A DNA stretch of 64,000 nt, from assembly GCF_000344155.1 (NCBI RefSeq), contig NZ_BAOQ01000002.1:1-64000 (forward strand). Direction: 5' to 3'. The translations under genes were made by a program, and so were the position numbers. Origin of the DNA: Gordonia paraffinivorans NBRC 108238. Lineage in GTDB: Bacteria > Actinomycetota > Actinomycetes > Mycobacteriales > Mycobacteriaceae. Each line of letters begins with the position of its first letter. Position 1 is the first letter of the stretch. Shown here piece after piece: positions 1 to 64,000 of the stretch. Under the pieces are notes generated by a model. It saw nothing but the letters and a program-made list of their open reading frames with translations, was not told the DNA's origin and searched no databases.

Positions 1-1629
1 GTGCTCATCGTGACCGAGCCGGCAGTCGCCACATCCCTTGACGCAGTGGCGATCGTCGACGAGATGCATCGACTTGCCACACAACTGCTGCAGGCGAATC
101 TGTCGGCGTTGTCGGATGCGCAGGTCGAGTATGTGGCCGCCGAAACCGAGCGCGTCGTAGCGCGAGTGACAGCCGCCGGCGACCAACAGCTGGTGGAGGT
201 CGAAACCCGCGATCTTCCGCGCAAGACCGGCCGGCGCAACATCCTGGCCTACATGCACGATGTGTTGCGGATGACCCGGCCTGGTCGCCGCCGCGCCGAG
301 GCGAAAGCCATCGCGACGTTCACCGACCTCACCGGCCAACCCCTCCAACCCGAACTGCCCACCCTGGCTGCAGCATTCGCCGACGGACGCGTCGGCCCCG
401 ATCACGTACACGCGGTGATGGACGTGCTCGATCAGATCCCCACCGCAATAGCTCACGACGTGACGGCTGCTGCCGAACGGACGATGGCCGAGTACGCGAC
501 CTGGATGACACCACCGGAGATCGAGCGTGCCGGCGCCCGCCTGCTGGCACACCTCGACCCCGACGGGGTCTTGACTGACCTCGAGGACCGCAGACGACGC
601 CGCAAGCTCTGGATCAACCGGCAACGCGCTGATGGCACATCGAAACTCACCGCCACCCTCACCCCAGAACTCCGCGCACGCCTGGCGACGTTCTTGGATG
701 TGTGGGCGCGCCCAGGCATGAACAACCCCAACGACCCCGACTCACCGACCGGGGCGATCCAGGACGCCGACCCCGAGCGGCTGGAAGCGGCCGCGCAACG
801 GGATCTGCGTACCCCGGCACAACTCAACCACGACGCCCTCAACGCACTGCTGCAAGCGGTGTTCGACGACGGGTTGCTCGGCAAGACTCATCGGGGGTTG
901 CCCATCCAGTTGATCGTCAAAGCCGACCTGGCAGATCTGCAGCGTGCGGCCGGGCTGGCGGCCACCGCTGATGGCACCCTCATCGACATCGAAGACCTGA
1001 TCAGGACAGGCGCCACAGTGCAGCCATGGCTGGCGATTTTCGTCGATGCCACCGCCGCACCGCTGTATCTCGGACGCGGCACACGTCTGGCGTCGATGGA
1101 ACAACGCCTGGCGTCCTTCGCCCGTCCCGGCGGTGACAGCTGCTCCGCGCCCGGTTGTGACGTGCCCGCAACGCGTGTGGAGATGCACCACGCCCATACC
1201 GACTGGGGTGACGGTGGTGGTACCGATATCGACAACCTCGCCCCGGCCTGCACCCGCCATCACCACATGATCGGCAACCGTCCCGGCGACTACACCACCC
1301 GCATGATCGGCAGCGGACCCGACGCCGGGCGCTGCACCTGGGAACTCAACACCGCCCCCGGCACACCACCCCGACGCCCGCGGATCAACCGAAAACCCGA
1401 CATCGGCCACCGATTCCGGCACATACTCACCGAGATCCGGAACGACATCCACCCCACACCTGACAAGCCCGACCAGCGCAGGGCACCCGACCAACACGGA
1501 CAACCCGAACCCGGGTCGCCCGACGATCCGCCGCGCCCACCACGGTTCCACTACACCGACCTGCAGAACGCCACACCGGCCGAACTCGCGCTGTATGCGG
1601 CGCTACTCGACCACGCCTACCCGAACTGA
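1..1629 (+). CDS. DUF222/HNH endonuclease (13E12-repeat family)
   Basis: A 542-residue protein of the actinobacterial DUF222-HNH family, which includes the M. tuberculosis 13E12 repeat proteins. The DUF222 region covers roughly residues 20-370. The HNH nuclease module follows, with CSAPGCDV at about 381-388, EMHHAH near 394-399 and ACTRHHHM near 418-425. This keeps the paired cysteines and the catalytic histidines. The C-terminal 100 residues are Pro/Arg-rich and look disordered. These genes are multicopy and mobile-like, but no flanking repeats are visible here. The GTG at base 1 is the first usable start, yet the window begins there, so the real start may lie upstream. The biological role of the family is unknown. 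Confidence 0.85.
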   Translation: MLIVTEPAVATSLDAVAIVDEMHRLATQLLQANLSALSDAQVEYVAAETERVVARVTAAGDQQLVEVETRDLPRKTGRRNILAYMHDVLRMTRPGRRRAEAKAIATFTDLTGQPLQPELPTLAAAFADGRVGPDHVHAVMDVLDQIPTAIAHDVTAAAERTMAEYATWMTPPEIERAGARLLAHLDPDGVLTDLEDRRRRRKLWINRQRADGTSKLTATLTPELRARLATFLDVWARPGMNNPNDPDSPTGAIQDADPERLEAAAQRDLRTPAQLNHDALNALLQAVFDDGLLGKTHRGLPIQLIVKADLADLQRAAGLAATADGTLIDIEDLIRTGATVQPWLAIFVDATAAPLYLGRGTRLASMEQRLASFARPGGDSCSAPGCDVPATRVEMHHAHTDWGDGGGTDIDNLAPACTRHHHMIGNRPGDYTTRMIGSGPDAGRCTWELNTAPGTPPRRPRINRKPDIGHRFRHILTEIRNDIHPTPDKPDQRRAPDQHGQPEPGSPDDPPRPPRFHYTDLQNATPAELALYAALLDHAYPN

Positions 1630-1789
1630 CTCGGCCTCGGGCATGTCGACCGGCTTCGACGGAAACGCAGTCGCCCGCGACATCGCTGGGGATCAACGAC
1701 GTTCATGGATGTCGCCGATGCAGGATGACGTCGCACGCGCCATGGAGACGTTCGTCGGTCAGAGAATCGTCCGACGAGATCACCGCGAC

Positions 1790-2806
1790 TCACAGCGCGG
1801 TGGGATCTCCTGACAGCAACTGCCCGGCCTCGGCAGAGATGGACAACGCGGTCTTGGCCCACCGCTGTGAGGCACCGACGAGACCGCACGTGGGTGTGAC
1901 GATGATGTTGTCCGCCAGCACTTTTCGGTTCAGGCCGATGCGATCGGTGATCGCTGCGAGGTCGGTGGCGACGGTCTCGGCGCGCACCGGACGTGCCGGC
2001 TCGGTCGACGGAATGCATCCCGCCACCAGGACTCCACCGCGGTCGATGAGCATGCCGATGCCGTCGAGGTCCGCGGCGGTCGGCGCGGTGACGTCGATCG
2101 AGTACGCTACCGTCTTCAGGTGTTCGAGGAGGTCCCAGCGGGGCTTGTTGCAGTCGTGCAGGATCACCGGTGCGCCCACGTGCTCGACGAGTTCACCGAG
2201 GGCACGCGCCACCTCGATCGCCGGGATCGCGCGGATCGGGTCGAACCTGGTGAGCGGGCGGACCGTGCCGTCGATCACCTGGCCGATCATCGGCTCGTCG
2301 ATCTGGACGACGACCTCGGCGCCGAGGCGTCGGCGGATCTCGCCGACGTGGTGGGCGATTCCCTCGGCCGCGGACGCGACGATGTCCCGGACTGCACCGG
2401 GATCGCGCAGCACGCGGTGACCGTTGGGCAATTCGACCATCGCCGACGTCGTGAAGGGGCCGGCCACCTGGACCTTGAACGCGCGCCCGGTTCCCACGAA
2501 TCCGGCGTTCTCCCATAGCTCTTCGACGACGTCGAGATCCTCTTTGAGGTAGTCGGCGGCGCGTCGGGTGAGCAGTGAGTCACGTTGCGCGAGGCGGTAT
2601 CCCCAGGTCGCGGTGTCCATCGGCAGGTCGACGAGCAGCGCCGCCATCCGACCGATGAGATCGGCGCCGACGCCCCTGCCGGGCAGCTCGACGAGATGGG
2701 CGAGATCGAGCTCGCCGTTGACGATCGACGAGGCCGCACGCGGGTCGGTGCCGGGCATCGACCCGACACCGGTGCCGAGCCCGGTGGGCAGTGCCGGTGT
2801 GGTCAC
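1790..2806 (-). CDS. Cobalamin-independent methionine synthase-like protein (Rv3015c type)
   Basis: A 338-residue member of the MetE C-terminal/UROD-like barrel superfamily. It opens with a glycine-rich GTGVGSMPG segment and carries [10 protein letters not shown] near residue 160, VILHDCNK near 225, and a C-terminal TPTCGLVG motif. These His-Asp-Cys and Thr-Pro-Thr-Cys elements resemble the zinc/homocysteine site of MetE. The protein is less than half the length of full MetE, so canonical methionine synthesis is not established. The GTG start at 2806 overlaps the mnmA stop as GTGA, which indicates translational coupling and fixes the start. The longer upstream reading frame lies antiparallel to nothing and is simply the end of mnmA in another frame. 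Confidence 0.8.
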
Positions 2807-3921
2807 CGAGCCGCTGCGACGGTCGGCTGCGACGAGGTGGCCGCGATGCGTCCGCACCCTACGACCTGGTCGCCGCGCTCGGCGTCCAGCAGATAGAGGA
2901 CCGCTGCCTGGCCCTTGGCCACACCGGTCAGCGGTTCGTGCAGGACGATGTCGATCGCGGGCTCGCCGTCGACGGTGGTCGGGGTGGCGGTCACCGGCGC
3001 GAGTCCGCCGTGCGCCCGGACCTGGACGACGGCCTCGAACGGCGCATCGGGGGCCTCCCCCGACGTCCAGACCGCGCGGGTGGCCGTGATGCCCCACACC
3101 TGCAGGTCGGCTGCGGTGCCGACGGTCACGGTGCCGCTCTCCGGGTCGATGTCGGTGACATAGCGCGGCTTGCCGTCCGCGGCCGGCGCCTCGATGCCGA
3201 GGCCCTTGCGCTGGCCGATGGTGAAGCCGTGGACGCCGTCGTGTTCGGCGAGACGCTCACCGGAGGAGGCGTCGACGACCGCACCGGGCCGGACGCCGAT
3301 CCGGGCGCCGAGGAAGGCGCGGGTGTCGCCGCTGGGGATGAAACAGATGTCGTGCGAGTCGGGCTTGTCGGCGACGGCGAGGCCGCGGCGGGCGGCCTCC
3401 GCCCTGATCTCGCTCTTGGGGGTGTCCCCGACCGGGAACATCGCCCGCGCCAACTGATCCTTCGTCAGCACGGCGAGGACGTACGACTGGTCCTTGTCGG
3501 AGTCGACGGCACGGCGTAGTTCGCCGTTCTCCAGTCGCGCATAGTGTCCGGTCGCCAGCGCATCGAAGCCGAGGGCGATCGCCTTGTCGGCGAGCGCGGC
3601 GAACTTGATCTTCTCGTTGCAGGTCAGGCACGGGTTCGGCGTTTGCCCGGCGGCATAGGCCTCGACGAACTCGTCGATGACGTCGTCTTTGAAACGGTCC
3701 GCGAAATCCCAGACGTAGAACGGGATTCCGAGCACGTCGGCGGCGCGGCGGGCGTCGTCGGCGTCTTCTCGCGAGCAGCAGCCGCGCGAACCCGTCCGTA
3801 GCGCCCCGGGCGCGGTGGACAGGGCGAGGTGGACGCCCACGACCTCGTGGCCGGCGTCGACCGCACGGGCGGCCGCAACCGCCGAGTCGACGCCGCCGCT
3901 CATCGCTGCCAGTACGCGCAT
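2803..3921 (-). CDS. mnmA: tRNA-specific 2-thiouridylase MnmA
   Basis: A 372-residue PP-loop enzyme that 2-thiolates U34 of Lys, Glu and Gln tRNAs using sulfur relayed from a cysteine desulfurase. The ATP-binding PP-loop SGGVDS is at residues 8-13. The catalytic pair is NPCLTCN near 103-109 and [10 protein letters not shown] near 195-204. The start at 3921 ([13 protein letters not shown]) shares one base with the iscS stop (TGATG). The gene therefore sits between iscS, the likely sulfur donor, and the methionine-synthase-like gene in one operon, the order known from mycobacteria. Confidence 0.95.
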
Positions 3922-5138
3922 CACGAAACCTTCCCGCCGGGTGCGGAGACGAGGCCCGCTGCGCGTGCGCGATCGACGACCTCGTCGATGACCTGGGCCA
4001 CCGCGTCGATGTCGGCGTCGGTGGTGGTGTGGGAGAGCGAGAACCGCAGCGACGAGCGGGCGTCGGCCATGCCGAGGCCCATGGCGATCAGCACGTGGCT
4101 GGCCTGGGCGACACCCGCGGTGCACGCGGACCCGGTGGAACACTCGATGCCCTTGGCGTCGAGGAGCATCAGCAACGAGTCGCCCTCGCATCCGGCGAAG
4201 GACACGTGCACGTTGCCCGGCAGTCGCGCGTCGGCGGCGGCGCCGTTGCGCACCGTGCCCTCGACGCCCAGCAGGACGTCGGTCAGCCTCGACGCCAGCT
4301 CACGCACGCGGGCGGTGTTGGCGTCCATGTTCTCGACGCACCAGGTGAGCGCGGTGGCCATGCCGACGGCCCCGGCCACGAACTGGGTACCCGAACGCAC
4401 GTCGCGCTCGTGTCCCCCGCCGTGCTGCAGCGGCACGCACGGCACGTCGCGGCCCAGCAAGAGCGCTCCCACTCCCTGCGGCCCGCCGAACTTGTGGGCG
4501 GCGATGCTCAAGGCGGACAAGCCACTCGCCGCGAAGTCGACGGGCACGTGTCCGACGGCCTGGATCGCGTCGGAGTGCACCGGGACACCGAATTCGGCTC
4601 CCAGTGCGGCGATCTCGTGGATCGGCTGCATCGAGCCGACCTCGTTGTTGGCCCACATCACCGAGATGAGCGCGGTCTCGTCGGCGTGTGCCTCGAGCTC
4701 GGCGCGCAGATCCGCCGGCGACACGACGCCCTCGGCGTCGACCGGCAGCACCACGAGCTCGGCGTCGTCGTCGGACGCGAGCCACTGCGCCGGGTCGAGG
4801 ACGGCGTGGTGCTCGACCGCGGAGACGATGATGCGGCGTCGCCTGGCATCGGCGCGACGGCGCGCCCAATAGATGCCCTTGATGGCGAGGTTGTCCGACT
4901 CGGTGCCGCCGCCGGTGAAGATGACCTCCGACGGGCGCGCGCCGACCGCGGCCGCGATTGCCTCGCGCGCCTCCTCGAGCCGGCGTCGTGCCGCGCGCCC
5001 GGACCCGTGCAGCGACGAGGCGTTACCCGGGTCGGCGAAGACAGCGGTCATCGCCTCGACGGCTTCGGGCAGCATCTGCGTCGAAGCGGCGTGGTCGAGG
5101 TAGACGGACGCGCGCGGCGCTCGGGTTGACAAGGGCAT
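3921..5138 (-). CDS. iscS: Cysteine desulfurase (IscS type)
   Basis: A 405-residue PLP-dependent enzyme that removes sulfur from cysteine for tRNA thiolation and Fe-S cluster assembly. It starts with VYLDHAAST. The PLP lysine is in [12 protein letters not shown] near residue 200. The catalytic cysteine loop is [10 protein letters not shown] near 325-334, which is the IscS rather than the SufS form. I chose the ATG at 5138. A TATCCT -10 hexamer at 5152-5147 lies 8 nt upstream, which suits a nearly leaderless transcript. An in-frame ATG 36 nt further upstream would place the start inside the promoter. This is the first gene of the iscS-mnmA operon. Confidence 0.93.
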
Positions 5139-5146
5139 CGCTAGCA

Positions 5147-5152
5147 AGGATA
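5147..5152 (-). promoter_or_regulatory. -10 element of the iscS-mnmA operon
   Basis: TATCCT on the minus strand, 8 nt before the iscS ATG. The spacing implies transcription starting at or next to the start codon. No good -35 hexamer is visible. Confidence 0.45.
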
Positions 5153-5196
5153 GACGCGCCGACGGCGCCGACAAATTCCGCGCGGTGCGGGTGAGA

Positions 5197-5676
5197 TCAG
5201 ACGCGTTCGAGGTAGAAGTACAGGTGACGACCGTCGATGACGCCGCCCTTGCCGTTCATGATGCCCATGACGGTGGTGTCGTCGACGCGCTTGAAGTGGT
5301 CGATGACCGGTTGGCCGTCGTAGACCATCGATGCGGTCACCTCGCCGCGGAACTCGATCGCCCACAGACTGGCCTCGCCCTTGCCGAGCTTGACGTTGGA
5401 GAACAGGTTGCCGTCCTCGTCACGGCAGACCAGGGGCTGCACGTCGCTGCGCGAGGTGAAGGTCTTGCCGAACCACTTCGCCTTGGCCAGCGCCCCGTTG
5501 ATCGCGTGGCCCGTGTTGAACTCGCCGCCCTTCCACCGGCCGAGCATCTCTTCGGGGCGCAGGGTGGCCAGGCCCGCCCACACCGTGTCGAGCACCGCGT
5601 CGTCGACGAGGCCGTCGACCTCCTTGAGTTCGAAGAATTTGGCGCGCGCCGCTTCTCGGGACAAGGTGGACGTCAT
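5197..5676 (-). CDS. GXWXG/DUF4334 domain protein
   Basis: A 159-residue soluble protein. [12 protein letters not shown] at residues 46-57 matches the GXWXG motif (Pfam PF14231), and the C-terminal half fits DUF4334. The two domains normally occur together in actinobacterial proteins of unknown function. It has no signal peptide or membrane segment. The ATG at 5676 has an AAGGAG ribosome site 7 nt upstream. It lies alone between the iscS operon and the etfBA terminator. A lipocalin-like ligand-binding role has been suggested for such folds, but nothing here shows it. Confidence 0.8.
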
Positions 5677-5805
5677 CGTCGGGCTCCTTCGGCATACGGC
5701 TGAACCGGTGATCGGCGACGGCCGCCCGCGCGACCGCTCACGACTGAGAACCTATATCAGAGAACAGTCGATGTCACTTGCCGGGCGTGCGCGTCCCGAG
5801 ATGCG

Positions 5806-5839
5806 CGACGGCCCCCGACGCGAACGTCGGGGGCCGTCG
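5806..5839 (-). terminator. Terminator hairpin of the etfBA operon
   Basis: A perfect 15-bp inverted repeat (arms 5806-5820 and 5825-5839) with a 4-nt loop that reads UUCG in the minus-strand RNA, the most stable tetraloop. It begins 38 nt beyond the etfA stop. It has no U-tract, as is usual in actinobacteria. Confidence 0.75.
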
Positions 5840-5877
5840 TGGAGTCAGTCGACCAGAAGGTCAGGCGATCGGTGAGA

Positions 5878-6834
5878 TCACTTGCGCTTCTTGATCTCCT
5901 CGGTCAGCTGCGGGGCGACGTTGAACAGGTCGCCCACGACGCCGTAGTCGGCGATCTCGAAGATCGGCGCCTCTTCGTCCTTGTTGACGGCGACGATGGT
6001 CTTCGAGGTCTGCATGCCGGCGCGGTGCTGGATCGCGCCCGAGATGCCGAGGGCGATGTACAGCTGCGGCGACACGGTCTTGCCGGTCTGGCCGACCTGG
6101 AACTGGCCCGGGTAGTAGCCCGAGTCGACCGCGGCACGCGAGGCGCCGACGGCTGCGCCGAGCGCGTCGGCGAGCTCCTCGACGACCGAGAACTTCTCGG
6201 CGCTGCCCACACCGCGACCACCGGAGACGACGATCGACGCCTCGGTGAGTTCCGGACGATCACCGCCGACGTTCGGCTCGACCTTGGTGATCTTGACGGC
6301 GCTCTCCGACACCGCCGGGACCTCGACGTCGACGCGCTCGCCGGCACCGGCCTGCGGAGCGGCCTCGACGCCACCGGGGCGGACCGAGAAGATCGGGGTG
6401 TCGCCCTTGGCCTGGGCCTCGACGGTGAACGCGCCACCGAAGATCGAGTGGATGCCCACGCCGCCTTCCTTGACGTCGACGACGTCGGCGAGGACACCCG
6501 AGCCCAGACGCACGGCCAGGCGACCGGCGATCTCCTTGCCGTCGGCGGTCGCGGCGACCAGGATGCCGGCCGGCGAGACGTCTTCGGCGATCGACGACAG
6601 GACGTTGACCTGCGGGTCGATCAGGTAGTTGGGCACGTCGTCGGACTCGGCGACGTAGATCTTCTCGGCGCCGGCCTCCTTGAGACCGTCGATGATGCCG
6701 TCAGCCGAGCCGGGCTTGCCGACGACGACAGCCGACGGGGTACCGAGGGCGCGGGCGGCGGTGATGAGCTCGCTGGTGACCTTCTTCAGGGCGCCTTCGG
6801 CGTCCTGCTCCACGAGCACGAGTACTTCTGCCAT
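5878..6834 (-). CDS. etfA: Electron transfer flavoprotein alpha subunit
   Basis: A 318-residue ETF alpha subunit (FixB). With EtfB it carries electrons from acyl-CoA and other dehydrogenases to the respiratory chain. It starts [10 protein letters not shown]. The C-terminal FAD-binding region is visible as VSGGRGVGS near residue 208, [23 protein letters not shown] near 255-277 and [22 protein letters not shown] near 288-309. The start at 6834 has AGGAGA 8 nt upstream. It is the second gene of the etfB-etfA operon and is followed by a strong hairpin. Confidence 0.95.
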
Positions 6835-6886
6835 TTTGGTTTTCTCCTGAGGGTCTTGGGTTCGCCGGTTGGTCTGTCGAGAAGAA

Positions 6887-7672
6887 TCAGATGATCTTCT
6901 GGCCGACCAGGAACTCGGCGACCTTGGTGCCGCCGTCGCCTTCGTCGGTGACGCGCTCGCCCGCGGTCTTCGGCGGCTTCGGGGTCGAGGAGTTGACGAC
7001 GCTGCCCGCGTTCTCCAGGCCCACATCGCTCGGCTCGACGTCGATCTCGGCCAGCGAGACGACCTGAACTTCCTTCTTCTTGGCGGCCATGATGCCCTTG
7101 AAGGACGGGAAGCGCGGCTCGTTGATCTTCTCGTTCACGCTGACGATCGCCGGCAGCGACGCCTCGACGTGGAAGATGCCCTCGTCGGTCTCGCGCTCAC
7201 CCTTGAGGGTGTCGCCCTCGAGGGTCAGCTTGCGCAGGTGGGTCAGGTGCGGCAGCTCGAGGTACTCGGCGATCATGGCCGGGATCGCGCCGACGCGACC
7301 GTCGGTGGCCTCGTTGCCGGCGATGACGAGCTCGACGCCCTCGACGGTGCCGAGTGCGCGGGCCAGGACGTAGGCGGTCTGGACCGCGTCCGAGCCGTGC
7401 AGGAGGTCGTCCTTGATGTGGATGGCCTTGTCCGCGCCCATCGACAGGGCCTTGCGGATGGCGTCGGTGGCCCGCTCCGGACCGGCCGTCAGGATGGTGA
7501 CCTCACCGCCGTCGGCCTCCTTGATCTTCAGCGCCTCCTCGACGGCACGCTCGTTGATCTCGTCCAGGACGGCGTCGGCGGCCTCACGATCGAGCGTGTA
7601 GTCATCATCCCGGAGCTTGCGCTCGGACCAGGTGTCGGGAACCTGCTTGATCAGTACGACAATATTTGTCAT
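6887..7672 (-). CDS. etfB: Electron transfer flavoprotein beta subunit
   Basis: A 261-residue ETF beta subunit (FixA). MTNIVVLIKQVPDT is the typical N-terminus. LVIAGNEATDGRVGAIPAMIAEYL near residues 120-143 is the AMP-binding ETF-beta signature. A clear AGGAGGT ribosome site precedes the ATG at 7672. It is the first gene of the operon with etfA. A palindrome at 7708-7723 overlaps the likely -10 and recurs before echA17 and fadD6, which suggests co-regulation with fatty-acid genes. Confidence 0.95.
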   Translation of the reverse strand: MTNIVVLIKQVPDTWSERKLRDDDYTLDREAADAVLDEINERAVEEALKIKEADGGEVTILTAGPERATDAIRKALSMGADKAIHIKDDLLHGSDAVQTAYVLARALGTVEGVELVIAGNEATDGRVGAIPAMIAEYLELPHLTHLRKLTLEGDTLKGERETDEGIFHVEASLPAIVSVNEKINEPRFPSFKGIMAAKKKEVQVVSLAEIDVEPSDVGLENAGSVVNSSTPKPPKTAGERVTDEGDGGTKVAEFLVGQKII

Positions 7673-7705
7673 GGGTCTACGTCGACCTCCTGCGTCGGGT
7701 TCGGC

Positions 7706-7723
7706 AACTTACCGGCGGGTAAG
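7706..7723 (-). promoter_or_regulatory. Palindromic operator and -10 of etfBA
   Basis: CTTACCGGCGGGTAAG at 7708-7723, one base from a perfect palindrome. On the minus strand its right half runs into TAAGTT (7711-7706), a candidate -10. The same arrangement occurs before echA17 and fadD6. Confidence 0.55.
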
Positions 7724-7902
7724 GCCATGGGTCTCCACCACTTTAGCGGGTCGCATCCGCTCCCCAAAGATCGACTACCTCACACAATGGGGCTCACGCG
7801 GGCGTCGCACCCGTCCCGGCACCGCTCCCGACCGTTCGCTTGGTCGGTCACGTGCGACGGGACCGGGCGAGGGGCGGTTGGCGATGCCCTACGCTCGTGC
7901 AG

Positions 7903-8736
7903 ATGACTGACGCAGACCTCGGCTCTCCGGCCCCCGGCACACCGGCCCCTGCCGGCGCCGCCGGCCTCGAGGCACTCGACACCGACCAGCAGCTCGCGCT
8001 GACCGGTGAACGCACCGTTCCGGGCATTCCCGCGGAGAACTACTGGTTCCGCCGCCATGAGATCGCCTACCTCCACATCCTGGACCGCTGCGCCGGCCGC
8101 GATGTGCTGGAGGCCGGGTCCGGCGAGGGATACGGGGCGGCGATGATCGCCGACGCCGGGGCGTCGTCGGTGGTCTGCGTCGACTACGACGCGGCCGCGG
8201 TCGAGCACACCCGGCGCCGCTACCCGGGGCTGATCGTTCATCAGGGCAATCTCGTCGACCTGCCGCTCGCCGACGGGTCGGTCGACATGGTGGTCAATTT
8301 TCAGGTCATCGAGCACCTGTGGGATCAGGCGAAGTTCATCGACGAGTGCCGTCGGGTGCTGCGGCCGGGCGGCCGCCTGCTGATCTCCACGCCCAACCGG
8401 ATCACCTTCTCCCCCGGGCGCGACACCCCGCTCAACCCGTTCCACACGCGTGAGCTCAACGCGGCCGAGCTGACCGAGCTGATCGTCGAGGGCGGGTTCA
8501 CGCTGGACGCGATGCTCGGCGTCCACCACGGCCCGCGACTGCAGGCGCTCGACGAGAAGTGGGGCGGATCGCTGATCGACGCCCAGATCGCGCGGGCCCT
8601 TGCCGGCGAACCGTGGCCGGACGGTCTGGTCGACGACGTGGCCGGCGTCGTCGCCGAGGATTTCGACGTCGTCGACGCGCGCGAACGCGACATCGACGCG
8701 TCGCTCGATCTGTTCGCCGTCGCCACCCGGGATTGA
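7903..8736 (+). CDS. SAM-dependent methyltransferase of the MGLP cluster (Rv3030 type)
   Basis: A 277-residue class I methyltransferase. The SAM-binding motif VLEAGSGEGYGAAMIA lies near residues 67-82 and is followed by VVCVDYDAAAV. A post-I motif sits around MVVNFQVIEHLWD. It is the first gene of the block matching Rv3030-Rv3032, which builds 6-O-methylglucose lipopolysaccharide, so it is a candidate sugar O-methyltransferase. Its exact target (3-O, 6-O or another position) cannot be read from sequence. The ATG at 7903 follows a TACGCT -10 by 7 nt, consistent with a leaderless message. It is divergent from etfB. Confidence 0.85.
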   Translation: MTDADLGSPAPGTPAPAGAAGLEALDTDQQLALTGERTVPGIPAENYWFRRHEIAYLHILDRCAGRDVLEAGSGEGYGAAMIADAGASSVVCVDYDAAAVEHTRRRYPGLIVHQGNLVDLPLADGSVDMVVNFQVIEHLWDQAKFIDECRRVLRPGGRLLISTPNRITFSPGRDTPLNPFHTRELNAAELTELIVEGGFTLDAMLGVHHGPRLQALDEKWGGSLIDAQIARALAGEPWPDGLVDDVAGVVAEDFDVVDARERDIDASLDLFAVATRD

Positions 8737-8740
8737 TGTC

Positions 8741-10312
8741 GTGACGAACACCAGCTCTTCGGTTCCGGGACAGTTCACCTTTGTCCTTCATTCCCATCTG
8801 CCGTGGCTTGCCAATCACGGTCGCTGGCCGGTCGGCGAGGAATGGCTGTATCAGTCGTGGGCGGCGTCGTACCTGCCGCTGTTCGACATGCTCGAGCGAC
8901 TGGCCGACGACGGGTTCACCGATCAGTTGTCCCTCGGCATCACCCCGGTGCTGGCCGCACAGCTCGACGACCCGCACTGCGCGGCGTCGATGTACGAATG
9001 GCTCGCCGACTGGCAGCTACGGGCGACCGAGGCCGCCGTCTCGTCCGACCCCGACCGCGCCGAGGCCGGGAGTCGCGAATACCTCGCCGCCCAGCGCGCG
9101 CTGGAGACCTTCGAGACCAAGTGGCGTCACGGGGCCTCCCCGCTGATCCGGCGGGTGGCGTCGAGCGGGGTCGTCGAGATCCTCGGCGGGCCGCTCGCGC
9201 ATCCGTTCGCCCCGCTCCTCGATCCCCGGCTGCGGATGTTCTCGCTCACCGAGGGACTCGCCGACGCGCGGGCGCGGTGGGGATTCGACCCGGCCGGCAT
9301 CTGGGCACCCGAGTGCGCCTTCGACCCGGGCATGGAGGCCGAGTATGCACGCGCCGGAGTCGGCCATTTCATGGTCGACGGCCCGACGCTGCACGGCGAC
9401 ACCGCGCTCGGGCGGCCCGTCGGCGACAGCGGCGTCATCGCCTACGGGCGCGACCTGACCGTCAGCTATCGCGTCTGGTCGCCGAAGTCGGGCTACCCGG
9501 GCCACGCCGCGTACCGCGACTTCCATACCTACGACCACGAAACCGGCCTGAAGCGTTTCCGGGTGACCGGGCGGTCGGTGCCCGGCGACCAGAAAAAGCC
9601 GTACGACCCGTCGCGCGTCGACGCGGTGATCGACCGGCACGTCGAGGACTTCATCGGTCACGTCCGGCAGCGGCTCATCGACGAATCGGCGCGCATCGGC
9701 CGAGATGCGTTGGTGGTGGCCGCTTTCGACACCGAGCTCTTCGGCCACTGGTGGCACGAGGGTCCGGTGTGGCTGGAACGTGTGCTGCGACGGCTGCGCG
9801 AGGTCGGGGTGAAGGTCGGGACCCTGGCCGGGGCGACGCGAGCCGGACTCGTCGGCGAACCGGTCGACCTGCCCGCGTCGTCGTGGGGTTCCGGCAAGGA
9901 CTGGCGGGTGTGGAACGGCCCCCAGGTGGAGCACCTGGTGACCCTGAACGCCGAGGTCACCGAGACGGCGCTCGACGCCGTCGCGAAGTTGCTCAGCGAT
10001 CGCGGTCAGCGGAATCGGGTCGCCGACCAGATCGTGCGGGAGACGCTGATGACGGTCTCGTCGGACTGGCCGTTCATGGTGTCGAAGGACACCGCTGCGG
10101 AGTATGCGGTCTCGCGTGCGCACACGCATGCACACGCCACCCGGGAGATCTGCGACGCCGCGCTGCGGGGTCGGGACGCGGTCGCCGAGGAACTGGCGCG
10201 GAACTGGGCGCGCGCCGACAATCTCTTCCCCGCGCTCGACGCACGCCGCCTTTACGCGATCATGACGGCGGAACCTCGCGCGAAGGGGCACGGCGCCGAG
10301 GGGGGCATGTGA
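8741..10312 (+). CDS. GH57 alpha-1,4-glucan branching enzyme (Rv3031 type)
   Basis: A 523-residue glycoside hydrolase family 57 enzyme predicted to add alpha-1,6 branches to the methylglucose polymer. The N-terminal motif HSHLPWLANHGRWPVGEEW is typical. The nucleophile is the Glu in GIWAPECAF near residue 190, and the acid is the Asp in AAFDTELFGHWWHEG near 330. The GTG at 8741, only 4 nt beyond the previous stop, gives the family length. The upstream open frame would overlap the methyltransferase. The stop shares one base with the next ATG (TGATG), so the three MGLP genes form one operon. Confidence 0.9.
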   Translation: MTNTSSSVPGQFTFVLHSHLPWLANHGRWPVGEEWLYQSWAASYLPLFDMLERLADDGFTDQLSLGITPVLAAQLDDPHCAASMYEWLADWQLRATEAAVSSDPDRAEAGSREYLAAQRALETFETKWRHGASPLIRRVASSGVVEILGGPLAHPFAPLLDPRLRMFSLTEGLADARARWGFDPAGIWAPECAFDPGMEAEYARAGVGHFMVDGPTLHGDTALGRPVGDSGVIAYGRDLTVSYRVWSPKSGYPGHAAYRDFHTYDHETGLKRFRVTGRSVPGDQKKPYDPSRVDAVIDRHVEDFIGHVRQRLIDESARIGRDALVVAAFDTELFGHWWHEGPVWLERVLRRLREVGVKVGTLAGATRAGLVGEPVDLPASSWGSGKDWRVWNGPQVEHLVTLNAEVTETALDAVAKLLSDRGQRNRVADQIVRETLMTVSSDWPFMVSKDTAAEYAVSRAHTHAHATREICDAALRGRDAVAEELARNWARADNLFPALDARRLYAIMTAEPRAKGHGAEGGM

Positions 10313-11574
10313 TGAAGATTCTGCTCGTGTCGTGGGAGTACCCACCCGTGGTCGTCGGCGGCCTCGGCCGGCACGTCCATCACCTCGCCACGGAACTGGC
10401 CGCCGCCGGACACGAGGTGGTGGTCCTGACGCGTCGTCCCTCCGGCACCGACGCCCTCACCCACCCCACCGTCGATGCGATGGTCGAGGGTGTGCGCGTG
10501 ATCGCGGTCGCCGAGGACCCGCCGGAGTTCGACTTCGGGCAGGACATGATGGCGTGGACGCTCGCGATGGGCCACTCGTTCATCCGCGCGGGGCTGCGAC
10601 TCCTGGCCGGTGAGCGGAGCTGGACCCCCGACGTGGTGCACGCCCACGACTGGCTGGTTGCGCACCCGTCGATCGCGCTCGCCGAATTCTTCGACGTGCC
10701 ATTGGTTTCCACCATCCACGCCACCGAGGCAGGCCGGCACAGCGGCTGGGTCAGCGGCCCGACGAACCGCCAGGTGCACTCGGTCGAGTGGTGGCTGGTC
10801 ACCGAATCCGACTCTCTCATCACATGTTCGGCGTCGATGCGCGACGAGGTGAACCGCCTGTTCGGCTACGACGCCGGCGACATCACCGTGATCCACAACG
10901 GAATCGACGTCCGCACATGGCCGTTCGCGCCGAGCCCGCGGACGAGCGGCCCGGCGGAACTGTTGTTCGCCGGTCGGCTGGAATACGAGAAGGGCGTGCA
11001 GGACCTGTTGGCCGCGCTCCCCCGCATCCGGCGCAGCCACCCGGGCACCACGCTGACGATCGCCGGCGACGGCACCCAGCGGGACTGGCTGCTGGATCTG
11101 GCTCGCAAACATCGCGTCGCGAAGGCGGTGAATTTCCTCGGCGCCGTGGGCCACGAGGACCTGGTGGCGCTGATGCACCGCTGTGATGCGATCGTGCTGC
11201 CCAGCCGTTACGAGCCGTTCGGCATCGTCGCACTCGAGGCCGCCGCCACCGGCATCCCGCTGGTGGTGTCCACCGCAGGCGGTCTCGGCGAGGCCGTGCA
11301 GGAGCCGGACACCGGGCTCACGTTCGAGCCCGCCGACGTCGCGGGTCTCACCGCGGCCGTCCGCGCAACACTTTCGGACCCCGATGCGGCAGCCCAGCGC
11401 GCGATTCGCGCTCGGGCACGATTGACCGAGGAATTCTCTTGGGCCGAGGTCGCAGAAAGAACGGCTGCGGTTTATCTGGCCGCAAAGCGTCGTGTGCGGC
11501 ACCCCGTCGGACGCCCCGATATCCCTTTACGCCCCCTTCCGGAACGCGATCCGGGCAATCCGGTCGAATCGTGA
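10312..11574 (+). CDS. GT4 alpha-1,4-glucosyltransferase (Rv3032 type)
   Basis: A 420-residue GT-B glycosyltransferase predicted to elongate the alpha-1,4-glucan backbone of MGLP (and possibly glycogen). The N-terminal acceptor loop is SWEYPPVVVGGLGRHVHHL. LLFAGRLEYEKGVQDLL begins the donor domain near residue 216. The EX7E motif is in PSRYEPFGIVALEAAA near 300-315. The start is fixed by the TGATG overlap with the branching enzyme. It is a distant paralogue of the GlgA-type enzyme at 56.5 kb. The next 150 bp carry the promoter of the SipW cassette. Confidence 0.9.
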   Translation: MKILLVSWEYPPVVVGGLGRHVHHLATELAAAGHEVVVLTRRPSGTDALTHPTVDAMVEGVRVIAVAEDPPEFDFGQDMMAWTLAMGHSFIRAGLRLLAGERSWTPDVVHAHDWLVAHPSIALAEFFDVPLVSTIHATEAGRHSGWVSGPTNRQVHSVEWWLVTESDSLITCSASMRDEVNRLFGYDAGDITVIHNGIDVRTWPFAPSPRTSGPAELLFAGRLEYEKGVQDLLAALPRIRRSHPGTTLTIAGDGTQRDWLLDLARKHRVAKAVNFLGAVGHEDLVALMHRCDAIVLPSRYEPFGIVALEAAATGIPLVVSTAGGLGEAVQEPDTGLTFEPADVAGLTAAVRATLSDPDAAAQRAIRARARLTEEFSWAEVAERTAAVYLAAKRRVRHPVGRPDIPLRPLPERDPGNPVES

Positions 11575-11644
11575 CATTCCAGATTCACTTCCGTAACACC
11601 CATGCCACTTGTCCCAGTTTTGCCTTTGCTTTCACTAACCATTC

Positions 11645-11674
11645 TTGAACAAATTCGCTAGCGTCACGTAGGTT
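11645..11674 (+). promoter_or_regulatory. Candidate promoter of the SipW/TasA-like cassette
   Basis: TTGAAC (11645-11650) and TAGGTT (11669-11674) spaced by 18 nt, in a locally AT-richer stretch about 50 nt before the first cassette gene. Confidence 0.45.
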
Positions 11675-11723
11675 CCCCATCGCGTACTGCTGGGGAGTGG
11701 CTGTTCCTGGAAGGGTGCGTGAC

Positions 11724-12245
11724 ATGAATCGGAAGGCCAAAGGCGCAGTTGCTGTCGGCGCTGGTGCAATTCTGCTGCTGGGTGGGTTGGGGTCGTATGC
11801 GTTGTGGAGTGACCAGGAGAACGTTGCCGGGGGTTCGATCACCGCGGGAAACTTCTTTCTCGACTGCCCTGCGGGCGCCTGGACCGACGTATCCGGCGAC
11901 GTCCCGGAGGTGGCGATCAACCCCGCCACCGACCTGATGGTGCCGGGCGACACCTGGGAGTACAACGCGAACTGCACCGTGACGGCCACGGGAAAGAACA
12001 TGAAGGCCGAATTGTCGATCATCGGGATCGGCACCGGATCCACCACGCCGACAACGACATATGTCACCACTACGACGGTGGTGGGCGGTGGCACGCCCAA
12101 TACGCCCGTGACAGTCTCGAACGGCCAGGTCCTCCCCGTCACCGTGACTGTCGCTTTCTCGTCGGCAACTCCGAATACGGACTTCACGAACGGGACGATC
12201 AATGTCAGCGGCATGAAGATCGAACTGAACCAAGTCCGTCCGTAA
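11724..12245 (+). CDS. SipW-dependent exported protein 1 (TasA/camelysin-like)
   Basis: A 173-residue protein with an atypical signal peptide: RKAK, a 20-residue hydrophobic stretch, then GSYALWSD. The Ala-Leu-Trp motif just after the hydrophobic core marks SipW-processed substrates such as Bacillus TasA and camelysin. The mature part contains GGSITAGNFFLDC, two cysteines (near residues 50 and 84), and a Thr-rich central run, consistent with a small beta-sandwich. I chose ATG 11724 over an upstream start because GGAAGGG lies just before it and the charged n-region then has normal length. It is the first gene of the five-gene cassette. Assembly into fibres is inferred from family membership only. 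Confidence 0.8.
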   Translation: MNRKAKGAVAVGAGAILLLGGLGSYALWSDQENVAGGSITAGNFFLDCPAGAWTDVSGDVPEVAINPATDLMVPGDTWEYNANCTVTATGKNMKAELSIIGIGTGSTTPTTTYVTTTTVVGGGTPNTPVTVSNGQVLPVTVTVAFSSATPNTDFTNGTINVSGMKIELNQVRP

Positions 12246-12258
12246 CCGCGAAGAATTC

Positions 12259-12831
12259 ATGCCCGCAGCCCTCAAGCGACGGGGCGTCCTCTTTGCAGCT
12301 CTCGCGATCGGGGTGGTGGTGCTGCTCTTCGGATCTGTACAAACCACCCTGGCGCTGTGGACCAAGCAGGCGGACACCTCCGGCAGCAATATCACCACCG
12401 GAACCATCGGTCTCGCACCGGGTTCCGGTGGTGGTTCGTCGTTCACTTTTCCAGCGCTGAACGGAACCAACATGGTTCCCGGCCAGTCGTCCCAGGCTGT
12501 CCTGAACATCGCCAACACCGGTTCGACACCGCTCAAGTTCCGGCTGGCTTCCGCCGGACCGGTGGTGTCGACGCCCGGTGCGTCGGTGTCGATCAAACTG
12601 TCGGGGAGCCAATCAACAACATGCCCCGCCAGTAATGTCCCGCTGAGCGGCGCCTTCACCGCGACCGGGACCCTCACTGGCGTTTCCGACATCGACGGCG
12701 TGGAGATTCCGCTTGCAGCGGGCGCCTCGACCGCGTGGTGCATCCGAGCCGAGTTCGTTTCTGTGACCGGAACACAGCCGGCAACCTTCTCCATCACCTT
12801 CAACTTCGACGCTCAGCAGGACCGACCATGA
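12259..12831 (+). CDS. SipW-dependent exported protein 2 (TasA-like)
   Basis: A 190-residue exported protein that begins 13 nt after protein 1. Residues 6-8 are KRR, a hydrophobic core runs to about residue 30, and LALWTKQADTSGSNITTGTI carries the same Leu-Trp motif and Thr/Gly pattern that follow SipW cleavage sites. The mature domain has MVPGQSSQAVLNIANTGSTPLKF, a pattern of TasA-type beta-sandwiches (residues spaced around NxGS), and two cysteines near residues 121 and 155. Its stop overlaps the signal peptidase start as ATGA, so the two are translationally coupled. Confidence 0.8.
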   Translation: MPAALKRRGVLFAALAIGVVVLLFGSVQTTLALWTKQADTSGSNITTGTIGLAPGSGGGSSFTFPALNGTNMVPGQSSQAVLNIANTGSTPLKFRLASAGPVVSTPGASVSIKLSGSQSTTCPASNVPLSGAFTATGTLTGVSDIDGVEIPLAAGASTAWCIRAEFVSVTGTQPATFSITFNFDAQQDRP

Positions 12832-13607
12832 GCGAGGACTCGCAGGTGCCAGAAGCGACTGTCGACGATCAACCCACCATCGAGTTGGAAAGAGTCGAGC
12901 CGGCAGTCGCCGGAACTGCCTACTCCCAGTCTGCCGGCACGCAGTCGACGGCTACCGAGTCGTCAGGCACCAGGCCGGCAGGCATCGGGTCACCTGACAA
13001 CGAGAGCGCAGGCGACGCCGACGAGAGACGCGGCCCCCTGCACTATGTCTGGCAGATTGTCTCCTGGGCGCTCCTGATCGGCGCGTTCGCGCTCCTGTGC
13101 GTGACCATCCTCATCCCCAAGATCGCCGGCGCACAGACCTATACGGTGCTGACCGGGTCGATGAAGCCGAACTATCCGCCGGGAACACTCATCGTCGTGA
13201 AACCGGAGCCGACAGAAGAGATCCGGGTGAACGATGTCATCACCTATCAGATTCGCTCAGGCTCACCGGATGTCGTCACCCACCGAGTCATCGAGGTGAC
13301 CGAGGACGACGAGGGCGAGACGCGGCTCATCACCCAAGGTGACAACAATGGCGCCCCCGACGACGAACCTGTCCGCCCCGTTCAAGTGCGCGGCACGCTG
13401 TGGTACTCCGTGCCCTACATCGGCTGGGTCAACAACTGGCTGACCAGCGAGCGCCGCACCAAGATCATCTTCGGCCTCGCCGGCGCGTTGTTCGTCTACG
13501 GCGCATGGCAGTTCGTCGCCGACTATCGCGACGGCAAGAACGACGACGATTCCGACGAGCCGGAACCCGAGCCCCAGCCCGAACCCGAGCCCGAGGCGAC
13601 CGCATGA
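12828..13607 (+). CDS. Signal peptidase I, SipW (Ser/His) type
   Basis: A 259-residue membrane signal peptidase. A hydrophilic Ser/Thr/Glu-rich N-terminal extension covers residues 1-65. The first membrane helix is about 72-97. Catalytic Ser111 is in VLTGSMKPNYPPG and His152 in DVVTHRV. This is the Ser/His dyad of the SipW/ER-type enzymes rather than the Ser/Lys dyad of LepB. The box E motif GDNNGAPDD follows near 168. A second helix spans about 213-232, and the tail is a Pro-Glu repeat. It is coupled on both sides by ATGA overlaps to TasA-like genes, its presumed substrates. Confidence 0.88.
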   Translation: MSEDSQVPEATVDDQPTIELERVEPAVAGTAYSQSAGTQSTATESSGTRPAGIGSPDNESAGDADERRGPLHYVWQIVSWALLIGAFALLCVTILIPKIAGAQTYTVLTGSMKPNYPPGTLIVVKPEPTEEIRVNDVITYQIRSGSPDVVTHRVIEVTEDDEGETRLITQGDNNGAPDDEPVRPVQVRGTLWYSVPYIGWVNNWLTSERRTKIIFGLAGALFVYGAWQFVADYRDGKNDDDSDEPEPEPQPEPEPEATA

Positions 13608-14167
13608 GACGGATTCCCTGGTCCCCCAACGTGTCACGCCGGGTGCGTGCGCTGCTCAGCTGCGGAATCCTGCTGACCACAGGGACGCTCGGCACGACGG
13701 CCCTATGGTCCACCACCGCCGCAACCACCTCCGGCACCTTCACCACCGCCAACATCGAACTCAGGGTGAACGGCACCGACGCCTACACGTTTACATTTCC
13801 CGGTTCGCTCCTGCCAGGCAGCACCACCGCCGCTGTGGTCAACGTTCAGAACGTCGGTTCAGTGGCAATCCGATACAACGCAAGGGTCTCCAGCAGCGAC
13901 GCGTTGGGGCAGGCAATGCAGCTGAAAGTCACTGCCGGGGGGTCAGTCAGCGGTTCGACATGCACGGCAGGTACTGGACTGGTCGCCGATGGTGTTTCGA
14001 TCACAGGTGCCGACGCGGCTTTTGCCACGAGTCGGGGTCCATTGGCCGCAACAAGCGGTGTGGAGACGTTGTGCCTGCAGCTGACCCTGCCCATGTCCGC
14101 GCCCGGAACACTGGCCGGCAACACCGGTAAGACGGTCAAGTTCACCTTCGACGCGACGGCGGCCTGA
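13604..14167 (+). CDS. SipW-dependent exported protein 3 (TasA-like)
   Basis: A 187-residue exported protein with an Arg-rich n-region (MRRIP..SRRVR), a hydrophobic core and GTTALWSTTAATTSG, the SipW-type motif. The mature region begins SGTFTTANIELRVNG and has the LLPGSTTAAVVNVQNVGSVAIRY pattern seen in protein 2, so the two are homologous beta-sandwich proteins. It has two cysteines near residues 124 and 163. The start overlaps the upstream peptidase stop (ATGA) and its own stop overlaps the next start (TGATG). This tight packing argues that peptidase and substrate are needed together. Confidence 0.8.
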   Translation: MRRIPWSPNVSRRVRALLSCGILLTTGTLGTTALWSTTAATTSGTFTTANIELRVNGTDAYTFTFPGSLLPGSTTAAVVNVQNVGSVAIRYNARVSSSDALGQAMQLKVTAGGSVSGSTCTAGTGLVADGVSITGADAAFATSRGPLAATSGVETLCLQLTLPMSAPGTLAGNTGKTVKFTFDATAA

Positions 14168-15768
14168 TGGTCTACTCCGCGCAGAACGAATTCCCTACCG
14201 TCGAGCATTCCGCTCCGGTCACACGCACTCGCGGCGACCTCCTCCTCACCGTCGGCGCCGGGCTGGGCACACTCTGCGTGGTCGCGGCAGTGCTCGCCCT
14301 GAGTCTGGGCCTCCGTCCGATGATCTTCGAGACCGGATCGATGGCGCCCACCATTCCCACCGGTTCGCTGGGCCTGAGTCGCACTGTTCCGGCCGCGTCT
14401 GTCCACGAGGGCGATGTGGTCAGCGTCGTCCGCCAAGACGGCGTCCGCGTCACCCACCGCGTCGAATCAGTCTCTGAACCCACCGGTAACTCGGTGACCC
14501 TTCGTCTCCGCGGCGACGCGAACGACACCACGGATCGACAGCCTTACACCGTGACCGAGGTGCAGCGCATCGTGGGCTCGATCCCTCTGCTCGGTTACGT
14601 GGCTGCGTGGCTCAAGAATCCCTACACGCTCGCACTTCAGGCCCTGACACTCGTGCTCCTACTCGGGGTTGCCTTCGCCCCCAAGCGTGGCTGGCGCAAC
14701 TCACCGGGAGGGCAACGCATTCTGGCCGGCACGGCCGCGGCCACCGTCGTCGTGATGGGCGTCGGCAGTGTTCACGGCGCCGGCGAGGCACACGCAGCCA
14801 CGACAGCCACCGCCACCGGCACGGTGAGTGCCGGGGTTCCGAACGGTCCGACTGTTCTCAACTGCAGTAACACTTCGCTCCTGATCTTGTTTTCTTCCGT
14901 CCAGCTGAGTTGGCCGGCCTCACCCGTCTACACGGGATACATGTTCAGAGCCCCCGATGAACCCGACATCGACGAACAGTACGTGCCTGCCACCAAGACC
15001 AGCGGCACCGAGACCTACGTGGTCGCCGAGGGCCTGCTCTCCGCTCTTCTGTCCTTGTTGGATCTCTTCGGCAGCGGCACCTCGATCAGGCTCCGGATGA
15101 CCAACATGATCGGGAACTTCGAATCCACGACGTACAGAGACGTGTGGATCCGCAAGACTGCCGGCCTCGAATTGCCGCTGGGCATCAGATGCGGAACTCC
15201 TCCGATCGGAGCACGTCTCGCCACGCCGGAGTCAGCGACTACCGAATCCTCGGAATCCACCGAAGCCAAACCGTCAGAGTCCGCCGAACCCGACGAGTCC
15301 TCCATCAGCAAGTCCGCCGAACCCGACGAGTCGACTCCAGCGAGCAAGTCCGCACAGGAGGACAAGTCCACAGACGACTCGTCGACCCCCGCCTCGACGA
15401 AGGTGGACCTCCCATCCGGCGGAAAGCTGTCCGACTCCGGCGATTACGCCTATTACAGGTCGGGCGGCGAGGTGACGATCCGTAGTGCCGAGACCGGCAA
15501 ACCCGAGTACGAGGGCCGGTTCTCGTCCAGCAGCGACATCCGCTGGCTACCCGAGACGTCGACGCTGGAGATCACCGAGCCCGACGGCACGGTGACGCTG
15601 GTGAAGAAGGTCGGCTCGCGCTGGACCGAGACCGTGCAGGTCGCGGAGACCACCGAGAAACAGCGCTCCGCCAAGAACATGGAGACGTCGGAATCGACGC
15701 CCGAGGCCACCGAGGAGGCGAAGGACACCGAAGAGGTACCGACCGCCGAAGAGCCCGGCGAGTCCTGA
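14167..15768 (+). CDS. SipW-type signal peptidase fused to an extracellular domain
   Basis: A 533-residue multidomain protein. Residues 24-46 form a membrane helix. Catalytic Ser58 is in ETGSMAPTIP, His97 in VTHRV, and box E appears as GDANDTTD (116-123). A second helix spans about 155-172. Residues 184-210 look like an internal signal peptide (hydrophobic stretch ending AHA). The part beyond is extracellular-looking. It has a FN3-like segment (PTVLNCSN...VQLSWPASP...YTGYMF), then an acidic Ser/Glu repeat region (about 350-410, SAEPDES twice), then a second small beta-rich region (GGKLSDSGDYAYYRSGGEV) and an acidic tail. The joining of protease and apparent substrate in one chain is unusual. 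Self-processing is an inference. Confidence 0.82.
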   Translation: MVYSAQNEFPTVEHSAPVTRTRGDLLLTVGAGLGTLCVVAAVLALSLGLRPMIFETGSMAPTIPTGSLGLSRTVPAASVHEGDVVSVVRQDGVRVTHRVESVSEPTGNSVTLRLRGDANDTTDRQPYTVTEVQRIVGSIPLLGYVAAWLKNPYTLALQALTLVLLLGVAFAPKRGWRNSPGGQRILAGTAAATVVVMGVGSVHGAGEAHAATTATATGTVSAGVPNGPTVLNCSNTSLLILFSSVQLSWPASPVYTGYMFRAPDEPDIDEQYVPATKTSGTETYVVAEGLLSALLSLLDLFGSGTSIRLRMTNMIGNFESTTYRDVWIRKTAGLELPLGIRCGTPPIGARLATPESATTESSESTEAKPSESAEPDESSISKSAEPDESTPASKSAQEDKSTDDSSTPASTKVDLPSGGKLSDSGDYAYYRSGGEVTIRSAETGKPEYEGRFSSSSDIRWLPETSTLEITEPDGTVTLVKKVGSRWTETVQVAETTEKQRSAKNMETSESTPEATEEAKDTEEVPTAEEPGES

Positions 15769-15865
15769 CCGCACACGACCCGGCGCGGCTCGATCAGCGG
15801 GTCCGTCTCGGCCGGCTTCCGTCGTCCGCGACCGATCCCCACGGGCCGAAGCAGACTCGCACGCA

Positions 15866-15898
15866 ACCTCGATCCGATCGCGCGACATCGATCGAGGT
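15866..15898. terminator. Candidate bidirectional terminator between convergent genes
   Basis: Inverted repeat ACCTCGATC / GATCGAGGT (15866-15874, 15890-15898) with a 15-nt loop. It lies between the end of the SipW cassette and the convergent acetyltransferase gene. It has no T-tract. Confidence 0.4.
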
Positions 15899-15942
15899 CG
15901 CAGATCCCGACCGAGGTCGCGGGCGACTTCAGTCCGACCGCT

Positions 15943-16719
15943 CTACTCGGCGTGGCCTCCCGCCGCCTTGTTCGCGGCCTTCTCGGCCGCGGCCTTCTTG
16001 CGCTCGATGTCGGCGAGCGCACGCTCGAGCTCGGCACGCTCGGCGGCGTTCTTGTTCCACTCCTCCATGCGGTTCTTGACCGCGCGGGCCGGGGCGCCGA
16101 CGGCGATCGAGTAGTCCGGGATCTCGCCCTTGACCACCGCGTGCGAGCCGAGGACGCATCCGCGGCCCACGATGGTGTTGCGCAGCACCGACACCTTGGC
16201 GGCGACCCAGGTGTCGGGGCCGATGCGGACCGGGCCCTTCACGATGCCCTGGTCCTTGATGGGCAGGTTGACGTCGTCCATCTTGTGGTCGAAGTCGCAG
16301 ATGTAGCACCAATCGGCGACGAGCGTCGACCCGCCGATCTCGATGTCGAGGTAGGCGTTGACCACGTTGTTGCAGCCGAAGACGGTCTTGTCGCCGATCC
16401 TGAGGCTGCCCTCGTGGCAGCGGATGGAGTTGCCGTCGCCGATGTGGACCCAGCGACCGATCTCCATGCGCGCGAGTTCCGGGGTGCAGTGGATCTCCAC
16501 GTTGCGCCCGAGGAACACCATCCCCTTGAGAACGATGTGCGGGTTGGCCAGCCGGAACTTCGCGAGCCGGTAGTAACGCACCAGGTACCAGGGGGTGTAC
16601 GCCTTGTTGCGTTTCACCCAGCGCAGCGAGTCCAAGGTCAGGAATCGTGCCTGCTCGGGGTCGCGGCGACGGCCCGCGCGTCGGCGGGACCGGTACGAGG
16701 CGTTCCACATCGTGGTCAT
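15943..16719 (-). CDS. Left-handed beta-helix acyltransferase (Rv3034c type)
   Basis: A 258-residue hexapeptide-repeat acyltransferase of the maltose/galactoside acetyltransferase superfamily. Imperfect hexapeptide turns run from GMVFLGRNVEIHC (about 67) to IVGRGCVLGSHAVVKGEIPDYSIAVGAPARAVK (about 180-215). DFDHKMDD near 142 may hold the catalytic histidine. The C-terminus is an Ala/Glu/Lys helix. MGLP carries acetyl and other acyl groups, and the homologue lies in the mycobacterial MGLP locus, so a polymer acylation role is likely but unproven. The ATG at 16719 leaves a short basic N-terminus. The longer frame would cross the promoter of the divergent lipoprotein gene. Confidence 0.8.
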   Translation of the reverse strand: MTTMWNASYRSRRRAGRRRDPEQARFLTLDSLRWVKRNKAYTPWYLVRYYRLAKFRLANPHIVLKGMVFLGRNVEIHCTPELARMEIGRWVHIGDGNSIRCHEGSLRIGDKTVFGCNNVVNAYLDIEIGGSTLVADWCYICDFDHKMDDVNLPIKDQGIVKGPVRIGPDTWVAAKVSVLRNTIVGRGCVLGSHAVVKGEIPDYSIAVGAPARAVKNRMEEWNKNAAERAELERALADIERKKAAAEKAANKAAGGHAE

Positions 16720-16811
16720 GGGACAAACCCTAAACGACCGGCTTTTCGCACACGATAGGCTCACTGCTGGCACGTCTCGTGCCGGTGACGAACGATCGAT
16801 GAGGAGCGCCG

Positions 16812-18149
16812 ATGGCCTTGGCACGACGGCAGGTGTCGCGACACCGCCGATCCGCGCTGACCCGCCTGTTCGTGGCCGTCACGGCCGTGTGCTCACTGGG
16901 GCTGGCCGCCTGCTCCGACGGGCACATCGACGTGCGATCCATCCCGAGCATCGGGTGGCCCAGCTACGGCGGCGTCCCCGGCAACGGCAACTTCGCCTAT
17001 GCCGACGTCCCCGACGACCTCACCCTCAGCTGGACCCGCCCCACGGGAGGCCCGGTGACCGCGCCCCTGACCATCTCCGGCAAGGGCAACGTCGGCGTGA
17101 CGTCCAACGCTCCCGAGGGCTGTAACGTCCTGGTGCTCGACGGCCGGTCGGGACGCAAGAACTTCTGCAAGGACATGCGGGCCGGCGTCGAGATGAACGC
17201 GATGCTCGTCGACCAGTACGACCAGCCGTACCTCGGTGAGGAGACCACCTTCCTCGCCTTCAACGCCGGCGGCGCGATCCGGTGGCGTGCCGGGGTGATC
17301 GGCGTGCCGCTGTCGGCGAAGTTCGCCGCCCCGAACGTCGTGCTGGTGGTGACGACGCAGGGCCAGATCCTGCTGATCGACACCCAGCGCAACGAGCTCG
17401 TCGCCCCCGAGGTCAAGTTGCGCGACGACGCCGATCCCGAGCAGCCGCTGCTCGGCTTCGACGACTGCGCCCGCGGCGGACCGAAGTGCGCGATCCCCGC
17501 CCCCGCAGCGGTCGACACCGCTCGGGAACGCTTCTACCTCAACTTCTTCCCGCAGGACGCCCAGACGTCGCAGATCCGCGCCATGAAGTACAGCGCGGTC
17601 GGTGGTCAACGCGAGGTCCGACCGGCCTGGAAGGCCGAGATCCCGTCGGGCGTGATCGGTACGCCCACACTGTCGATCGACGGCACGACGCTGTACGCGT
17701 TCTCCCGCAACGGCAAGCTCGTGGCTCTCGACGCCGAGAACGGTTCGACCAAGTGGACCCACGACCTCGGCGACCCCGGTTTCGCGACCATGACCGTCTC
17801 ACCGAGCGGTTTGATCATCCCCGCCGGCCGGGTCGGTGCGCCGCTGCGTCTGCTCCGTGACGCCGGCGACCGCGCCGAGCAGCTGTGGCAGCGCGACGAC
17901 CTCGCGACCGCGAGCCTGTCGACGCTGACCCAGCAGAGCACCGCCTGGACCGTCGTGCGCGACCAGGGCGAGGAGACGCTGTCGCTGGTGGAGGTGTCCA
18001 CCGAGGACGGTTCGACGAAACGGACCCTGCCGCTGCCCAATTCGTCCGGATTCGCCACCGGTGTCGCGGTCTCGTACTGGGGTCAGATCGCCACTGCGAC
18101 CAATGCCGGCGAGGTCTACTTCTTCGACAGCAAGAAGAACCTGGAATAG
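16812..18149 (+). CDS. PQQ-type beta-propeller lipoprotein (Rv3035 type)
   Basis: A 445-residue secreted lipoprotein. An Arg-rich n-region, a hydrophobic core and the lipobox LAAC place the lipidated cysteine near residue 34. The rest is a PQQ-like beta-propeller, with repeated blades such as GTPTLSIDGTTLYAFSRNGKLVALDAENGSTKWTHDLGD (here about residues 280-318). GAGGAGCG lies before ATG 16812. The neighbouring acetyltransferase and methyltransferases suggest a link to envelope polysaccharide, but no ligand can be named. A strong terminator follows. Confidence 0.82.
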   Translation: MALARRQVSRHRRSALTRLFVAVTAVCSLGLAACSDGHIDVRSIPSIGWPSYGGVPGNGNFAYADVPDDLTLSWTRPTGGPVTAPLTISGKGNVGVTSNAPEGCNVLVLDGRSGRKNFCKDMRAGVEMNAMLVDQYDQPYLGEETTFLAFNAGGAIRWRAGVIGVPLSAKFAAPNVVLVVTTQGQILLIDTQRNELVAPEVKLRDDADPEQPLLGFDDCARGGPKCAIPAPAAVDTARERFYLNFFPQDAQTSQIRAMKYSAVGGQREVRPAWKAEIPSGVIGTPTLSIDGTTLYAFSRNGKLVALDAENGSTKWTHDLGDPGFATMTVSPSGLIIPAGRVGAPLRLLRDAGDRAEQLWQRDDLATASLSTLTQQSTAWTVVRDQGEETLSLVEVSTEDGSTKRTLPLPNSSGFATGVAVSYWGQIATATNAGEVYFFDSKKNLE

Positions 18150-18163
18150 GGCACCGAACACAG

Positions 18164-18207
18164 AATGCGGGCGGAGTGCCGGAAATCGGCACCCAGCCCG
18201 CATTTTT
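18164..18207. terminator. Intrinsic terminator after the PQQ-type lipoprotein gene
   Basis: Arms AATGCGGGC (18164-18172) and GCCCGCATT (18196-18204) enclose a second hairpin (18176-18181 with 18187-18192) and are followed by a T run through 18207. It can also serve the convergent HTH-DUF3887 gene. Confidence 0.85.
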
Positions 18208-18217
18208 CGTCGGTCGC

Positions 18218-18850
18218 TCAGAGTTCCCTGCCGGCCGCGTCGGGGTTGAGGAAGAACAGACCGGCGATGCGCCCGTCGGCGTCGAAGGCGACGCGGAAGA
18301 CCATCTCGCCGGCCTCCTGCTCGAACGGGACGTCGACGACCGTGTGCAGGCCGTGGCCGCGCACGAACGGCGTTCCGGTGCTTTCGAGTTCACCGTGCAG
18401 CGCCACCACCGACGCCCACGCGTCGGCGAGTGCCGACTCCGACAGGGCCGCCGACATCGTCTCGTCGAACCGGGCGCACGCTTGAGCCCACTCCCCCGTG
18501 GTGATCTTCTCGAGCAGGTCGAGGGCCATCACGTCGGCGTGTGCGATCGTCGTCTTCTGCATGGGTGCTCCTGTTCTGGGATCGATGGGTTTGCCGAAGC
18601 GTTGGAACGCGGCCTGCCTGGTCACGCCGACGACGTCGCCGATCTCCTGCCAGGTGCACCCGTAGTCGCGGGCGGCGCGGGCCGTCGCACTGAGCAACTC
18701 CTCGGCACGACGACTCAGTTCGAGCGCGTCGTACACCCTCGCCAGCGCAGCTTGTCGTGCTCCCGGCTCGCCCGGCTGGACACCGGGGCCACCGGCCACA
18801 CTGTGCGCGTATCGCTCTATCTCACGGGCTGTCTCTTCTACCTCGGACAC
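18218..18850 (-). CDS. HTH-DUF3887 protein, probable autoregulator
   Basis: A 210-residue two-domain protein. Residues 35-90 hold a helix-turn-helix with CTWQEIGDVVGVTRQAAFQRFG as the recognition part. Residues 105-208 match DUF3887, an NTF2-like small-ligand or scaffold domain. The GTG start at 18850 lies inside a perfect 10-bp inverted repeat (18848-18874). A TAGTCT -10 lies 6 nt before the GTG and TTGACA 18 nt further up, so the transcript is probably leaderless. Repressor binding would block the promoter. The gene is absent from this place in M. tuberculosis as I remember it. Its ligand is unknown. Confidence 0.75.
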   Translation of the reverse strand: MSEVEETAREIERYAHSVAGGPGVQPGEPGARQAALARVYDALELSRRAEELLSATARAARDYGCTWQEIGDVVGVTRQAAFQRFGKPIDPRTGAPMQKTTIAHADVMALDLLEKITTGEWAQACARFDETMSAALSESALADAWASVVALHGELESTGTPFVRGHGLHTVVDVPFEQEAGEMVFRVAFDADGRIAGLFFLNPDAAGREL

Positions 18851-18900
18851 TTGTAAAGACTAGGTTTACAAGTGCCCGAGTGTCAAGTTCACGTTTACAA
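18848..18900 (-). promoter_or_regulatory. Promoter and operator array of the HTH-DUF3887 gene
   Basis: Perfect inverted repeat CACTTGTAAA (18848-18857) / TTTACAAGTG (18865-18874). A third half-site, GTTTACAA, lies at 18893-18900. On the minus strand TTGACA, an 18-nt spacer and TAGTCT (18862-18857) form the promoter. The repeat spans the -10 and the GTG start. Confidence 0.7.
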
Positions 18901-18911
18901 TCCCGGCCGGA

Positions 18912-20111
18912 TCAGAAGCGCACCCCCGGCTCGCAGATGAATGCCACGCCCTTGCGTCCGAGGCGGGTCAACACCAGCGACAGGGGACGAGATCCCTTGG
19001 TCTTCAACTTCTTTCGCAGATGATCAGGATCGACGTCGAGCCCCCGCACCAGAATCTCGAGCGATCCCGCGTCGTGGGCGGCGAGTGCCTTGCGGAGCAC
19101 CTTCTCGGAGGTGCCGGTCTGCTCGATGACGCGGAAGCCGCGGGCCCCTTCAGGCACCGAATCACCCGTCAGGTAGGCGATCTGAGGATCGAGTTGCCAC
19201 AAGCCGAAGCGGTGGGCGTAGTGACGCACCAGTCCCGCGCGGACGACCGCGCCGTCGGGATCGACGATCCACTCCCCAGGTTCGCCCGCCGGCACATCGT
19301 CGTCCTCGCGGTCGGTGATCTCGAAGGTCGACACCGATCCGTCCGGTCGAGTCCGCAGCACCGTCGCGCGCCGGCCCGGCTCGATCCCGGGACCCGACCA
19401 CAGGCACGCCTCTCGAACCCCGCCGTCGAGCGAGGTGAGCTGAACCTCGCCGTCGAATCCGTATCTGTTGCGCAGCAACTGGTGATCGAGACCCGGTGCG
19501 CACTTCACGATCAGCACGCGACCCGCGTACGTGGTGAGGAGCTCGAGCAGCGGCGGGGTCAGCTGGTCGAGACGGAAGACGCGTCCGGCGTCGGAGCGTC
19601 GTGCAGGATCGGCGAGCAGGACGTCGGCTGTCGAGGTCGGGGTGAGCGCGTCGGCCACCAGGAGCGTGGCGCCAGGAACGTTGTGACGGGCCATCGCCAA
19701 CCTGACCCGGTCGATGTCGCTGCCGATCACTCCTCGAATGCCGCTGACCCGCACGAGTTCTCGCAACTCCGCACCGATCGAGCAGGTCATGTCGTGGACC
19801 ACCGCGCCGTCGAAGCGCGCGGCGATCTCGGCTGCCCGGTGAGCCGAGACCGCCGACGCCGTCGCCTGCTGGAGGGCGTCATCGGTGAACAGCATGTCGC
19901 CGGACTCGCGAAGCTTGGCGGCGGCACGACGCCGGCATCGGACCGTCTCGATGAGCGCGGCGTCGTGCGGTGCGTAACGGCTACGCGCCTCGGTGATGTC
20001 GGCGAGCATCGACGCCGGGGTCAGCGCGAGGGCCGAGACCATCTCCAACGCCTTCTCGCCGTGCCGCGACCGTAGGAACGCGACGTCGTCGAGGGTGAAG
20101 GAGTAGCTCAT
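18912..20111 (-). CDS. THUMP-like class I methyltransferase (Rv3037c type)
   Basis: A 399-residue protein. A helical N-terminal part (about 1-90) precedes a Rossmann methyltransferase core. VVHDMTCSIGAELRELV near residue 108 is the SAM motif, and VIGSDIDRVRLAMARHN and VLLADPARRSDAGRVF (the DPxR motif near 165-180) follow. The C-terminal 90 residues resemble the THUMP-like domain PF18096. Rv3037c has been proposed as the 6-O-methyltransferase of MGLP because of its location. Domain content points instead to an RNA substrate, so the role is open. Confidence 0.8.
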   Translation of the reverse strand: MSYSFTLDDVAFLRSRHGEKALEMVSALALTPASMLADITEARSRYAPHDAALIETVRCRRRAAAKLRESGDMLFTDDALQQATASAVSAHRAAEIAARFDGAVVHDMTCSIGAELRELVRVSGIRGVIGSDIDRVRLAMARHNVPGATLLVADALTPTSTADVLLADPARRSDAGRVFRLDQLTPPLLELLTTYAGRVLIVKCAPGLDHQLLRNRYGFDGEVQLTSLDGGVREACLWSGPGIEPGRRATVLRTRPDGSVSTFEITDREDDDVPAGEPGEWIVDPDGAVVRAGLVRHYAHRFGLWQLDPQIAYLTGDSVPEGARGFRVIEQTGTSEKVLRKALAAHDAGSLEILVRGLDVDPDHLRKKLKTKGSRPLSLVLTRLGRKGVAFICEPGVRF

Positions 20112-20140
20112 GATCCAGCAGGCTACCGGCGCAGGATTCC

Positions 20141-20177
20141 GTAGAAGTCGTCGGCGCTATGACCCGCTGACTTCTAC
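20141..20177. repeat. Imperfect palindrome with GTAGAAGT core
   Basis: GTAGAAGTC (20141-20149) and GACTTCTAC (20169-20177) with a 19-nt loop, in the 75-nt gap between two minus-strand methyltransferase genes. The core is shared with the larger palindrome at 36373-36423. It may act as a terminator. Confidence 0.5.
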
Positions 20178-20186
20178 CGATCGCGA

Positions 20187-21161
20187 TCACTCGGGCTTGT
20201 AGCCGCTCACCACGACGTTGTAGAAGAACTTCGGCGGCACGATCTTGCGCAGCACGTTCTCGTCGAGCCAGGTCAGGCGCTTCCAACCGCCGAAGGCGAA
20301 ACGCGCCCAGCCCCAGCCCAGCTTCTCCGGCGGGACCGCGGCCTCGAAGGTGCGGACCGGCCATCCGAGCATCGCGGCGGCGAGTTCCTCGGTGGCGGTG
20401 GAGACCTTGGCGGCTCCGGCGGAGCGGGCGATGCCGGCGAGCTCGTCCGGATCGAAGGTGTGGATGTCGACGACGGCCTCGAGCGCGGCCGCACGCGAGG
20501 ACTCGTCGAGCTCCTCCTGCGGGCGCCGCCAGCTCTGCAGCGGGCCGAACCTGGTGACGTTGGTGGTGATCGCCCACGTCGCACGGCTCATCCAGCGGGC
20601 GTAGAAGTCGCCGATGGTCGACGGCTCGCCGGCGAAGATGAACCGGCCACCCGGCTTCAGCACGCGAAGCACCTCGCGCAGCGCCAGTTCGACGTCCGGG
20701 ATGTGGTGCAGCACGGCATGTCCGACGACGAGATCAAAGGTGTTGTCGTCGTAAGGGATCTTCTCGGCGTCGGCGACGCGGCCGTCGACGTCGAGGCCCA
20801 GGTTCTCGGCGTTGCGCAGCGCGACCTTCACCATGCCCGGCGACAGGTCGGTGACCGAGCCCTTCTCGGCCACGCCGGACTGCATGAGGTTCAGCAGGAA
20901 GAAGCCGGTGCCGCAACCGAGTTCCATCGCACGCTCGTACGGCAGCTCATCGTCGGCGGCGACGGCGTCGAACCGTCCGCGCGCGTACTCGATGCAGCGT
21001 TCGTCGAAGCTGATGGACCACTTCTCGTCATAGGTCTCCGCCTCCCAGTCGTGGTAGAGCACCTGGGCGAGCTTGGTGTCCTTGAGCGCGGCCTGGACCT
21101 GCTCCTCGGTGGCGTGCGGGTTCGGCGCCGGATCGATACCCGGATTGGCGTCGGTGGTCAT
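20187..21161 (-). CDS. SAM-dependent methyltransferase (Rv3038c type)
   Basis: A 324-residue class I methyltransferase. The SAM site AMELGCGTGFFLLNLMQSG is near residues 74-92, VADAEKIPYDDNTFDLVVGHAVLHHIPD spans motifs II-III near 128-155, and VLKPGGRFIFAGEP follows near 170. Motif order is that of the UbiE/ubiquinone and sterol-type small-molecule methyltransferases. AGGAAA precedes the ATG. It is next to echA17 and may be co-transcribed with it. Substrate unknown. Rv3038c is usually annotated only as hypothetical. Confidence 0.82.
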   Translation of the reverse strand: MTTDANPGIDPAPNPHATEEQVQAALKDTKLAQVLYHDWEAETYDEKWSISFDERCIEYARGRFDAVAADDELPYERAMELGCGTGFFLLNLMQSGVAEKGSVTDLSPGMVKVALRNAENLGLDVDGRVADAEKIPYDDNTFDLVVGHAVLHHIPDVELALREVLRVLKPGGRFIFAGEPSTIGDFYARWMSRATWAITTNVTRFGPLQSWRRPQEELDESSRAAALEAVVDIHTFDPDELAGIARSAGAAKVSTATEELAAAMLGWPVRTFEAAVPPEKLGWGWARFAFGGWKRLTWLDENVLRKIVPPKFFYNVVVSGYKPE

Positions 21162-21231
21162 GATCGTTTTCCTGTCGCGTGTGTGATTTCTGGGGTGAAG
21201 GTCTGGTGACCGGCGGGACTCGGATCGCGGC

Positions 21232-22020
21232 TCAGCGCCCGATGAACTCCGCCTTGCCGGGGCCGTTCTCCACGAACGACCTCATGCCGATGGCCCGGTC
21301 CTCGGTGGAGAACAACGCGGCGAAAAGCTGTTCCTCGATCTTGAGACCGGTGTCGAGATCGACGCCGAGCCCCTGGTCGACGGCCTTCTTGGCGGCGGCG
21401 ATGGCCACCGTGGCGGCGTTTGCGAACTGTCCGGCCCAGGCGAGTGCGGCGTTGTACACCTCGTCGGGCGCGACGACCTCGTCGACGAGCCCGATCTGCA
21501 GGGCTTCCTCCGCGTCGACGAACCGGCCGGTGAAGATGAGGTCCTTGGCCTTCGACGGACCGATGAGTCGCGCCAGGCGCTGCGTGCCGCCTCCGCCGGG
21601 GATCACACCGAGCAGCACCTCGGGCACGCCGAGCTTGGCGTTGTCGCCGGCGATGCGCCGGTCGGCGCCGAGCGCGACCTCGAGACCGCCGCCGAGTGCA
21701 TAGCCGGTGATCGCCGCGACCGTCGGCTTCGGGATCTCGGAGATGACGCCGAGGTCGCGCTGCAGGCGACCGGCGACCTTGCTCATCTCCGCGTAGGAGA
21801 GGTCGTTCATCTCCTTGATGTCGGCGCCGGCGGCCAGCACCTTCGGGCCGCCGTAGACGACGACGGCCTTGATGTCGTCGCGCACCGAGGCCTCCTCGGC
21901 AGCGGCACGCAGTTCGGCCTGCACCTGACGGCTCAGCGCGTTCATCGGCGGCCGCGAGATGAGGATGGTCCCCACGCCGGGATGGGCGTCGGACGTCTCG
22001 AGGGTCACGAACTCAGGCAT
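21232..22020 (-). CDS. echA17: Enoyl-CoA hydratase/isomerase (EchA17 type)
   Basis: A 262-residue crotonase-fold protein of beta-oxidation. The oxyanion-hole segment AAGADIKEMNDLSYAEM is near residues 62-78, and ITGYALGGGLEVALGADRRIAG near 104-125. The first catalytic glutamate position (GVPEVLLGVIPGGGGTQRL, Glu near 134) is kept, and the second is likely near 150. The start at 22020 has no ribosome site. A TAGCCT -10 lies 6 nt upstream, so the message is probably leaderless. The -10 overlaps the operator-like palindrome shared with etfB and fadD6. Confidence 0.92.
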   Translation of the reverse strand: MPEFVTLETSDAHPGVGTILISRPPMNALSRQVQAELRAAAEEASVRDDIKAVVVYGGPKVLAAGADIKEMNDLSYAEMSKVAGRLQRDLGVISEIPKPTVAAITGYALGGGLEVALGADRRIAGDNAKLGVPEVLLGVIPGGGGTQRLARLIGPSKAKDLIFTGRFVDAEEALQIGLVDEVVAPDEVYNAALAWAGQFANAATVAIAAAKKAVDQGLGVDLDTGLKIEEQLFAALFSTEDRAIGMRSFVENGPGKAEFIGR

Positions 22021-22026
22021 TCTCGA

Positions 22027-22044
22027 AGGCTACCGTCTGGTAAG
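22027..22044 (-). promoter_or_regulatory. Operator-like palindrome and -10 of echA17
   Basis: GCTACCGTCTGGTAAG (22029-22044) matches the etfB and fadD6 boxes at 12 of 16 positions. Minus-strand TAGCCT (22032-22027) is the -10 and begins at the TA of the right half-site, as in the other two. Confidence 0.5.
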
Positions 22045-22107
22045 TCGGGGTGGTGCGGCCAGCCCGGACAAGCCCCGCCGGGCGCCGGTCCGACCTACAG
22101 TGGCCTC

Positions 22108-23088
22108 ATGGCGAAGGACGAGGCTTCCGCAGGTGAACCCGTCGAACTCGAGGTCGGCGGGCGCACCATCCGGTTGACGAGTCCCGATCGCGTCTATTTC
22201 ACCGAGCGCGGCGAGACCAAACTCGACCTCGCGGAGTACTACCTGTCGGTGGGTGACGGCATCGTCCGCGCCCTGCGGGACCGCCCCTGCATGCTGCATC
22301 GCTTCCCCAAGGGCGTCAGCGGCAACAAGGTGCACCAGAAACGAGTCCCCGCGGGCGCACCCGACTGGCTGGAGACCACCGAGATCTATTTCCCGCGGTA
22401 CGGGCGCACCGCCGACGAACTGTGCGTCACCGAGCTCGCGTCGGTGATCTGGGCCGTGCAGATGTCGACCGTCGAGTTCCACCCCTGGAACTCGCGGCGC
22501 TCAGATCCCGAGTCACCCGACGAATGGCGCATCGACCTCGACCCGATGCCCGACTGCGACTTCGCGCGCATCCGCCGGGTCGCGCACGTGGTCCATGAGG
22601 TGCTCGACGAGCTGGGCATGCGCGGCTTCCCGAAGACATCCGGCGGACGCGGCATGCACGTCTACGTCCGCATCGCGCCCGAGTGGGGGTTCCCGCAGGT
22701 CCGACGCGCCGCGCTCGCGTTCGCGCACGAGGTGGAACGCCGCGCCCCGAAGGACGTGACGACGACGTGGTGGCGCAAGGACCGCGACCCCGCGGCGGTG
22801 TTCGTCGACTACAACCAGAACACCCGCGACCACACGATGGCGGCGGCCTACTCGGTGCGCGGCAACCAGCGCGCGACGGTGTCCACCCCGGTGCGCTGGG
22901 AGGAGATCGACGACATCGAACCCGACGACTTCACCATCGCCACCGTGCCCGCGCGCTTCGCCGAACTCGGCGACCTGCACGAGGAGATCGACGACGTCGA
23001 GCACCGGATCGACACGCTGCTCGAATGGGCCGACCGGGACGACATCGCCGAGGAGGCCGAGGACGGGGTCGCCGACCTCGATCGGTGA
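22108..23088 (+). CDS. Stand-alone LigD-type DNA/RNA polymerase (PolDom)
   Basis: A 326-residue protein of the archaeo-eukaryotic primase family found as the polymerase domain of bacterial LigD. Motif I is WRIDLDPMPDCDF near residues 138-150, with the two metal-binding aspartates. SGGRGMHVYVRI near 183-194 is motif II with the conserved histidine. FVDYNQNTRDHTMAAAYSVR near 232-251 is the third conserved block. No ligase or nuclease domain is attached, as in mycobacterial PolD1/PolD2-type proteins. Starts at ATG 22108, 6 nt after a TACAGT -10, so probably leaderless. It is inserted between echA17 and the NUDIX gene. Confidence 0.85.
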   Translation: MAKDEASAGEPVELEVGGRTIRLTSPDRVYFTERGETKLDLAEYYLSVGDGIVRALRDRPCMLHRFPKGVSGNKVHQKRVPAGAPDWLETTEIYFPRYGRTADELCVTELASVIWAVQMSTVEFHPWNSRRSDPESPDEWRIDLDPMPDCDFARIRRVAHVVHEVLDELGMRGFPKTSGGRGMHVYVRIAPEWGFPQVRRAALAFAHEVERRAPKDVTTTWWRKDRDPAAVFVDYNQNTRDHTMAAAYSVRGNQRATVSTPVRWEEIDDIEPDDFTIATVPARFAELGDLHEEIDDVEHRIDTLLEWADRDDIAEEAEDGVADLDR

Positions 23089-23100
23089 CCGGCTACCGGC

Positions 23101-23931
23101 TCAGAGGGTGATCTCCGGCGGCTTCTGGTCGCCGAGGGTGCGGAAGTAGTCGTCAGAGCCCGGGAAGCTCAACCCCTGCAGTCCCGCGCCCGGCGTGATG
23201 TCGGGCAGGATCGGAGAGATCGACCGCTCGGCGGCGAGCAACTGCTCGACCGTGTCGAAGCCGCTCACGTAACTCAGCTGCGCCCAGGTGGGCGGGAGCA
23301 GGAAGTGCTTTCCCGACGACCACAACTCGAGTGCCTTCGACGCGGCGATCCAGTCGGCGACCTCCGCCTCGCTGGTCTCGGCGTCGGCGTGCTGCCCCTC
23401 GGGCATCGCGGCGAGGAAGAAGCGCGTGTCGTAGCGGCGCTTCTCGTTGACCGGGGTGATCCAGTGCGCGAGCGGGCTGAGCAGGTCGGCGCGCAGCGTG
23501 AGACCCCTCGAGGTGAGGAACTCGGCGAACGACAGCGACTTCTCCACGAGTCGCTTCCGCTCGTCGGCCAGGGTGCCGGGGTCGGCGAACGCGCCGTCGG
23601 CGGTGGTCGCGAGCAGGACGCCGCACTCCTCGAAGGTCTCGCGCACCGCCGCGCACACGAGCGCCTGGGCGAGTTCGGCCTCCGCGTTGAATCGCTCGGC
23701 CCACCACTGCGCGTCGGGACCGGTCCAGGCCACGTGGGCTCCGACATCGCGCTTGTCGACGCCGCCACCCGGGAAGACGGTCATGCCGCCGGCGAAGGCC
23801 ATCTGCTTCACGCGACGCTGCAGGAACACCTCGATGCCGTCGGCGGAGTCCCGGACCAGCACGACGGTCGCGGCGTCACGCAGCGGCGCGGGCGCGGACA
23901 CCGCCTCGGTGGCCGGATCGGTCGAAGTCAT
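23101..23931 (-). CDS. NUDIX hydrolase (Rv3040c type)
   Basis: A 276-residue NUDIX-superfamily protein. After RDAATVVLVRDSADGIEVFLQRRV comes GGMTVFPGGGVDKRDV near residues 48-63, and the helix with AAVRETFEECGVLLA near 94-108 completes the Nudix box, split by a long insertion as in the CoA-type subfamily. It could hydrolyse CoA or acyl-CoA species, which would fit the neighbouring echA17, but the substrate is not shown. It overlaps the ABC ATPase stop by one base (TGATG) and is co-transcribed with it. Confidence 0.82.
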   Translation of the reverse strand: MTSTDPATEAVSAPAPLRDAATVVLVRDSADGIEVFLQRRVKQMAFAGGMTVFPGGGVDKRDVGAHVAWTGPDAQWWAERFNAEAELAQALVCAAVRETFEECGVLLATTADGAFADPGTLADERKRLVEKSLSFAEFLTSRGLTLRADLLSPLAHWITPVNEKRRYDTRFFLAAMPEGQHADAETSEAEVADWIAASKALELWSSGKHFLLPPTWAQLSYVSGFDTVEQLLAAERSISPILPDITPGAGLQGLSFPGSDDYFRTLGDQKPPEITL

Positions 23932-24764
23932 CAGTTACCTCCTGCTCGACGATGACCGCCCGCGCGGCGACGGCGTCGAGCGAAGTACCGGCCGTCGACC
24001 TTGTCGAGGACGATCTGCTGCCGGAAGGCCTCGGTGAGGTTCTCGCTCGTGAGCACCTCCTCGAGGAGGCCCTGCGCGACCACCCCGCCCTCGGACAGGA
24101 TCAGCGCGTGCGTGAACCCCTCCGGGATCTCCTCCACATGATGGGTGATCAGCACGATCGCAGGGGCGTCGGGGTCGGCGGCAAGGGTGGAGAGACGGTC
24201 GACGAGTTCCTCGCGGCCGCCGAGATCGAGGCCCGCGGCCGGCTCGTCGAGCAGCAGCAGTTCGGGGTCGGTCATCAGGGCGCGGGCGATGACGACACGC
24301 TTGCGCTCGCCCTCCGACAACGTGCCGAAGGTGCGGTCGGCGAGATGCTCGGCGCCCATCGACTCCAGCGACTCGACCGCCTGTGCCCGGTCCATCTCGT
24401 CGTACTTCTCGCGCCAGCGGCCCAGCACGGCGTAGCCGGCCGAGATGACGACGTCGCTGACGATCTCGTCGTCGGGCACGCGGTCCACGAGGGCGGGGCT
24501 CGCGACGCCGATGCGGGTGGCGAGCTCGCGGATCTCGATCCGGCCGAGCTTCTCGTTCAGGACGTAGGCGGTGCCCGACGTGGGGTGGATCTCCGCACCC
24601 GCGAGACGCAGAAGCGTCGTCTTGCCGGCGCCGTTGGGTCCGATGATGACCCAGCGTTCGTCCAGCTCGACCTGCCAGGACAGGGGGCCCACGAGGGTTT
24701 TTCCACCACGGACGATCGCGACGTCGCGGAAGTCGATCAAGAGGTCGGGGTCGGATTCGGTCAC
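23931..24764 (-). CDS. ABC transporter ATP-binding protein (Rv3041c type)
   Basis: A 277-residue single nucleotide-binding domain. Walker A is GPNGAGKTTLL near residues 38-48. The signature is LSEGERKRV near 148-156, with Glu in place of the usual second Gly-Gln pair. Walker B is LLLLDEPAAGLDLGG near 168-182, and the switch His is in LITHHVEEIP. There is no membrane gene next to it. Orphan ATPases of this group, similar to ModF/YhaQ-type proteins, may work in translation or with a remote permease. It is coupled to the NUDIX gene. Confidence 0.85.
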   Translation of the reverse strand: MTESDPDLLIDFRDVAIVRGGKTLVGPLSWQVELDERWVIIGPNGAGKTTLLRLAGAEIHPTSGTAYVLNEKLGRIEIRELATRIGVASPALVDRVPDDEIVSDVVISAGYAVLGRWREKYDEMDRAQAVESLESMGAEHLADRTFGTLSEGERKRVVIARALMTDPELLLLDEPAAGLDLGGREELVDRLSTLAADPDAPAIVLITHHVEEIPEGFTHALILSEGGVVAQGLLEEVLTSENLTEAFRQQIVLDKVDGRYFARRRRRAGGHRRAGGN

Positions 24765-24890
24765 GCCCCCTATCCTGCCTCACCGACCGGGCTTCGTTTG
24801 TCTACGCCTCCCGTGTCGGGACATGTGGGCCACGCCTCCTCTGCAGCGTTCCGGGAATAGTCGGCCACTCCCCGACGGTTGACCGGAGAC

Positions 24891-25898
24891 GTGACGTCTC
24901 GACAAGTACCTCTCTCGATCCTCGACCTCGCCTACGTCGGCCGCGACGAAACCGTCGCGCAAAGCTTCGCCGCCAGTGTCGATCTCGCACAGCACGCGGA
25001 GAAGTGGGGGTACAAGCGGATCTGGTACGCCGAGCACCACAACATGTCGACGATCGCCTCGTCGGCGCCCGCGGTGCTGATCGCGCACATCGCCGCACAC
25101 ACCTCGACCATCCGTCTCGGTGCGGGCGGCGTGATGCTGCCGAACCATTCCCCGCTGACCATCGCCGAGCAGTACGGCACCCTTGCCGAGCTGCACCCCG
25201 GGCGCATCGACCTCGGCCTCGGCCGGGCGCCGGGCACCGACCAGCAGACGTTCGCCGCACTCCGGCGGACCGTCGCGTCGGCCGACCGTTTCCCGCACGA
25301 CGTCCTCGAGCTCCAGGCGTTCCTCGGCGACGAGTCCCGCATCGAGGGCGTGCGGGCCACGCCCGGCGCCGGGACGCACGTGCCGATCTACATCCTCGGG
25401 TCGTCGCTGTTCGGCGCACAGCTCGCCGCAGCCCTCGGTCTCCCCTACGCTTTCGCCTCGCACTTCGCACCGCAGGCGCTGCTCGACGCGGTCCGGCTGT
25501 ACCGCCGCGAGTTCCGACCATCGGAACACCTGTCGGAGCCGTACGTGATCGCCGGGGTCGGCGCGATCGCCCACGAGGACGCCGAGGTCGCGAGGGAGCA
25601 ACTGCTCATCGCGAAACGGCAGCGCGTCTCGTTGCTGTTCGGGCGTGGCGGACGAAACTTCACCGACGAGGAGGCCGACGCCATCCTCTCCACGCCGCAG
25701 GGTCGGCAGGTCGACGAGATGCTGCGCTACGCCGGGATCGGCACCCCGCAGGAGGTGCGCGACTACCTCGGCTGGTTCGCCGACCACGCCGACGCCGACG
25801 AGCTGATCGTCGCCTCGGTGGCGCCGAGCCGCGACGTGTGGCTGGGCACCTTCGAGCACCTCGCACCGGCGAAGTCACCGGTGGCCGTGGGCAATTGA
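24891..25898 (+). CDS. Luciferase-like (LLM class) monooxygenase
   Basis: A 335-residue flavin-dependent oxidoreductase of the bacterial luciferase fold, MsnO8 subgroup. It begins VPLSILDLAYVG, then WYAEHHNMSTIASSAPAVLIAHIAAHTSTIRLGAGGVMLPNHSPLTIAEQ (here about residues 45-95), the conserved core of the family. LDLGLGRAPGTD near 116 follows. The flavin could be FMN or F420, and sequence alone does not decide. The GTG at 24891 follows GGAG closely, and a TTG 12 nt upstream is the alternative. It is a single-gene unit. Confidence 0.82.
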   Translation: MTSRQVPLSILDLAYVGRDETVAQSFAASVDLAQHAEKWGYKRIWYAEHHNMSTIASSAPAVLIAHIAAHTSTIRLGAGGVMLPNHSPLTIAEQYGTLAELHPGRIDLGLGRAPGTDQQTFAALRRTVASADRFPHDVLELQAFLGDESRIEGVRATPGAGTHVPIYILGSSLFGAQLAAALGLPYAFASHFAPQALLDAVRLYRREFRPSEHLSEPYVIAGVGAIAHEDAEVAREQLLIAKRQRVSLLFGRGGRNFTDEEADAILSTPQGRQVDEMLRYAGIGTPQEVRDYLGWFADHADADELIVASVAPSRDVWLGTFEHLAPAKSPVAVGN

Positions 25899-25902
25899 GC
25901 GT

Positions 25903-26355
25903 CTAGGGCTCGAGTCGGAAGTCCTCGAAGTCGAATCCGGGCACCACGACGCAGCTGACGAGCGAAGGCTCGTCGCCGAGAGGTGTGGCGCGCTGCCACA
26001 CCCCGGGCGGGACCAGGGCCTGGGGTTGCTGCCCGGCGTCGGTGTCGGGGCCGACGAGGATCGGCTCCGGCTCGCCGGGGACGTCTCCGTCCCCGCCCAG
26101 GTCCAACCGGACGGGCGCGCCGCGGTGGTACAACCAGATCTCCGAGCTGCGGACGGTGTGCCATGCGGACTGCTGTCCTGGCATCAGCACGAAGTAGATC
26201 GCGGTGCCGGCGGCGCGATCGCCGGGGTATCCCGCGGGCAGGGCCGACTGCGGGATCGTCGTCGTGCTCCGCCAGGTCTCCCGGAACCACCCGCCCTCGG
26301 GATGGGGTTGCAGATCGAGGTTTCTCACCCAGTCCGGCAGCGTTTCGTCGCTCAT
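25903..26355 (-). CDS. Cupin superfamily protein (DUF985)
   Basis: A 150-residue cupin of the DUF985/Cupin_5 family. The motif PHPEGGWFRETWRS near residues 18-31 is diagnostic. The barrel is seen in TAIYFVLMPGQQSAWHTVRSSEIWLYHRGAPV and ALVPPGVWQRATP. The His and Glu positions that could hold a metal are present. The start at 26355 is the only ATG that leaves the conserved N-terminus. Function is unknown across the family (sugar epimerase-like fold). It converges on the monooxygenase with 4 nt between stops. Confidence 0.85.
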   Translation of the reverse strand: MSDETLPDWVRNLDLQPHPEGGWFRETWRSTTTIPQSALPAGYPGDRAAGTAIYFVLMPGQQSAWHTVRSSEIWLYHRGAPVRLDLGGDGDVPGEPEPILVGPDTDAGQQPQALVPPGVWQRATPLGDEPSLVSCVVVPGFDFEDFRLEP

Positions 26356-26396
26356 CTGTCCCCTGTCCCGCGGTCCGACCGTTTCCGCCGATGATC

Positions 26397-27218
26397 TCAG
26401 GCCCGGGCCACCTGTGCGATGACAGTCACCGAACCCGGCGCGATCTCGGTGAACCCGGCGTCGCGCACCGCGACCGCATGTCCCGCGGCGTCGGCGGCGA
26501 GCAGTCCTCGCCACCGGTCCGGGGTCGCCTCGCGAACGGCCAGTGGACACCCGGCGATCCGCCACCGCACCGTCTCCTCCGGAGTGAGCAGCTTCACCGC
26601 GAGCATCGCGGCGTGCCCGACCTGCGCGGCGAGCTTGCCGACCGTCATGTCGAGTTCGGGATTGGTCCACAGCACGACGCCACCCGCCGGCGGATCGGTC
26701 GGCAGCTCACCCTCGACCTCGGTGCCGCCGATCTGCAGCTTCTTGATCCGGCGGTCGAGATCGCCGACCCGGCCGGGCACGAAGGCGCGCGCCTGGGCGC
26801 TGCCCTCCGACGCGGTCACGCCCCACACCTCTTGTGCGGCAGCCCATTGCGCCCCTCGAGCGCGCCGGGCGATCTTGCGGATGCGCGCGTTGCACCAGTC
26901 GTCCATCGCAGTTGCCCAGGGTCCGTCGCCGGCCGCCCGGTCGTCGAGGCACAGCAGGGCGACGGCTCGCGCGGCGGCGGTCAGCAGGTCGGTGCGGTCG
27001 GGCGGATCGTTCTTCTCGATGCGCAGCACCATCGGCATCGCGAGGACGGCCGCGGGATCCTCCGGATCCTCACCGCCGCCGACGTACCCGACGAGACGCC
27101 GGTGGTTGGCGACGATCGCCTCCGGAGAGGCCGGGACCGCCGCACCACTCTCCCGCGCGGTGTCGTCGGATCCTGCCAACTGCGATTCGACGGTCGGTGG
27201 TGTCAGCTCGTCGCTCAT
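26397..27218 (-). CDS. PTH2-family peptidyl-tRNA hydrolase-like protein
   Basis: A 273-residue protein whose C-terminal 110 residues match the PTH2 fold: DMTVGKLAAQVGHAAMLAV near 188-206 has the conserved GKxAAQxxHA core, and AVRDAGFTEIAPGSVTVIA near 249-267 the C-terminal strand. The N-terminal region starts with a disordered stretch and then MVLRIEKNDPPDRTDLLTAAARAVALLCL, a second PTH2-like strand-helix. It could release peptidyl-tRNA, as archaeal Pth2 does, but bacterial PTH2 members are little studied. Alone between the cupin gene and serB. Confidence 0.72.
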   Translation of the reverse strand: MSDELTPPTVESQLAGSDDTARESGAAVPASPEAIVANHRRLVGYVGGGEDPEDPAAVLAMPMVLRIEKNDPPDRTDLLTAAARAVALLCLDDRAAGDGPWATAMDDWCNARIRKIARRARGAQWAAAQEVWGVTASEGSAQARAFVPGRVGDLDRRIKKLQIGGTEVEGELPTDPPAGGVVLWTNPELDMTVGKLAAQVGHAAMLAVKLLTPEETVRWRIAGCPLAVREATPDRWRGLLAADAAGHAVAVRDAGFTEIAPGSVTVIAQVARA

Positions 27219-27258
27219 ACGTCACCCCTGCTTCTCGGCATCGGTCACCACAAAGACA

Positions 27259-27287
27259 TACCGGCAGCCGCCCTGCGACTGCCGGTA
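27259..27287 (-). terminator. Hairpin downstream of serB
   Basis: TACCGGCAG (27259-27267) and CTGCCGGTA (27279-27287) with an 11-nt loop, followed on the minus strand by a U-rich stretch. It begins 14 nt after the serB stop. Confidence 0.6.
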
Positions 27288-27301
27288 CGTGGTTGCTCGC
27301 C

Positions 27302-30331
<3,030 letters not shown>

Positions 30332-30412
30332 AGATCCTCCTCTTGCCCGAGCTCGACGCCGAACCCCTTCGGACGCCGGTCGGCACATGAACAAACCGAG
30401 CGCTGGGTACTG

Positions 30413-30615
30413 ATCCTAAACCCTTCCCGACGCCCGGGCCGACCGGGTCCTACGATCTGTCGTATTTCCGACCCGGGCGACCACATCGACCGTGCTCAAA
30501 GCCATTTCCCCGCGACGCGCCAATGGGCTCCGGCACCCCTCCGGGATGGGTGGCCGACGGTCGCGCGGCCACCGGGGAAAGCCTACGCCCGGCGCGATGT
30601 GGCCGGTGCTAGGTT
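30413..30615. promoter_or_regulatory. Divergent promoter region of ctaD and fecB
   Basis: The 290-nt gap holds minus-strand TAGGAT (30418-30413) as a possible ctaD -10, and plus-strand extended -10 TGCTAGGTT (30607-30615) 6 nt before the fecB GTG. No IdeR-like iron box was seen by eye. Confidence 0.4.
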
Positions 30616-30621
30616 GGGCGG

Positions 30622-31617
30622 GTGCAGAGCAGGGGTAGGAGTATGCGGAAGCGCGCGATCTGTGCGGCAGCTCTTCTCGGTGTGGTCATCGCGGCGTCGG
30701 CGGGATGTTCCGGCGACGAGCCGTTGACCACGCCCGACGGCTCCCCCATCTCCACCACCGTCACACGGGTGGCCGAGGTCAACATCGTCTCGGCCGACCG
30801 CGACTACGCGAAGACCTGCCTGGCCCCCACCGCCGCCGACCCCGGCGCCACCGACGTCACCCGCATCGTGGTGACCGATCCGACGCTGCTCGATGCGCTC
30901 TGCGCCCTCGGCATCGGCGACAAGGCGGTCGCGGTGACGGCCGCGCCGGGCTCCGTTCCCGCTTATCTCGGCCCCCAGTTGAACGCTGTGCCGACGATCG
31001 GGACCACGCCCGACGCCGCCGCGGTCTCGGAGGCCGATGCCGATCTCGTCCTGACCACCCCGCAGACCACGTCGTCGGCGAGGCCGTTCGGGGCGGTGCG
31101 CGCGGTCACGATCCCGGACGGGACATGGCAGGAGCAGTTCCAGGCGGTGGCCGACGCGGTCGGTCGCAGCGAGGCGGGACGCGCACGACTCGCCGAGTTC
31201 TCGACCGAGGCCCGCAAGACCGGCAGGCGGATGGACGCCTCCCACACGCAGGTGTCGCTGGTCCGGTTCGGCCCGGACTCGGAGACCATCGCCGGCACCG
31301 ACACCTTCGCCGGGCAGATCCTTGCCGAGATCGGCGTCCAGCGGCCGGCCGCGCAGCGGGTGCCCGACTCCTTCCCCGTCGACTCGGAGGACTTCCGCGA
31401 CGCAGAGGGCGACCTCATCTATGTGAGCTGGGAAGGCGAGGAAGGCCAGAAGCACGCCGAGAAGGTTCTCCTCAGCGACGAGTGGCTGAACCTGGGCGCC
31501 TCGATGTGGAAGCGCGTCCTCGCCGTCAACGACCAGATCTGGTACGACTCCTCCGGCCTGGCGGCCGCGTGGCTGGTGCTCAACGACGTCAAGGGCTCAC
31601 TCGACGGCAACTCCTGA
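30622..31617 (+). CDS. fecB: Iron-siderophore binding lipoprotein (FecB type)
   Basis: A 331-residue solute-binding protein. The N-terminus MRKRAICAAALLGVVIAASAGC ends in a lipobox, with Cys near residue 29 counted from the GTG. The periplasmic-binding-protein fold then runs from TRIVVTDPTLLDALCALGIG to DEWLNLGASMW. It is the FecB class, which delivers ferric siderophores or, in mycobacteria, acts in envelope integrity. The GTG at 30622 lies 6 nt after an extended -10, so the message may be leaderless. The alternative ATG is at 30643. No permease genes are adjacent. Confidence 0.88.
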   Translation: MQSRGRSMRKRAICAAALLGVVIAASAGCSGDEPLTTPDGSPISTTVTRVAEVNIVSADRDYAKTCLAPTAADPGATDVTRIVVTDPTLLDALCALGIGDKAVAVTAAPGSVPAYLGPQLNAVPTIGTTPDAAAVSEADADLVLTTPQTTSSARPFGAVRAVTIPDGTWQEQFQAVADAVGRSEAGRARLAEFSTEARKTGRRMDASHTQVSLVRFGPDSETIAGTDTFAGQILAEIGVQRPAAQRVPDSFPVDSEDFRDAEGDLIYVSWEGEEGQKHAEKVLLSDEWLNLGASMWKRVLAVNDQIWYDSSGLAAAWLVLNDVKGSLDGNS

Positions 31618-31763
31618 GAGATACGCGGACGGAGGCGACCCAACGGTCATGGCAGGCCGCACCTGCGCCAGACCGCGAGCACCCGTGACGCGCAGGGTCA
31701 CCCGTTTCACTCAGCCCAGGTCAAAACCTCGCATCCCGGATTCGGACCCATCACTGTTGGCGC

Positions 31764-32252
31764 ATGACTGTCACCGACGAGTACCTGGCCAACAACGCCG
31801 AATACGCCAAGACCTTCTCCGGTCCCCTGCCCCTGCCGCCGAGCAAGCACATAGCCATCGTCGCCTGTATGGATGCACGCCTGGACGTCTACCGCGTTCT
31901 CGGCATCAAGGAAGGCGAGGCCCACGTCATCCGCAACGCCGGCGGCGTGGTCACCGCCGACGAGATCCGCTCGCTGGCCATCAGCCAGCGACTGCTCGGC
32001 ACCACCGAGATCGTGCTGATCCATCACACCGACTGCGGCATGCTGACCTTCACCGACGACGACTTCAAGCGCGATATCCAGAACGAGATCGGCCAGAAAC
32101 CGGAGTGGGCCGCCGAGTCGTTCACCGACGTCGACGAGGACGTCCGTCAGTCGCTCAACCGCATCAAGAACAGCCCGTTCATCACCAAGACCACCTCGCT
32201 GCGCGGCTTCGTCTTCGACGTCGCGACCGGACTGCTGCGCGAGGTCGACTGA
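31764..32252 (+). CDS. Beta-carbonic anhydrase (Rv1284/CanA type)
   Basis: A 162-residue zinc enzyme for CO2/bicarbonate exchange, of the short beta class represented by M. tuberculosis Rv1284. Zinc ligands are Cys35 and the Asp37-Arg39 dyad in CMDARL, His88 and Cys91 in HHTDCGM. The IRNAGG motif (57-61) is intact. The length equals the family norm. No partner genes are visible nearby, and the gene after it is convergent. Confidence 0.93.
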   Translation: MTVTDEYLANNAEYAKTFSGPLPLPPSKHIAIVACMDARLDVYRVLGIKEGEAHVIRNAGGVVTADEIRSLAISQRLLGTTEIVLIHHTDCGMLTFTDDDFKRDIQNEIGQKPEWAAESFTDVDEDVRQSLNRIKNSPFITKTTSLRGFVFDVATGLLREVD

Positions 32253-32262
32253 CGGTCACACC

Positions 32263-32296
32263 ACCGACCGGGCACCCGCGCGGGTGCCCGGTCGGT
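32263..32296. terminator. Bidirectional terminator between carbonic anhydrase and a small gene
   Basis: Perfect 16-bp inverted repeat (32263-32278 and 32281-32296) around the dinucleotide CG. It lies between two convergent stops at 32252 and 32315. Confidence 0.8.
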
Positions 32297-32314
32297 CTGC
32301 ATACGGGGTCTCGG

Positions 32315-32461
32315 TCAGTCGTCGGACCGCTTCACCGCATCGGGCGCGTTCTCCCGGGTCGCCATGCCGCCTTCGCGGCCGTGATCCTTCGGCCCCGGTG
32401 GGTCCTTGCGGACCTCCTCGGTGCCTTTCGCGTGTTCGGTCTTCCGATCGGACTTCCCCAT
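32315..32461 (-). CDS. Small hydrophilic protein, 48 residues
   Basis: A 48-residue open frame that begins MGKSDRKTEHAKG and ends DAVKRSDD. It is rich in Lys, Arg, Asp, Glu, Gly and Pro and has no hydrophobic stretch, cysteine or recognisable domain. Support for a real gene comes from a strong GAGGAG ribosome site 6 nt before the ATG and the facing terminator at 32263-32296. It looks like an intrinsically disordered stress-type peptide. I do not recognise the family. Confidence 0.6.
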   Translation of the reverse strand: MGKSDRKTEHAKGTEEVRKDPPGPKDHGREGGMATRENAPDAVKRSDD

Positions 32462-32595
32462 GGGTGACTCCTCGTTCTCGCGCCCGCGGAACGCGGGTCG
32501 CCGATACCTCTGTCCTACCCCGTCGGAGGCGGGAAAACCGGCTCTGCGGAATCCGGCCTGTCGGCCGCCGCCGATAGACTGGCGGTTGATTCTTC

Positions 32596-35571
32596 ATGCC
32601 ATCGCAACCGCAGCCCGGCGGCCCGGATTCCGCCACCACGCCCAGCCCACCCCTGCACGCCCTGTGGCGACCGGGTGTGGGGATGTCGGTGTGGGTCGAC
32701 GGCGACCCGGCCGAGCTCGCCGAACCCTTGCGCGAGGTGCTCGGCAATCGCCGTTTCCGCAGCGAGATCCCGGTCATCGGCGAAGGCGACCGTCGACGGT
32801 TCGTGCGGGCCGCCACCCTGGGCATCACCACGGCGGTCGCGTTGCTGGACGCCTCGCGGACGGTCGAGGTCGTTGGTGACGTCCGCTGGTACCGGTATCT
32901 GCTCGACGGTGTGCGGTCCTTCGTCGCCGCAGGTGCGGTGGCCCCGACGGTGGCCCACGTCGCTGACGAGTGGCTGCTGCGGTGGGGTGCCGTCCCCACC
33001 CCCACATGGCGCAGCTGGCATGCCGTCGCCCTGGGCTCCGCACCGGATGCGTTGCTGCACAACGGCACCGGTTCGGCGATCGACGACTTCCTGACCGAAC
33101 TCGTCGACCACGAATGTCGCGCCGCGATCGAACGGTCCACCCCGAGGTGGGGACGGCCGGCGCCGGAGTCACCCGTGGTGCGAGCGCTCCTGCCCGGCCC
33201 CGATGCCGCCGCGCCCTGCTCGCCCGACCGCCTCTCACGGGCGGCGAGCAGCTGGCTGAAGTGGAACACCGGCACCGTGCGCGACGACCCGTCGCTCATC
33301 TTCCGGCTCCACGAACCCGAATACGACGATCTCGCAGAGGGCCACTGGGACGACGCCTGGGACGACGAGTCGTTCGACCTGCCCACCCGGGATGAGCTCG
33401 CGCACAACTCGCGCTGGCGGCTCGAGGTCTGCCGGCGCAGCATCGACGGCCAGATCGAACCGGTGGCACCCCACCGGCTCGACGCCCATGAACTCGACGA
33501 GGTGACGACAGCGCTCGCCGAGGCGGTGCGGGCGTTCCCCGAGCTCGACCACGCCGACCCCGACCGCGGCTCGCTGGACTTCCTGCTGCCCACCGAGGTC
33601 GCCGCCGAACTGTTCGCCACCGGCGCCGCCGCCCTCGGTGCGGTCGGCATCCCGGTGCTGTTGCCCCGTACCATCGCCGAGGTCCGGCCGAGCCTCGCAT
33701 TGCGCGCAGTGCCGCCTCCGGGAGGCGGCGCCCCGGCGGCGATGGTCGGCCTGCGTGAGATCCGTGAGTTCGAATGGCGCCTGGCGCTGGGGGATTCGCC
33801 TGACGCGCTCGTCCTCACCGATGCCGACCTCGACGAACTGTCCGGACAGAAGGGCGATCTCGTGCGCGTCCGCGGCGTCTGGGTGCGCGCCGAGGGTGCG
33901 GCGCTCACCCGCGCCGCCACGTTCGTCGCGACACAGCGCGCCCTCGCCGGCTCGCAACCCCCGGCGGACTTCGGGGAGCTGTTCGGCCTGGTCACCGGGG
34001 CGTCGGACGCGATCCCGGTGCCCGTCACCCGGGTGGAGGGGCTGTCGTGGCTCGACGACATCGCCGCCACCGGCACCATCCGTCCCGAACCGGTCGCTGT
34101 CCCGGCGTCGCTCGAAGCCACCCTGCGTCCGTATCAGCAGCGCGGCCTGGATTGGCTCGTCCACCTGTCGCGGCTCGGCGTCGGCGGCGTCCTCGCCGAC
34201 GACATGGGTCTCGGCAAGACGCTGCAGGTGATCGCGCTCGAATGCCACGAACGCACCGATACCGACGAGCCGCCCCGCGCCCCGACACTCGTGGTCTGCC
34301 CGATGTCGCTGGTCGGCAACTGGTCTCGCGAGCTCACCCGCTTCGCCCCATCACTGCGCGTCGCAGTCCATCACGGGCCGACGCGCGCGTCGGGATCGAT
34401 GTTCGAGGCGGTCCGCGACTCCTCCGACGTCGTGATCACGACCTTCGCCATCGCGGCCCGCGACCACGAACTGCTGTCGTCGCGACCGTGGCATCGGGTC
34501 GTCGTCGACGAGGCGCAGCACCTGAAGAACGTGAACACCATCGCCTCCAAGGCGGTACGAACCATCCCCGCCGACCGTCGGCTCGCCCTCACCGGCACCC
34601 CTGTGGAGAACCGTCTCGAGGATCTGCGCGCCGTCATCGACCTCGTGAACCCGGGGTTGTTGGGGTCGGCGTCGGTGTTCCGTGCACGGTACGCAGAACC
34701 CATCGAACGCGACCGCGACACCGGCGCGTTGCGTCGGCTGTCGGCGATCACCCGGCCGTTCATCCTGCGGCGCGAGAAGACCGACCCGGCGATCGCCGCG
34801 GACCTGCCGGAGAAGGCCGACTTCGCGGTACGCGCCAACCTCACCGTCGAACAGGCTGCGCTGTACCGCGCGGTGATCGACGAACTCATGGAGGCCCTGC
34901 GCGACAAGCAACAACGCACGCTGCGCCGGCGCAACGTGCTGGCCGCACTCACGCGACTCAAGCAGATCTGCAACCATCCCGCGCACTACCTCGCCGACGG
35001 CACCGGACTGCTCCGTGACGGCGAACATCGCTCCGGCAAGGTCGAACTGCTCTCCGACATCGTCTCGACGGTCGCCGACGAGGGCGATCGAGCCCTGGTC
35101 TTCACCCAGTTCGCGGCCTTCGGCGAGATGCTGTCGGGTTGGCTGTCCGAGGAGTTCGGCACCGGGATCCCGCTGCTGCACGGCGGTCTCGGCCGCGCCG
35201 AACGCGACCGGATGGTCGCGGAATTCCAGTCCGACGACGGCCCGCCGGTGATGCTCGCGACCCTCAAGGCCGGCGGAACGGGCCTCAACCTGACCGCCGC
35301 CAACCACGTCATCCACATCGACCGGTGGTGGAACCCCGCGGTCGAGGACCAGGCCACCGACCGCGCCTACCGGATCGGGCAGGACCAGAAGGTGTCGGTG
35401 CACCGGTTCGTCTGCGTGGGAACGATCGAGGAGCGGATCGACGACATGATCAGCCGCAAGCGGGAGCTATCCAGGCTGACCGTCGCCGCCGGCGAGAACT
35501 GGGTCTCCGACCTCGCCGACGACGAGCTGTTCGAACTGTTGCGCCTGCGTGACGAGGCGGTGAGCGAATGA
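32596..35571 (+). CDS. SNF2-family helicase (Rv2101/HelZ type)
   Basis: A 991-residue SWI2/SNF2 ATPase that moves along DNA. A long N-terminal region (about 1-500) contains a family-specific domain. The ATPase follows: motif I LADDMGLGKT near 533-542, motif II DEAQH near 637-641, motif III LTGTPVENRLEDL near 659. The C-terminal helicase half has ALVFTQF near 835, GGTGLNLT near 895, and DRAYRIGQDQKVSVHRFVCVGTIEERI near 918-944. It is coupled by an ATGA overlap to a SWIM zinc-finger gene, the same order as Rv2101-Rv2102. Preceded by TAGACT at 32575-32580. Repair or chromatin-type roles are inferred. Confidence 0.93.
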   Translation: MPSQPQPGGPDSATTPSPPLHALWRPGVGMSVWVDGDPAELAEPLREVLGNRRFRSEIPVIGEGDRRRFVRAATLGITTAVALLDASRTVEVVGDVRWYRYLLDGVRSFVAAGAVAPTVAHVADEWLLRWGAVPTPTWRSWHAVALGSAPDALLHNGTGSAIDDFLTELVDHECRAAIERSTPRWGRPAPESPVVRALLPGPDAAAPCSPDRLSRAASSWLKWNTGTVRDDPSLIFRLHEPEYDDLAEGHWDDAWDDESFDLPTRDELAHNSRWRLEVCRRSIDGQIEPVAPHRLDAHELDEVTTALAEAVRAFPELDHADPDRGSLDFLLPTEVAAELFATGAAALGAVGIPVLLPRTIAEVRPSLALRAVPPPGGGAPAAMVGLREIREFEWRLALGDSPDALVLTDADLDELSGQKGDLVRVRGVWVRAEGAALTRAATFVATQRALAGSQPPADFGELFGLVTGASDAIPVPVTRVEGLSWLDDIAATGTIRPEPVAVPASLEATLRPYQQRGLDWLVHLSRLGVGGVLADDMGLGKTLQVIALECHERTDTDEPPRAPTLVVCPMSLVGNWSRELTRFAPSLRVAVHHGPTRASGSMFEAVRDSSDVVITTFAIAARDHELLSSRPWHRVVVDEAQHLKNVNTIASKAVRTIPADRRLALTGTPVENRLEDLRAVIDLVNPGLLGSASVFRARYAEPIERDRDTGALRRLSAITRPFILRREKTDPAIAADLPEKADFAVRANLTVEQAALYRAVIDELMEALRDKQQRTLRRRNVLAALTRLKQICNHPAHYLADGTGLLRDGEHRSGKVELLSDIVSTVADEGDRALVFTQFAAFGEMLSGWLSEEFGTGIPLLHGGLGRAERDRMVAEFQSDDGPPVMLATLKAGGTGLNLTAANHVIHIDRWWNPAVEDQATDRAYRIGQDQKVSVHRFVCVGTIEERIDDMISRKRELSRLTVAAGENWVSDLADDELFELLRLRDEAVSE

Positions 35572-36368
35572 GCGCACGCAAGTCCACCGGCCGGAAGAAC
35601 GCACGAAGCACCATCGCCGTGCGCGGCTATGCGCTCACCCCGTGGTCGCGGGCATTCGTCAACGTCGTGGAAGGACGAGGACCCGACGGCTCGTCGGTGG
35701 CCGACAGCCGGCACATCACCAAGGCGCGCAGGTACTTTCGCGATCGTCACGTCCGCGGCCTGCGGATCGGCGCGGGCCGGGTGACGTCGTCGGTGGAGGG
35801 CACCCAGCTCGAGCCGTTCGGGGTGATCATCACCATGCGCACCGTCGACACACCGACCCTCGCCGACCTGCTCCGTGATCGCGGCGGGGTCGACGAGCTC
35901 ATGCGGCTCCCCCGCGGTGAACAACCGCCGATCCTCGGTGAGCTGCTCCTGCCGACCGAATCGGCCGACGTCGCCACCGACTGCACCTGTCCCGACGAGG
36001 CGCCACGTTGCGTGCACGCGCTCGCCACCGCCTACGAGGTGGCAGCCGAGATCGACCGCTCGCCGCTCACGCTGCTCACCGTGATGGGGACGGACCTGCG
36101 TGGCCTGCTCGCCGAGATCGACGCGCGCCCGGCCACGGCGGCGGCGCCCGACGAAGCGCCCGCGCCCCTGACCTTCGACGACTTCTACGGGACGACCACC
36201 CCACTTCCCCCGCCGCCGTCCGTGTCACCGATGAATCCGCTGACCGCACTGGACGGTACGGAGTTGCGGGCGGCCCTGCGCGCGACCGGCGTGGCGCCGG
36301 CCGACATCGCCGAGGCCATCGACGAACTCGGCGACCTGTACGACCGCATGACCTCCGGCGATGCGTAG
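35568..36368 (+). CDS. SWIM zinc-finger protein (Rv2102 type)
   Basis: A 266-residue protein. The SWIM motif is CTCPDEAPRCVHALAT near residues 139-154, with CxC and CxH ligands for zinc. The N-terminal part (SKWxxxF-like WSRAFVNVVEGRG) is basic and the C-terminal part has a Pro-rich linker and a helix near 225-260. The start overlaps the SNF2 stop (ATGA), so both are made from one message. SWIM domains commonly bind DNA or partner proteins, and here the protein is probably a subunit of the SNF2 remodeller. Confidence 0.88.
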   Translation: MSARKSTGRKNARSTIAVRGYALTPWSRAFVNVVEGRGPDGSSVADSRHITKARRYFRDRHVRGLRIGAGRVTSSVEGTQLEPFGVIITMRTVDTPTLADLLRDRGGVDELMRLPRGEQPPILGELLLPTESADVATDCTCPDEAPRCVHALATAYEVAAEIDRSPLTLLTVMGTDLRGLLAEIDARPATAAAPDEAPAPLTFDDFYGTTTPLPPPPSVSPMNPLTALDGTELRAALRATGVAPADIAEAIDELGDLYDRMTSGDA

Positions 36369-36372
36369 CAAT

Positions 36373-36423
36373 GGATTTCGTAGAAGTGGTAGGCGCATAG
36401 CGCCTACCACTTCTACGAAATCC
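36373..36423. repeat. Perfect 24-bp palindrome between SWIM gene and nrdF
   Basis: Arms 36373-36396 and 36400-36423 are exact reverse complements with a 3-nt loop (ata). The central 8-mer GTAGAAGT recurs in the palindrome at 20141. It sits between convergent stops (36368, 36431), so it can act as a terminator, but it is longer than most and shares a core, as REP-like elements do. Confidence 0.8.
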
Positions 36424-36430
36424 TGACCGA

Positions 36431-39689
<3,259 letters not shown>

Positions 39690-39787
39690 GACAGATGACT
39701 CCTTGTGGCTGGAACCTTGGGTGCAGGGTATGAGAGGGCTGTGACAGGACAGGGACGGCGGGCCCGGGGCGACGCGCTCGGCGCCGG

Positions 39788-40249
39788 TCAGGCGGACGTG
39801 GCGTGCAGCGACGGCCCGTCGGCGAACGCCTGGCTCTGGGCGAACTCGGCGAGTCCCGCGCGCACGCGCTCGACGTCGTCGGTGGTGCCCATCAACTCGA
39901 ATCGGTACAGATAGGGCACGCGGCATTTCCGCGCGATGATGTCGCCGGCGTAGCAGAACTCCTCGCCGAAGTTCGAGTTGCCCGCGGCGATCACCCCCCT
40001 GATGAACGACCGGTTGTGTTGGTCGTTGAGGAAGCGGATCACCTGCTTGGGAACGAACCCGCCGGTCTGTCCGACCTTGCCTCCACCATACGTGGGACAG
40101 ATCAGCACGTAGGGCTCGTCGACCCGGAACCCCTCGGCCCCGCCGGTCAGCGGGATCCGCACGGCGCGCATCCGAAGCTTCTCGACGAACCTGTGGGTGT
40201 TCTCGGAGACAGAGGAGAAGTAGACGATCAACGGCGATGCTGCCGACAT
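39788..40249 (-). CDS. nrdI: Ribonucleotide reductase flavodoxin NrdI
   Basis: A 153-residue flavodoxin-like protein that supplies the oxidant for assembling the Mn(III)2-tyrosyl cofactor of Nrd[15 protein letters not shown] near residues 8-21 is the FMN phosphate loop, [21 protein letters not shown] near 57-77 and [22 protein letters not shown] near 90-111 the other FMN loops. The ATG at 40249 has GGAG 6 nt before it. The 281 nt between nrdI and nrdH contain no convincing gene. Confidence 0.95.
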
Positions 40250-40530
40250 GTCCGACTCCAAATCCTCATGGTGACGATTGACGACTCGCGCCACCGCCGT
40301 CCGCCCCGGCCTGATGGCCGGCGACGACGGCGTGTGGACTTCTCGATGACAACTGGACCGATGTGGCCGCTTCCCGTTCCCGGGATCGCCACTCCTCGGT
40401 GCTGCGTTCCGGGATATCCGGTTCTTCGGCACCCGGTTCTCCGGCATCTCGTCACATCGCGTCGCCGCGGATCCGGCTTCCCCTTCGGATCACACCGGCG
40501 TCGGCGTCGTGACGGGACCCGACGAACAGA

Positions 40531-40767
40531 TCAGGCGGCTGCGGTGGCGAGCTTCTTGATGCGATCCGGACGGAAGCCCGACCAGTGCTCGTCGCCGGCG
40601 ACCACGACCGGGGCCTGCAGGTAGCCGAGCGCCATGACGTAGTCACGGGCCTCCGGGTCCTGGCTGATGTCGACGACCTCGTAGGAGAGACCCAGCTTGT
40701 CGAGGGCCTTGTAGGTGGCGTTGCACTGGACGCATGCCGGCTTGGTGTAGACGGTGATCGAAGACAT
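40531..40767 (-). CDS. nrdH: Glutaredoxin-like NrdH redoxin
   Basis: A 78-residue thioredoxin-fold electron donor for NrdE. The redox site is CVQC at 12-15, and the family motif WSGFRPD appears near residues 62-68. GAGGAGAA lies before the ATG. First gene of nrdHIEF. A pair of NrdR-like boxes lies 141-188 bp upstream. Confidence 0.96.
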   Translation of the reverse strand: MSSITVYTKPACVQCNATYKALDKLGLSYEVVDISQDPEARDYVMALGYLQAPVVVAGDEHWSGFRPDRIKKLATAAA

Positions 40768-40907
40768 CGAGTGTTCTCCTCAGTCGTGTGTGAATCGCCA
40801 GTGACGTGCGGTTTCCCAGCGTGAAGATGGTGATCTGTGTCACCGCTTCCAGGGCCTTCTCCGAGGATCGATGCCCGCCCTCGGCGCCTGCTTCGCTGGT
40901 ACTGGAA

Positions 40908-40955
40908 ACACTACACCTAGTGGCTGACATTTCATGCCACCACAAGGGGTTGTGA
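40908..40955. promoter_or_regulatory. Tandem NrdR-type operator upstream of nrdHIEF
   Basis: Box 1 ACACTACACCTAGTGG (40908-40923) and box 2 CCACAAGGGGTTGTGA (40940-40955) resemble the NrdR consensus acaCwAtATaTwGtgt. Their centres are 32 bp apart, three helical turns, which is the spacing known for NrdR sites. Confidence 0.7.
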
Positions 40956-41005
40956 ATAACATCGGTGAAAGACATGCAGGTCGCAGGGGTGCACGATCTC
41001 AAATT

Positions 41006-41038
41006 CCGGCGTGTCGCCGGCACTCCCGGCGTGTCGCC
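41006..41038. repeat. 13-bp direct repeat in the nrdH upstream gap
   Basis: CCGGCGTGTCGCC at 41006-41018 and again at 41026-41038, period 20. The surrounding gap from 40768 to 41206 otherwise contains the NrdR boxes and a terminator. I see no gene in it. Confidence 0.6.
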
Positions 41039-41150
41039 CACAGGTTGTCCAACAGTGCTCCACAACGTGTGCACCGACAGTCCACAGTCCGGTCACGGAA
41101 CGGACACGAACGGTCTGCCCGACCCCGTAGCCGCCCCCCTGACAGGACGA

Positions 41151-41184
41151 CGCCGCGCCGGGTGGCAGTCCACCCGGCGCGGCG
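41151..41184 (-). terminator. Terminator of the flavin reductase gene
   Basis: Perfect 15-bp inverted repeat (41151-41165 and 41170-41184) with a 4-nt loop, starting 22 nt after the stop of the minus-strand reductase gene. Confidence 0.8.
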
Positions 41185-41206
41185 TATGAGAGAGAAGGAA
41201 CAGGCC

Positions 41207-41764
41207 TCAGGCGTTGACGGCCACCTCGGCGACGAGACGGTTCACCGAGGCGACGACCTTCTCCACGATCTCCGGGTGGTTCAGACCGCTCTCGGGCAGC
41301 GCGGGGATCTGCAGGCCGAGGTCGGCCTCCTCGATGGCGCGGCCGCCGGCGACACCCACCGACTTGCGGGTGTCCTCGCGGGTCCACTGGCCGCCGTACT
41401 GCCCGAGCGCCGCGGAGAAGACCGCGACCGGGGTGCCGTTGAGCGCGCCGTTGCCGTACGGGCGCGAGAGCCAGTCGATGGCGTTCTTCAGCGCGGCCGG
41501 GATGGAGCCGTTGTACTCAGGGGTGGCGATGAGCACGCCGTCGGCCTTGCCGACAGCCTCGCGCAGTGCGACCACGGCGGGGTCGAGCCGGCCCTCGACG
41601 TCGATGTCCTCGCTGTAGAACGGCAGGGAGCCGAGGTTGTCGATGACGGTGACATTGACACCGGCCGGGGCGTTGTCCGCGGCCACCTGGGCCAGCTGGC
41701 GGTTGACGGAGGCTGCCCGGAGGCTACCGACCAGCGCGACGAGTTCGACGGCTCGATCCGACAT
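41207..41764 (-). CDS. NADPH-dependent FMN reductase
   Basis: A 185-residue flavodoxin-fold reductase. The N-terminal phosphate loop is VALVGSLRAASVNRQLA near residues 8-24. ATPEYNGSIPAALKNAIDWLSR near 80-101 is the conserved flavin/NAD(P)H motif, and the loop VFSAALGQYGGQW follows near 116. These enzymes supply reduced FMN or reduce quinones and chromate. AAGGAA lies before the ATG. The gene is divergent from a TetR regulator that may control it. Confidence 0.92.
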   Translation of the reverse strand: MSDRAVELVALVGSLRAASVNRQLAQVAADNAPAGVNVTVIDNLGSLPFYSEDIDVEGRLDPAVVALREAVGKADGVLIATPEYNGSIPAALKNAIDWLSRPYGNGALNGTPVAVFSAALGQYGGQWTREDTRKSVGVAGGRAIEEADLGLQIPALPESGLNHPEIVEKVVASVNRLVAEVAVNA

Positions 41765-41821
41765 GACATTCCTTTCGAAGTGGCTACTCGGCCCTCGTGG
41801 ACCGGTTACGCAATCTCTAAC

Positions 41822-41867
41822 CGGACCAGGGTCCGATTGATTCCCGTCCGAGGTCAAGAGTTACCCT
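41822..41867. promoter_or_regulatory. Possible TetR operator and -10 between reductase and regulator
   Basis: CGGACCAGGGTCCG (41822-41835) is a 6-bp inverted repeat around AG. TACCCT at 41862-41867 lies 6 nt before the regulator GTG. Confidence 0.4.
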
Positions 41868-41873
41868 CGTCAC

Positions 41874-42500
41874 GTGTCGAACGGCCCCGACCACTCCCCG
41901 ATCCAGATCTCCGTCACCAACGCGGAGACCGAACGTGCCGACGCCGCACGTAACCGGCGGTTGTTGCTGGCCGCCGCCAAGAACCTCATCGACCACCACG
42001 GGGCCTCCGCGGTCACCATGGAGGCGGTCGCACGCGAGGCAGGTGTGGGCAAGGGCACAGTGTTCCGCCGCTTCGGCAATCGCACCGGCCTGATGCTGGC
42101 CTTGCTCGACCACTCCGAATCCGAGATGCAGCAGGCCTACCTGTCGGGCCCCGAACCTCTCGGTCCCGGGGCGCCGCCGCTCGAGCGACTGCTCGCCTAC
42201 GGCCGGGCACGACTGAAGCTCACCTGCGACCACCTCGACATCCTGCTCGAGGCCGGCGGGACCGCCGAGGACTTCCTCACCCACCCGGCCGGCCGGGCGT
42301 CGACCCAACACGTTCGAATCCTGCTGCGACAGCTGGGTTTCGACGACGACGTCGAGTTCATGGCGCTGACCGTGCAGGCCCCGATGTCGGCCGGATCGGT
42401 CCGATACCTCATGCAGGAGGTCGGATTCGACCTCGAGACCATCACCGCACAGTGGCAACGGATGGTCACCGACCTCGTCCGCGCCCGCCGCACACACTGA
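41874..42500 (+). CDS. TetR-family transcriptional regulator
   Basis: A 208-residue regulator. The N-terminal HTH (residues 22-70) reads NRRLLLAAAKNLIDHHGASAVTMEAVAREAGVGKGTVFRRFGNRTGLMLALL (here described in parts: helix pair, then AGVGKGTVFRRFG as the recognition helix). The C-terminal ligand domain spans about 85-205. GTG 41874 follows a TACCCT -10 by 6 nt. It is divergent from the flavin reductase and upstream of the urate hydroxylase gene, so either could be its target. Its ligand is unknown. Confidence 0.9.
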   Translation: MSNGPDHSPIQISVTNAETERADAARNRRLLLAAAKNLIDHHGASAVTMEAVAREAGVGKGTVFRRFGNRTGLMLALLDHSESEMQQAYLSGPEPLGPGAPPLERLLAYGRARLKLTCDHLDILLEAGGTAEDFLTHPAGRASTQHVRILLRQLGFDDDVEFMALTVQAPMSAGSVRYLMQEVGFDLETITAQWQRMVTDLVRARRTH

Positions 42501-42629
42501 GCGATCCCCTCGTCACACCGCCGGCCGCTCGTCGCGCGCGCGGTCCCATGTCGTCTTAGCCTGGTGACCACCACCCTCGGACCCGGCCGGGGCGTGGCGG
42601 TGCTCGTGGACGAGGAAGCGGTGGTGAGA

Positions 42630-43787
42630 GTGAAGGCAGTGATCGTCGGCGCGGGAATGGGCGGGATGTCTGCGGCGATCGCGCTCAAACAGCTCGGCAT
42701 CGAGGTCGAGGTCTACGAACAGGTCACCGAGAACAAGCCCGTCGGTGCCGCGATCTCGGTGTGGTCCAACGGCGTCAAATGCCTGAACCACCTCGGCCTG
42801 GAGAAGGAGACCGCCGAGCTCGGCGGCATCGTCGACTCGATGAGTTACGTCGACGCCTTCACCGGTGAGACGATGTGCCGCTTCAGCATGCAGCCGCTCA
42901 TCGACGAGGTCGGCCAGCGCCCGTACCCGATCGCGCGCGCCGAACTGCAGCTGATGCTGATGAACGCCTACGGGTTCGACGACATCCATTTCGGCAAGAA
43001 GGTGGTGGCCGTCCACGACGACGGCGACCGGGCCACCGTCGAATTCGCCGACGGCACCAGCGATTCCGGCGACCTGGTGATCGGCGCCGATGGCGCCAGG
43101 TCGCTGACCCGCGAATACGTGCTGGGCCACCCCGTGGAGCGCCGCTACGCCGGCTACGTCAACTTCAACGGCCTCGTCGAGGTGGACGAGCGGATCGGCC
43201 CGGCAACGGAATGGACCACGTACGTGGGAGATTCACGACGTGTCTCGGTGATGCCGGTCGCCGGCAACCGCTTCTACTTCTTCTTCGACGTCCCGATGCC
43301 CGAAGGGGTGCCGTTCGAACGCGGCACCGCCCGCGAGTTCCTCGCCGCGGAGTTCGCCGACTGGGCAGCGGGTGTGCAGACACTCATCGACAAACTCGAT
43401 CCGGCGACGACGAACCGGGTCGAGATCTGCGACCTCGACCCGTTCCACACCTGGGTGAAGGGCCGTGTGGCGGTGCTCGGCGACGCCGCCCACAACACCA
43501 CCCCGGACATCGGCCAGGGCGGCTGCTCCGCGATGGAGGACGCAGTGGCCCTGCAGTTCGCGTTCGAAGACAATCCCGACGATGTGTCAGCCGCGCTGGC
43601 CGCCTACCAGGCCGCCCGCACCGAACGCGCCGGCGATCTCGTGCTCCGTGCCCGCAAGCGGTGCGACGTCACCCACGGCAAGGATCCCGAGAAGACCGCG
43701 GCCTGGTACGACGAGCTCCGGCACGAGGACGGCACCACCATCATCCGCGGCATCGTGGGCAACATCATCGGCGGCCCGCTCACCTGA
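42630..43787 (+). CDS. hpxO: FAD-dependent urate hydroxylase (HpxO type)
   Basis: A 385-residue group A flavin monooxygenase. It begins KAVIVGAGMGGMSAAIALKQ, the FAD dinucleotide fold, then GAAISVWSNGVKCLNHLG near residues 44-61. The second FAD motif is GDAAHNTTPDIGQGGCSAMED near 286-306. The stretch RKRCDVTHGKDPEKTAAWY near 350 matches Klebsiella HpxO, which oxidises urate to 5-hydroxyisourate. GTG 42630 gives the length of HpxO (384), and GTG 42624 has better spacing from AGGAAG. No uric acid, allantoin or hydroxyisourate genes are adjacent. Confidence 0.85.
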   Translation: MKAVIVGAGMGGMSAAIALKQLGIEVEVYEQVTENKPVGAAISVWSNGVKCLNHLGLEKETAELGGIVDSMSYVDAFTGETMCRFSMQPLIDEVGQRPYPIARAELQLMLMNAYGFDDIHFGKKVVAVHDDGDRATVEFADGTSDSGDLVIGADGARSLTREYVLGHPVERRYAGYVNFNGLVEVDERIGPATEWTTYVGDSRRVSVMPVAGNRFYFFFDVPMPEGVPFERGTAREFLAAEFADWAAGVQTLIDKLDPATTNRVEICDLDPFHTWVKGRVAVLGDAAHNTTPDIGQGGCSAMEDAVALQFAFEDNPDDVSAALAAYQAARTERAGDLVLRARKRCDVTHGKDPEKTAAWYDELRHEDGTTIIRGIVGNIIGGPLT

Positions 43788-43819
43788 CGGCGTGCCCGCC
43801 GCACCCCTGGACCGCGGGA

Positions 43820-45298
43820 CTACTCCCCGTCGCGTTCGATCGCCGAGGTCTTCAGACCGTCGTGCGCGACGAGCGCGGCCTCTCGTGAGAGCGTCGGCCC
43901 CGGGGCGAGCAGCGACACCACCGACCACGGCGCGGGAGCGGGCTCCCCGGCCAGACCGAGCATCTCGGCCGTCTGCGGGTCCGGGATGCCGAACCGCACG
44001 CCCGAATCATTGACGTAGAACAGCGACTCCTTACGCGTCGAGTTGTCCTCGTTGCCGGTCACCTGCAGGTACTCCCCCGATCCCGGCGGCAGGTACACCT
44101 GGTCGAGTCCCGGTCCGGAGCCGTCCGCCGACGTGAGACGCACCGGCACCGCGCCGGATCTCAAGGGCAGGTCCCGCCCGGCCAGCAACATGGTCTCGGC
44201 CCGGGGCTCACCGGACGCCCTGGTCCAGGTGCGGCACAGGGTCGGGTCGGCCGAGGCGCCGAGCAGGGTCGGTGTGAGCTGCGGGAAGTCGGAGATGGGC
44301 AAGGTGTCGACCACCTTCAGGCTGGCGAGACGCCCCGGCGGCACCGTCCGCACCTCCGCATTCCCCTTGCTGTCGGCGAGCTGCAGGATCTCCGCGGCCG
44401 GCTCGCCGATCTGTTGAACCCCGTCTCGCAGGACGAGGTGATAGCTGGTCTCGTCGTCGACGCCCACCGACCTCACCACCGAACCGACGGTCATCCCCTC
44501 GACGGCCCCCCGCTCGCCCGCCCCGGGGATCGTCGGCACCGCGATCGGATCGACGAGGGGGAAGGCGTTGAGCAGGCCCGGCGACATGCGGCGTGGCGTC
44601 GTGCCCTCGAGTCCGAGGGCGCGCATGACCGGCGCGCTGTCGGTGTCGATCTCGGCGCGCATCGGGCTCCACGAACCGTTCCGGAACAGCTGGTAGACGA
44701 GGAAGGTCGCGTCGTCCGACCGCACCAGGATCGCGTCTGGCGGCGCGGTGGTGCTCGCGGTGGCCTCGTCGAGGACGGGGCGGTCCCCGATGACCGTCTG
44801 TCGGATGGATTCCGCCGAGCCGTCGTCGGAGACCTCGGTGGTGTCGCACACCGTCCACGTCGAGGTCCCCTTGTGCGCCGAGGACGGCAGCGAGCCCGGT
44901 GCGCCCGGGATGCCCAGCAACGGGCCGCGCGGGTAGGACTTCAACTTTCCGTCGGCCACCGACGCCGGCTTCTCGGCACTGCCGGAGATCAGTCGCGCCG
45001 ACGCGAGGTTGAGCACCGGGTGCAGGGTGTCCTCGACCAGCACGTAGGTGCTTCCGCTGTTCTTGCCGACGATGATCTTCGCGTCGCCGACCGAACCCTG
45101 CGGGCGGACGAGGCCCCACACGCCGCAGCCGCCGAGGACGAGGAGGCCGAGCACCGTGCCGACCACGAGGGCCTGCAACTGGGAACGCATCGGGTCGTGC
45201 AGCATCCGCACGTCACGGCGCACGAGGGCGTGCTCGAGGCGCTTGATGAGGAAGCGGTAGCCGTTGACCTGAGCCTTGGTCGTCAGTTGACGTGCCAC
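43820..45298 (-). CDS. eccB: Type VII secretion protein EccB
   Basis: A 492-residue membrane-anchored component of an ESX secretion system. It starts ARQLTTKAQVNGYRFLIKRLEHALVRRDVRM, the invariant EccB N-terminus in the cytosol. One membrane helix spans about 43-65 (LQALVVGTVLGLLVLGGCGVWGLV, in parts). The periplasmic part of about 420 residues follows. GTG 45298 has GGGGGAG before it. The gene is divergent from eccE, with 196 bp between them. The other membrane parts (EccC, EccD), MycP and Esx proteins are absent from the window. Confidence 0.93.
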   Translation of the reverse strand: MARQLTTKAQVNGYRFLIKRLEHALVRRDVRMLHDPMRSQLQALVVGTVLGLLVLGGCGVWGLVRPQGSVGDAKIIVGKNSGSTYVLVEDTLHPVLNLASARLISGSAEKPASVADGKLKSYPRGPLLGIPGAPGSLPSSAHKGTSTWTVCDTTEVSDDGSAESIRQTVIGDRPVLDEATASTTAPPDAILVRSDDATFLVYQLFRNGSWSPMRAEIDTDSAPVMRALGLEGTTPRRMSPGLLNAFPLVDPIAVPTIPGAGERGAVEGMTVGSVVRSVGVDDETSYHLVLRDGVQQIGEPAAEILQLADSKGNAEVRTVPPGRLASLKVVDTLPISDFPQLTPTLLGASADPTLCRTWTRASGEPRAETMLLAGRDLPLRSGAVPVRLTSADGSGPGLDQVYLPPGSGEYLQVTGNEDNSTRKESLFYVNDSGVRFGIPDPQTAEMLGLAGEPAPAPWSVVSLLAPGPTLSREAALVAHDGLKTSAIERDGE

Positions 45299-45494
45299 GA
45301 CTCCCCCTGTCCGCACCGTCGGCACAGCAGCCGGGCAGGCCGTGGACGGTTGTGATCTCTCGCGGCGTACCCCCCGCCGCGCGGTAGTAGCCTAACCGAC
45401 GAACAGGCCCCCGACAGGTGGGGCTCGGCGGCTGTGGACACCCGCCGGCGGAGGCGTCGACGACGCCGTATCGGGGGAACTGGGGGGCCGAAGC

Positions 45495-47213
45495 GTGGAC
45501 GCGAACTCGCGTGCGGCAGCGATGCGCACACTCGTGGTGGTCGAGGTGATCCTCGCCGCCGGGCTCGTCATCTGGACGGCGTCGGCAAGCGTGTGGGGAG
45601 CGGCGGCCCTCGCCGTCGCGGCCGTCCTCGCCGCCGGACTGATCCGCTTCCGCGGACGCCCGTCGCTGTTCGGGCGCCTGGCCGGACGTGCCGCGTTCTC
45701 CTGGTCCCGGGTGCGGCGCAGTGCATCGGATCTGGCGCCGGCGCCGTTCGACGTCCCGCTCGCCGGCCCGGCAAGCCATCCCTCGGCCCGACGCCCGTCG
45801 GCACCCACGACGATCGGCGCGCGGTGGGTCGGCGACACCCTCGTGACGGTCATCCGCGTCGACCCGGGCGGTCCGGCGGTGACCTACCTCGCCCCGGGAT
45901 CGAGCACGCTCGCCGAGGAGGCCGGACAGCTCGTCCCGCTCGACGCCCTCGCCGACTGCGTCAACCGTTACGACATCGTCCTGAGCTCCGTCGAGGTCAT
46001 CAGCCACGGTGTGCGCGTGTGGGGTTCGGGCGTCGCACCGTCGACCTACGAACGCACGCTCGGTCCGCTGGCCGCGACGGCCCAGCGGTCGATCTTCGTC
46101 GTCCTGCGCCTGGACCCGCTCGACTGCCCGGACGCGGTGGCACGACGAGGCGGAGGCGCCACCGGGGCCTTGCGCACCGCGACGATCACCACACGCCGCG
46201 TCGCCAAACGCCTCGGCGAGCACGGGCTGAGGACGACGATCCTGTCGGCCGCCCAGATCACCTCGGTCACCACGCAGCTCACCGAGGGCGCCGGCATCGA
46301 CTCGCTGGAGGAGGAGTGGGACTCGGTGGGGGTCGCCGGACTCCGGATCCGCAGTGCGGCAGTAGAACCGGCAGCGCTGACGGCGACCATCCGCGACGTC
46401 TGGGTCAATCCCGCCGTGTCGACAACCCTCACCGTTCGCCTCCGCCATGTCTCCACCGATCGTCGCTCGCGCAACGACCGCGGCGAGGTGGAGGTCGCCG
46501 CTTTCGTCCGCTTCAACGAGTTCCCGGGTGCCCACCGCGCGCTGGCGACCTGGCCGGAGGGCCTGGTGCCTCTCGACGGACGCCAGTTCGACGCGCTCGG
46601 CGTGAGTCTGCCGATCGCGACCCCGACCCGCCTCGATCGGGATCTCCCGGCGCTGAGGGGCGAGGAGGCACGGGAATTCCTCCGCTCGGTGCGGCTGCCG
46701 GCGGGCGGCTGCGGCCAGCTGATCGGCGCCGACCATGCCGGGCGCGCGGTGGCGACCCGCCTCGTCGGGCCGGGCATCGCGACGGTCGCGGTGTCCGCCG
46801 GACTCCACGTCGTCGCACAGATCGCACTGCGCGCGGTCGCCGTCGGGGCCGCGGTCCGCATCCACACCGACCGTCCGCACCGGTGGGCACCGCTGGTGAA
46901 TGCCGTGGCCGATCCGAGCGCCCTGTCGCTGGCCGACGACCGCGCAACGGCACGGCCCGGACCGGCACTGGTCATCGCCGACGGCGTGACGCCGCCGCCA
47001 CCCCGGGCCGACACGACCCGCATGATCATCACCGCGCCCGGACTCGACGACCCGACCGGCGGCCACACGGTGACGGTGACCCAGAATCCCCGTGCGCCAC
47101 AGGATCTCTCACTGACGGCCGGGAGACCCCCGGTACTCGTGACGATGGTCGCGACGCCGGACGAGTGGACGCTGATCGGCGGCTATCCCGAACCGGCGGC
47201 CGCCGCGCGCTGA
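45495..47213 (+). CDS. eccE: Type VII secretion protein EccE
   Basis: A 572-residue protein with two N-terminal membrane helices (about 12-27 and 30-47) followed by a long cytoplasmic part, the topology of EccE, which surrounds the ESX membrane core. Conserved stretches include WVGDTLVTVIRVDPGG near 112-127, RYDIVLSSVEVISHGVRVWG near 157-176 and RSIFVVLRLDPLDCPDAV near 197-214. The assignment rests on these and on the neighbouring eccB. It is longer than many EccE proteins. GTG 45495 is the start used. ATG 45522 is possible. ESX-4 of M. tuberculosis lacks EccE, and ESX-4-bis-like systems have it. Confidence 0.8.
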   Translation: MDANSRAAAMRTLVVVEVILAAGLVIWTASASVWGAAALAVAAVLAAGLIRFRGRPSLFGRLAGRAAFSWSRVRRSASDLAPAPFDVPLAGPASHPSARRPSAPTTIGARWVGDTLVTVIRVDPGGPAVTYLAPGSSTLAEEAGQLVPLDALADCVNRYDIVLSSVEVISHGVRVWGSGVAPSTYERTLGPLAATAQRSIFVVLRLDPLDCPDAVARRGGGATGALRTATITTRRVAKRLGEHGLRTTILSAAQITSVTTQLTEGAGIDSLEEEWDSVGVAGLRIRSAAVEPAALTATIRDVWVNPAVSTTLTVRLRHVSTDRRSRNDRGEVEVAAFVRFNEFPGAHRALATWPEGLVPLDGRQFDALGVSLPIATPTRLDRDLPALRGEEAREFLRSVRLPAGGCGQLIGADHAGRAVATRLVGPGIATVAVSAGLHVVAQIALRAVAVGAAVRIHTDRPHRWAPLVNAVADPSALSLADDRATARPGPALVIADGVTPPPPRADTTRMIITAPGLDDPTGGHTVTVTQNPRAPQDLSLTAGRPPVLVTMVATPDEWTLIGGYPEPAAAAR

Positions 47214-47229
47214 ACGCGCCCGAGCGAGG

Positions 47230-48537
47230 TCAGTCGACAGCGGCCGACGCGTGCTCCCCGACCGCGACCCCGCCCGCCTCGGCGTCGCCGGCAGACGACA
47301 CCGCCACCGGCACGAGCGCCCGGTAGAACACCGTTCGCGACGACGCGGCATGGACGATGACGTCGGGGTCGGAGTCGGTGATCCACAGCGCACGACCCGC
47401 CGGCACGGTCAGCGGCGTCCCGTCCACCGGCCGCACCTCGATGGCCCCGCTGAGCACCGAGAGAATCTGCGGTCCGGGCATGTCGAAGCAGATCGACGAG
47501 GCGTGACGCAGTCCCGTGCCGTCCAACTCGACCCGCGACAACCGGAACTCCGGGGCCGGGGTGAGGTAGATCTGCTCGGCGCCGAGGGTGCGCACCGACG
47601 GCGTCAGGTCGGCCGGGTCGACCGGGGTGAAGTCGAGGATGCGCAGCAACTCGGGCACGTCGATGTGCTTGGGCGTCAGTCCGCCGCGGAGGACGTTGTC
47701 GGAGTTGGCCATGATCTCCACGCCGGTGCCCCGGAGGTAGGCGTGGAGATTGCCCGCCGGCAGGTACAGTCCTTGGCCCGGCTCGAGGTGCACGCGGTTC
47801 AGCAGAAGGGAGGCGAGCACGCCGGGGTCGTTGGGATAGTCCTCGCCGAGCTCGCACAGCGTGCGCAGCTCGGCGGTGAACTGCGTCCGCCCCTGCGCCA
47901 GCACCTCGACTGCGCCGTGCAGCACCGCCGGGACGAGCCGGCGGATCATCGCCTCGGGAAGGGTCAGCCAGGTGGTGAAGACCGCCCGGAGCCCCTCCGA
48001 ATCCGGTTGTCCGGCCAGCATTCCCAGGTAATGGTCGAGCTCGCTGACCTGTAGTTCCCGCAGCAGCTCGATCGTCTTGTGCGGGTCGCGGAATCCGGCG
48101 AGGGCGTCGAACGGCGTGGTCGCGACCATCAGTTCGGGCTTGTGCCAGGGGTCGCGGTAGTTGCGGTCGCGGGCGTCGAGCGCGAGTCCGCGCGCGTTCT
48201 CCCGCTCGAACCCCTCGCGCGCCTGTTCGGCCGACGGATGGGCCTGCAGCGACAGGGGCTCCTCGGCGGCGAGGATCTTGAGCAGGAACGGCAGGCGATC
48301 GCCGAACGCCTCGGTGCTCGCCGGCCCGAGAGTCGACACCGGGTCGGCCGAGATCACGTCCACCAGTGGCTGCTCCGGACCGGACTCGTCGACGCAGCGC
48401 GCCGAACCCGCCGGGTGGGAGCCGAACCACAGTTCGGCCTCCGGATGCGCCGACGGGACAGGCCTGCCCTGGATCGACGCGATCGCCGTACGCGAACCCC
48501 ACGCGTAGGGACGAACCAATCCCTCGAGAATCCTCAT
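47230..48537 (-). CDS. manA: Mannose-6-phosphate isomerase, class I
   Basis: A 435-residue cupin-type enzyme that interconverts fructose-6-phosphate and mannose-6-phosphate, supplying GDP-mannose for mannolipids. N-terminus PYAWGSRTAIA. Zinc ligands occur in SLQAHPSAEQA near residues 106-116 and in KPELMVATTPFDALAGF near 146-162 and YLPAGNLHAYLRGTGVEIMANSDNVLRGGLTPKH (here 259-292 in parts), where the arginine of the active site is also found. The start overlaps the SIS gene stop as ATGA. It is about 25 residues longer than the M. tuberculosis enzyme, mainly in the C-terminus. Confidence 0.94.
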   Translation of the reverse strand: MRILEGLVRPYAWGSRTAIASIQGRPVPSAHPEAELWFGSHPAGSARCVDESGPEQPLVDVISADPVSTLGPASTEAFGDRLPFLLKILAAEEPLSLQAHPSAEQAREGFERENARGLALDARDRNYRDPWHKPELMVATTPFDALAGFRDPHKTIELLRELQVSELDHYLGMLAGQPDSEGLRAVFTTWLTLPEAMIRRLVPAVLHGAVEVLAQGRTQFTAELRTLCELGEDYPNDPGVLASLLLNRVHLEPGQGLYLPAGNLHAYLRGTGVEIMANSDNVLRGGLTPKHIDVPELLRILDFTPVDPADLTPSVRTLGAEQIYLTPAPEFRLSRVELDGTGLRHASSICFDMPGPQILSVLSGAIEVRPVDGTPLTVPAGRALWITDSDPDVIVHAASSRTVFYRALVPVAVSSAGDAEAGGVAVGEHASAAVD

Positions 48538-49679
48538 TGCACCGTGTTCCCAATCAGGCGGAGATACACCGCCGCCATCTCGACCCTCAATGCCACGATC
48601 AAGAAGTCCAGAACGTCGCCCGGACCGTCGGCGACCGGGTCCTCCCCCGGCAGCGGGCGCAGGTCCGACCGGGGCGCCTCGGCGGCTGCCGGCTGGTCGG
48701 CCGCGTCGACCCCGACCACGAGGTCGACGTCGCCGAGCCCCATCACACGCTGCCGCGTGTACCACTCCCGGCGCGCGGTGGAGACGACGAGGATGCGCGG
48801 GGCCTGGTCGGCCGGCGGCTCGTCGAAGTCCGGGTCGTAGAAGATCGAGTCGGTGGCCGGCGCACCACCCGAGCGGGCGGCTAACAGCCGCGACGCCCGC
48901 GCCACCTCGGCCAGTTCGGCGACGGCGCCGACGACCCCGGCGATGCCGACGAGGCCCGCCACCGCATGCGCGGCGACCACGGTGCCCGCCGGGGAGTCCG
49001 AGGTCCAGACCGCCGGGCGGTCCTGGAGTCGGACGGCGAGGGACTTGGCCCGGTTGCGGAAGGTCTCCCGGCTCGGATGCGAGGCCGAGGCCTCGGCGTC
49101 GAGGGCGTCGGCCAGGTCGTCGAGGGCCGGCACCGGACCCGTCATCCGCACCTGGGTGAGCGCGCCGAACACCGCCAGCAGCGCGGCGACGAATCCGAAG
49201 AACCGGAACCGCGGTTCCAGGTCGAAGCGCGGGGAGAGATCGATCCCGTTGCCGCCCAACGCATCCCGTAGCGGTCCCGCAATCGGCGCGGCCACGACCA
49301 CCTCCGCGCGGCGCCGCCCGGCGCGCGCGGCGGCATCGGCGAGCGCCATGTCCCCGGCGTCCTCGCCCGCCACGACGACCACGTCGAGGGGGCCCACCCA
49401 GCCCGGCAGGACCGGAGCGGTGACCACCGGCACGTCGATCCGGGACGCGACGGCGGCCACGATCAGCCCGGCGGCCCGATGGGACACCTCGCCGGCACCG
49501 TGCACGACGACCACGCTGCGCGGCCGCAACTCGGCAAGTGGTGCGAGCGCACCCTCGCGGACAGCCTCGGCGGTGGCCCGGATCTGGGCCCCCGCGAGCG
49601 CGACGGTCCGCAACAGACCGTCGGCGTCCGCGGAGAGCAACTCCTCGGCGTCGTCGAGGTCGGGGGCACCGGTACGCAT
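48534..49679 (-). CDS. SIS-domain protein (Rv3256c type)
   Basis: A 381-residue protein similar to phosphoglucose/phosphomannose isomerase C-terminal-type proteins. Sugar-isomerase (SIS) motifs are weak: SVVVVHGAGEVSHRAAGLIVAAVASRIDVPVV near 55-85 and VVVVAGEDAGDMALADAAARAGRR near 98-121. It is translationally coupled to manA. In M. tuberculosis the same gene sits between manA and the phosphomannomutase gene manB. Here manB is not found. A regulatory or sugar-phosphate binding role in the mannose pathway is possible. Confidence 0.78.
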   Translation of the reverse strand: MRTGAPDLDDAEELLSADADGLLRTVALAGAQIRATAEAVREGALAPLAELRPRSVVVVHGAGEVSHRAAGLIVAAVASRIDVPVVTAPVLPGWVGPLDVVVVAGEDAGDMALADAAARAGRRRAEVVVAAPIAGPLRDALGGNGIDLSPRFDLEPRFRFFGFVAALLAVFGALTQVRMTGPVPALDDLADALDAEASASHPSRETFRNRAKSLAVRLQDRPAVWTSDSPAGTVVAAHAVAGLVGIAGVVGAVAELAEVARASRLLAARSGGAPATDSIFYDPDFDEPPADQAPRILVVSTARREWYTRQRVMGLGDVDLVVGVDAADQPAAAEAPRSDLRPLPGEDPVADGPGDVLDFLIVALRVEMAAVYLRLIGNTVQ

Positions 49680-49736
49680 GGGACCAGCGTAGCCAGCCAC
49701 GGTGACACCCGTCCCGCTACACGACACACTCGTGGG

Positions 49737-49765
49737 CCCGATCCGGGGAATCGTCCCGGATCGGG
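49737..49765 (-). terminator. Hairpin between DUF3499 gene and SIS gene
   Basis: CCCGATCCGGG (49737-49747) and CCCGGATCGGG (49755-49765) with a 7-nt loop, 91 nt beyond the DUF3499 stop. Confidence 0.6.
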
Positions 49766-49855
49766 AGATGACGGTGTCGGGTGCGTCCGTGTGGACGGAG
49801 GTCGCGCCCAGCGCGAGGTGGACGGGTGTCGCGCCGTGCGCGTGGCGGCGTGCGT

Positions 49856-50386
49856 TCAGTCGACCGGGTCCGGCAGGACACGCAGGTGTCCCCGGCGTCC
49901 CGGACGCGGACGGGTCTGGTGGCGGGGCGTCGACGAGGACGAGCCCTGGGTGAGCGGCGACTGCTGGTCGACCGGTCCGGCGCGGTGGCGGCCGGACCGA
50001 CGGTCGGCGAGCGCGGCGTCCACGGCCGCGTCGACCGGGGACCTCCCGGAGTCGAGTGCGTCGAGGGAGTCGATGGACCCGCGGCCGGCGTCGAAGCCGG
50101 GACGCGGACCGCCGGCGACGGCGCCCGCCTCCCGGACGGCCTCGGCCAGTGCGGTCAGCTCGTGGTCCTCGGCCGGCACCGAGAAGCCACGTTCGCTGCG
50201 CAGCATCTCCCACCCGCGCGGCACGGTGATCCGACGCGCGTGGTCCTCGCACAGATCCCAGGAATGCGGCTCCACCGAGGTCGCCAACGGACCGATGACC
50301 GCGGTCGATTCGGCGTAGACGAAGGTCAGCGTAGCCACCGCGGATCGGGCGCAGCCGGGTCGGCAGCACAGACGGGGAAGCTTCAC
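49856..50386 (-). CDS. DUF3499 zinc-ribbon-like protein (Rv3258c type)
   Basis: A 176-residue protein. MKLPRLCCRPGCARSAVATLTFVYAESTAVIGPL is the typical start of DUF3499. Cys7-Cys8, Cys12 and Cys46 with His42 or His49 could bind zinc. WDLCEDHARRITVPRGWEMLR near 43-63 is the second conserved part. The C-terminal 90 residues are disordered and vary in the family. It lies in the conserved manA-SIS-(manB)-DUF3499 neighbourhood of actinobacteria, and its function is unknown. Confidence 0.85.
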   Translation of the reverse strand: MKLPRLCCRPGCARSAVATLTFVYAESTAVIGPLATSVEPHSWDLCEDHARRITVPRGWEMLRSERGFSVPAEDHELTALAEAVREAGAVAGGPRPGFDAGRGSIDSLDALDSGRSPVDAAVDAALADRRSGRHRAGPVDQQSPLTQGSSSSTPRHQTRPRPGRRGHLRVLPDPVD

Positions 50387-50491
50387 GAGACGAGATTAGC
50401 CCGCCTTGTCGGCAACCACTGAGCCGACACGCTCATCGACCGCCGCGGGGCAGGCGCGACACGGGTCGCCACGACCTCCTACACTCGCGCC

Positions 50492-51028
50492 ATGCGCATC
50501 CACCCAAAGCCCGCGCGCGGCTCCCACGGCACCCCGGGCCCCTATGGCGCGCCGGGCATCCGCCGTGGTCGTCGGCGCCCGGGCCGCTTCCGGGACCGTC
50601 GTGGTCGTGGGCTGCGCTCCCCGCTGCTGCCGCAGCACGTGCCCGCCTACAACACCCGGTCCGACGAGTTCGACGCGATCGCGCTCGAGGCCTTTGCCGA
50701 GATCGACGCCAACTGGCACGACCAGCTCGCGGGTCTCGACATCGCCGTGGACGAGATCCCGCGCCTCCTCCCCCGCGACCCCGAGACCGTCGAGTGGCCC
50801 GACGAGGTGACCGCGGACGGCGCCGTGCCGCTGGCGCGGCTGATCCCGGCGGGCATGGATGTCCACGGCGTGCCGACGCGCGCCCAGATCATCCTCTTCC
50901 GCCGGCCGCTGGAATCGCGGGCGAAGAAGGGCACGGATCTGCTCGAGCTGATCCACGAGGTCCTCGTCCAGCAGGTCGCCACCCACCTCGGACTCGACGA
51001 AGACACGATCGACCGCGGACCAGAGTGA
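50492..51028 (+). CDS. Zincin-like metallopeptidase family protein (Rv3259 type)
   Basis: A 178-residue protein of the minimal metallopeptidase (Zincin_1) family. The basic N-terminal part is arginine-rich and probably disordered to about residue 50. The core has FDAIALEAFAEIDANWHDQL near 60-79 and LIHEVLVQQVATHLGLDEDTID near 151-172. In typical members HExxH sits there. Here HE is followed by VLVQQVATH, so the canonical zinc motif is altered. The gene is divergent from DUF3499 and may be non-catalytic. A hairpin (51008-51019 with 51029-51040) spans the stop and may end transcription. Confidence 0.75.
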   Translation: MRIHPKPARGSHGTPGPYGAPGIRRGRRRPGRFRDRRGRGLRSPLLPQHVPAYNTRSDEFDAIALEAFAEIDANWHDQLAGLDIAVDEIPRLLPRDPETVEWPDEVTADGAVPLARLIPAGMDVHGVPTRAQIILFRRPLESRAKKGTDLLELIHEVLVQQVATHLGLDEDTIDRGPE

Positions 51029-51040
51029 TCCGCGGTCGAT
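51008..51040. terminator. Hairpin spanning the zincin-like gene stop
   Basis: ATCGACCGCGGA (51008-51019) and TCCGCGGTCGAT (51029-51040), 9-nt loop. The stop codon lies in the loop and right flank. Confidence 0.55.
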
Positions 51041-51182
51041 GATCGCGTTCGACGGCCCGCCGCCGAACTGCCGGCCGAATACGTTCGGCCCGTATGAAAT
51101 TCGAATGATCGGAATTGATCCGTTCAGATGACGTCGGATCGGCGACATCTCTCGTGTCGTCGACCCGCGCCCGCCGGCGGAC

Positions 51183-51680
51183 TCAGATGATGCCGCGCTT
51201 GAGACGCCGGCGCTCACGCTCCGACAGGCCACCCCAGATTCCGAAGCGCTCGTCGTTGTGAAGTGCGTACTCGAGGCATTCCGCCTTCACCTCGCACCCC
51301 TGGCAGATGCGCTTGGCCTCACGGGTCGAGCCGCCCTTCTCCGGGAAGAACGCCTCGGGATCGGTCTGCGCACACAGCGCCCGGTCCTGCCACGATTCCT
51401 CGACGGCGTCGAAGAGCTCGTCGAATCCGTTGGGCACCAGGGCCAGATGCCGGCGACCGGACCGGTCGTCGGCGCCACCGGCGAAATCCGAAGCGGCGTC
51501 ACCGATTTCGGGGACACCGGGGCGGGCGGTGCCGCCGATCATCGAATCATCGACCGGGCCGATGCCGTGAAATCCGGCGACATCGCGGTCCGCAGACCCT
51601 GCGACGACGCTCGAATCCGAGATGTACTGCGGGCGATCATGTGGTTCAAGCGGATTGCCGATCGGGTTGTCCAAAGCCAT
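51183..51680 (-). CDS. whiB2: WhiB2-type Fe-S transcription factor
   Basis: A 165-residue regulator of cell division and septation genes (WhmD in M. smegmatis). The four cluster-ligating cysteines are Cys103, Cys126, Cys129 and Cys135 (Cx22CxxCx5C). GIWGGL near 151-156 and the basic tail RRRLKRGII complete the domain. A strong AGGAGG site 8 nt before ATG 51680 supports this start, so the protein has an extra N-terminal region of about 75 acidic residues compared with the usual 89-residue form in M. tuberculosis. It is divergent from fbiA across 485 bp. Confidence 0.93.
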   Translation of the reverse strand: MALDNPIGNPLEPHDRPQYISDSSVVAGSADRDVAGFHGIGPVDDSMIGGTARPGVPEIGDAASDFAGGADDRSGRRHLALVPNGFDELFDAVEESWQDRALCAQTDPEAFFPEKGGSTREAKRICQGCEVKAECLEYALHNDERFGIWGGLSERERRRLKRGII

Positions 51681-52165
51681 CGTCGGCGCCTCCTAGCTCG
51701 GGATTTCGGTCGTTAACTGTCCTTCGCGAACACGACATGTGTGCCGTACCCACCACTGCTGCCACACCACTTGTACTACGCGTCGGCGAAGTGCCTGCTC
51801 GCGTTGCACACAGCGCCCGAGCGACGGCACCCCATCCGCTGCCGACCCCCCCCCTTGGCCGAGTTCGAACATATGATCGAATCCGTTGGAGGCCAGCGGT
51901 TCTCGACTTCGAAGGTTCTCGATCTCAAACTCGGAATGACACTGATGTGATTAGACACGCCGAGGGCGCTCCGGGTCAAGTCGAAACGAAGATTCCCCTT
52001 TACCATCGCCGACTGCTCTTCATGTGACTCGACACGGCGAGATCAACCAAGCCCGACGAAGATCACACTCCGCCGACGCGTCGCCTTTGCCCGAGCCGCC
52101 TCCGGCGCCGACGGCGGGGCCCGCTCCGAAGACCACTAGAGTGGCGGTGTGAAGGAGTACCTGCT
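51681..52165. other. Long whiB2-fbiA intergenic region
   Basis: 485 bp without a convincing gene. It contains a run of nine C (51846-51854), a LexA-box-like palindrome (51865-51880), and TAGAGT (52137-52142), a -10 for fbiA with a short leader carrying AAGGAG. Long 5' leaders are usual for whiB genes. No riboswitch fold was identified. Confidence 0.7.
51865..51880. promoter_or_regulatory. LexA-box-like palindrome
   Basis: TCGAACATATGATCGA differs from the mycobacterial SOS consensus TCGAACnnnnGTTCGA at one base. The flanking bases extend the palindrome to 18 bp. It lies 185 bp upstream of whiB2 and 286 bp upstream of fbiA. Confidence 0.45.
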
Positions 52166-53191
52166 GTGAAGGTGACCGTACTCGTCGGCGGCGTGGGAGG
52201 CGCGCGATTCCTGCTCGGCGCACGCGAACTCTTCGGCGCCACCCCGTTCCCGCCGCTCCCGGACGCCCCGGCCGGCGACCACGAGATCACCGCGATCGTC
52301 AACGTCGGCGACGACGCCTGGATGCACGGCGTGCGCATCTGCCCCGATCTCGACACGTGCATGTACACGCTCGGTGGCGGCATCGACCCCGAACGCGGCT
52401 GGGGCCGCCGCGACGAGACCTGGAACGCCAAGGAGGAGCTTGCCGCCTACGGAGCCGACCCGGACTGGTTCGGTCTCGGCGACCGTGACCTCGCCACGCA
52501 CTTGATCCGCACCCAGATGCTCGATGCGGGCTTCCGGCTCTCCGACGTCACCGCCGCCCTGTGCCGCCGTTGGAACCCGGGCGTGCGCCTGCTCCCGGTG
52601 ACCGACGACCGGCACGAGACGCACGTCGTCATCGCCAAACCGGATGGCGCGGAGGACGAACGTGTCGCCATCCACTTCCAGGAATGGTGGGTGCGTCACC
52701 GGGCCCAGGTCCCGACCTTCGGCTTCGCCCAGGTCGGCTCCGACGACACCACCCCGGCCCCCGGCGTGCTCGACGCGATCGCCGAGGCCGACGTGGTGCT
52801 GCTCGCGCCGTCGAATCCGGTGGTGAGCATCGGCGCGATCGTGAGCGTCCCCGGGATGCGCAGCGCGCTGCGGTCGACGAAGGCCAAGATCGTCGGCATC
52901 TCGCCGGTGATCGACAACCGCCCGCTGCGCGGCATGGCCGACGAGTGCCTGTCGGTCATCGGGGTCGAGACCTCGGCCGAGGCGATCGCGGCCCATTACG
53001 GCGCCCGCAGCGGCAACGGGATCCTCGACGGCTGGCTCATCGCCGACGGCGACCGGGCGAGTGTCGACGGCATCGCCATCGGGTCGGCCCCGCTGCTGAT
53101 GACCGACCCGGCCGCCACCGCGCAGATGATCCGCGCGGCATGTGCGCTCGTGGACGTCGCCCTGCCCGGCCGGAACGTGGGCACGGCGTGA
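52166..53191 (+). CDS. fbiA: F420 precursor transferase FbiA (CofD)
   Basis: A 341-residue enzyme that joins the phospho-lactyl or phosphoenolpyruvyl moiety to Fo in coenzyme F420 synthesis. [18 protein letters not shown] near residues 7-24 is the nucleotide loop, followed by [31 protein letters not shown] near 45-75 and [19 protein letters not shown] near 212-230. GTG 52166 has AAGGAG 8 nt upstream. The stop overlaps the fbiB GTG (GTGA). F420 reduces many actinobacterial substrates, possibly including the luciferase-like enzyme at 24.9 kb. Confidence 0.95.
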
Positions 53192-54537
53192 GCGAGCGCA
53201 CCGACCACCGGGCGCCGGGCGGTCTGGAGATCCGACCGGTCACCGGACTCGGCGAGTTCGGTCCGTCGTCGGATGTGGCCGGTGAGATCCTCGCCGCCGC
53301 ACCGTGGTTGGCCGACGGCGACATCCTGGTGGTGACCAGCAAGATCATCTCCAAGGCCGAGGGCCGGATGGTGACCGCGCCGACCGATCCCGACGAGCGG
53401 GACGCGTTGCGGCGACGACTCGTCGAAGCCGAGTCGGTCCGGGTGCTGGCACGCAAGAACCGCACCCTCATCACCGAGAACCGCCTCGGCCTGGTGCAGG
53501 CGGCCGCGGGCATCGACGGCTCCAACGTCCGCACCGACGAGCTGGCGCTGCTCCCGGAGAACCCGGATGCCAGCGCGGCGCGCCTGCGGCGCGAGATCGC
53601 CGAGCGCGCCGGCCTCGACGTGGCCGTCATCATCACCGACACCATGGGCCGTGCCTGGCGCACCGGGCAGGTCGACGTCGCCATCGGTTCGGCCGGCATC
53701 GCCGTCAGCCATCCGTACGACGGCGGTGTCGATGACTACGGCAATCCGCTGGTCGTCACCGACATCGCGGTCGCCGACGAACTCGCGGCCGCCGCCGATC
53801 TGGTCAAGGGCAAGCTCGACGGGGTGCCGGTCGCCGTGGTCCGCGGATTCGCGCCGGTCGACGACGGCACGACCGCAGCCGACCTCATCCGGCCCGCCGA
53901 GGAGGACCTGTTCCGACTGGGCACCGAGGAGGCGATTGCGCAAGGGCGCCGGGAGGCCGTCCGCACGCGCCGCTCGGTGCGTTCCTTCGACGATCGCCCG
54001 GTCGACCCCGGCCTGCTTCGGGAGGCGCTCGGCGAGGCGCTCACCGCCCCGGCGCCGCACCACACGCACCCGGTCCGGTTCGTCTGGGTCCGCTCGGCGG
54101 ATCGGCGACGAGAGCTGCTGGACGCGATGAACGCCGACTGGCGCGCCGACCTGACCGCCGACGGCAAGTCGGAGGAGTCGATCGCCAAGCGCCTGCGGCG
54201 CGGGCAGATCCTCTACGACGCACCGGAACTCGTGATCCCGTTTCTCGTCCCCGAGGGTGCGCACACCTACCCCGACGATCGCCGCAACGCCGCCGAGCAC
54301 ACCATGTTCACGGTCGCCGCGGGCGGCGCGGTGGCGAGCCTGCTGATCGCGCTGTCGGTCCGGGAGATCGGGAGCTGCTGGATCGGGTCCACGATCTTCG
54401 CCGCGCCCACCGTCCGCCGCGTGCTCGGACTCGACGACGCGTGGGAGCCGCTGGGCGCCGTGGCCATCGGACACCCGCGCGAACCCGCACCGCTGCGCCC
54501 GGCCGCCCCGACCGAAGAATGGGTGATCGAGCTGTGA
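53188..54537 (+). CDS. fbiB: Bifunctional F420 ligase/dehydro-F420 reductase FbiB
   Basis: A 449-residue two-domain enzyme. The N-terminal CofE-type domain (1-240) adds glutamates: KIISKAEGR near 52, [22 protein letters not shown] near 151-172. The C-terminal nitroreductase-like domain (255-449) has [15 protein letters not shown] near 255-269 and reduces dehydro-F420. This fusion is typical of mycobacteria, where fbiA-fbiB are adjacent as here. It is coupled to fbiA and to the following NUDIX gene. Confidence 0.95.
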
Positions 54538-55106
54538 GCGCCGAATCGCTGCACGCGTCCGCAGTGGCGGCCCTGACGTCGTGGACTGCGCCCACCTCGG
54601 CGCAGGACAGCCTGCGGCACGCATACCTGGCGTTCCTCGCCGCGACCTCCGAGGCGTGCCTGAGGGCTTGTGCCGCCGGGCATCTCACCGGATCGGCGAT
54701 CGTCTTCGACGCCGACCGCCGCCACGTGCTGCTGACCCTCCATCCCCGCGTCGGGAAGTGGATCCAGCTCGGCGGACACTGCGAGCCGTCCGACGACACC
54801 CTCGCCGACGCGGCGCTGCGCGAGGCCCGGGAGGAGTCCGGGATCGCCGGCCTCGACCTCGACCGCGACGCACCCGACGCCGGACTGGTCCACCTGCACA
54901 CGCACCCGATCACGTGCTCGCTGGGGGTCCCGACGCGGCACCTCGACGTGCGCTACCGGATCGTCGCCGCACCCACCGCGGACGGATCGCTGCCGCGGTT
55001 CGCCCGCAGCGAGGAGTCGGTGGACCTGCAGTGGTGGCCGATCGACGCGCTGCCCGACAACGCCGACGCCGACATCGGCGAGCTCATCCGGGCCGCGCTG
55101 GACTGA
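54534..55106 (+). CDS. NUDIX hydrolase after fbiB
   Basis: A 190-residue NUDIX protein. The Nudix box is complete: [25 protein letters not shown] near residues 79-103. The stretch [26 protein letters not shown] precedes it. GTG 54534 overlaps the fbiB stop (GTGA), so it is the third gene of an fbiA-fbiB operon. It may protect the F420 or nucleotide pool, but no substrate can be named. Confidence 0.88.
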
Positions 55107-55157
55107 CCGCGGAGCGCACGCGCCTGCCGCTCGGGGCCCGGGAGGTGCGCGCGGGTC

Positions 55158-56372
55158 CTAGACCCGAACGCCCTTGCCCACCGTCACCACGCCGCCGGCG
55201 CTGACGGAGAAGCGTTCCCGGTCGGCGTCGAGGTCGACGCCGATCTGCTCGCCGTCCCCGATCACGACGTTCTTGTCGAGGATCGCGCGGCGCACGACGG
55301 CACCCTTGCCGATGCGCACGCCGGGCATCAGCACGGCGCCGTCGACGACGGCACCGTCCTCGACGATGACGTTCGACGACAGCACCGAGTTGCGGACCGT
55401 ACCCGCGGAGATGATGCAGCCGGCACCCACCACGGAGTCCTCTGCCACACCGCCCTGCACGAACTTCGCGGGCGGCAGGTTGTGGGTCTCACCCCGGATC
55501 GGCCACTTGGTGTTGTAGAGGTTGAAGATCGGGTGCACGGACACCAGGTCCATGTGGGCCTCGTAGAAGGCGTCGAGGGTTCCGACGTCGCGCCAGTATC
55601 CCTTGTCGCGTTCGGTGGCGCCGGGGACCTCGTTGTCCTTGAAGTCGTAGACGTGGGCCTGCCCGCGGGCGACGAACGCCGGGATGATGTCGCCGCCCAT
55701 GTCGTGGTCGGAGTCCGAGTCGGCGGCGTCGGCGCGCAGCGCCTCGACCAGGGCCTCGGTGCTGAACACGTAGTTGCCCATCGAGGCGAAGGTGACGTCC
55801 GGATCGTCGGGGGTTCCGGGCGGATCGGCGGGCTTCTCCAGGAACCGTGTGATCCGGCCCGAGTCGTCGGCGTCGATGCACCCGAAAGCGGTGGCCTCCG
55901 CACGGGGCACGCGGATGCCGGCGACCGTCACCTCGGCACCGGACTCGATGTGCGCCGCGACCATCTGCGACGGGTCCATCCGGTACACGTGGTCGGCTCC
56001 GAAGACCACGATGTACTCGGGCTCCTCGTCGGAGATGAGGTTCATCGACTGGAAGATGGCGTCGGCGCTGCCGGTGTACCAACGAGGGCCGAGGCGCTGC
56101 TGCGCGGGCACCGGGGTGATGTACTCCCCGTGGAATCCCGACGTCCACCACGTCTGCGAGATGTGCCGGTCCAGTGAGTGCGATTTGTATTGCGTGAGCA
56201 CGCAAATGCGTTCGTATCCGGCGTTGACCAGGTTGGAAAGCACGAAGTCGATCAGCCGGTAGGCACCGCCGAACGGCACCGCAGGCTTGGCGCGGTCCAC
56301 CGTGAGCGGGTAGAGGCGCTTGCCTTCTCCACCGGCGAGGACGATGCCGAGGACGTGCGGCTGTGATCTCAC
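55158..56372 (-). CDS. glgC: Glucose-1-phosphate adenylyltransferase
   Basis: A 404-residue ADP-glucose pyrophosphorylase, which makes the donor for glycogen, maltose-1-phosphate and alpha-glucan. [26 protein letters not shown] near residues 11-36 has the nucleotide loop and catalytic lysine. GADHVYRMD near 130 and the glucose-1-phosphate region near 195 follow. The C-terminal 100 residues form a left-handed beta-helix with regulatory sites. GTG 56372 is 6 nt after a TAAGTT -10 (56384-56379). It is divergent from glgA. Confidence 0.96.
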
Positions 56373-56378
56373 TCCCCC

Positions 56379-56384
56379 AACTTA
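56379..56384 (-). promoter_or_regulatory. -10 element of glgC
   Basis: TAAGTT on the minus strand ends 6 nt before the GTG start, consistent with a leaderless transcript. Confidence 0.5.
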
Positions 56385-56515
56385 ACCGCGATCGGGGGCA
56401 CGGGCCAGACGACGGGCGAGTTGGAACCGGCCCCCGCGGTAACCGTCCGGGTGCACCGCGGGACCGGGCCCGGAGCCCGGGCACCGCTGCGATGGCGAAG
56501 ACCCCGGGCAACCAC

Positions 56516-56521
56516 TAGCGT
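56516..56521 (+). promoter_or_regulatory. -10 element of glgA
   Basis: TAGCGT, 7 nt before the ATG. This suits leaderless initiation. The glgC-glgA intergenic region is 156 bp. Confidence 0.45.
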
Positions 56522-56528
56522 CATCACC

Positions 56529-57695
56529 ATGAGGGTGGCGATGATGACCCGGGAGTATCCACCCGAGGTGTACGGCGGTGCCGGCGTACACGTCACCGAA
56601 TTGGTCCGGCACCTACGCGATCTCGCGACGGTCGACGTCCACTGCATGGGAGCCGAGCGCGACACCGCCCGGGTCTACTCCCCCGACCCCGGGCTGGCCG
56701 GGGCGAATGCGGCGATCACGACGCTCTCCGCGGACCTGCGCATGGTCGTCGGCGCCGAGGGCGCGGACGTCGTTCACTCGCACACCTGGTACACCGGCCT
56801 CGCCGGCCACCTCGCCGGGCAGCTCTACGGCATCCCGCACATCCTCACCGCTCACTCGCTGGAACCGTCGCGGCCGTGGAAGGCCGAACAGCTCGGCGGC
56901 GGATACCGGGTGTCGAGCTGGGTCGAACGAAACGCCGTCGAGTACGCCGACGCGGTCATCGCCGTCAGCTCCGGCATGCGCAACGACGTTTGCTCCACCT
57001 ACCCCCGACTGGACCCGGGGCGGGTCCACGTGGTCCGAAACGGCATCGACACCACCCGGTGGCATCCGGTCGACGACCCGTTCGGGCCGGACTCGACACT
57101 GACCGCGCTCGGCGTCGACCCCACCCGTCCGATCGTGGCGTTCGTCGGCCGCATCACCCGGCAGAAGGGCGTCGCCCATCTCGTCGCGGCCGCCCATGAC
57201 TTCGATCAGGAGATCCAGCTGGTCCTCTGCGCCGGCGCGCCCGATACCCCGGAGATCGGCGCGGAGATCGAGACCGCGGTCGCCGAGCTGTCGGCGTCCC
57301 GTCCCGGCGTCTACTGGGTCCGCGAGATGCTCCCCCTACCGCGCATTCGTGAGATCTTGAGCGCCGCAACGGTGTTCGTCTGCCCATCGGTGTACGAACC
57401 GCTCGGCATCGTCAACCTCGAGGCCATGGCCTGCGGAACCGCGGTGGTGGCCTCCGAGGTGGGCGGCATACCCGAAGTCGTCCGCGATCACGTCACCGGG
57501 CGCCTCGTCCCCTACGATCCGGTCGACCCGAAGGCCTTCGAACACGACCTGGCCGAGGCCGTCAACGCGGTCGTCGGCGATCCCGCCGCGGCCGCCGTCA
57601 TGGGCCGGGCCGGACGCGACCGGGCCGAGGCCGAGTTCTCCTGGTCGTCGATCGCCGAACAGACGCTGGCGGTGTATCAGTCGGCGCTGCGCTGA
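56529..57695 (+). CDS. glgA: GT4 glycogen synthase/alpha-maltose-1-phosphate synthase (GlgA/GlgM, Rv1212c type)
   Basis: A 388-residue actinobacterial GT4 enzyme (387 in M. tuberculosis), which uses ADP-glucose to make maltose-1-phosphate or extend glucan. N-terminal loop MMTREYPPEVYGGAGVHVTEL; IVAFVGRITRQKGVAHLV near residue 200; EX7E motif in PSVYEPLGIVNLEAMA near 290-305. The start is set by family length. It overlaps the convergent methyltransferase gene by 19 bp. It cooperates with GlgC. Confidence 0.93.
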   Translation: MRVAMMTREYPPEVYGGAGVHVTELVRHLRDLATVDVHCMGAERDTARVYSPDPGLAGANAAITTLSADLRMVVGAEGADVVHSHTWYTGLAGHLAGQLYGIPHILTAHSLEPSRPWKAEQLGGGYRVSSWVERNAVEYADAVIAVSSGMRNDVCSTYPRLDPGRVHVVRNGIDTTRWHPVDDPFGPDSTLTALGVDPTRPIVAFVGRITRQKGVAHLVAAAHDFDQEIQLVLCAGAPDTPEIGAEIETAVAELSASRPGVYWVREMLPLPRIREILSAATVFVCPSVYEPLGIVNLEAMACGTAVVASEVGGIPEVVRDHVTGRLVPYDPVDPKAFEHDLAEAVNAVVGDPAAAAVMGRAGRDRAEAEFSWSSIAEQTLAVYQSALR

Positions 57696-58627
57696 GCGAC
57701 CGCCCGCCGTCCGAGCACCTTCGGGCGGCAGGTCGTCACGAGCACCGAAATCGTGACCGGGATGGTCCCGGTTCCGACGAGATCTGCTGCGCGCGAGCGG
57801 ATGTCGGTCTCCTGTGAGTGAAAGGCCGAGGGCCCCATCGCCACCAGGTCGCCGACGGTCGCGGCGTCGACGTCGACCGCGGCGCGCACCGGCGCCGACT
57901 CGATCACCTCGAAATGCTCGTCGAGCGCGGCATGCAGACGTTCGGACTTGGCGGAGTCGACCCGCAGCATCTTCATCGGACCGACGACCTCGGCGAGGTG
58001 GTCGGCATCGGGCGACACGACGATCAGCGCCCCGTCCGGACGCAGCACGCGGGCGAACTCGGCGCCGTTTCGGGGGGCGAAGACCGAGAGCGCCACCGTG
58101 ACGCCCTCGTCCGCCATGGGCAGGCCCCGCCAGATGTCGGCGACGATCGCGGCGTGCGGCGGTGTGCCGCGCGCGATCGCCCGGGCACAGTACTTGGACA
58201 GGTCGATACCGATGCCGCGGGCGTCATCTCCCAGCGCGCCGACCGCCGCGCGCAGGTAGTGACCGCCACCGGCTCCCGCGTCGAGCACGACGGGCCGCGG
58301 TACGTCCGTACCGAATCGGCGCGTGCGGTCGGCCACGGCGTCGACGACACAGGTGAAGAAACCGGTGTCGTGGACGCGCGCACGAGCCGCGACCATCGCC
58401 GCGGTGTCTGCGCGCAGTGATGCCGAACGCCCGTCGAGCAGCGACACGTAACCCTGACGGGCAACGTCGAAGGTGTGTCCGTTGTCACAACGAAGCGACA
58501 CCAGACGGGCCGGGCGGGTGACGGAATCACCACGCGCCGGCCCAGCCCCGGATTCCGGCGTTCCGAATGATCCGGCGCAGACCGGACATCGAAGCAGCTC
58601 GACGACGTCGGAGAGCTCTCCGGTCAG
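57677..58627 (-). CDS. RlmA-type 23S rRNA (guanine) methyltransferase
   Basis: A class I methyltransferase of the RlmA/TlrB family that methylates G745/G748 of 23S rRNA. The N-terminal zinc site is CPVC (from 58588 downward) with CDNGH further on, then FDVARQGYVSLLDG, GAGGGHYLRA (SAM motif) and SVFAPRNGAEFARVLRPDG. The GTG at 58501 used by simple gene finders would remove CPVC. The frame extends upstream to a TAG, and only a CTG at 58627 lies in it before the cysteines. That CTG overlaps the DUF3117 stop as CTGA. A CTG start is therefore likely, giving 316 residues. TTG, GTG and ATG are all absent there. Confidence 0.78.
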   Translation of the reverse strand: MTGELSDVVELLRCPVCAGSFGTPESGAGPARGDSVTRPARLVSLRCDNGHTFDVARQGYVSLLDGRSASLRADTAAMVAARARVHDTGFFTCVVDAVADRTRRFGTDVPRPVVLDAGAGGGHYLRAAVGALGDDARGIGIDLSKYCARAIARGTPPHAAIVADIWRGLPMADEGVTVALSVFAPRNGAEFARVLRPDGALIVVSPDADHLAEVVGPMKMLRVDSAKSERLHAALDEHFEVIESAPVRAAVDVDAATVGDLVAMGPSAFHSQETDIRSRAADLVGTGTIPVTISVLVTTCRPKVLGRRAVAQRSAD

Positions 58628-58791
58628 CTAGTGACCCCGCGGAGTTCCTCGCCCAGCGCGGCGGCCTCGTCGGCGGTCAGTTCGACGACCAGACGCCCAC
58701 CACCCTCGATCGGAATCCGGACAACGATTCCACGCCCTTCCTTGGCCGCTTCGAGGGGGCCGTCCCCAGTACGTGGCTTCATTGCCGCCAT
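58624..58791 (-). CDS. DUF3117 small protein (Rv1211 type)
   Basis: A 55-residue protein that starts MAAMKPRTGDGPLE and is nearly identical in pattern to Rv1211 and its actinobacterial relatives, with VVRIPIEGGGRLVVELTADEA as the core. GGGAG precedes the ATG. Translation of the next gene overlaps its stop by 4 bases. No function is known, but conservation is high across the order. Confidence 0.9.
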   Translation of the reverse strand: MAAMKPRTGDGPLEAAKEGRGIVVRIPIEGGGRLVVELTADEAAALGEELRGVTS

Positions 58792-58892
58792 TCTCAAGCT
58801 CCCTTCACAATGTCCTGCTCTGAACATGATACGTGTCCGCGTCTCAATGGAATGTGAGTGCGCGACACGAGCGTCGGACCGACAGTCCCGCA

Positions 58893-59348
58893 TCACCTCT
58901 CGCCGGAGGTGTCCGGACCCTCTTCCCACGCCGCCGAATCCACCTGGGCGGCGTCGTGAACCCGCTGCTCGCGGGCGGTTTCGACGGCGATGGGAGCCGA
59001 CGGCCCGTCGAGGGCCGGGCCGGGGTCGCCGGCGCCGCCGACGGCCGACCGGGACACCTGTTCGCGTTCTCGCAGATCTGCGATCACGGTGCGCAGATCG
59101 TCGACCTCGCGCGCGAGTCGGGCCAGTGCCCAGTCGACCTCGGACTGCTTGTAGCCCCGCAGGGTCTGCTGGAATCGCAGCGCGCGGACGTCGTCCCCGC
59201 TGATCCCCGAAGAGGGCAGCCTCGTGAGGGTGGTGTCCGGCTCGATGGGGGGCAGCTCCTCCCCGCGGCCGAAGACGAACCACACGAGGGCATAGATCAC
59301 CGCGGCGACGAGCGCCATGATGAGCAGGTACAGCAGCAGCGTCTGCAT
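58893..59348 (-). CDS. DivIVA-domain membrane protein (Rv1209 type)
   Basis: A 151-residue protein. One membrane helix, LLLYLLIMALVAAVIYALVWFVFG, covers residues 4-26 in two parts. A cytoplasmic DivIVA-like segment follows: GDDVRALRFQQTLRGYKQSEVDWALARLAREVDDLR, about 48-83, a coiled-coil motif shared with cell-pole and septum proteins. The tail is acidic and disordered. It probably localises at poles or septa. ATG 59348 or ATG 59357 may be the start, and GGAA lies before the first. It lies close to the gpgS operon. Confidence 0.75.
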   Translation of the reverse strand: MQTLLLYLLIMALVAAVIYALVWFVFGRGEELPPIEPDTTLTRLPSSGISGDDVRALRFQQTLRGYKQSEVDWALARLAREVDDLRTVIADLREREQVSRSAVGGAGDPGPALDGPSAPIAVETAREQRVHDAAQVDSAAWEEGPDTSGER

Positions 59349-59490
59349 GCGTTCCATCCTGACAGACCCGACGCGCCGGACGGAGCCGCCGGGATCGGCA
59401 GACGGGCCGGACACGACTCCGGCGACACCCGGACGACGCGCGGTCTGCGTGTCGCGGTGTCGCCGGGAGCTCGGGGGTCGCTCGGGGCGG

Positions 59491-60513
59491 CTAGGAGGCC
59501 ATCTCCTTGGCACCCATCGCCCGCAGCGTGTTCATCGGCGGCCGGTCCTCGAGATAGACCTCGGTGGTGTGCGGCGTGAACGTGCCGTCGGGTTCGGCGG
59601 TGAACTGGGTGAGCCCGACGCCGGAGTCCTCGATGCCGCACCGGCGCATCAAGGTGCCGACGATCTGGCGGCTCATCACGCCGAGTTCCACCAGCGGCCG
59701 GTTGCGGTGCGTGCGCACGCCCAGGTTGACCTGGCCGATGCCGTTCAGGCCGTAGCGGTCGTAGGTGTCGATGAGCAGACCGATCTCGACGCCGTAGCCG
59801 GGCGCGAACGGAACCGCCGACAACATCTCCCGGGTGCCGGCGTACTCACCGCCGAGCGGCTGCAGCACCGCGGTGAGCTCGGGCTTCTGCGACGCCAGCA
59901 GCGGCCGGGCGACCAGCTCGGTGACGCGGCCGCCCCCGTTGGCGTCCTGGGCGCCGCCGGTCAGCAGCGGACGGCGGTAGTAACCCTTGACCAGGTGGAT
60001 CTCCGGGTTGATGAGCAGCGGACCCAGCATCTTGGGCACGAACATCGGATCCGGGTCGATGAGGTCGGAGTCGACGAAGGCGATGATGTCGCCGGTGGTC
60101 GCGGCGATCGACCGCCACAGCACCTCGCCCTTGCCCTTGACGGGCTCGAGCTCGGGCACGGCCTCCTCACGGCTGATCACCCGCGCCCCGGCGGCGCGGG
60201 CGCGCTCGGCGGTGGCGTCGGTGGACCCGGAGTCGAGGACGATCAGTTCGTCGACCAGCGTGCCGTACAGCGGCATGATCGAGGCGATGACGTCGGCGAC
60301 CGTCTCCTCCTCGTTGAGCGCGGGGAGCACCACTGAAACGGTGCGTCCGTCCTTCGCGGCGACGAGCTCGTCGATCGTCCAGTCGGGCTTCTCCCAGGTG
60401 TGGGTTGCCGACCAGAGCTGCTTGGAGCCGGATGCCTCCGCGGGCGTCGGCCACACGGCGGCCTTGTCCCGACTGATGACGGTGGGTGTACGTCGCTTCT
60501 GCTGCTTGGTCAT
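59491..60513 (-). CDS. gpgS: Glucosyl-3-phosphoglycerate synthase
   Basis: A 340-residue GT81 enzyme (Rv1208 type) that transfers glucose from NDP-glucose to 3-phosphoglycerate, the first step of MGLP synthesis. VVLPALNEEETVADVI near residues 61-76 opens the GT-A fold. FVDSDLID near 145-152 includes the metal-binding DxD. VKGYYRRPL near 174 and the C-terminal SRQIVGTLMRRCG near 282 match. The start overlaps the folP2 stop (ATGA). The remaining MGLP elongation genes are at 7.9-20 kb of the window. Confidence 0.95.
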   Translation of the reverse strand: MTKQQKRRTPTVISRDKAAVWPTPAEASGSKQLWSATHTWEKPDWTIDELVAAKDGRTVSVVLPALNEEETVADVIASIMPLYGTLVDELIVLDSGSTDATAERARAAGARVISREEAVPELEPVKGKGEVLWRSIAATTGDIIAFVDSDLIDPDPMFVPKMLGPLLINPEIHLVKGYYRRPLLTGGAQDANGGGRVTELVARPLLASQKPELTAVLQPLGGEYAGTREMLSAVPFAPGYGVEIGLLIDTYDRYGLNGIGQVNLGVRTHRNRPLVELGVMSRQIVGTLMRRCGIEDSGVGLTQFTAEPDGTFTPHTTEVYLEDRPPMNTLRAMGAKEMAS

Positions 60514-61391
60514 GCGAGTCCCCTGACTGTTCGGGCGGGTGGTCTACTTCCCGCGATGGCAGCGACCATGTCGACCACGCGCCGGGTGGCGGCGACCTCG
60601 TGAACGCGAAAGATCCGGGCACCGTGTTCGGCGGCCAGACTCGTCGCGGCGAGAGTTCCCTCCAACCGGTGCTCTAGGTCTGTACCCAGAGTCTCCCCCA
60701 CGAAGTCCTTGTTGCTCAGCGCCATGAGCACCGGCCAGCCGGTGTTAACAAGATCTTTCACACGGCGTAACAGAGCCAGCCCGTGGTGCGTATTCTTGCC
60801 GAAATCGTGCGTCGGATCGATAACGATCGAATCCCGACGCACGCCCGCCGCGAGGGCGCGCTCGGCCGCCGCGGTCACCTCTGCCACCACGTCGTCGACC
60901 ACATCGTCCACGGCGTCGCCGTAGCCGACCCGATGCGGACGGGTGCGCACGCGCGCGCCTCCGGTATGCGAGCAGACGATCCCCGCACCCCGTGCCGCGG
61001 CCACCTCGACGATGTCGGGGTCGTATCCGGCCCAGGTGTCGTTGACGATGTCGGCACCCGCCGCGCAGGCGCGGTCGGCGACCTCGCTGCGCCAGGTGTC
61101 GATGCTGATCAGCACGTCCGGGTACTGCTCGCGGATCCAGGCGATCATCGGCACGACGCGCTGTACCTCAGTCTGCGCGTCGACCTCCTCACCCGGCCCC
61201 GCCTTGACCCCGCCCACGTCGATGATGTCGGTGCCCTCGGCGACGACCTGGTGCACGCGCCGCTGCGCCGCCTCGTCGTCGAAGCTGGCGCCGCGGTCGT
61301 AGAACGAGTCGGGTGTCCGGTTCACGATCGCCATGATCAGGGCCCGATCGGTGGCGACCGGCCGGCCGCAGAGGGTCGGCGAGACCGTCAT
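60510..61391 (-). CDS. folP2: Dihydropteroate synthase paralogue FolP2
   Basis: A 293-residue protein of the pterin-binding barrel family. IMAIVNRTPDSFYDRGASF near residues 19-37 and IIDVGGVKAGPG near 54-66 match FolP but replace key pterin-site residues. SIDTWRSEVADRA near 93-105 is the second loop. M. tuberculosis FolP2 (Rv1207) has been reported to lack dihydropteroate synthase activity. The stop/start overlaps on both sides (ATGA with fadD6 and with gpgS) show it is part of a three-gene operon. Function unknown. Confidence 0.88.
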   Translation of the reverse strand: MTVSPTLCGRPVATDRALIMAIVNRTPDSFYDRGASFDDEAAQRRVHQVVAEGTDIIDVGGVKAGPGEEVDAQTEVQRVVPMIAWIREQYPDVLISIDTWRSEVADRACAAGADIVNDTWAGYDPDIVEVAAARGAGIVCSHTGGARVRTRPHRVGYGDAVDDVVDDVVAEVTAAAERALAAGVRRDSIVIDPTHDFGKNTHHGLALLRRVKDLVNTGWPVLMALSNKDFVGETLGTDLEHRLEGTLAATSLAAEHGARIFRVHEVAATRRVVDMVAAIAGSRPPARTVRGLA

Positions 61392-63259
61392 CCCTTGGGG
61401 ACCTTGGCGGCCGCCACGTCCGCGGGGTAGTCGTCGTAGTACTCCACGTAGCCCTTCTCCCGTCCGGCGAGGACGTAGACCGTCTCCGGGTCCGCGTCCG
61501 CATAACCTTCCTTGCGGAGTTCGACCTTACGGTTCTTGAAAGTGGAGGTCTGCTCGAAGTCGTCGACGACGCGGACGAAGAGCGGCACCGCGTAGCTCGG
61601 CAGCGCCTTGTAGAGGTGCTGGGCCAGCGCCTTCGTGTCGAGGTCGGTGCCCTCGCGCAGCTTCACCGCGACCATCCCGGCACGACCGTCGGTGCCGGGC
61701 ACCTCCACGCCGTAGGCCACCGACTGCGCGATGCCGTCGAACGCGTCGACCGCGCCCTCGACCTCCGTGGTCGCCACGTTCTCGCCCTTCCACCGGAAGG
61801 TGTCGCCGAGGCGGTCGACGAAGGAGATGTGCATCCAGCCCTGGTCGCGCACGAGGTCGCCGGAGTTGAAGTAGGCGTCGCCCTTCTTGAAGGCGTCGCG
61901 GACGATCTTCTTCTCGGTCTCGGCCTCGTCGGTGTACCCGTCGACGGGCACCCGGTCGGAGATCTCGGCGAGGAGCAGGCCCGTGCCGCCCTTGCCGACC
62001 TCCGTCAGGCGGCCGTCGGCGCCGCGCTTGGGATTGCCCTCCTCGTCGTACTCGACGATCTTGTACGGCAGCGGACAGAAACCGGCCGTCTTGTCGACGG
62101 TGAACGCGTTGACGAAGGCGAGGTTGAGCTCGCTGGCGCCGTAGAACTCGACCACGCGGTCGATGCCGAAGCGCTCGCGGAACTCGTCCCAGATCTCCGG
62201 CCGCATGCCGTTGCCGACCACGGTGTGGACCGAGTGCCGGCGATCGGTGGGCTTGGGCGGCTGGGCCAGCAGGTAGCGGCCCAGCTCGCCGATGTAGCAG
62301 AACGCGGTGGCGCGGTTGAGGATCACGTCGTCCCAGAACTTCGACGCCGAGAACGACCTGCCGATCGCGATGCAGGCGCCGGAGGCCAGCACCGACGCGA
62401 GCGAGACCGACAGCGCGTTGTTGTGGTACAGCGGCAGCGGCACGTACATGGTGTCGCTGGGACGCAGCCGCACCGCCAGCCCGCCGATGCCCGAGTAGCT
62501 GGCGAGCCACCGGTTGTGGCTCATCACGCTGGCCTTGGGCTTGCCGGTCGTGCCGGACGTGAAGATGTAGAAGGCCTTGGTCGACGCCGGCAGCTGCGCG
62601 GTGATCTCCGGGTCGGTGTCCGGCTTGCCCTCGGCGGCCTCGTCGAACGCGGCGAAGTCGTAGACGTGTTCGGGCAGAATCGATTCCGACACCGACTCGA
62701 GCGCCTCGCCGCACTCCGGGTCGTAGACGAGCACGGTGGCGTCGAGCAGCTTCATCGAGTGTTCGAGCACCTCGCCGCGCTGGTTGTAGTTCAGCATCCC
62801 CGCGACCGCGCCGAGTTTGACCGTCGCGAGCATCAGCAGGAGATCGGTCGCGTTGTTCTTGCTCAGGATCGCGACGACGTCACCCTTGCCCACCCCCGCC
62901 TCGGAAAGGACTGCGGCGTAACGGTTCACCCGTCGGTTGGCCTCGCCGTAGGTGGTGGTGCGACCCTCGAACCGGACGAACGGCCGGTCCGGATGGGCGT
63001 GGGCGAGCTTCTGGAAGACCGAGCCGATGGTCTTCTTCGCCTCCGGGGGACGCCGGATCAGTCCCGGCGCGTGCTTGAGCATCCCGGCCGCCTGCGGCGC
63101 CATCTTCACCACGCCGCGCAGCAGGTCGCGCACCCCTACGGTCTTCACCGCGTCCTTGGTGGTCTTCGTGTTCCCGGCGTCCTCCGGGGTCGACGAGCTC
63201 GCGCTCGAGTCTGCAGACGTGTCCGTCTGGACGTCCTTGCGCTGGATGTCTGGGGACAT
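61388..63259 (-). CDS. fadD6: Long-chain acyl-CoA synthetase (FadD6 type)
   Basis: A 623-residue ANL-family enzyme, similar to fatty-acid transport/very-long-chain acyl-CoA synthetases. AMP motif YIFTSGTTGKPKASVMSH near residues 227-244 and EFYGASELN near 373-381 are intact, and the hinge motif DRLGDTFRWKGENVATTEVE near 485-504 follows. The catalytic lysine KNRKVELRKEGY near 582 is present. An acidic Ser-rich N-terminus of about 30 residues is unusual. GGAGG precedes ATG 63259. The promoter overlaps a perfect palindrome. First gene of the operon with folP2 and gpgS. Confidence 0.93.
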   Translation of the reverse strand: MSPDIQRKDVQTDTSADSSASSSTPEDAGNTKTTKDAVKTVGVRDLLRGVVKMAPQAAGMLKHAPGLIRRPPEAKKTIGSVFQKLAHAHPDRPFVRFEGRTTTYGEANRRVNRYAAVLSEAGVGKGDVVAILSKNNATDLLLMLATVKLGAVAGMLNYNQRGEVLEHSMKLLDATVLVYDPECGEALESVSESILPEHVYDFAAFDEAAEGKPDTDPEITAQLPASTKAFYIFTSGTTGKPKASVMSHNRWLASYSGIGGLAVRLRPSDTMYVPLPLYHNNALSVSLASVLASGACIAIGRSFSASKFWDDVILNRATAFCYIGELGRYLLAQPPKPTDRRHSVHTVVGNGMRPEIWDEFRERFGIDRVVEFYGASELNLAFVNAFTVDKTAGFCPLPYKIVEYDEEGNPKRGADGRLTEVGKGGTGLLLAEISDRVPVDGYTDEAETEKKIVRDAFKKGDAYFNSGDLVRDQGWMHISFVDRLGDTFRWKGENVATTEVEGAVDAFDGIAQSVAYGVEVPGTDGRAGMVAVKLREGTDLDTKALAQHLYKALPSYAVPLFVRVVDDFEQTSTFKNRKVELRKEGYADADPETVYVLAGREKGYVEYYDDYPADVAAAKVPKG

Positions 63260-63314
63260 GTGGCCTCCGCTCTCCGCTGGGCGTCATTGAGTGCCCCGCG
63301 CACTCACGCGCGAT

Positions 63315-63332
63315 ACCTTACCGGCCGGTAAG
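63315..63332 (-). promoter_or_regulatory. Palindromic operator and -10 of fadD6
   Basis: CTTACCGGCCGGTAAG (63317-63332), a perfect 16-bp palindrome. Minus-strand TAAGGT (63320-63315) is the candidate -10 and begins within the right half-site, as before etfB and echA17. Confidence 0.6.
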
Positions 63333-63339
63333 AAAACTT

Positions 63340-63876
63340 CTACCCCCGAGTCGCCAACTCCAGCGCCTCGTCGACCGACGACGTGACGAGCAGCCGATCC
63401 AACGAGCGCTGGGAGACGAAACCGGTTGTCGACAACTCTCGCAGCCAGGTCAGCAGCGGCGCGTAGAAATCGAAAGGATCGAGCAGCACCACGGGCTTGT
63501 CGTGCATCCCGAGGTAGCCGCCGGTCCAGGTCTCGAACAGCTCCTCGAGGGTTCCGATACCCCCCGGGAGCGTGATGAAACCGTCGGCGCGCTCGTCCAT
63601 GAGCCGCTTGCGCTCGCGCATGGTCTCGGTGACGACGAGTTCGTCGGACCCGAGGTCGGCGACCTCGCGGTCCATGAGGGACCGCGGGATGATCCCGACG
63701 GTGTGGCCGCCGGCCGCTCGCGCCGCGGTGACCAGCGCACCCATCATGGAGATGTTGCCGCCGCCGGAGACGATCGTGTGGCCGGCCTCCGCCAGAGCGG
63801 TACCCACCTCCGCGGCGAGATCGATGAAACGCTGTTCGACGGTGCCCGACGAACAGTAGACGCAGACGGCACTCAC
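63340..63876 (-). CDS. LOG-family cytokinin riboside 5'-monophosphate phosphoribohydrolase (Rv1205 type)
   Basis: A 178-residue Rossmann-fold enzyme of the TIGR00730/LONELY GUY family. It releases the free base from cytokinin or nucleoside monophosphates. GNISMMGALV near residues 40-49 and the catalytic motif LPGGIGTLEELFE near 102-114 are present. The family is linked to cytokinin release in M. tuberculosis Rv1205. The GTG at 63876 overlaps the preceding frame stop as GTGA. It is not clear whether it is expressed with fadD6, which starts 81 nt downstream. Confidence 0.92.
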   Translation of the reverse strand: MSAVCVYCSSGTVEQRFIDLAAEVGTALAEAGHTIVSGGGNISMMGALVTAARAAGGHTVGIIPRSLMDREVADLGSDELVVTETMRERKRLMDERADGFITLPGGIGTLEELFETWTGGYLGMHDKPVVLLDPFDFYAPLLTWLRELSTTGFVSQRSLDRLLVTSSVDEALELATRG

Positions 63877-64000
63877 CGCGTCATCGTGCCATCTGCGGCC
63901 GACGGCCGGTCCGAGGGCCGCGCCACCGCGGTCGCGTGGATCGCGGCGACCACGTCCTCCGGCTCGTCGACGACGGTCAGCAGATCGAGATCCTCGGCGG
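63873..64000 (-). CDS. C-terminal end of a probable second LOG-family protein (partial)
   Basis: A frame open from the window edge to the TGA at 63873-63875. It gives a C-terminus containing AEDLDLLTVVDEPEDVVAAI, which resembles the tail of TIGR00730 Rossmann proteins, then a disordered end. Overlap GTGA with the following LOG gene implies coupling. Only 41 residues are visible, so the family call is tentative. Confidence 0.5.
   Translation of the reverse strand, partial: AEDLDLLTVVDEPEDVVAAIHATAVARPSDRPSAADGTMTR

Follow-up and report, generated by a model that had tools for sequence, protein, structure and literature searches.

A conserved five-gene SipW-type secretion cassette in Gordonia paraffinivorans as a candidate module for a TasA/AbpX-like surface fibre

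The 64,000-nucleotide stretch of Gordonia paraffinivorans NBRC 108238 DNA analysed here (the window) carries five same-strand genes at 11724-15768 on the forward strand. Their products, assigned from the open reading frame list and profile searches, are three exported proteins with A-x-W SipW-type signals (S1, S2 and S3) and two Ser/His signal peptidases (P1 and P2), in the order S1-S2-P1-S3-P2. With moderate confidence, this cassette can be read as a dedicated export and assembly module for a TasA/AbpX-like surface fibre. The secretion part of this reading is strong, and the fibre part is one that we infer from sequence likeness.

The cassette begins with S1 (11724..12245, +), followed after 13 nt, the sole gap, by S2 (12259..12831, +). 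S2 overlaps P1 (12828..13607, +) by 4 nt (ATGA), P1 overlaps S3 (13604..14167, +) by 4 nt, and S3 overlaps P2 (14167..15768, +) by 1 nt, which bears out the layout given in the preliminary description. Because the order recurs across genera and dN/dS is 0.15-0.35 across the five genes, measured against the nearest relative, the cassette is not a chance assembly. Its GC content (0.639 against 0.686 for the window, with 2% of 4 kb slices equally low) is compatible with acquisition and also with Thr/Ser-rich proteins, and is given no weight. A consensus promoter scan returned 0 sites (shuffle mean 0.4), and no Rfam family reached its gathering score anywhere in the window. Six terminator-like sites (shuffles: mean 2.7, sd 1.7) lie mostly within genes, and nothing was concluded from them.

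The signals end in ...YALW-S (S1), ...LALW-T (S2) and ...TALW-S (S3). A-x-W is present in 98 of 98 aligned rows, which were chosen by hand; four second-copy S1 matches left out of them read A-A-F. An A-x-aromatic cleavage region and an N-terminal strand layout, as in TasA/camelysin proteins, were both found. The signal model is insensitive, and this was counted as weakening the fibre reading. S1 exceeds the cut-offs of TIGR04088 (33 against 19) and TIGR04089 (132.5 bits against 60), the NCBI model that already describes the S1 family as exp_by_SipW_III; S2 scores 16.2 against the same cut-off of 60. PF12389, the TasA/camelysin family, was matched at E<=1 by 6 of 34 full-length S1 rows (best 0.012). 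The mature part of S1 matched nothing in the TasA set by profile comparison, and the candidate status of S1 as a TasA homologue was dropped. Additional S1-like proteins are present in some cassettes.

Both peptidases carry a Ser/His pair in place of Ser/Lys, in agreement with the initial assignment of three substrates and two Ser/His enzymes. Across 18 aligned P1 rows, Ser111 (codon at 13158) and His152 (codon at 13281) never vary, and the same holds for Ser58 (codon at 14338) and His97 (codon at 14455) across 27 aligned P2 rows; these alignments were hand-chosen and consist of the window plus 17 of 39 matches for P1 and 26 of 41 for P2. P1 is an S26B/ER-type, SipW-like enzyme of a family already modelled by NCBI as TIGR02228, which it passes (89.7 against 51.85), and its profile matches human SEC11A at E 7.7e-15. 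P2 falls just under that cut-off (48.1) and is classed only as a divergent relative, with PF10502 found at E<=0.1 in 26 of its 27 rows. The Bacillus SipW equivalog NF046067 (cut-off 190) is missed by both (P1 80.4, P2 48.7). A 100/99 branch separates P1 from P2 in a midpoint-rooted tree with several long outgroup branches and a Curtobacterium outgroup on the P2 side, from which only this split is used. Since that branch parts them, a recent local duplication giving rise to both was dropped.

Beyond its S26B-type peptidase, P2 contains another exported domain, the fourth of the cassette, together with a linker rich in S, T and E and a small domain at the C-terminus. An internal SipW-type signal segment (14719..14799, +; about residues 185-211) separates the peptidase from the passenger domain (approximately 14800..15200, +), and the conserved C-terminal domain (approximately 15426..15630, +) is found as P2ct in relatives; both domains were placed by alignment. 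The profile of the internal segment, built from 23 rows, matches the signal region of S3 at E 6.2e-6; its score is 29.0, and none of 60 shuffles exceeded 11.3; the segment has diverged in the window's own copy. In some relatives, the split lineages, the passenger is a stand-alone gene. The reported fusion is real and can be specified: judged from these profiles, the peptidase of P2 is joined to a fourth substrate of SipW type. The passenger is possibly Ig/Fn3-like, with an fn3 match in only 1 of 27 rows (E 0.0043). On a Curtobacterium plasmid, visual inspection alone suggested a free-standing P2-like passenger; the P2ig profile gave no match to it at E 0.1, and it is not claimed.

By profile comparison of their mature parts (hhalign, E 7.4e-26), S2 and S3 are paralogues. 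Each has an invariant Cys pair, C122/C161 in S2 (32 rows) and C120/C157 in S3; to our knowledge, no such pair is known from TasA. The TasA-like system first proposed is retained in part: a dedicated SipW-type secretion cassette stands and S3 is probably TasA-like, the weak likeness being direct in S3, reaching S2 mainly via S3 and missing from the mature domain of S1. Against solved structures, the mature S3 profile gives weak matches in its N-terminal half to AbpX (whole-sequence E 0.0013 and 0.0083) and TasA (0.06 and 0.076). Single-stretch i-Evalues are weaker (AbpX 0.033 and 0.013; TasA 5.5 and 6.7), and ciliary FAP74 (E 0.0037) falls between the two AbpX matches. A conserved S3 Phe aligns with TasA F39, the latter placed by numbering. 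TasA F29 and F39 are donor-strand residues according to PMC9674648, and TasA and ABPx are donor-strand fibres according to PMC11952670. The mature S2 profile found no TasA at E<=5, its top match being ciliary FAP65 (E 0.00057); against the TasA set, S2 reached a probability of 26-33%.

At E<=1, PF12389 matches 21 of 32 full-length S3 rows (best 4e-6) and 4 of 32 once the signal is stripped (best 0.002), so much of that similarity is signal. The S3 of the window itself is not matched by PF12389 at E<=1, and 2 of 32 full-length S2 rows are (best 0.066). Any match at E<=1 occurs in 12 of 61 genomes, and the Pfam gathering cut-off is passed at three places in 2 of the 61, at cassette S3 positions.

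These data bear on two alternatives to a fibre. The peptidases could serve a private line that exports separate, non-polymerising surface proteins such as adhesins or enzymes, which we consider unlikely but still a credible contender. The unmatched mature domain of S1, the extra S1-like proteins and the naming of PF12389 as a camelysin metallo-endopeptidase agree with it. However, the best non-ciliary structure matches of S3 are the filament subunits AbpX and TasA, and the paralogues S2 and S3 are conserved together around P1, resembling the genes that surround SipW-type peptidases elsewhere; in Enterococcus, Lacticaseibacillus and Halobellus, a gene annotated as TasA family adjoins a SipW-like peptidase. 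It is rather improbable that only the signals and peptidases are SipW-like, with S2 and S3 generic Ig-like proteins that resemble TasA through convergence of an N-x-G strand-turn pattern. The Ig-like chains FAP65, FAP74 and HYDIN do score equal or higher, and the loss of PF12389 matches with the signal fits this explanation. Nevertheless, the S3-TasA match begins in the N-terminal strand region, with a second short C-terminal stretch that is colinear but weak (4.3 bits), and the hhalign score of S3 against the TasA-family set (39.3) was reached by 0 of 60 column shuffles (at most 12.8), a control that leaves the shared Ig-like pattern uncontrolled.

Under the fibre reading, S1, S2 and S3 would exit via Sec, and a cut after the Ala of A-x-W would place Trp at P2'. 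An aromatic P2' hampers ordinary signal peptidase, so if cleavage follows Ala, the S26B-type P1 and P2 are the predicted processing enzymes for all three signals. The freed S3 N-terminus, with Trp at +2 and the conserved Phe at +13, could then act as a donor strand completing the next S3, the part that F29 and F39 play in TasA. S2, an S3 paralogue with a Cys pair in the tapA position, might start or cap the fibre. The fourth exported domain of P2, behind its internal signal, may be released or retained as a membrane-held base. A bolder version, which we rate as doubtful, is a fibre machine with two peptidases, where P2 is a signal peptidase that brings its own substrate: the passenger, lying behind an internal SipW-type signal that is either left uncleaved or self-cleaved, would form the membrane base that takes the first donor strand, coupling signal cleavage to assembly. 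If this were true in mycolate-bearing species, the fibre would also have to cross the mycolate layer.

The cassette is a conserved module. Among 80 named actinobacterial loci chosen by P1 similarity, with genes in relatives located by ORF and profile searches, S1-S2-P1-S3-P2 occurs in 54; a further 10 show S1-P1-S3-P2 (S2 undetected), 6 show S1-S3-P2-S1-S2-P1, and 10 have other arrangements. It was found in Gordonia, Rhodococcus, Williamsia, Prescottella, Nocardioides, Aeromicrobium, Arthrobacter, Glutamicibacter and others. Nocardioides, Aeromicrobium, Arthrobacter and Glutamicibacter are not known to make mycolates, and the cassette is restricted neither to mycolate bacteria nor to this one locus. 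Across the order, TIGR04089 matched in 4 of 150 genomes drawn, the window's own included, with 2 over the cut-off; judged by that model, this speaks against wide spread.

In Gordonia, the cassette site is polymorphic. In the window, the cassette follows genes for a methyltransferase, a GH57 protein and a GT4 glycosyltransferase (10312..11574, +) and precedes a hexapeptide acyltransferase gene (15943..16824, -). Across 53 Gordonia genomes with linked flanks, the flank-to-flank distance is below 1 kb in 41, which supports the suggestion that the cassette is inserted; the cassette sits there in 8, a decayed copy in 1 and other DNA in 3. The GT4 and acyltransferase flanks are presumably MGLP pathway genes, and it is highly improbable that the cassette serves that pathway: it does lie between them in the 8 genomes and the decayed copy, but this link was dropped given the polymorphic site, the presence of the flank pair within the fetched stretch in 2 of 40 family loci (both Gordonia; GT4-like matches in others <=76 bits) and eight other Gordonia with a strong P1 match solely elsewhere.

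In the papers found here, the donor-strand fibres that go with SipW-type or related systems come from Bacillota and archaea. If the fibre reading is true, the cassette would be a candidate donor-strand fibre system in a third large group, actinobacteria, and may be the actinobacterial counterpart of the Bacillus biofilm-fibre system. Its peptidase-substrate fusion would offer a simple handle on how signal cleavage and assembly couple, and its genes supply a short list of deletion targets. No publication on the cassette was found in a literature search of partial coverage, where absence is weak evidence.

One of the closest known systems is tapA-sipW-tasA of Bacillus subtilis. Both set a dedicated S26B-type peptidase between a pair of substrates whose signals have an aromatic P2'. 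Contrary to the first description, the order is not foreign to Bacillus: S2-P1-S3 repeats the substrate-peptidase-substrate layout, to which S1 and P2 are additions. The N-terminal half of S3 aligns weakly with TasA, donor-strand Phe included. Unlike the Bacillus operon, the Gordonia cassette has two deeply split peptidases, a peptidase-substrate fusion and the S2/S3 Cys pair, and P1 stays below the Bacillus SipW cut-off (80.4 against 190). Archaeal bundling pili (AbpX/ABPx in Pyrodictium; ABP in Pyrobaculum) include the top solved-structure match of mature S3, yet belong to another domain of life, and the similarity spans about the first half of S3. We know of no five-gene arrangement for these pili. 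They are donor-strand fibres according to PMC11952670. In Clostridium perfringens, the sipW-bsaA operon exports a polymerising matrix protein SipW-dependently, with a single SipW and a two-component system, as described in PMC7395162. The BsaA model TIGR04090 is weakly matched by 12 of 32 S3 rows (best 2.7e-5), although the window's S3 scores 18.7 against its cut-off of 60. S1 is a clear member of TIGR04089, a model that covers S1 alone among the cassette proteins.

The cassette comprises five genes on the forward strand, the predicted exported proteins S1 (11724-12245), S2 (12259-12831) and S3 (13604-14167) and the Ser/His (S26B-type) signal peptidases P1 (12828-13607) and P2 (14167-15768); these open reading frames bear out the placement in the preliminary description. 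S1 and S2 are 13 nt apart, and the following junctions overlap by 4, 4 and 1 nt. S1 passes the cut-off of TIGR04089 (132.5 bits, cut-off 60) and P1 that of TIGR02228 (89.7, cut-off 51.85), with P2 slightly below the same 51.85 at 48.1. S2 and S3 reach no NCBIfam cut-off, and a Pfam search placed none of the five proteins above any family's cut-off. Compared with the nearest Gordonia relative, G117, the proteins show 55-81% amino-acid identity and dN/dS of 0.15-0.35, with the synonymous distance of S1 close to saturation; because of these ratios, all five genes seem to be selectively maintained.

Genome searches found related peptidases in many other actinobacteria. P1 matches at E 1e-5 occur in 60 of 121 family-sample genomes and 18 of 31 genera, with E below 1e-40 for 45 of the 60 (window's genome included in both counts), while a phylum-wide sample at E 1e-20 yielded 39 of 396 genomes, again including the window's. 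In a sample of 150 genomes from the order, TIGR04089 hit no more than 4, 2 of them above its cut-off. Named hosts of P1 relatives include Gordonia, Williamsia, Rhodococcus, Rhodococcoides, Prescottella, Dietzia, Aeromicrobium, Nocardioides, Arthrobacter, Glutamicibacter, Microbacterium and Frigoribacterium. Gene order was scored in a family set (40 loci fetched out of 44 strong-match genomes other than the window's) and a named set (the best 80 of 375 P1 relatives from a scan of GTDB species genomes), which overlap in genomes and were both scored with profiles built from the family set. Of the 40 family loci, 30 showed the order S1-S2-P1-S3-P2, 7 a doubled and permuted form (S1-S3-P2-S1-S2-P1) and 3 other arrangements. 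The named set contained the five-gene order in 54/80, S1-P1-S3-P2 with S2 undetected in 10, the permuted form in 6 and others in 10.

Some cassettes carry additional substrates. An extra S1-like gene lies 3' of P2 or its tail in L082, L083, L091 (about 9.7 kb) and L093 (about 8 kb), and likewise downstream in L089, L100, L112, L128, L137 and L152 (about 9.8 kb); these are Rhodococcus and Prescottella cassettes. At L067, S1-S2-S3 units with almost the same scores and N-termini recur around a single cassette, a pattern that resembles a tandem amplification of the substrate genes.

The aligned signal peptides share an A-x-W pattern. Ala stands two residues ahead of the signal Trp in every aligned row (S1 34/34, S2 32/32, S3 32/32), the rows being the window plus author-chosen matches (33/53 for S1, 31/42 for S2, 31/44 for S3). 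S1 matches outside the alignment include four second copies with A-A-F (L056, L057, L059, L064) and two proteins, L045:8543-9178 and L071:8972-9544, in which a Cys rather than A-x-W closes the hydrophobic N-terminal segment; by eye this is lipobox-like and suggests lipid-anchored variants. Cleavage directly after the Ala would place the aromatic residue at P2'. The abstract of PMC10269814 describes sites with an aromatic P2' residue as poorly cleaved by E. coli LepB, and TasA, with Phe at P2', as cleaved by SipW. Across the window's genome, the SipW-type signal model passes at S1 alone, being insensitive enough to miss S2 and S3 too, and an S3 profile search found no match better than E 0.43 besides S3 and S2.

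Profile comparisons indicate that S2 and S3 are paralogues: their mature profiles align over almost the full length (hhalign E 7.4e-26), and each has an invariant Cys pair in its aligned rows. Searched against the PDB, the mature S3 profile (57 rows) matched the fibre subunits AbpX (whole-sequence E 0.0013, 0.0083) and TasA (0.06, 0.076) and the ciliary protein FAP74 (0.0037), with weaker best single stretches (AbpX 0.033, 0.013; FAP74 0.1; TasA 5.5, 6.7). The TasA match consists of two colinear stretches, the N-terminal strand region and the last strand (the latter only 4 bits), and aligns a conserved S3 Phe with F39 of TasA (8aur numbering), described with F29 as a donor-strand residue in an excerpt of PMC9674648. 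PF12389 (TasA/camelysin) at E up to 1 hits 21/32 full-length S3 rows (best 4e-6) and 4/32 after signal removal (best 0.002), compared with 2/32 S2 rows (best 0.066) and 6/34 S1 rows (best 0.012). Among relatives, its Pfam cut-off is exceeded in 2 of 61 genomes, at three places, where S3 lies between the two peptidase genes. Against a six-row TasA-family set, including two unannotated L210 rows author-chosen since they follow a SipW-like gene, S3 scored 39.3, S2 29.5 (probability 33%) and S1 16.3; the highest scores in 60 column shuffles were 12.8, 17.3 and 16.0, respectively. The mature S2 profile found no TasA in the PDB and matched the ciliary protein FAP65 (E 0.00057). S3 is read as a probable TasA/AbpX relative and S2 as its paralogue; S1 is read as a separate type with the signal, and perhaps also the start of the mature part, in common with the other substrates.

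Judged by their sequences, P1 and P2 are distinct paralogues kept together, since a 100/99 branch parts them in a tree with long outgroup branches and without the outgroup E. faecium L212, which lacks the trimming motif. The P1 side holds peptidases with TasA-type neighbours (Bacillota, one archaeon) and a lone Pseudarthrobacter peptidase, the P2 side a Curtobacterium peptidase; the P1 profile also matches human SEC11A/C. In Pseudarthrobacter plasmid pACHL01 (L211:5854-7061), an S26B-type peptidase gene is followed by one for a PH-domain protein, and no SipW-type substrate is annotated next to it.

P2 is a fusion of a peptidase with a passenger predicted to be exported. Past the peptidase and a second hydrophobic span come a basic loop and another hydrophobic stretch, followed in relatives by a G-T-x-A-A-[FLW]-T-D-like sequence. 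This internal segment matches the signal region of S3 at E 6.2e-6, with a score of 29.0 where none of 60 shuffles exceeded 11.3, and has diverged in the window's own P2. The passenger is fused in 60/80 named loci, separate in 5 and undetected in 15; the family set gives 31/40, 5 and 4. The ten split loci represent eight distinct ones (L063/L152 and L071/L131 yield identical ORFs), of which six show, by eye, a SipW-like junction near the start of the stand-alone passenger, with an aromatic residue in L063, L112 and L123; those of L073 and L146 show no clear junction.

At the thresholds used, the flanking GT4 gene is present in 56/59 Gordonia genomes and the acyltransferase gene in 57/59. Both lie on one contig in 53, with a gap below 1 kb in 41 and of at least 2 kb in 12; the wide gaps contain a complete five-gene set in 8, a decayed one in 1 and other DNA in 3. 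The decayed copy (G288, locus L187, 1415-4970) has S1 split over two ORFs and P1 reduced to its C-terminal part, with S2, S3 and P2 still open. In G269, G259 and G273 (L188, L189, L190) the interval is filled by 2.4-5.4 kb of other sequence in which no cassette gene was matched, so this site can take up different inserts. P1 matches below E 1e-30 occur in 16/59 Gordonia genomes, 8 at this site and 8 only elsewhere, a count that covers P1 alone. Given these counts, the earlier description of the cassette as inserted is fair within Gordonia, where 41 of 53 sites are nearly empty (<1 kb), and a functional link to the flanking genes is unlikely.

The cassette's parts are already known to annotators, because NCBI models exist for S1 and P1; TIGR04089 was presumably built from Rhodococcus RER_14450. 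Among the papers listed by the literature search, none dealt with the five-gene cassette, the paired peptidases or the peptidase-substrate fusion, and the portions of PMC7766987, PMC5817068 and PMC12954529 consulted do not mention the cassette.

In the proposed mechanism, the genes would be co-translated. For the later steps, we infer Sec export of the substrates and cleavage by P1 and P2, after which S3 would polymerise by donor-strand exchange, S2 would serve as fibre starter or cap, and the P2 passenger would be a released factor or membrane base. TasA and ABPx form donor-strand fibres, according to a section of PMC11952670. TapA and TasA, in the part of PMC10151520 consulted, and sipW-bsaA (excerpt of PMC7395162) offer parallels for this mechanism; the abstract of PMC13082335 concerns B. 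cereus CapP/TasA/CalY. A haloarchaeal plasmid (L216:2945-5064) encodes a SipW-type substrate, a peptidase and a TasA family protein, a layout equal to the S2-P1-S3 of the cassette.
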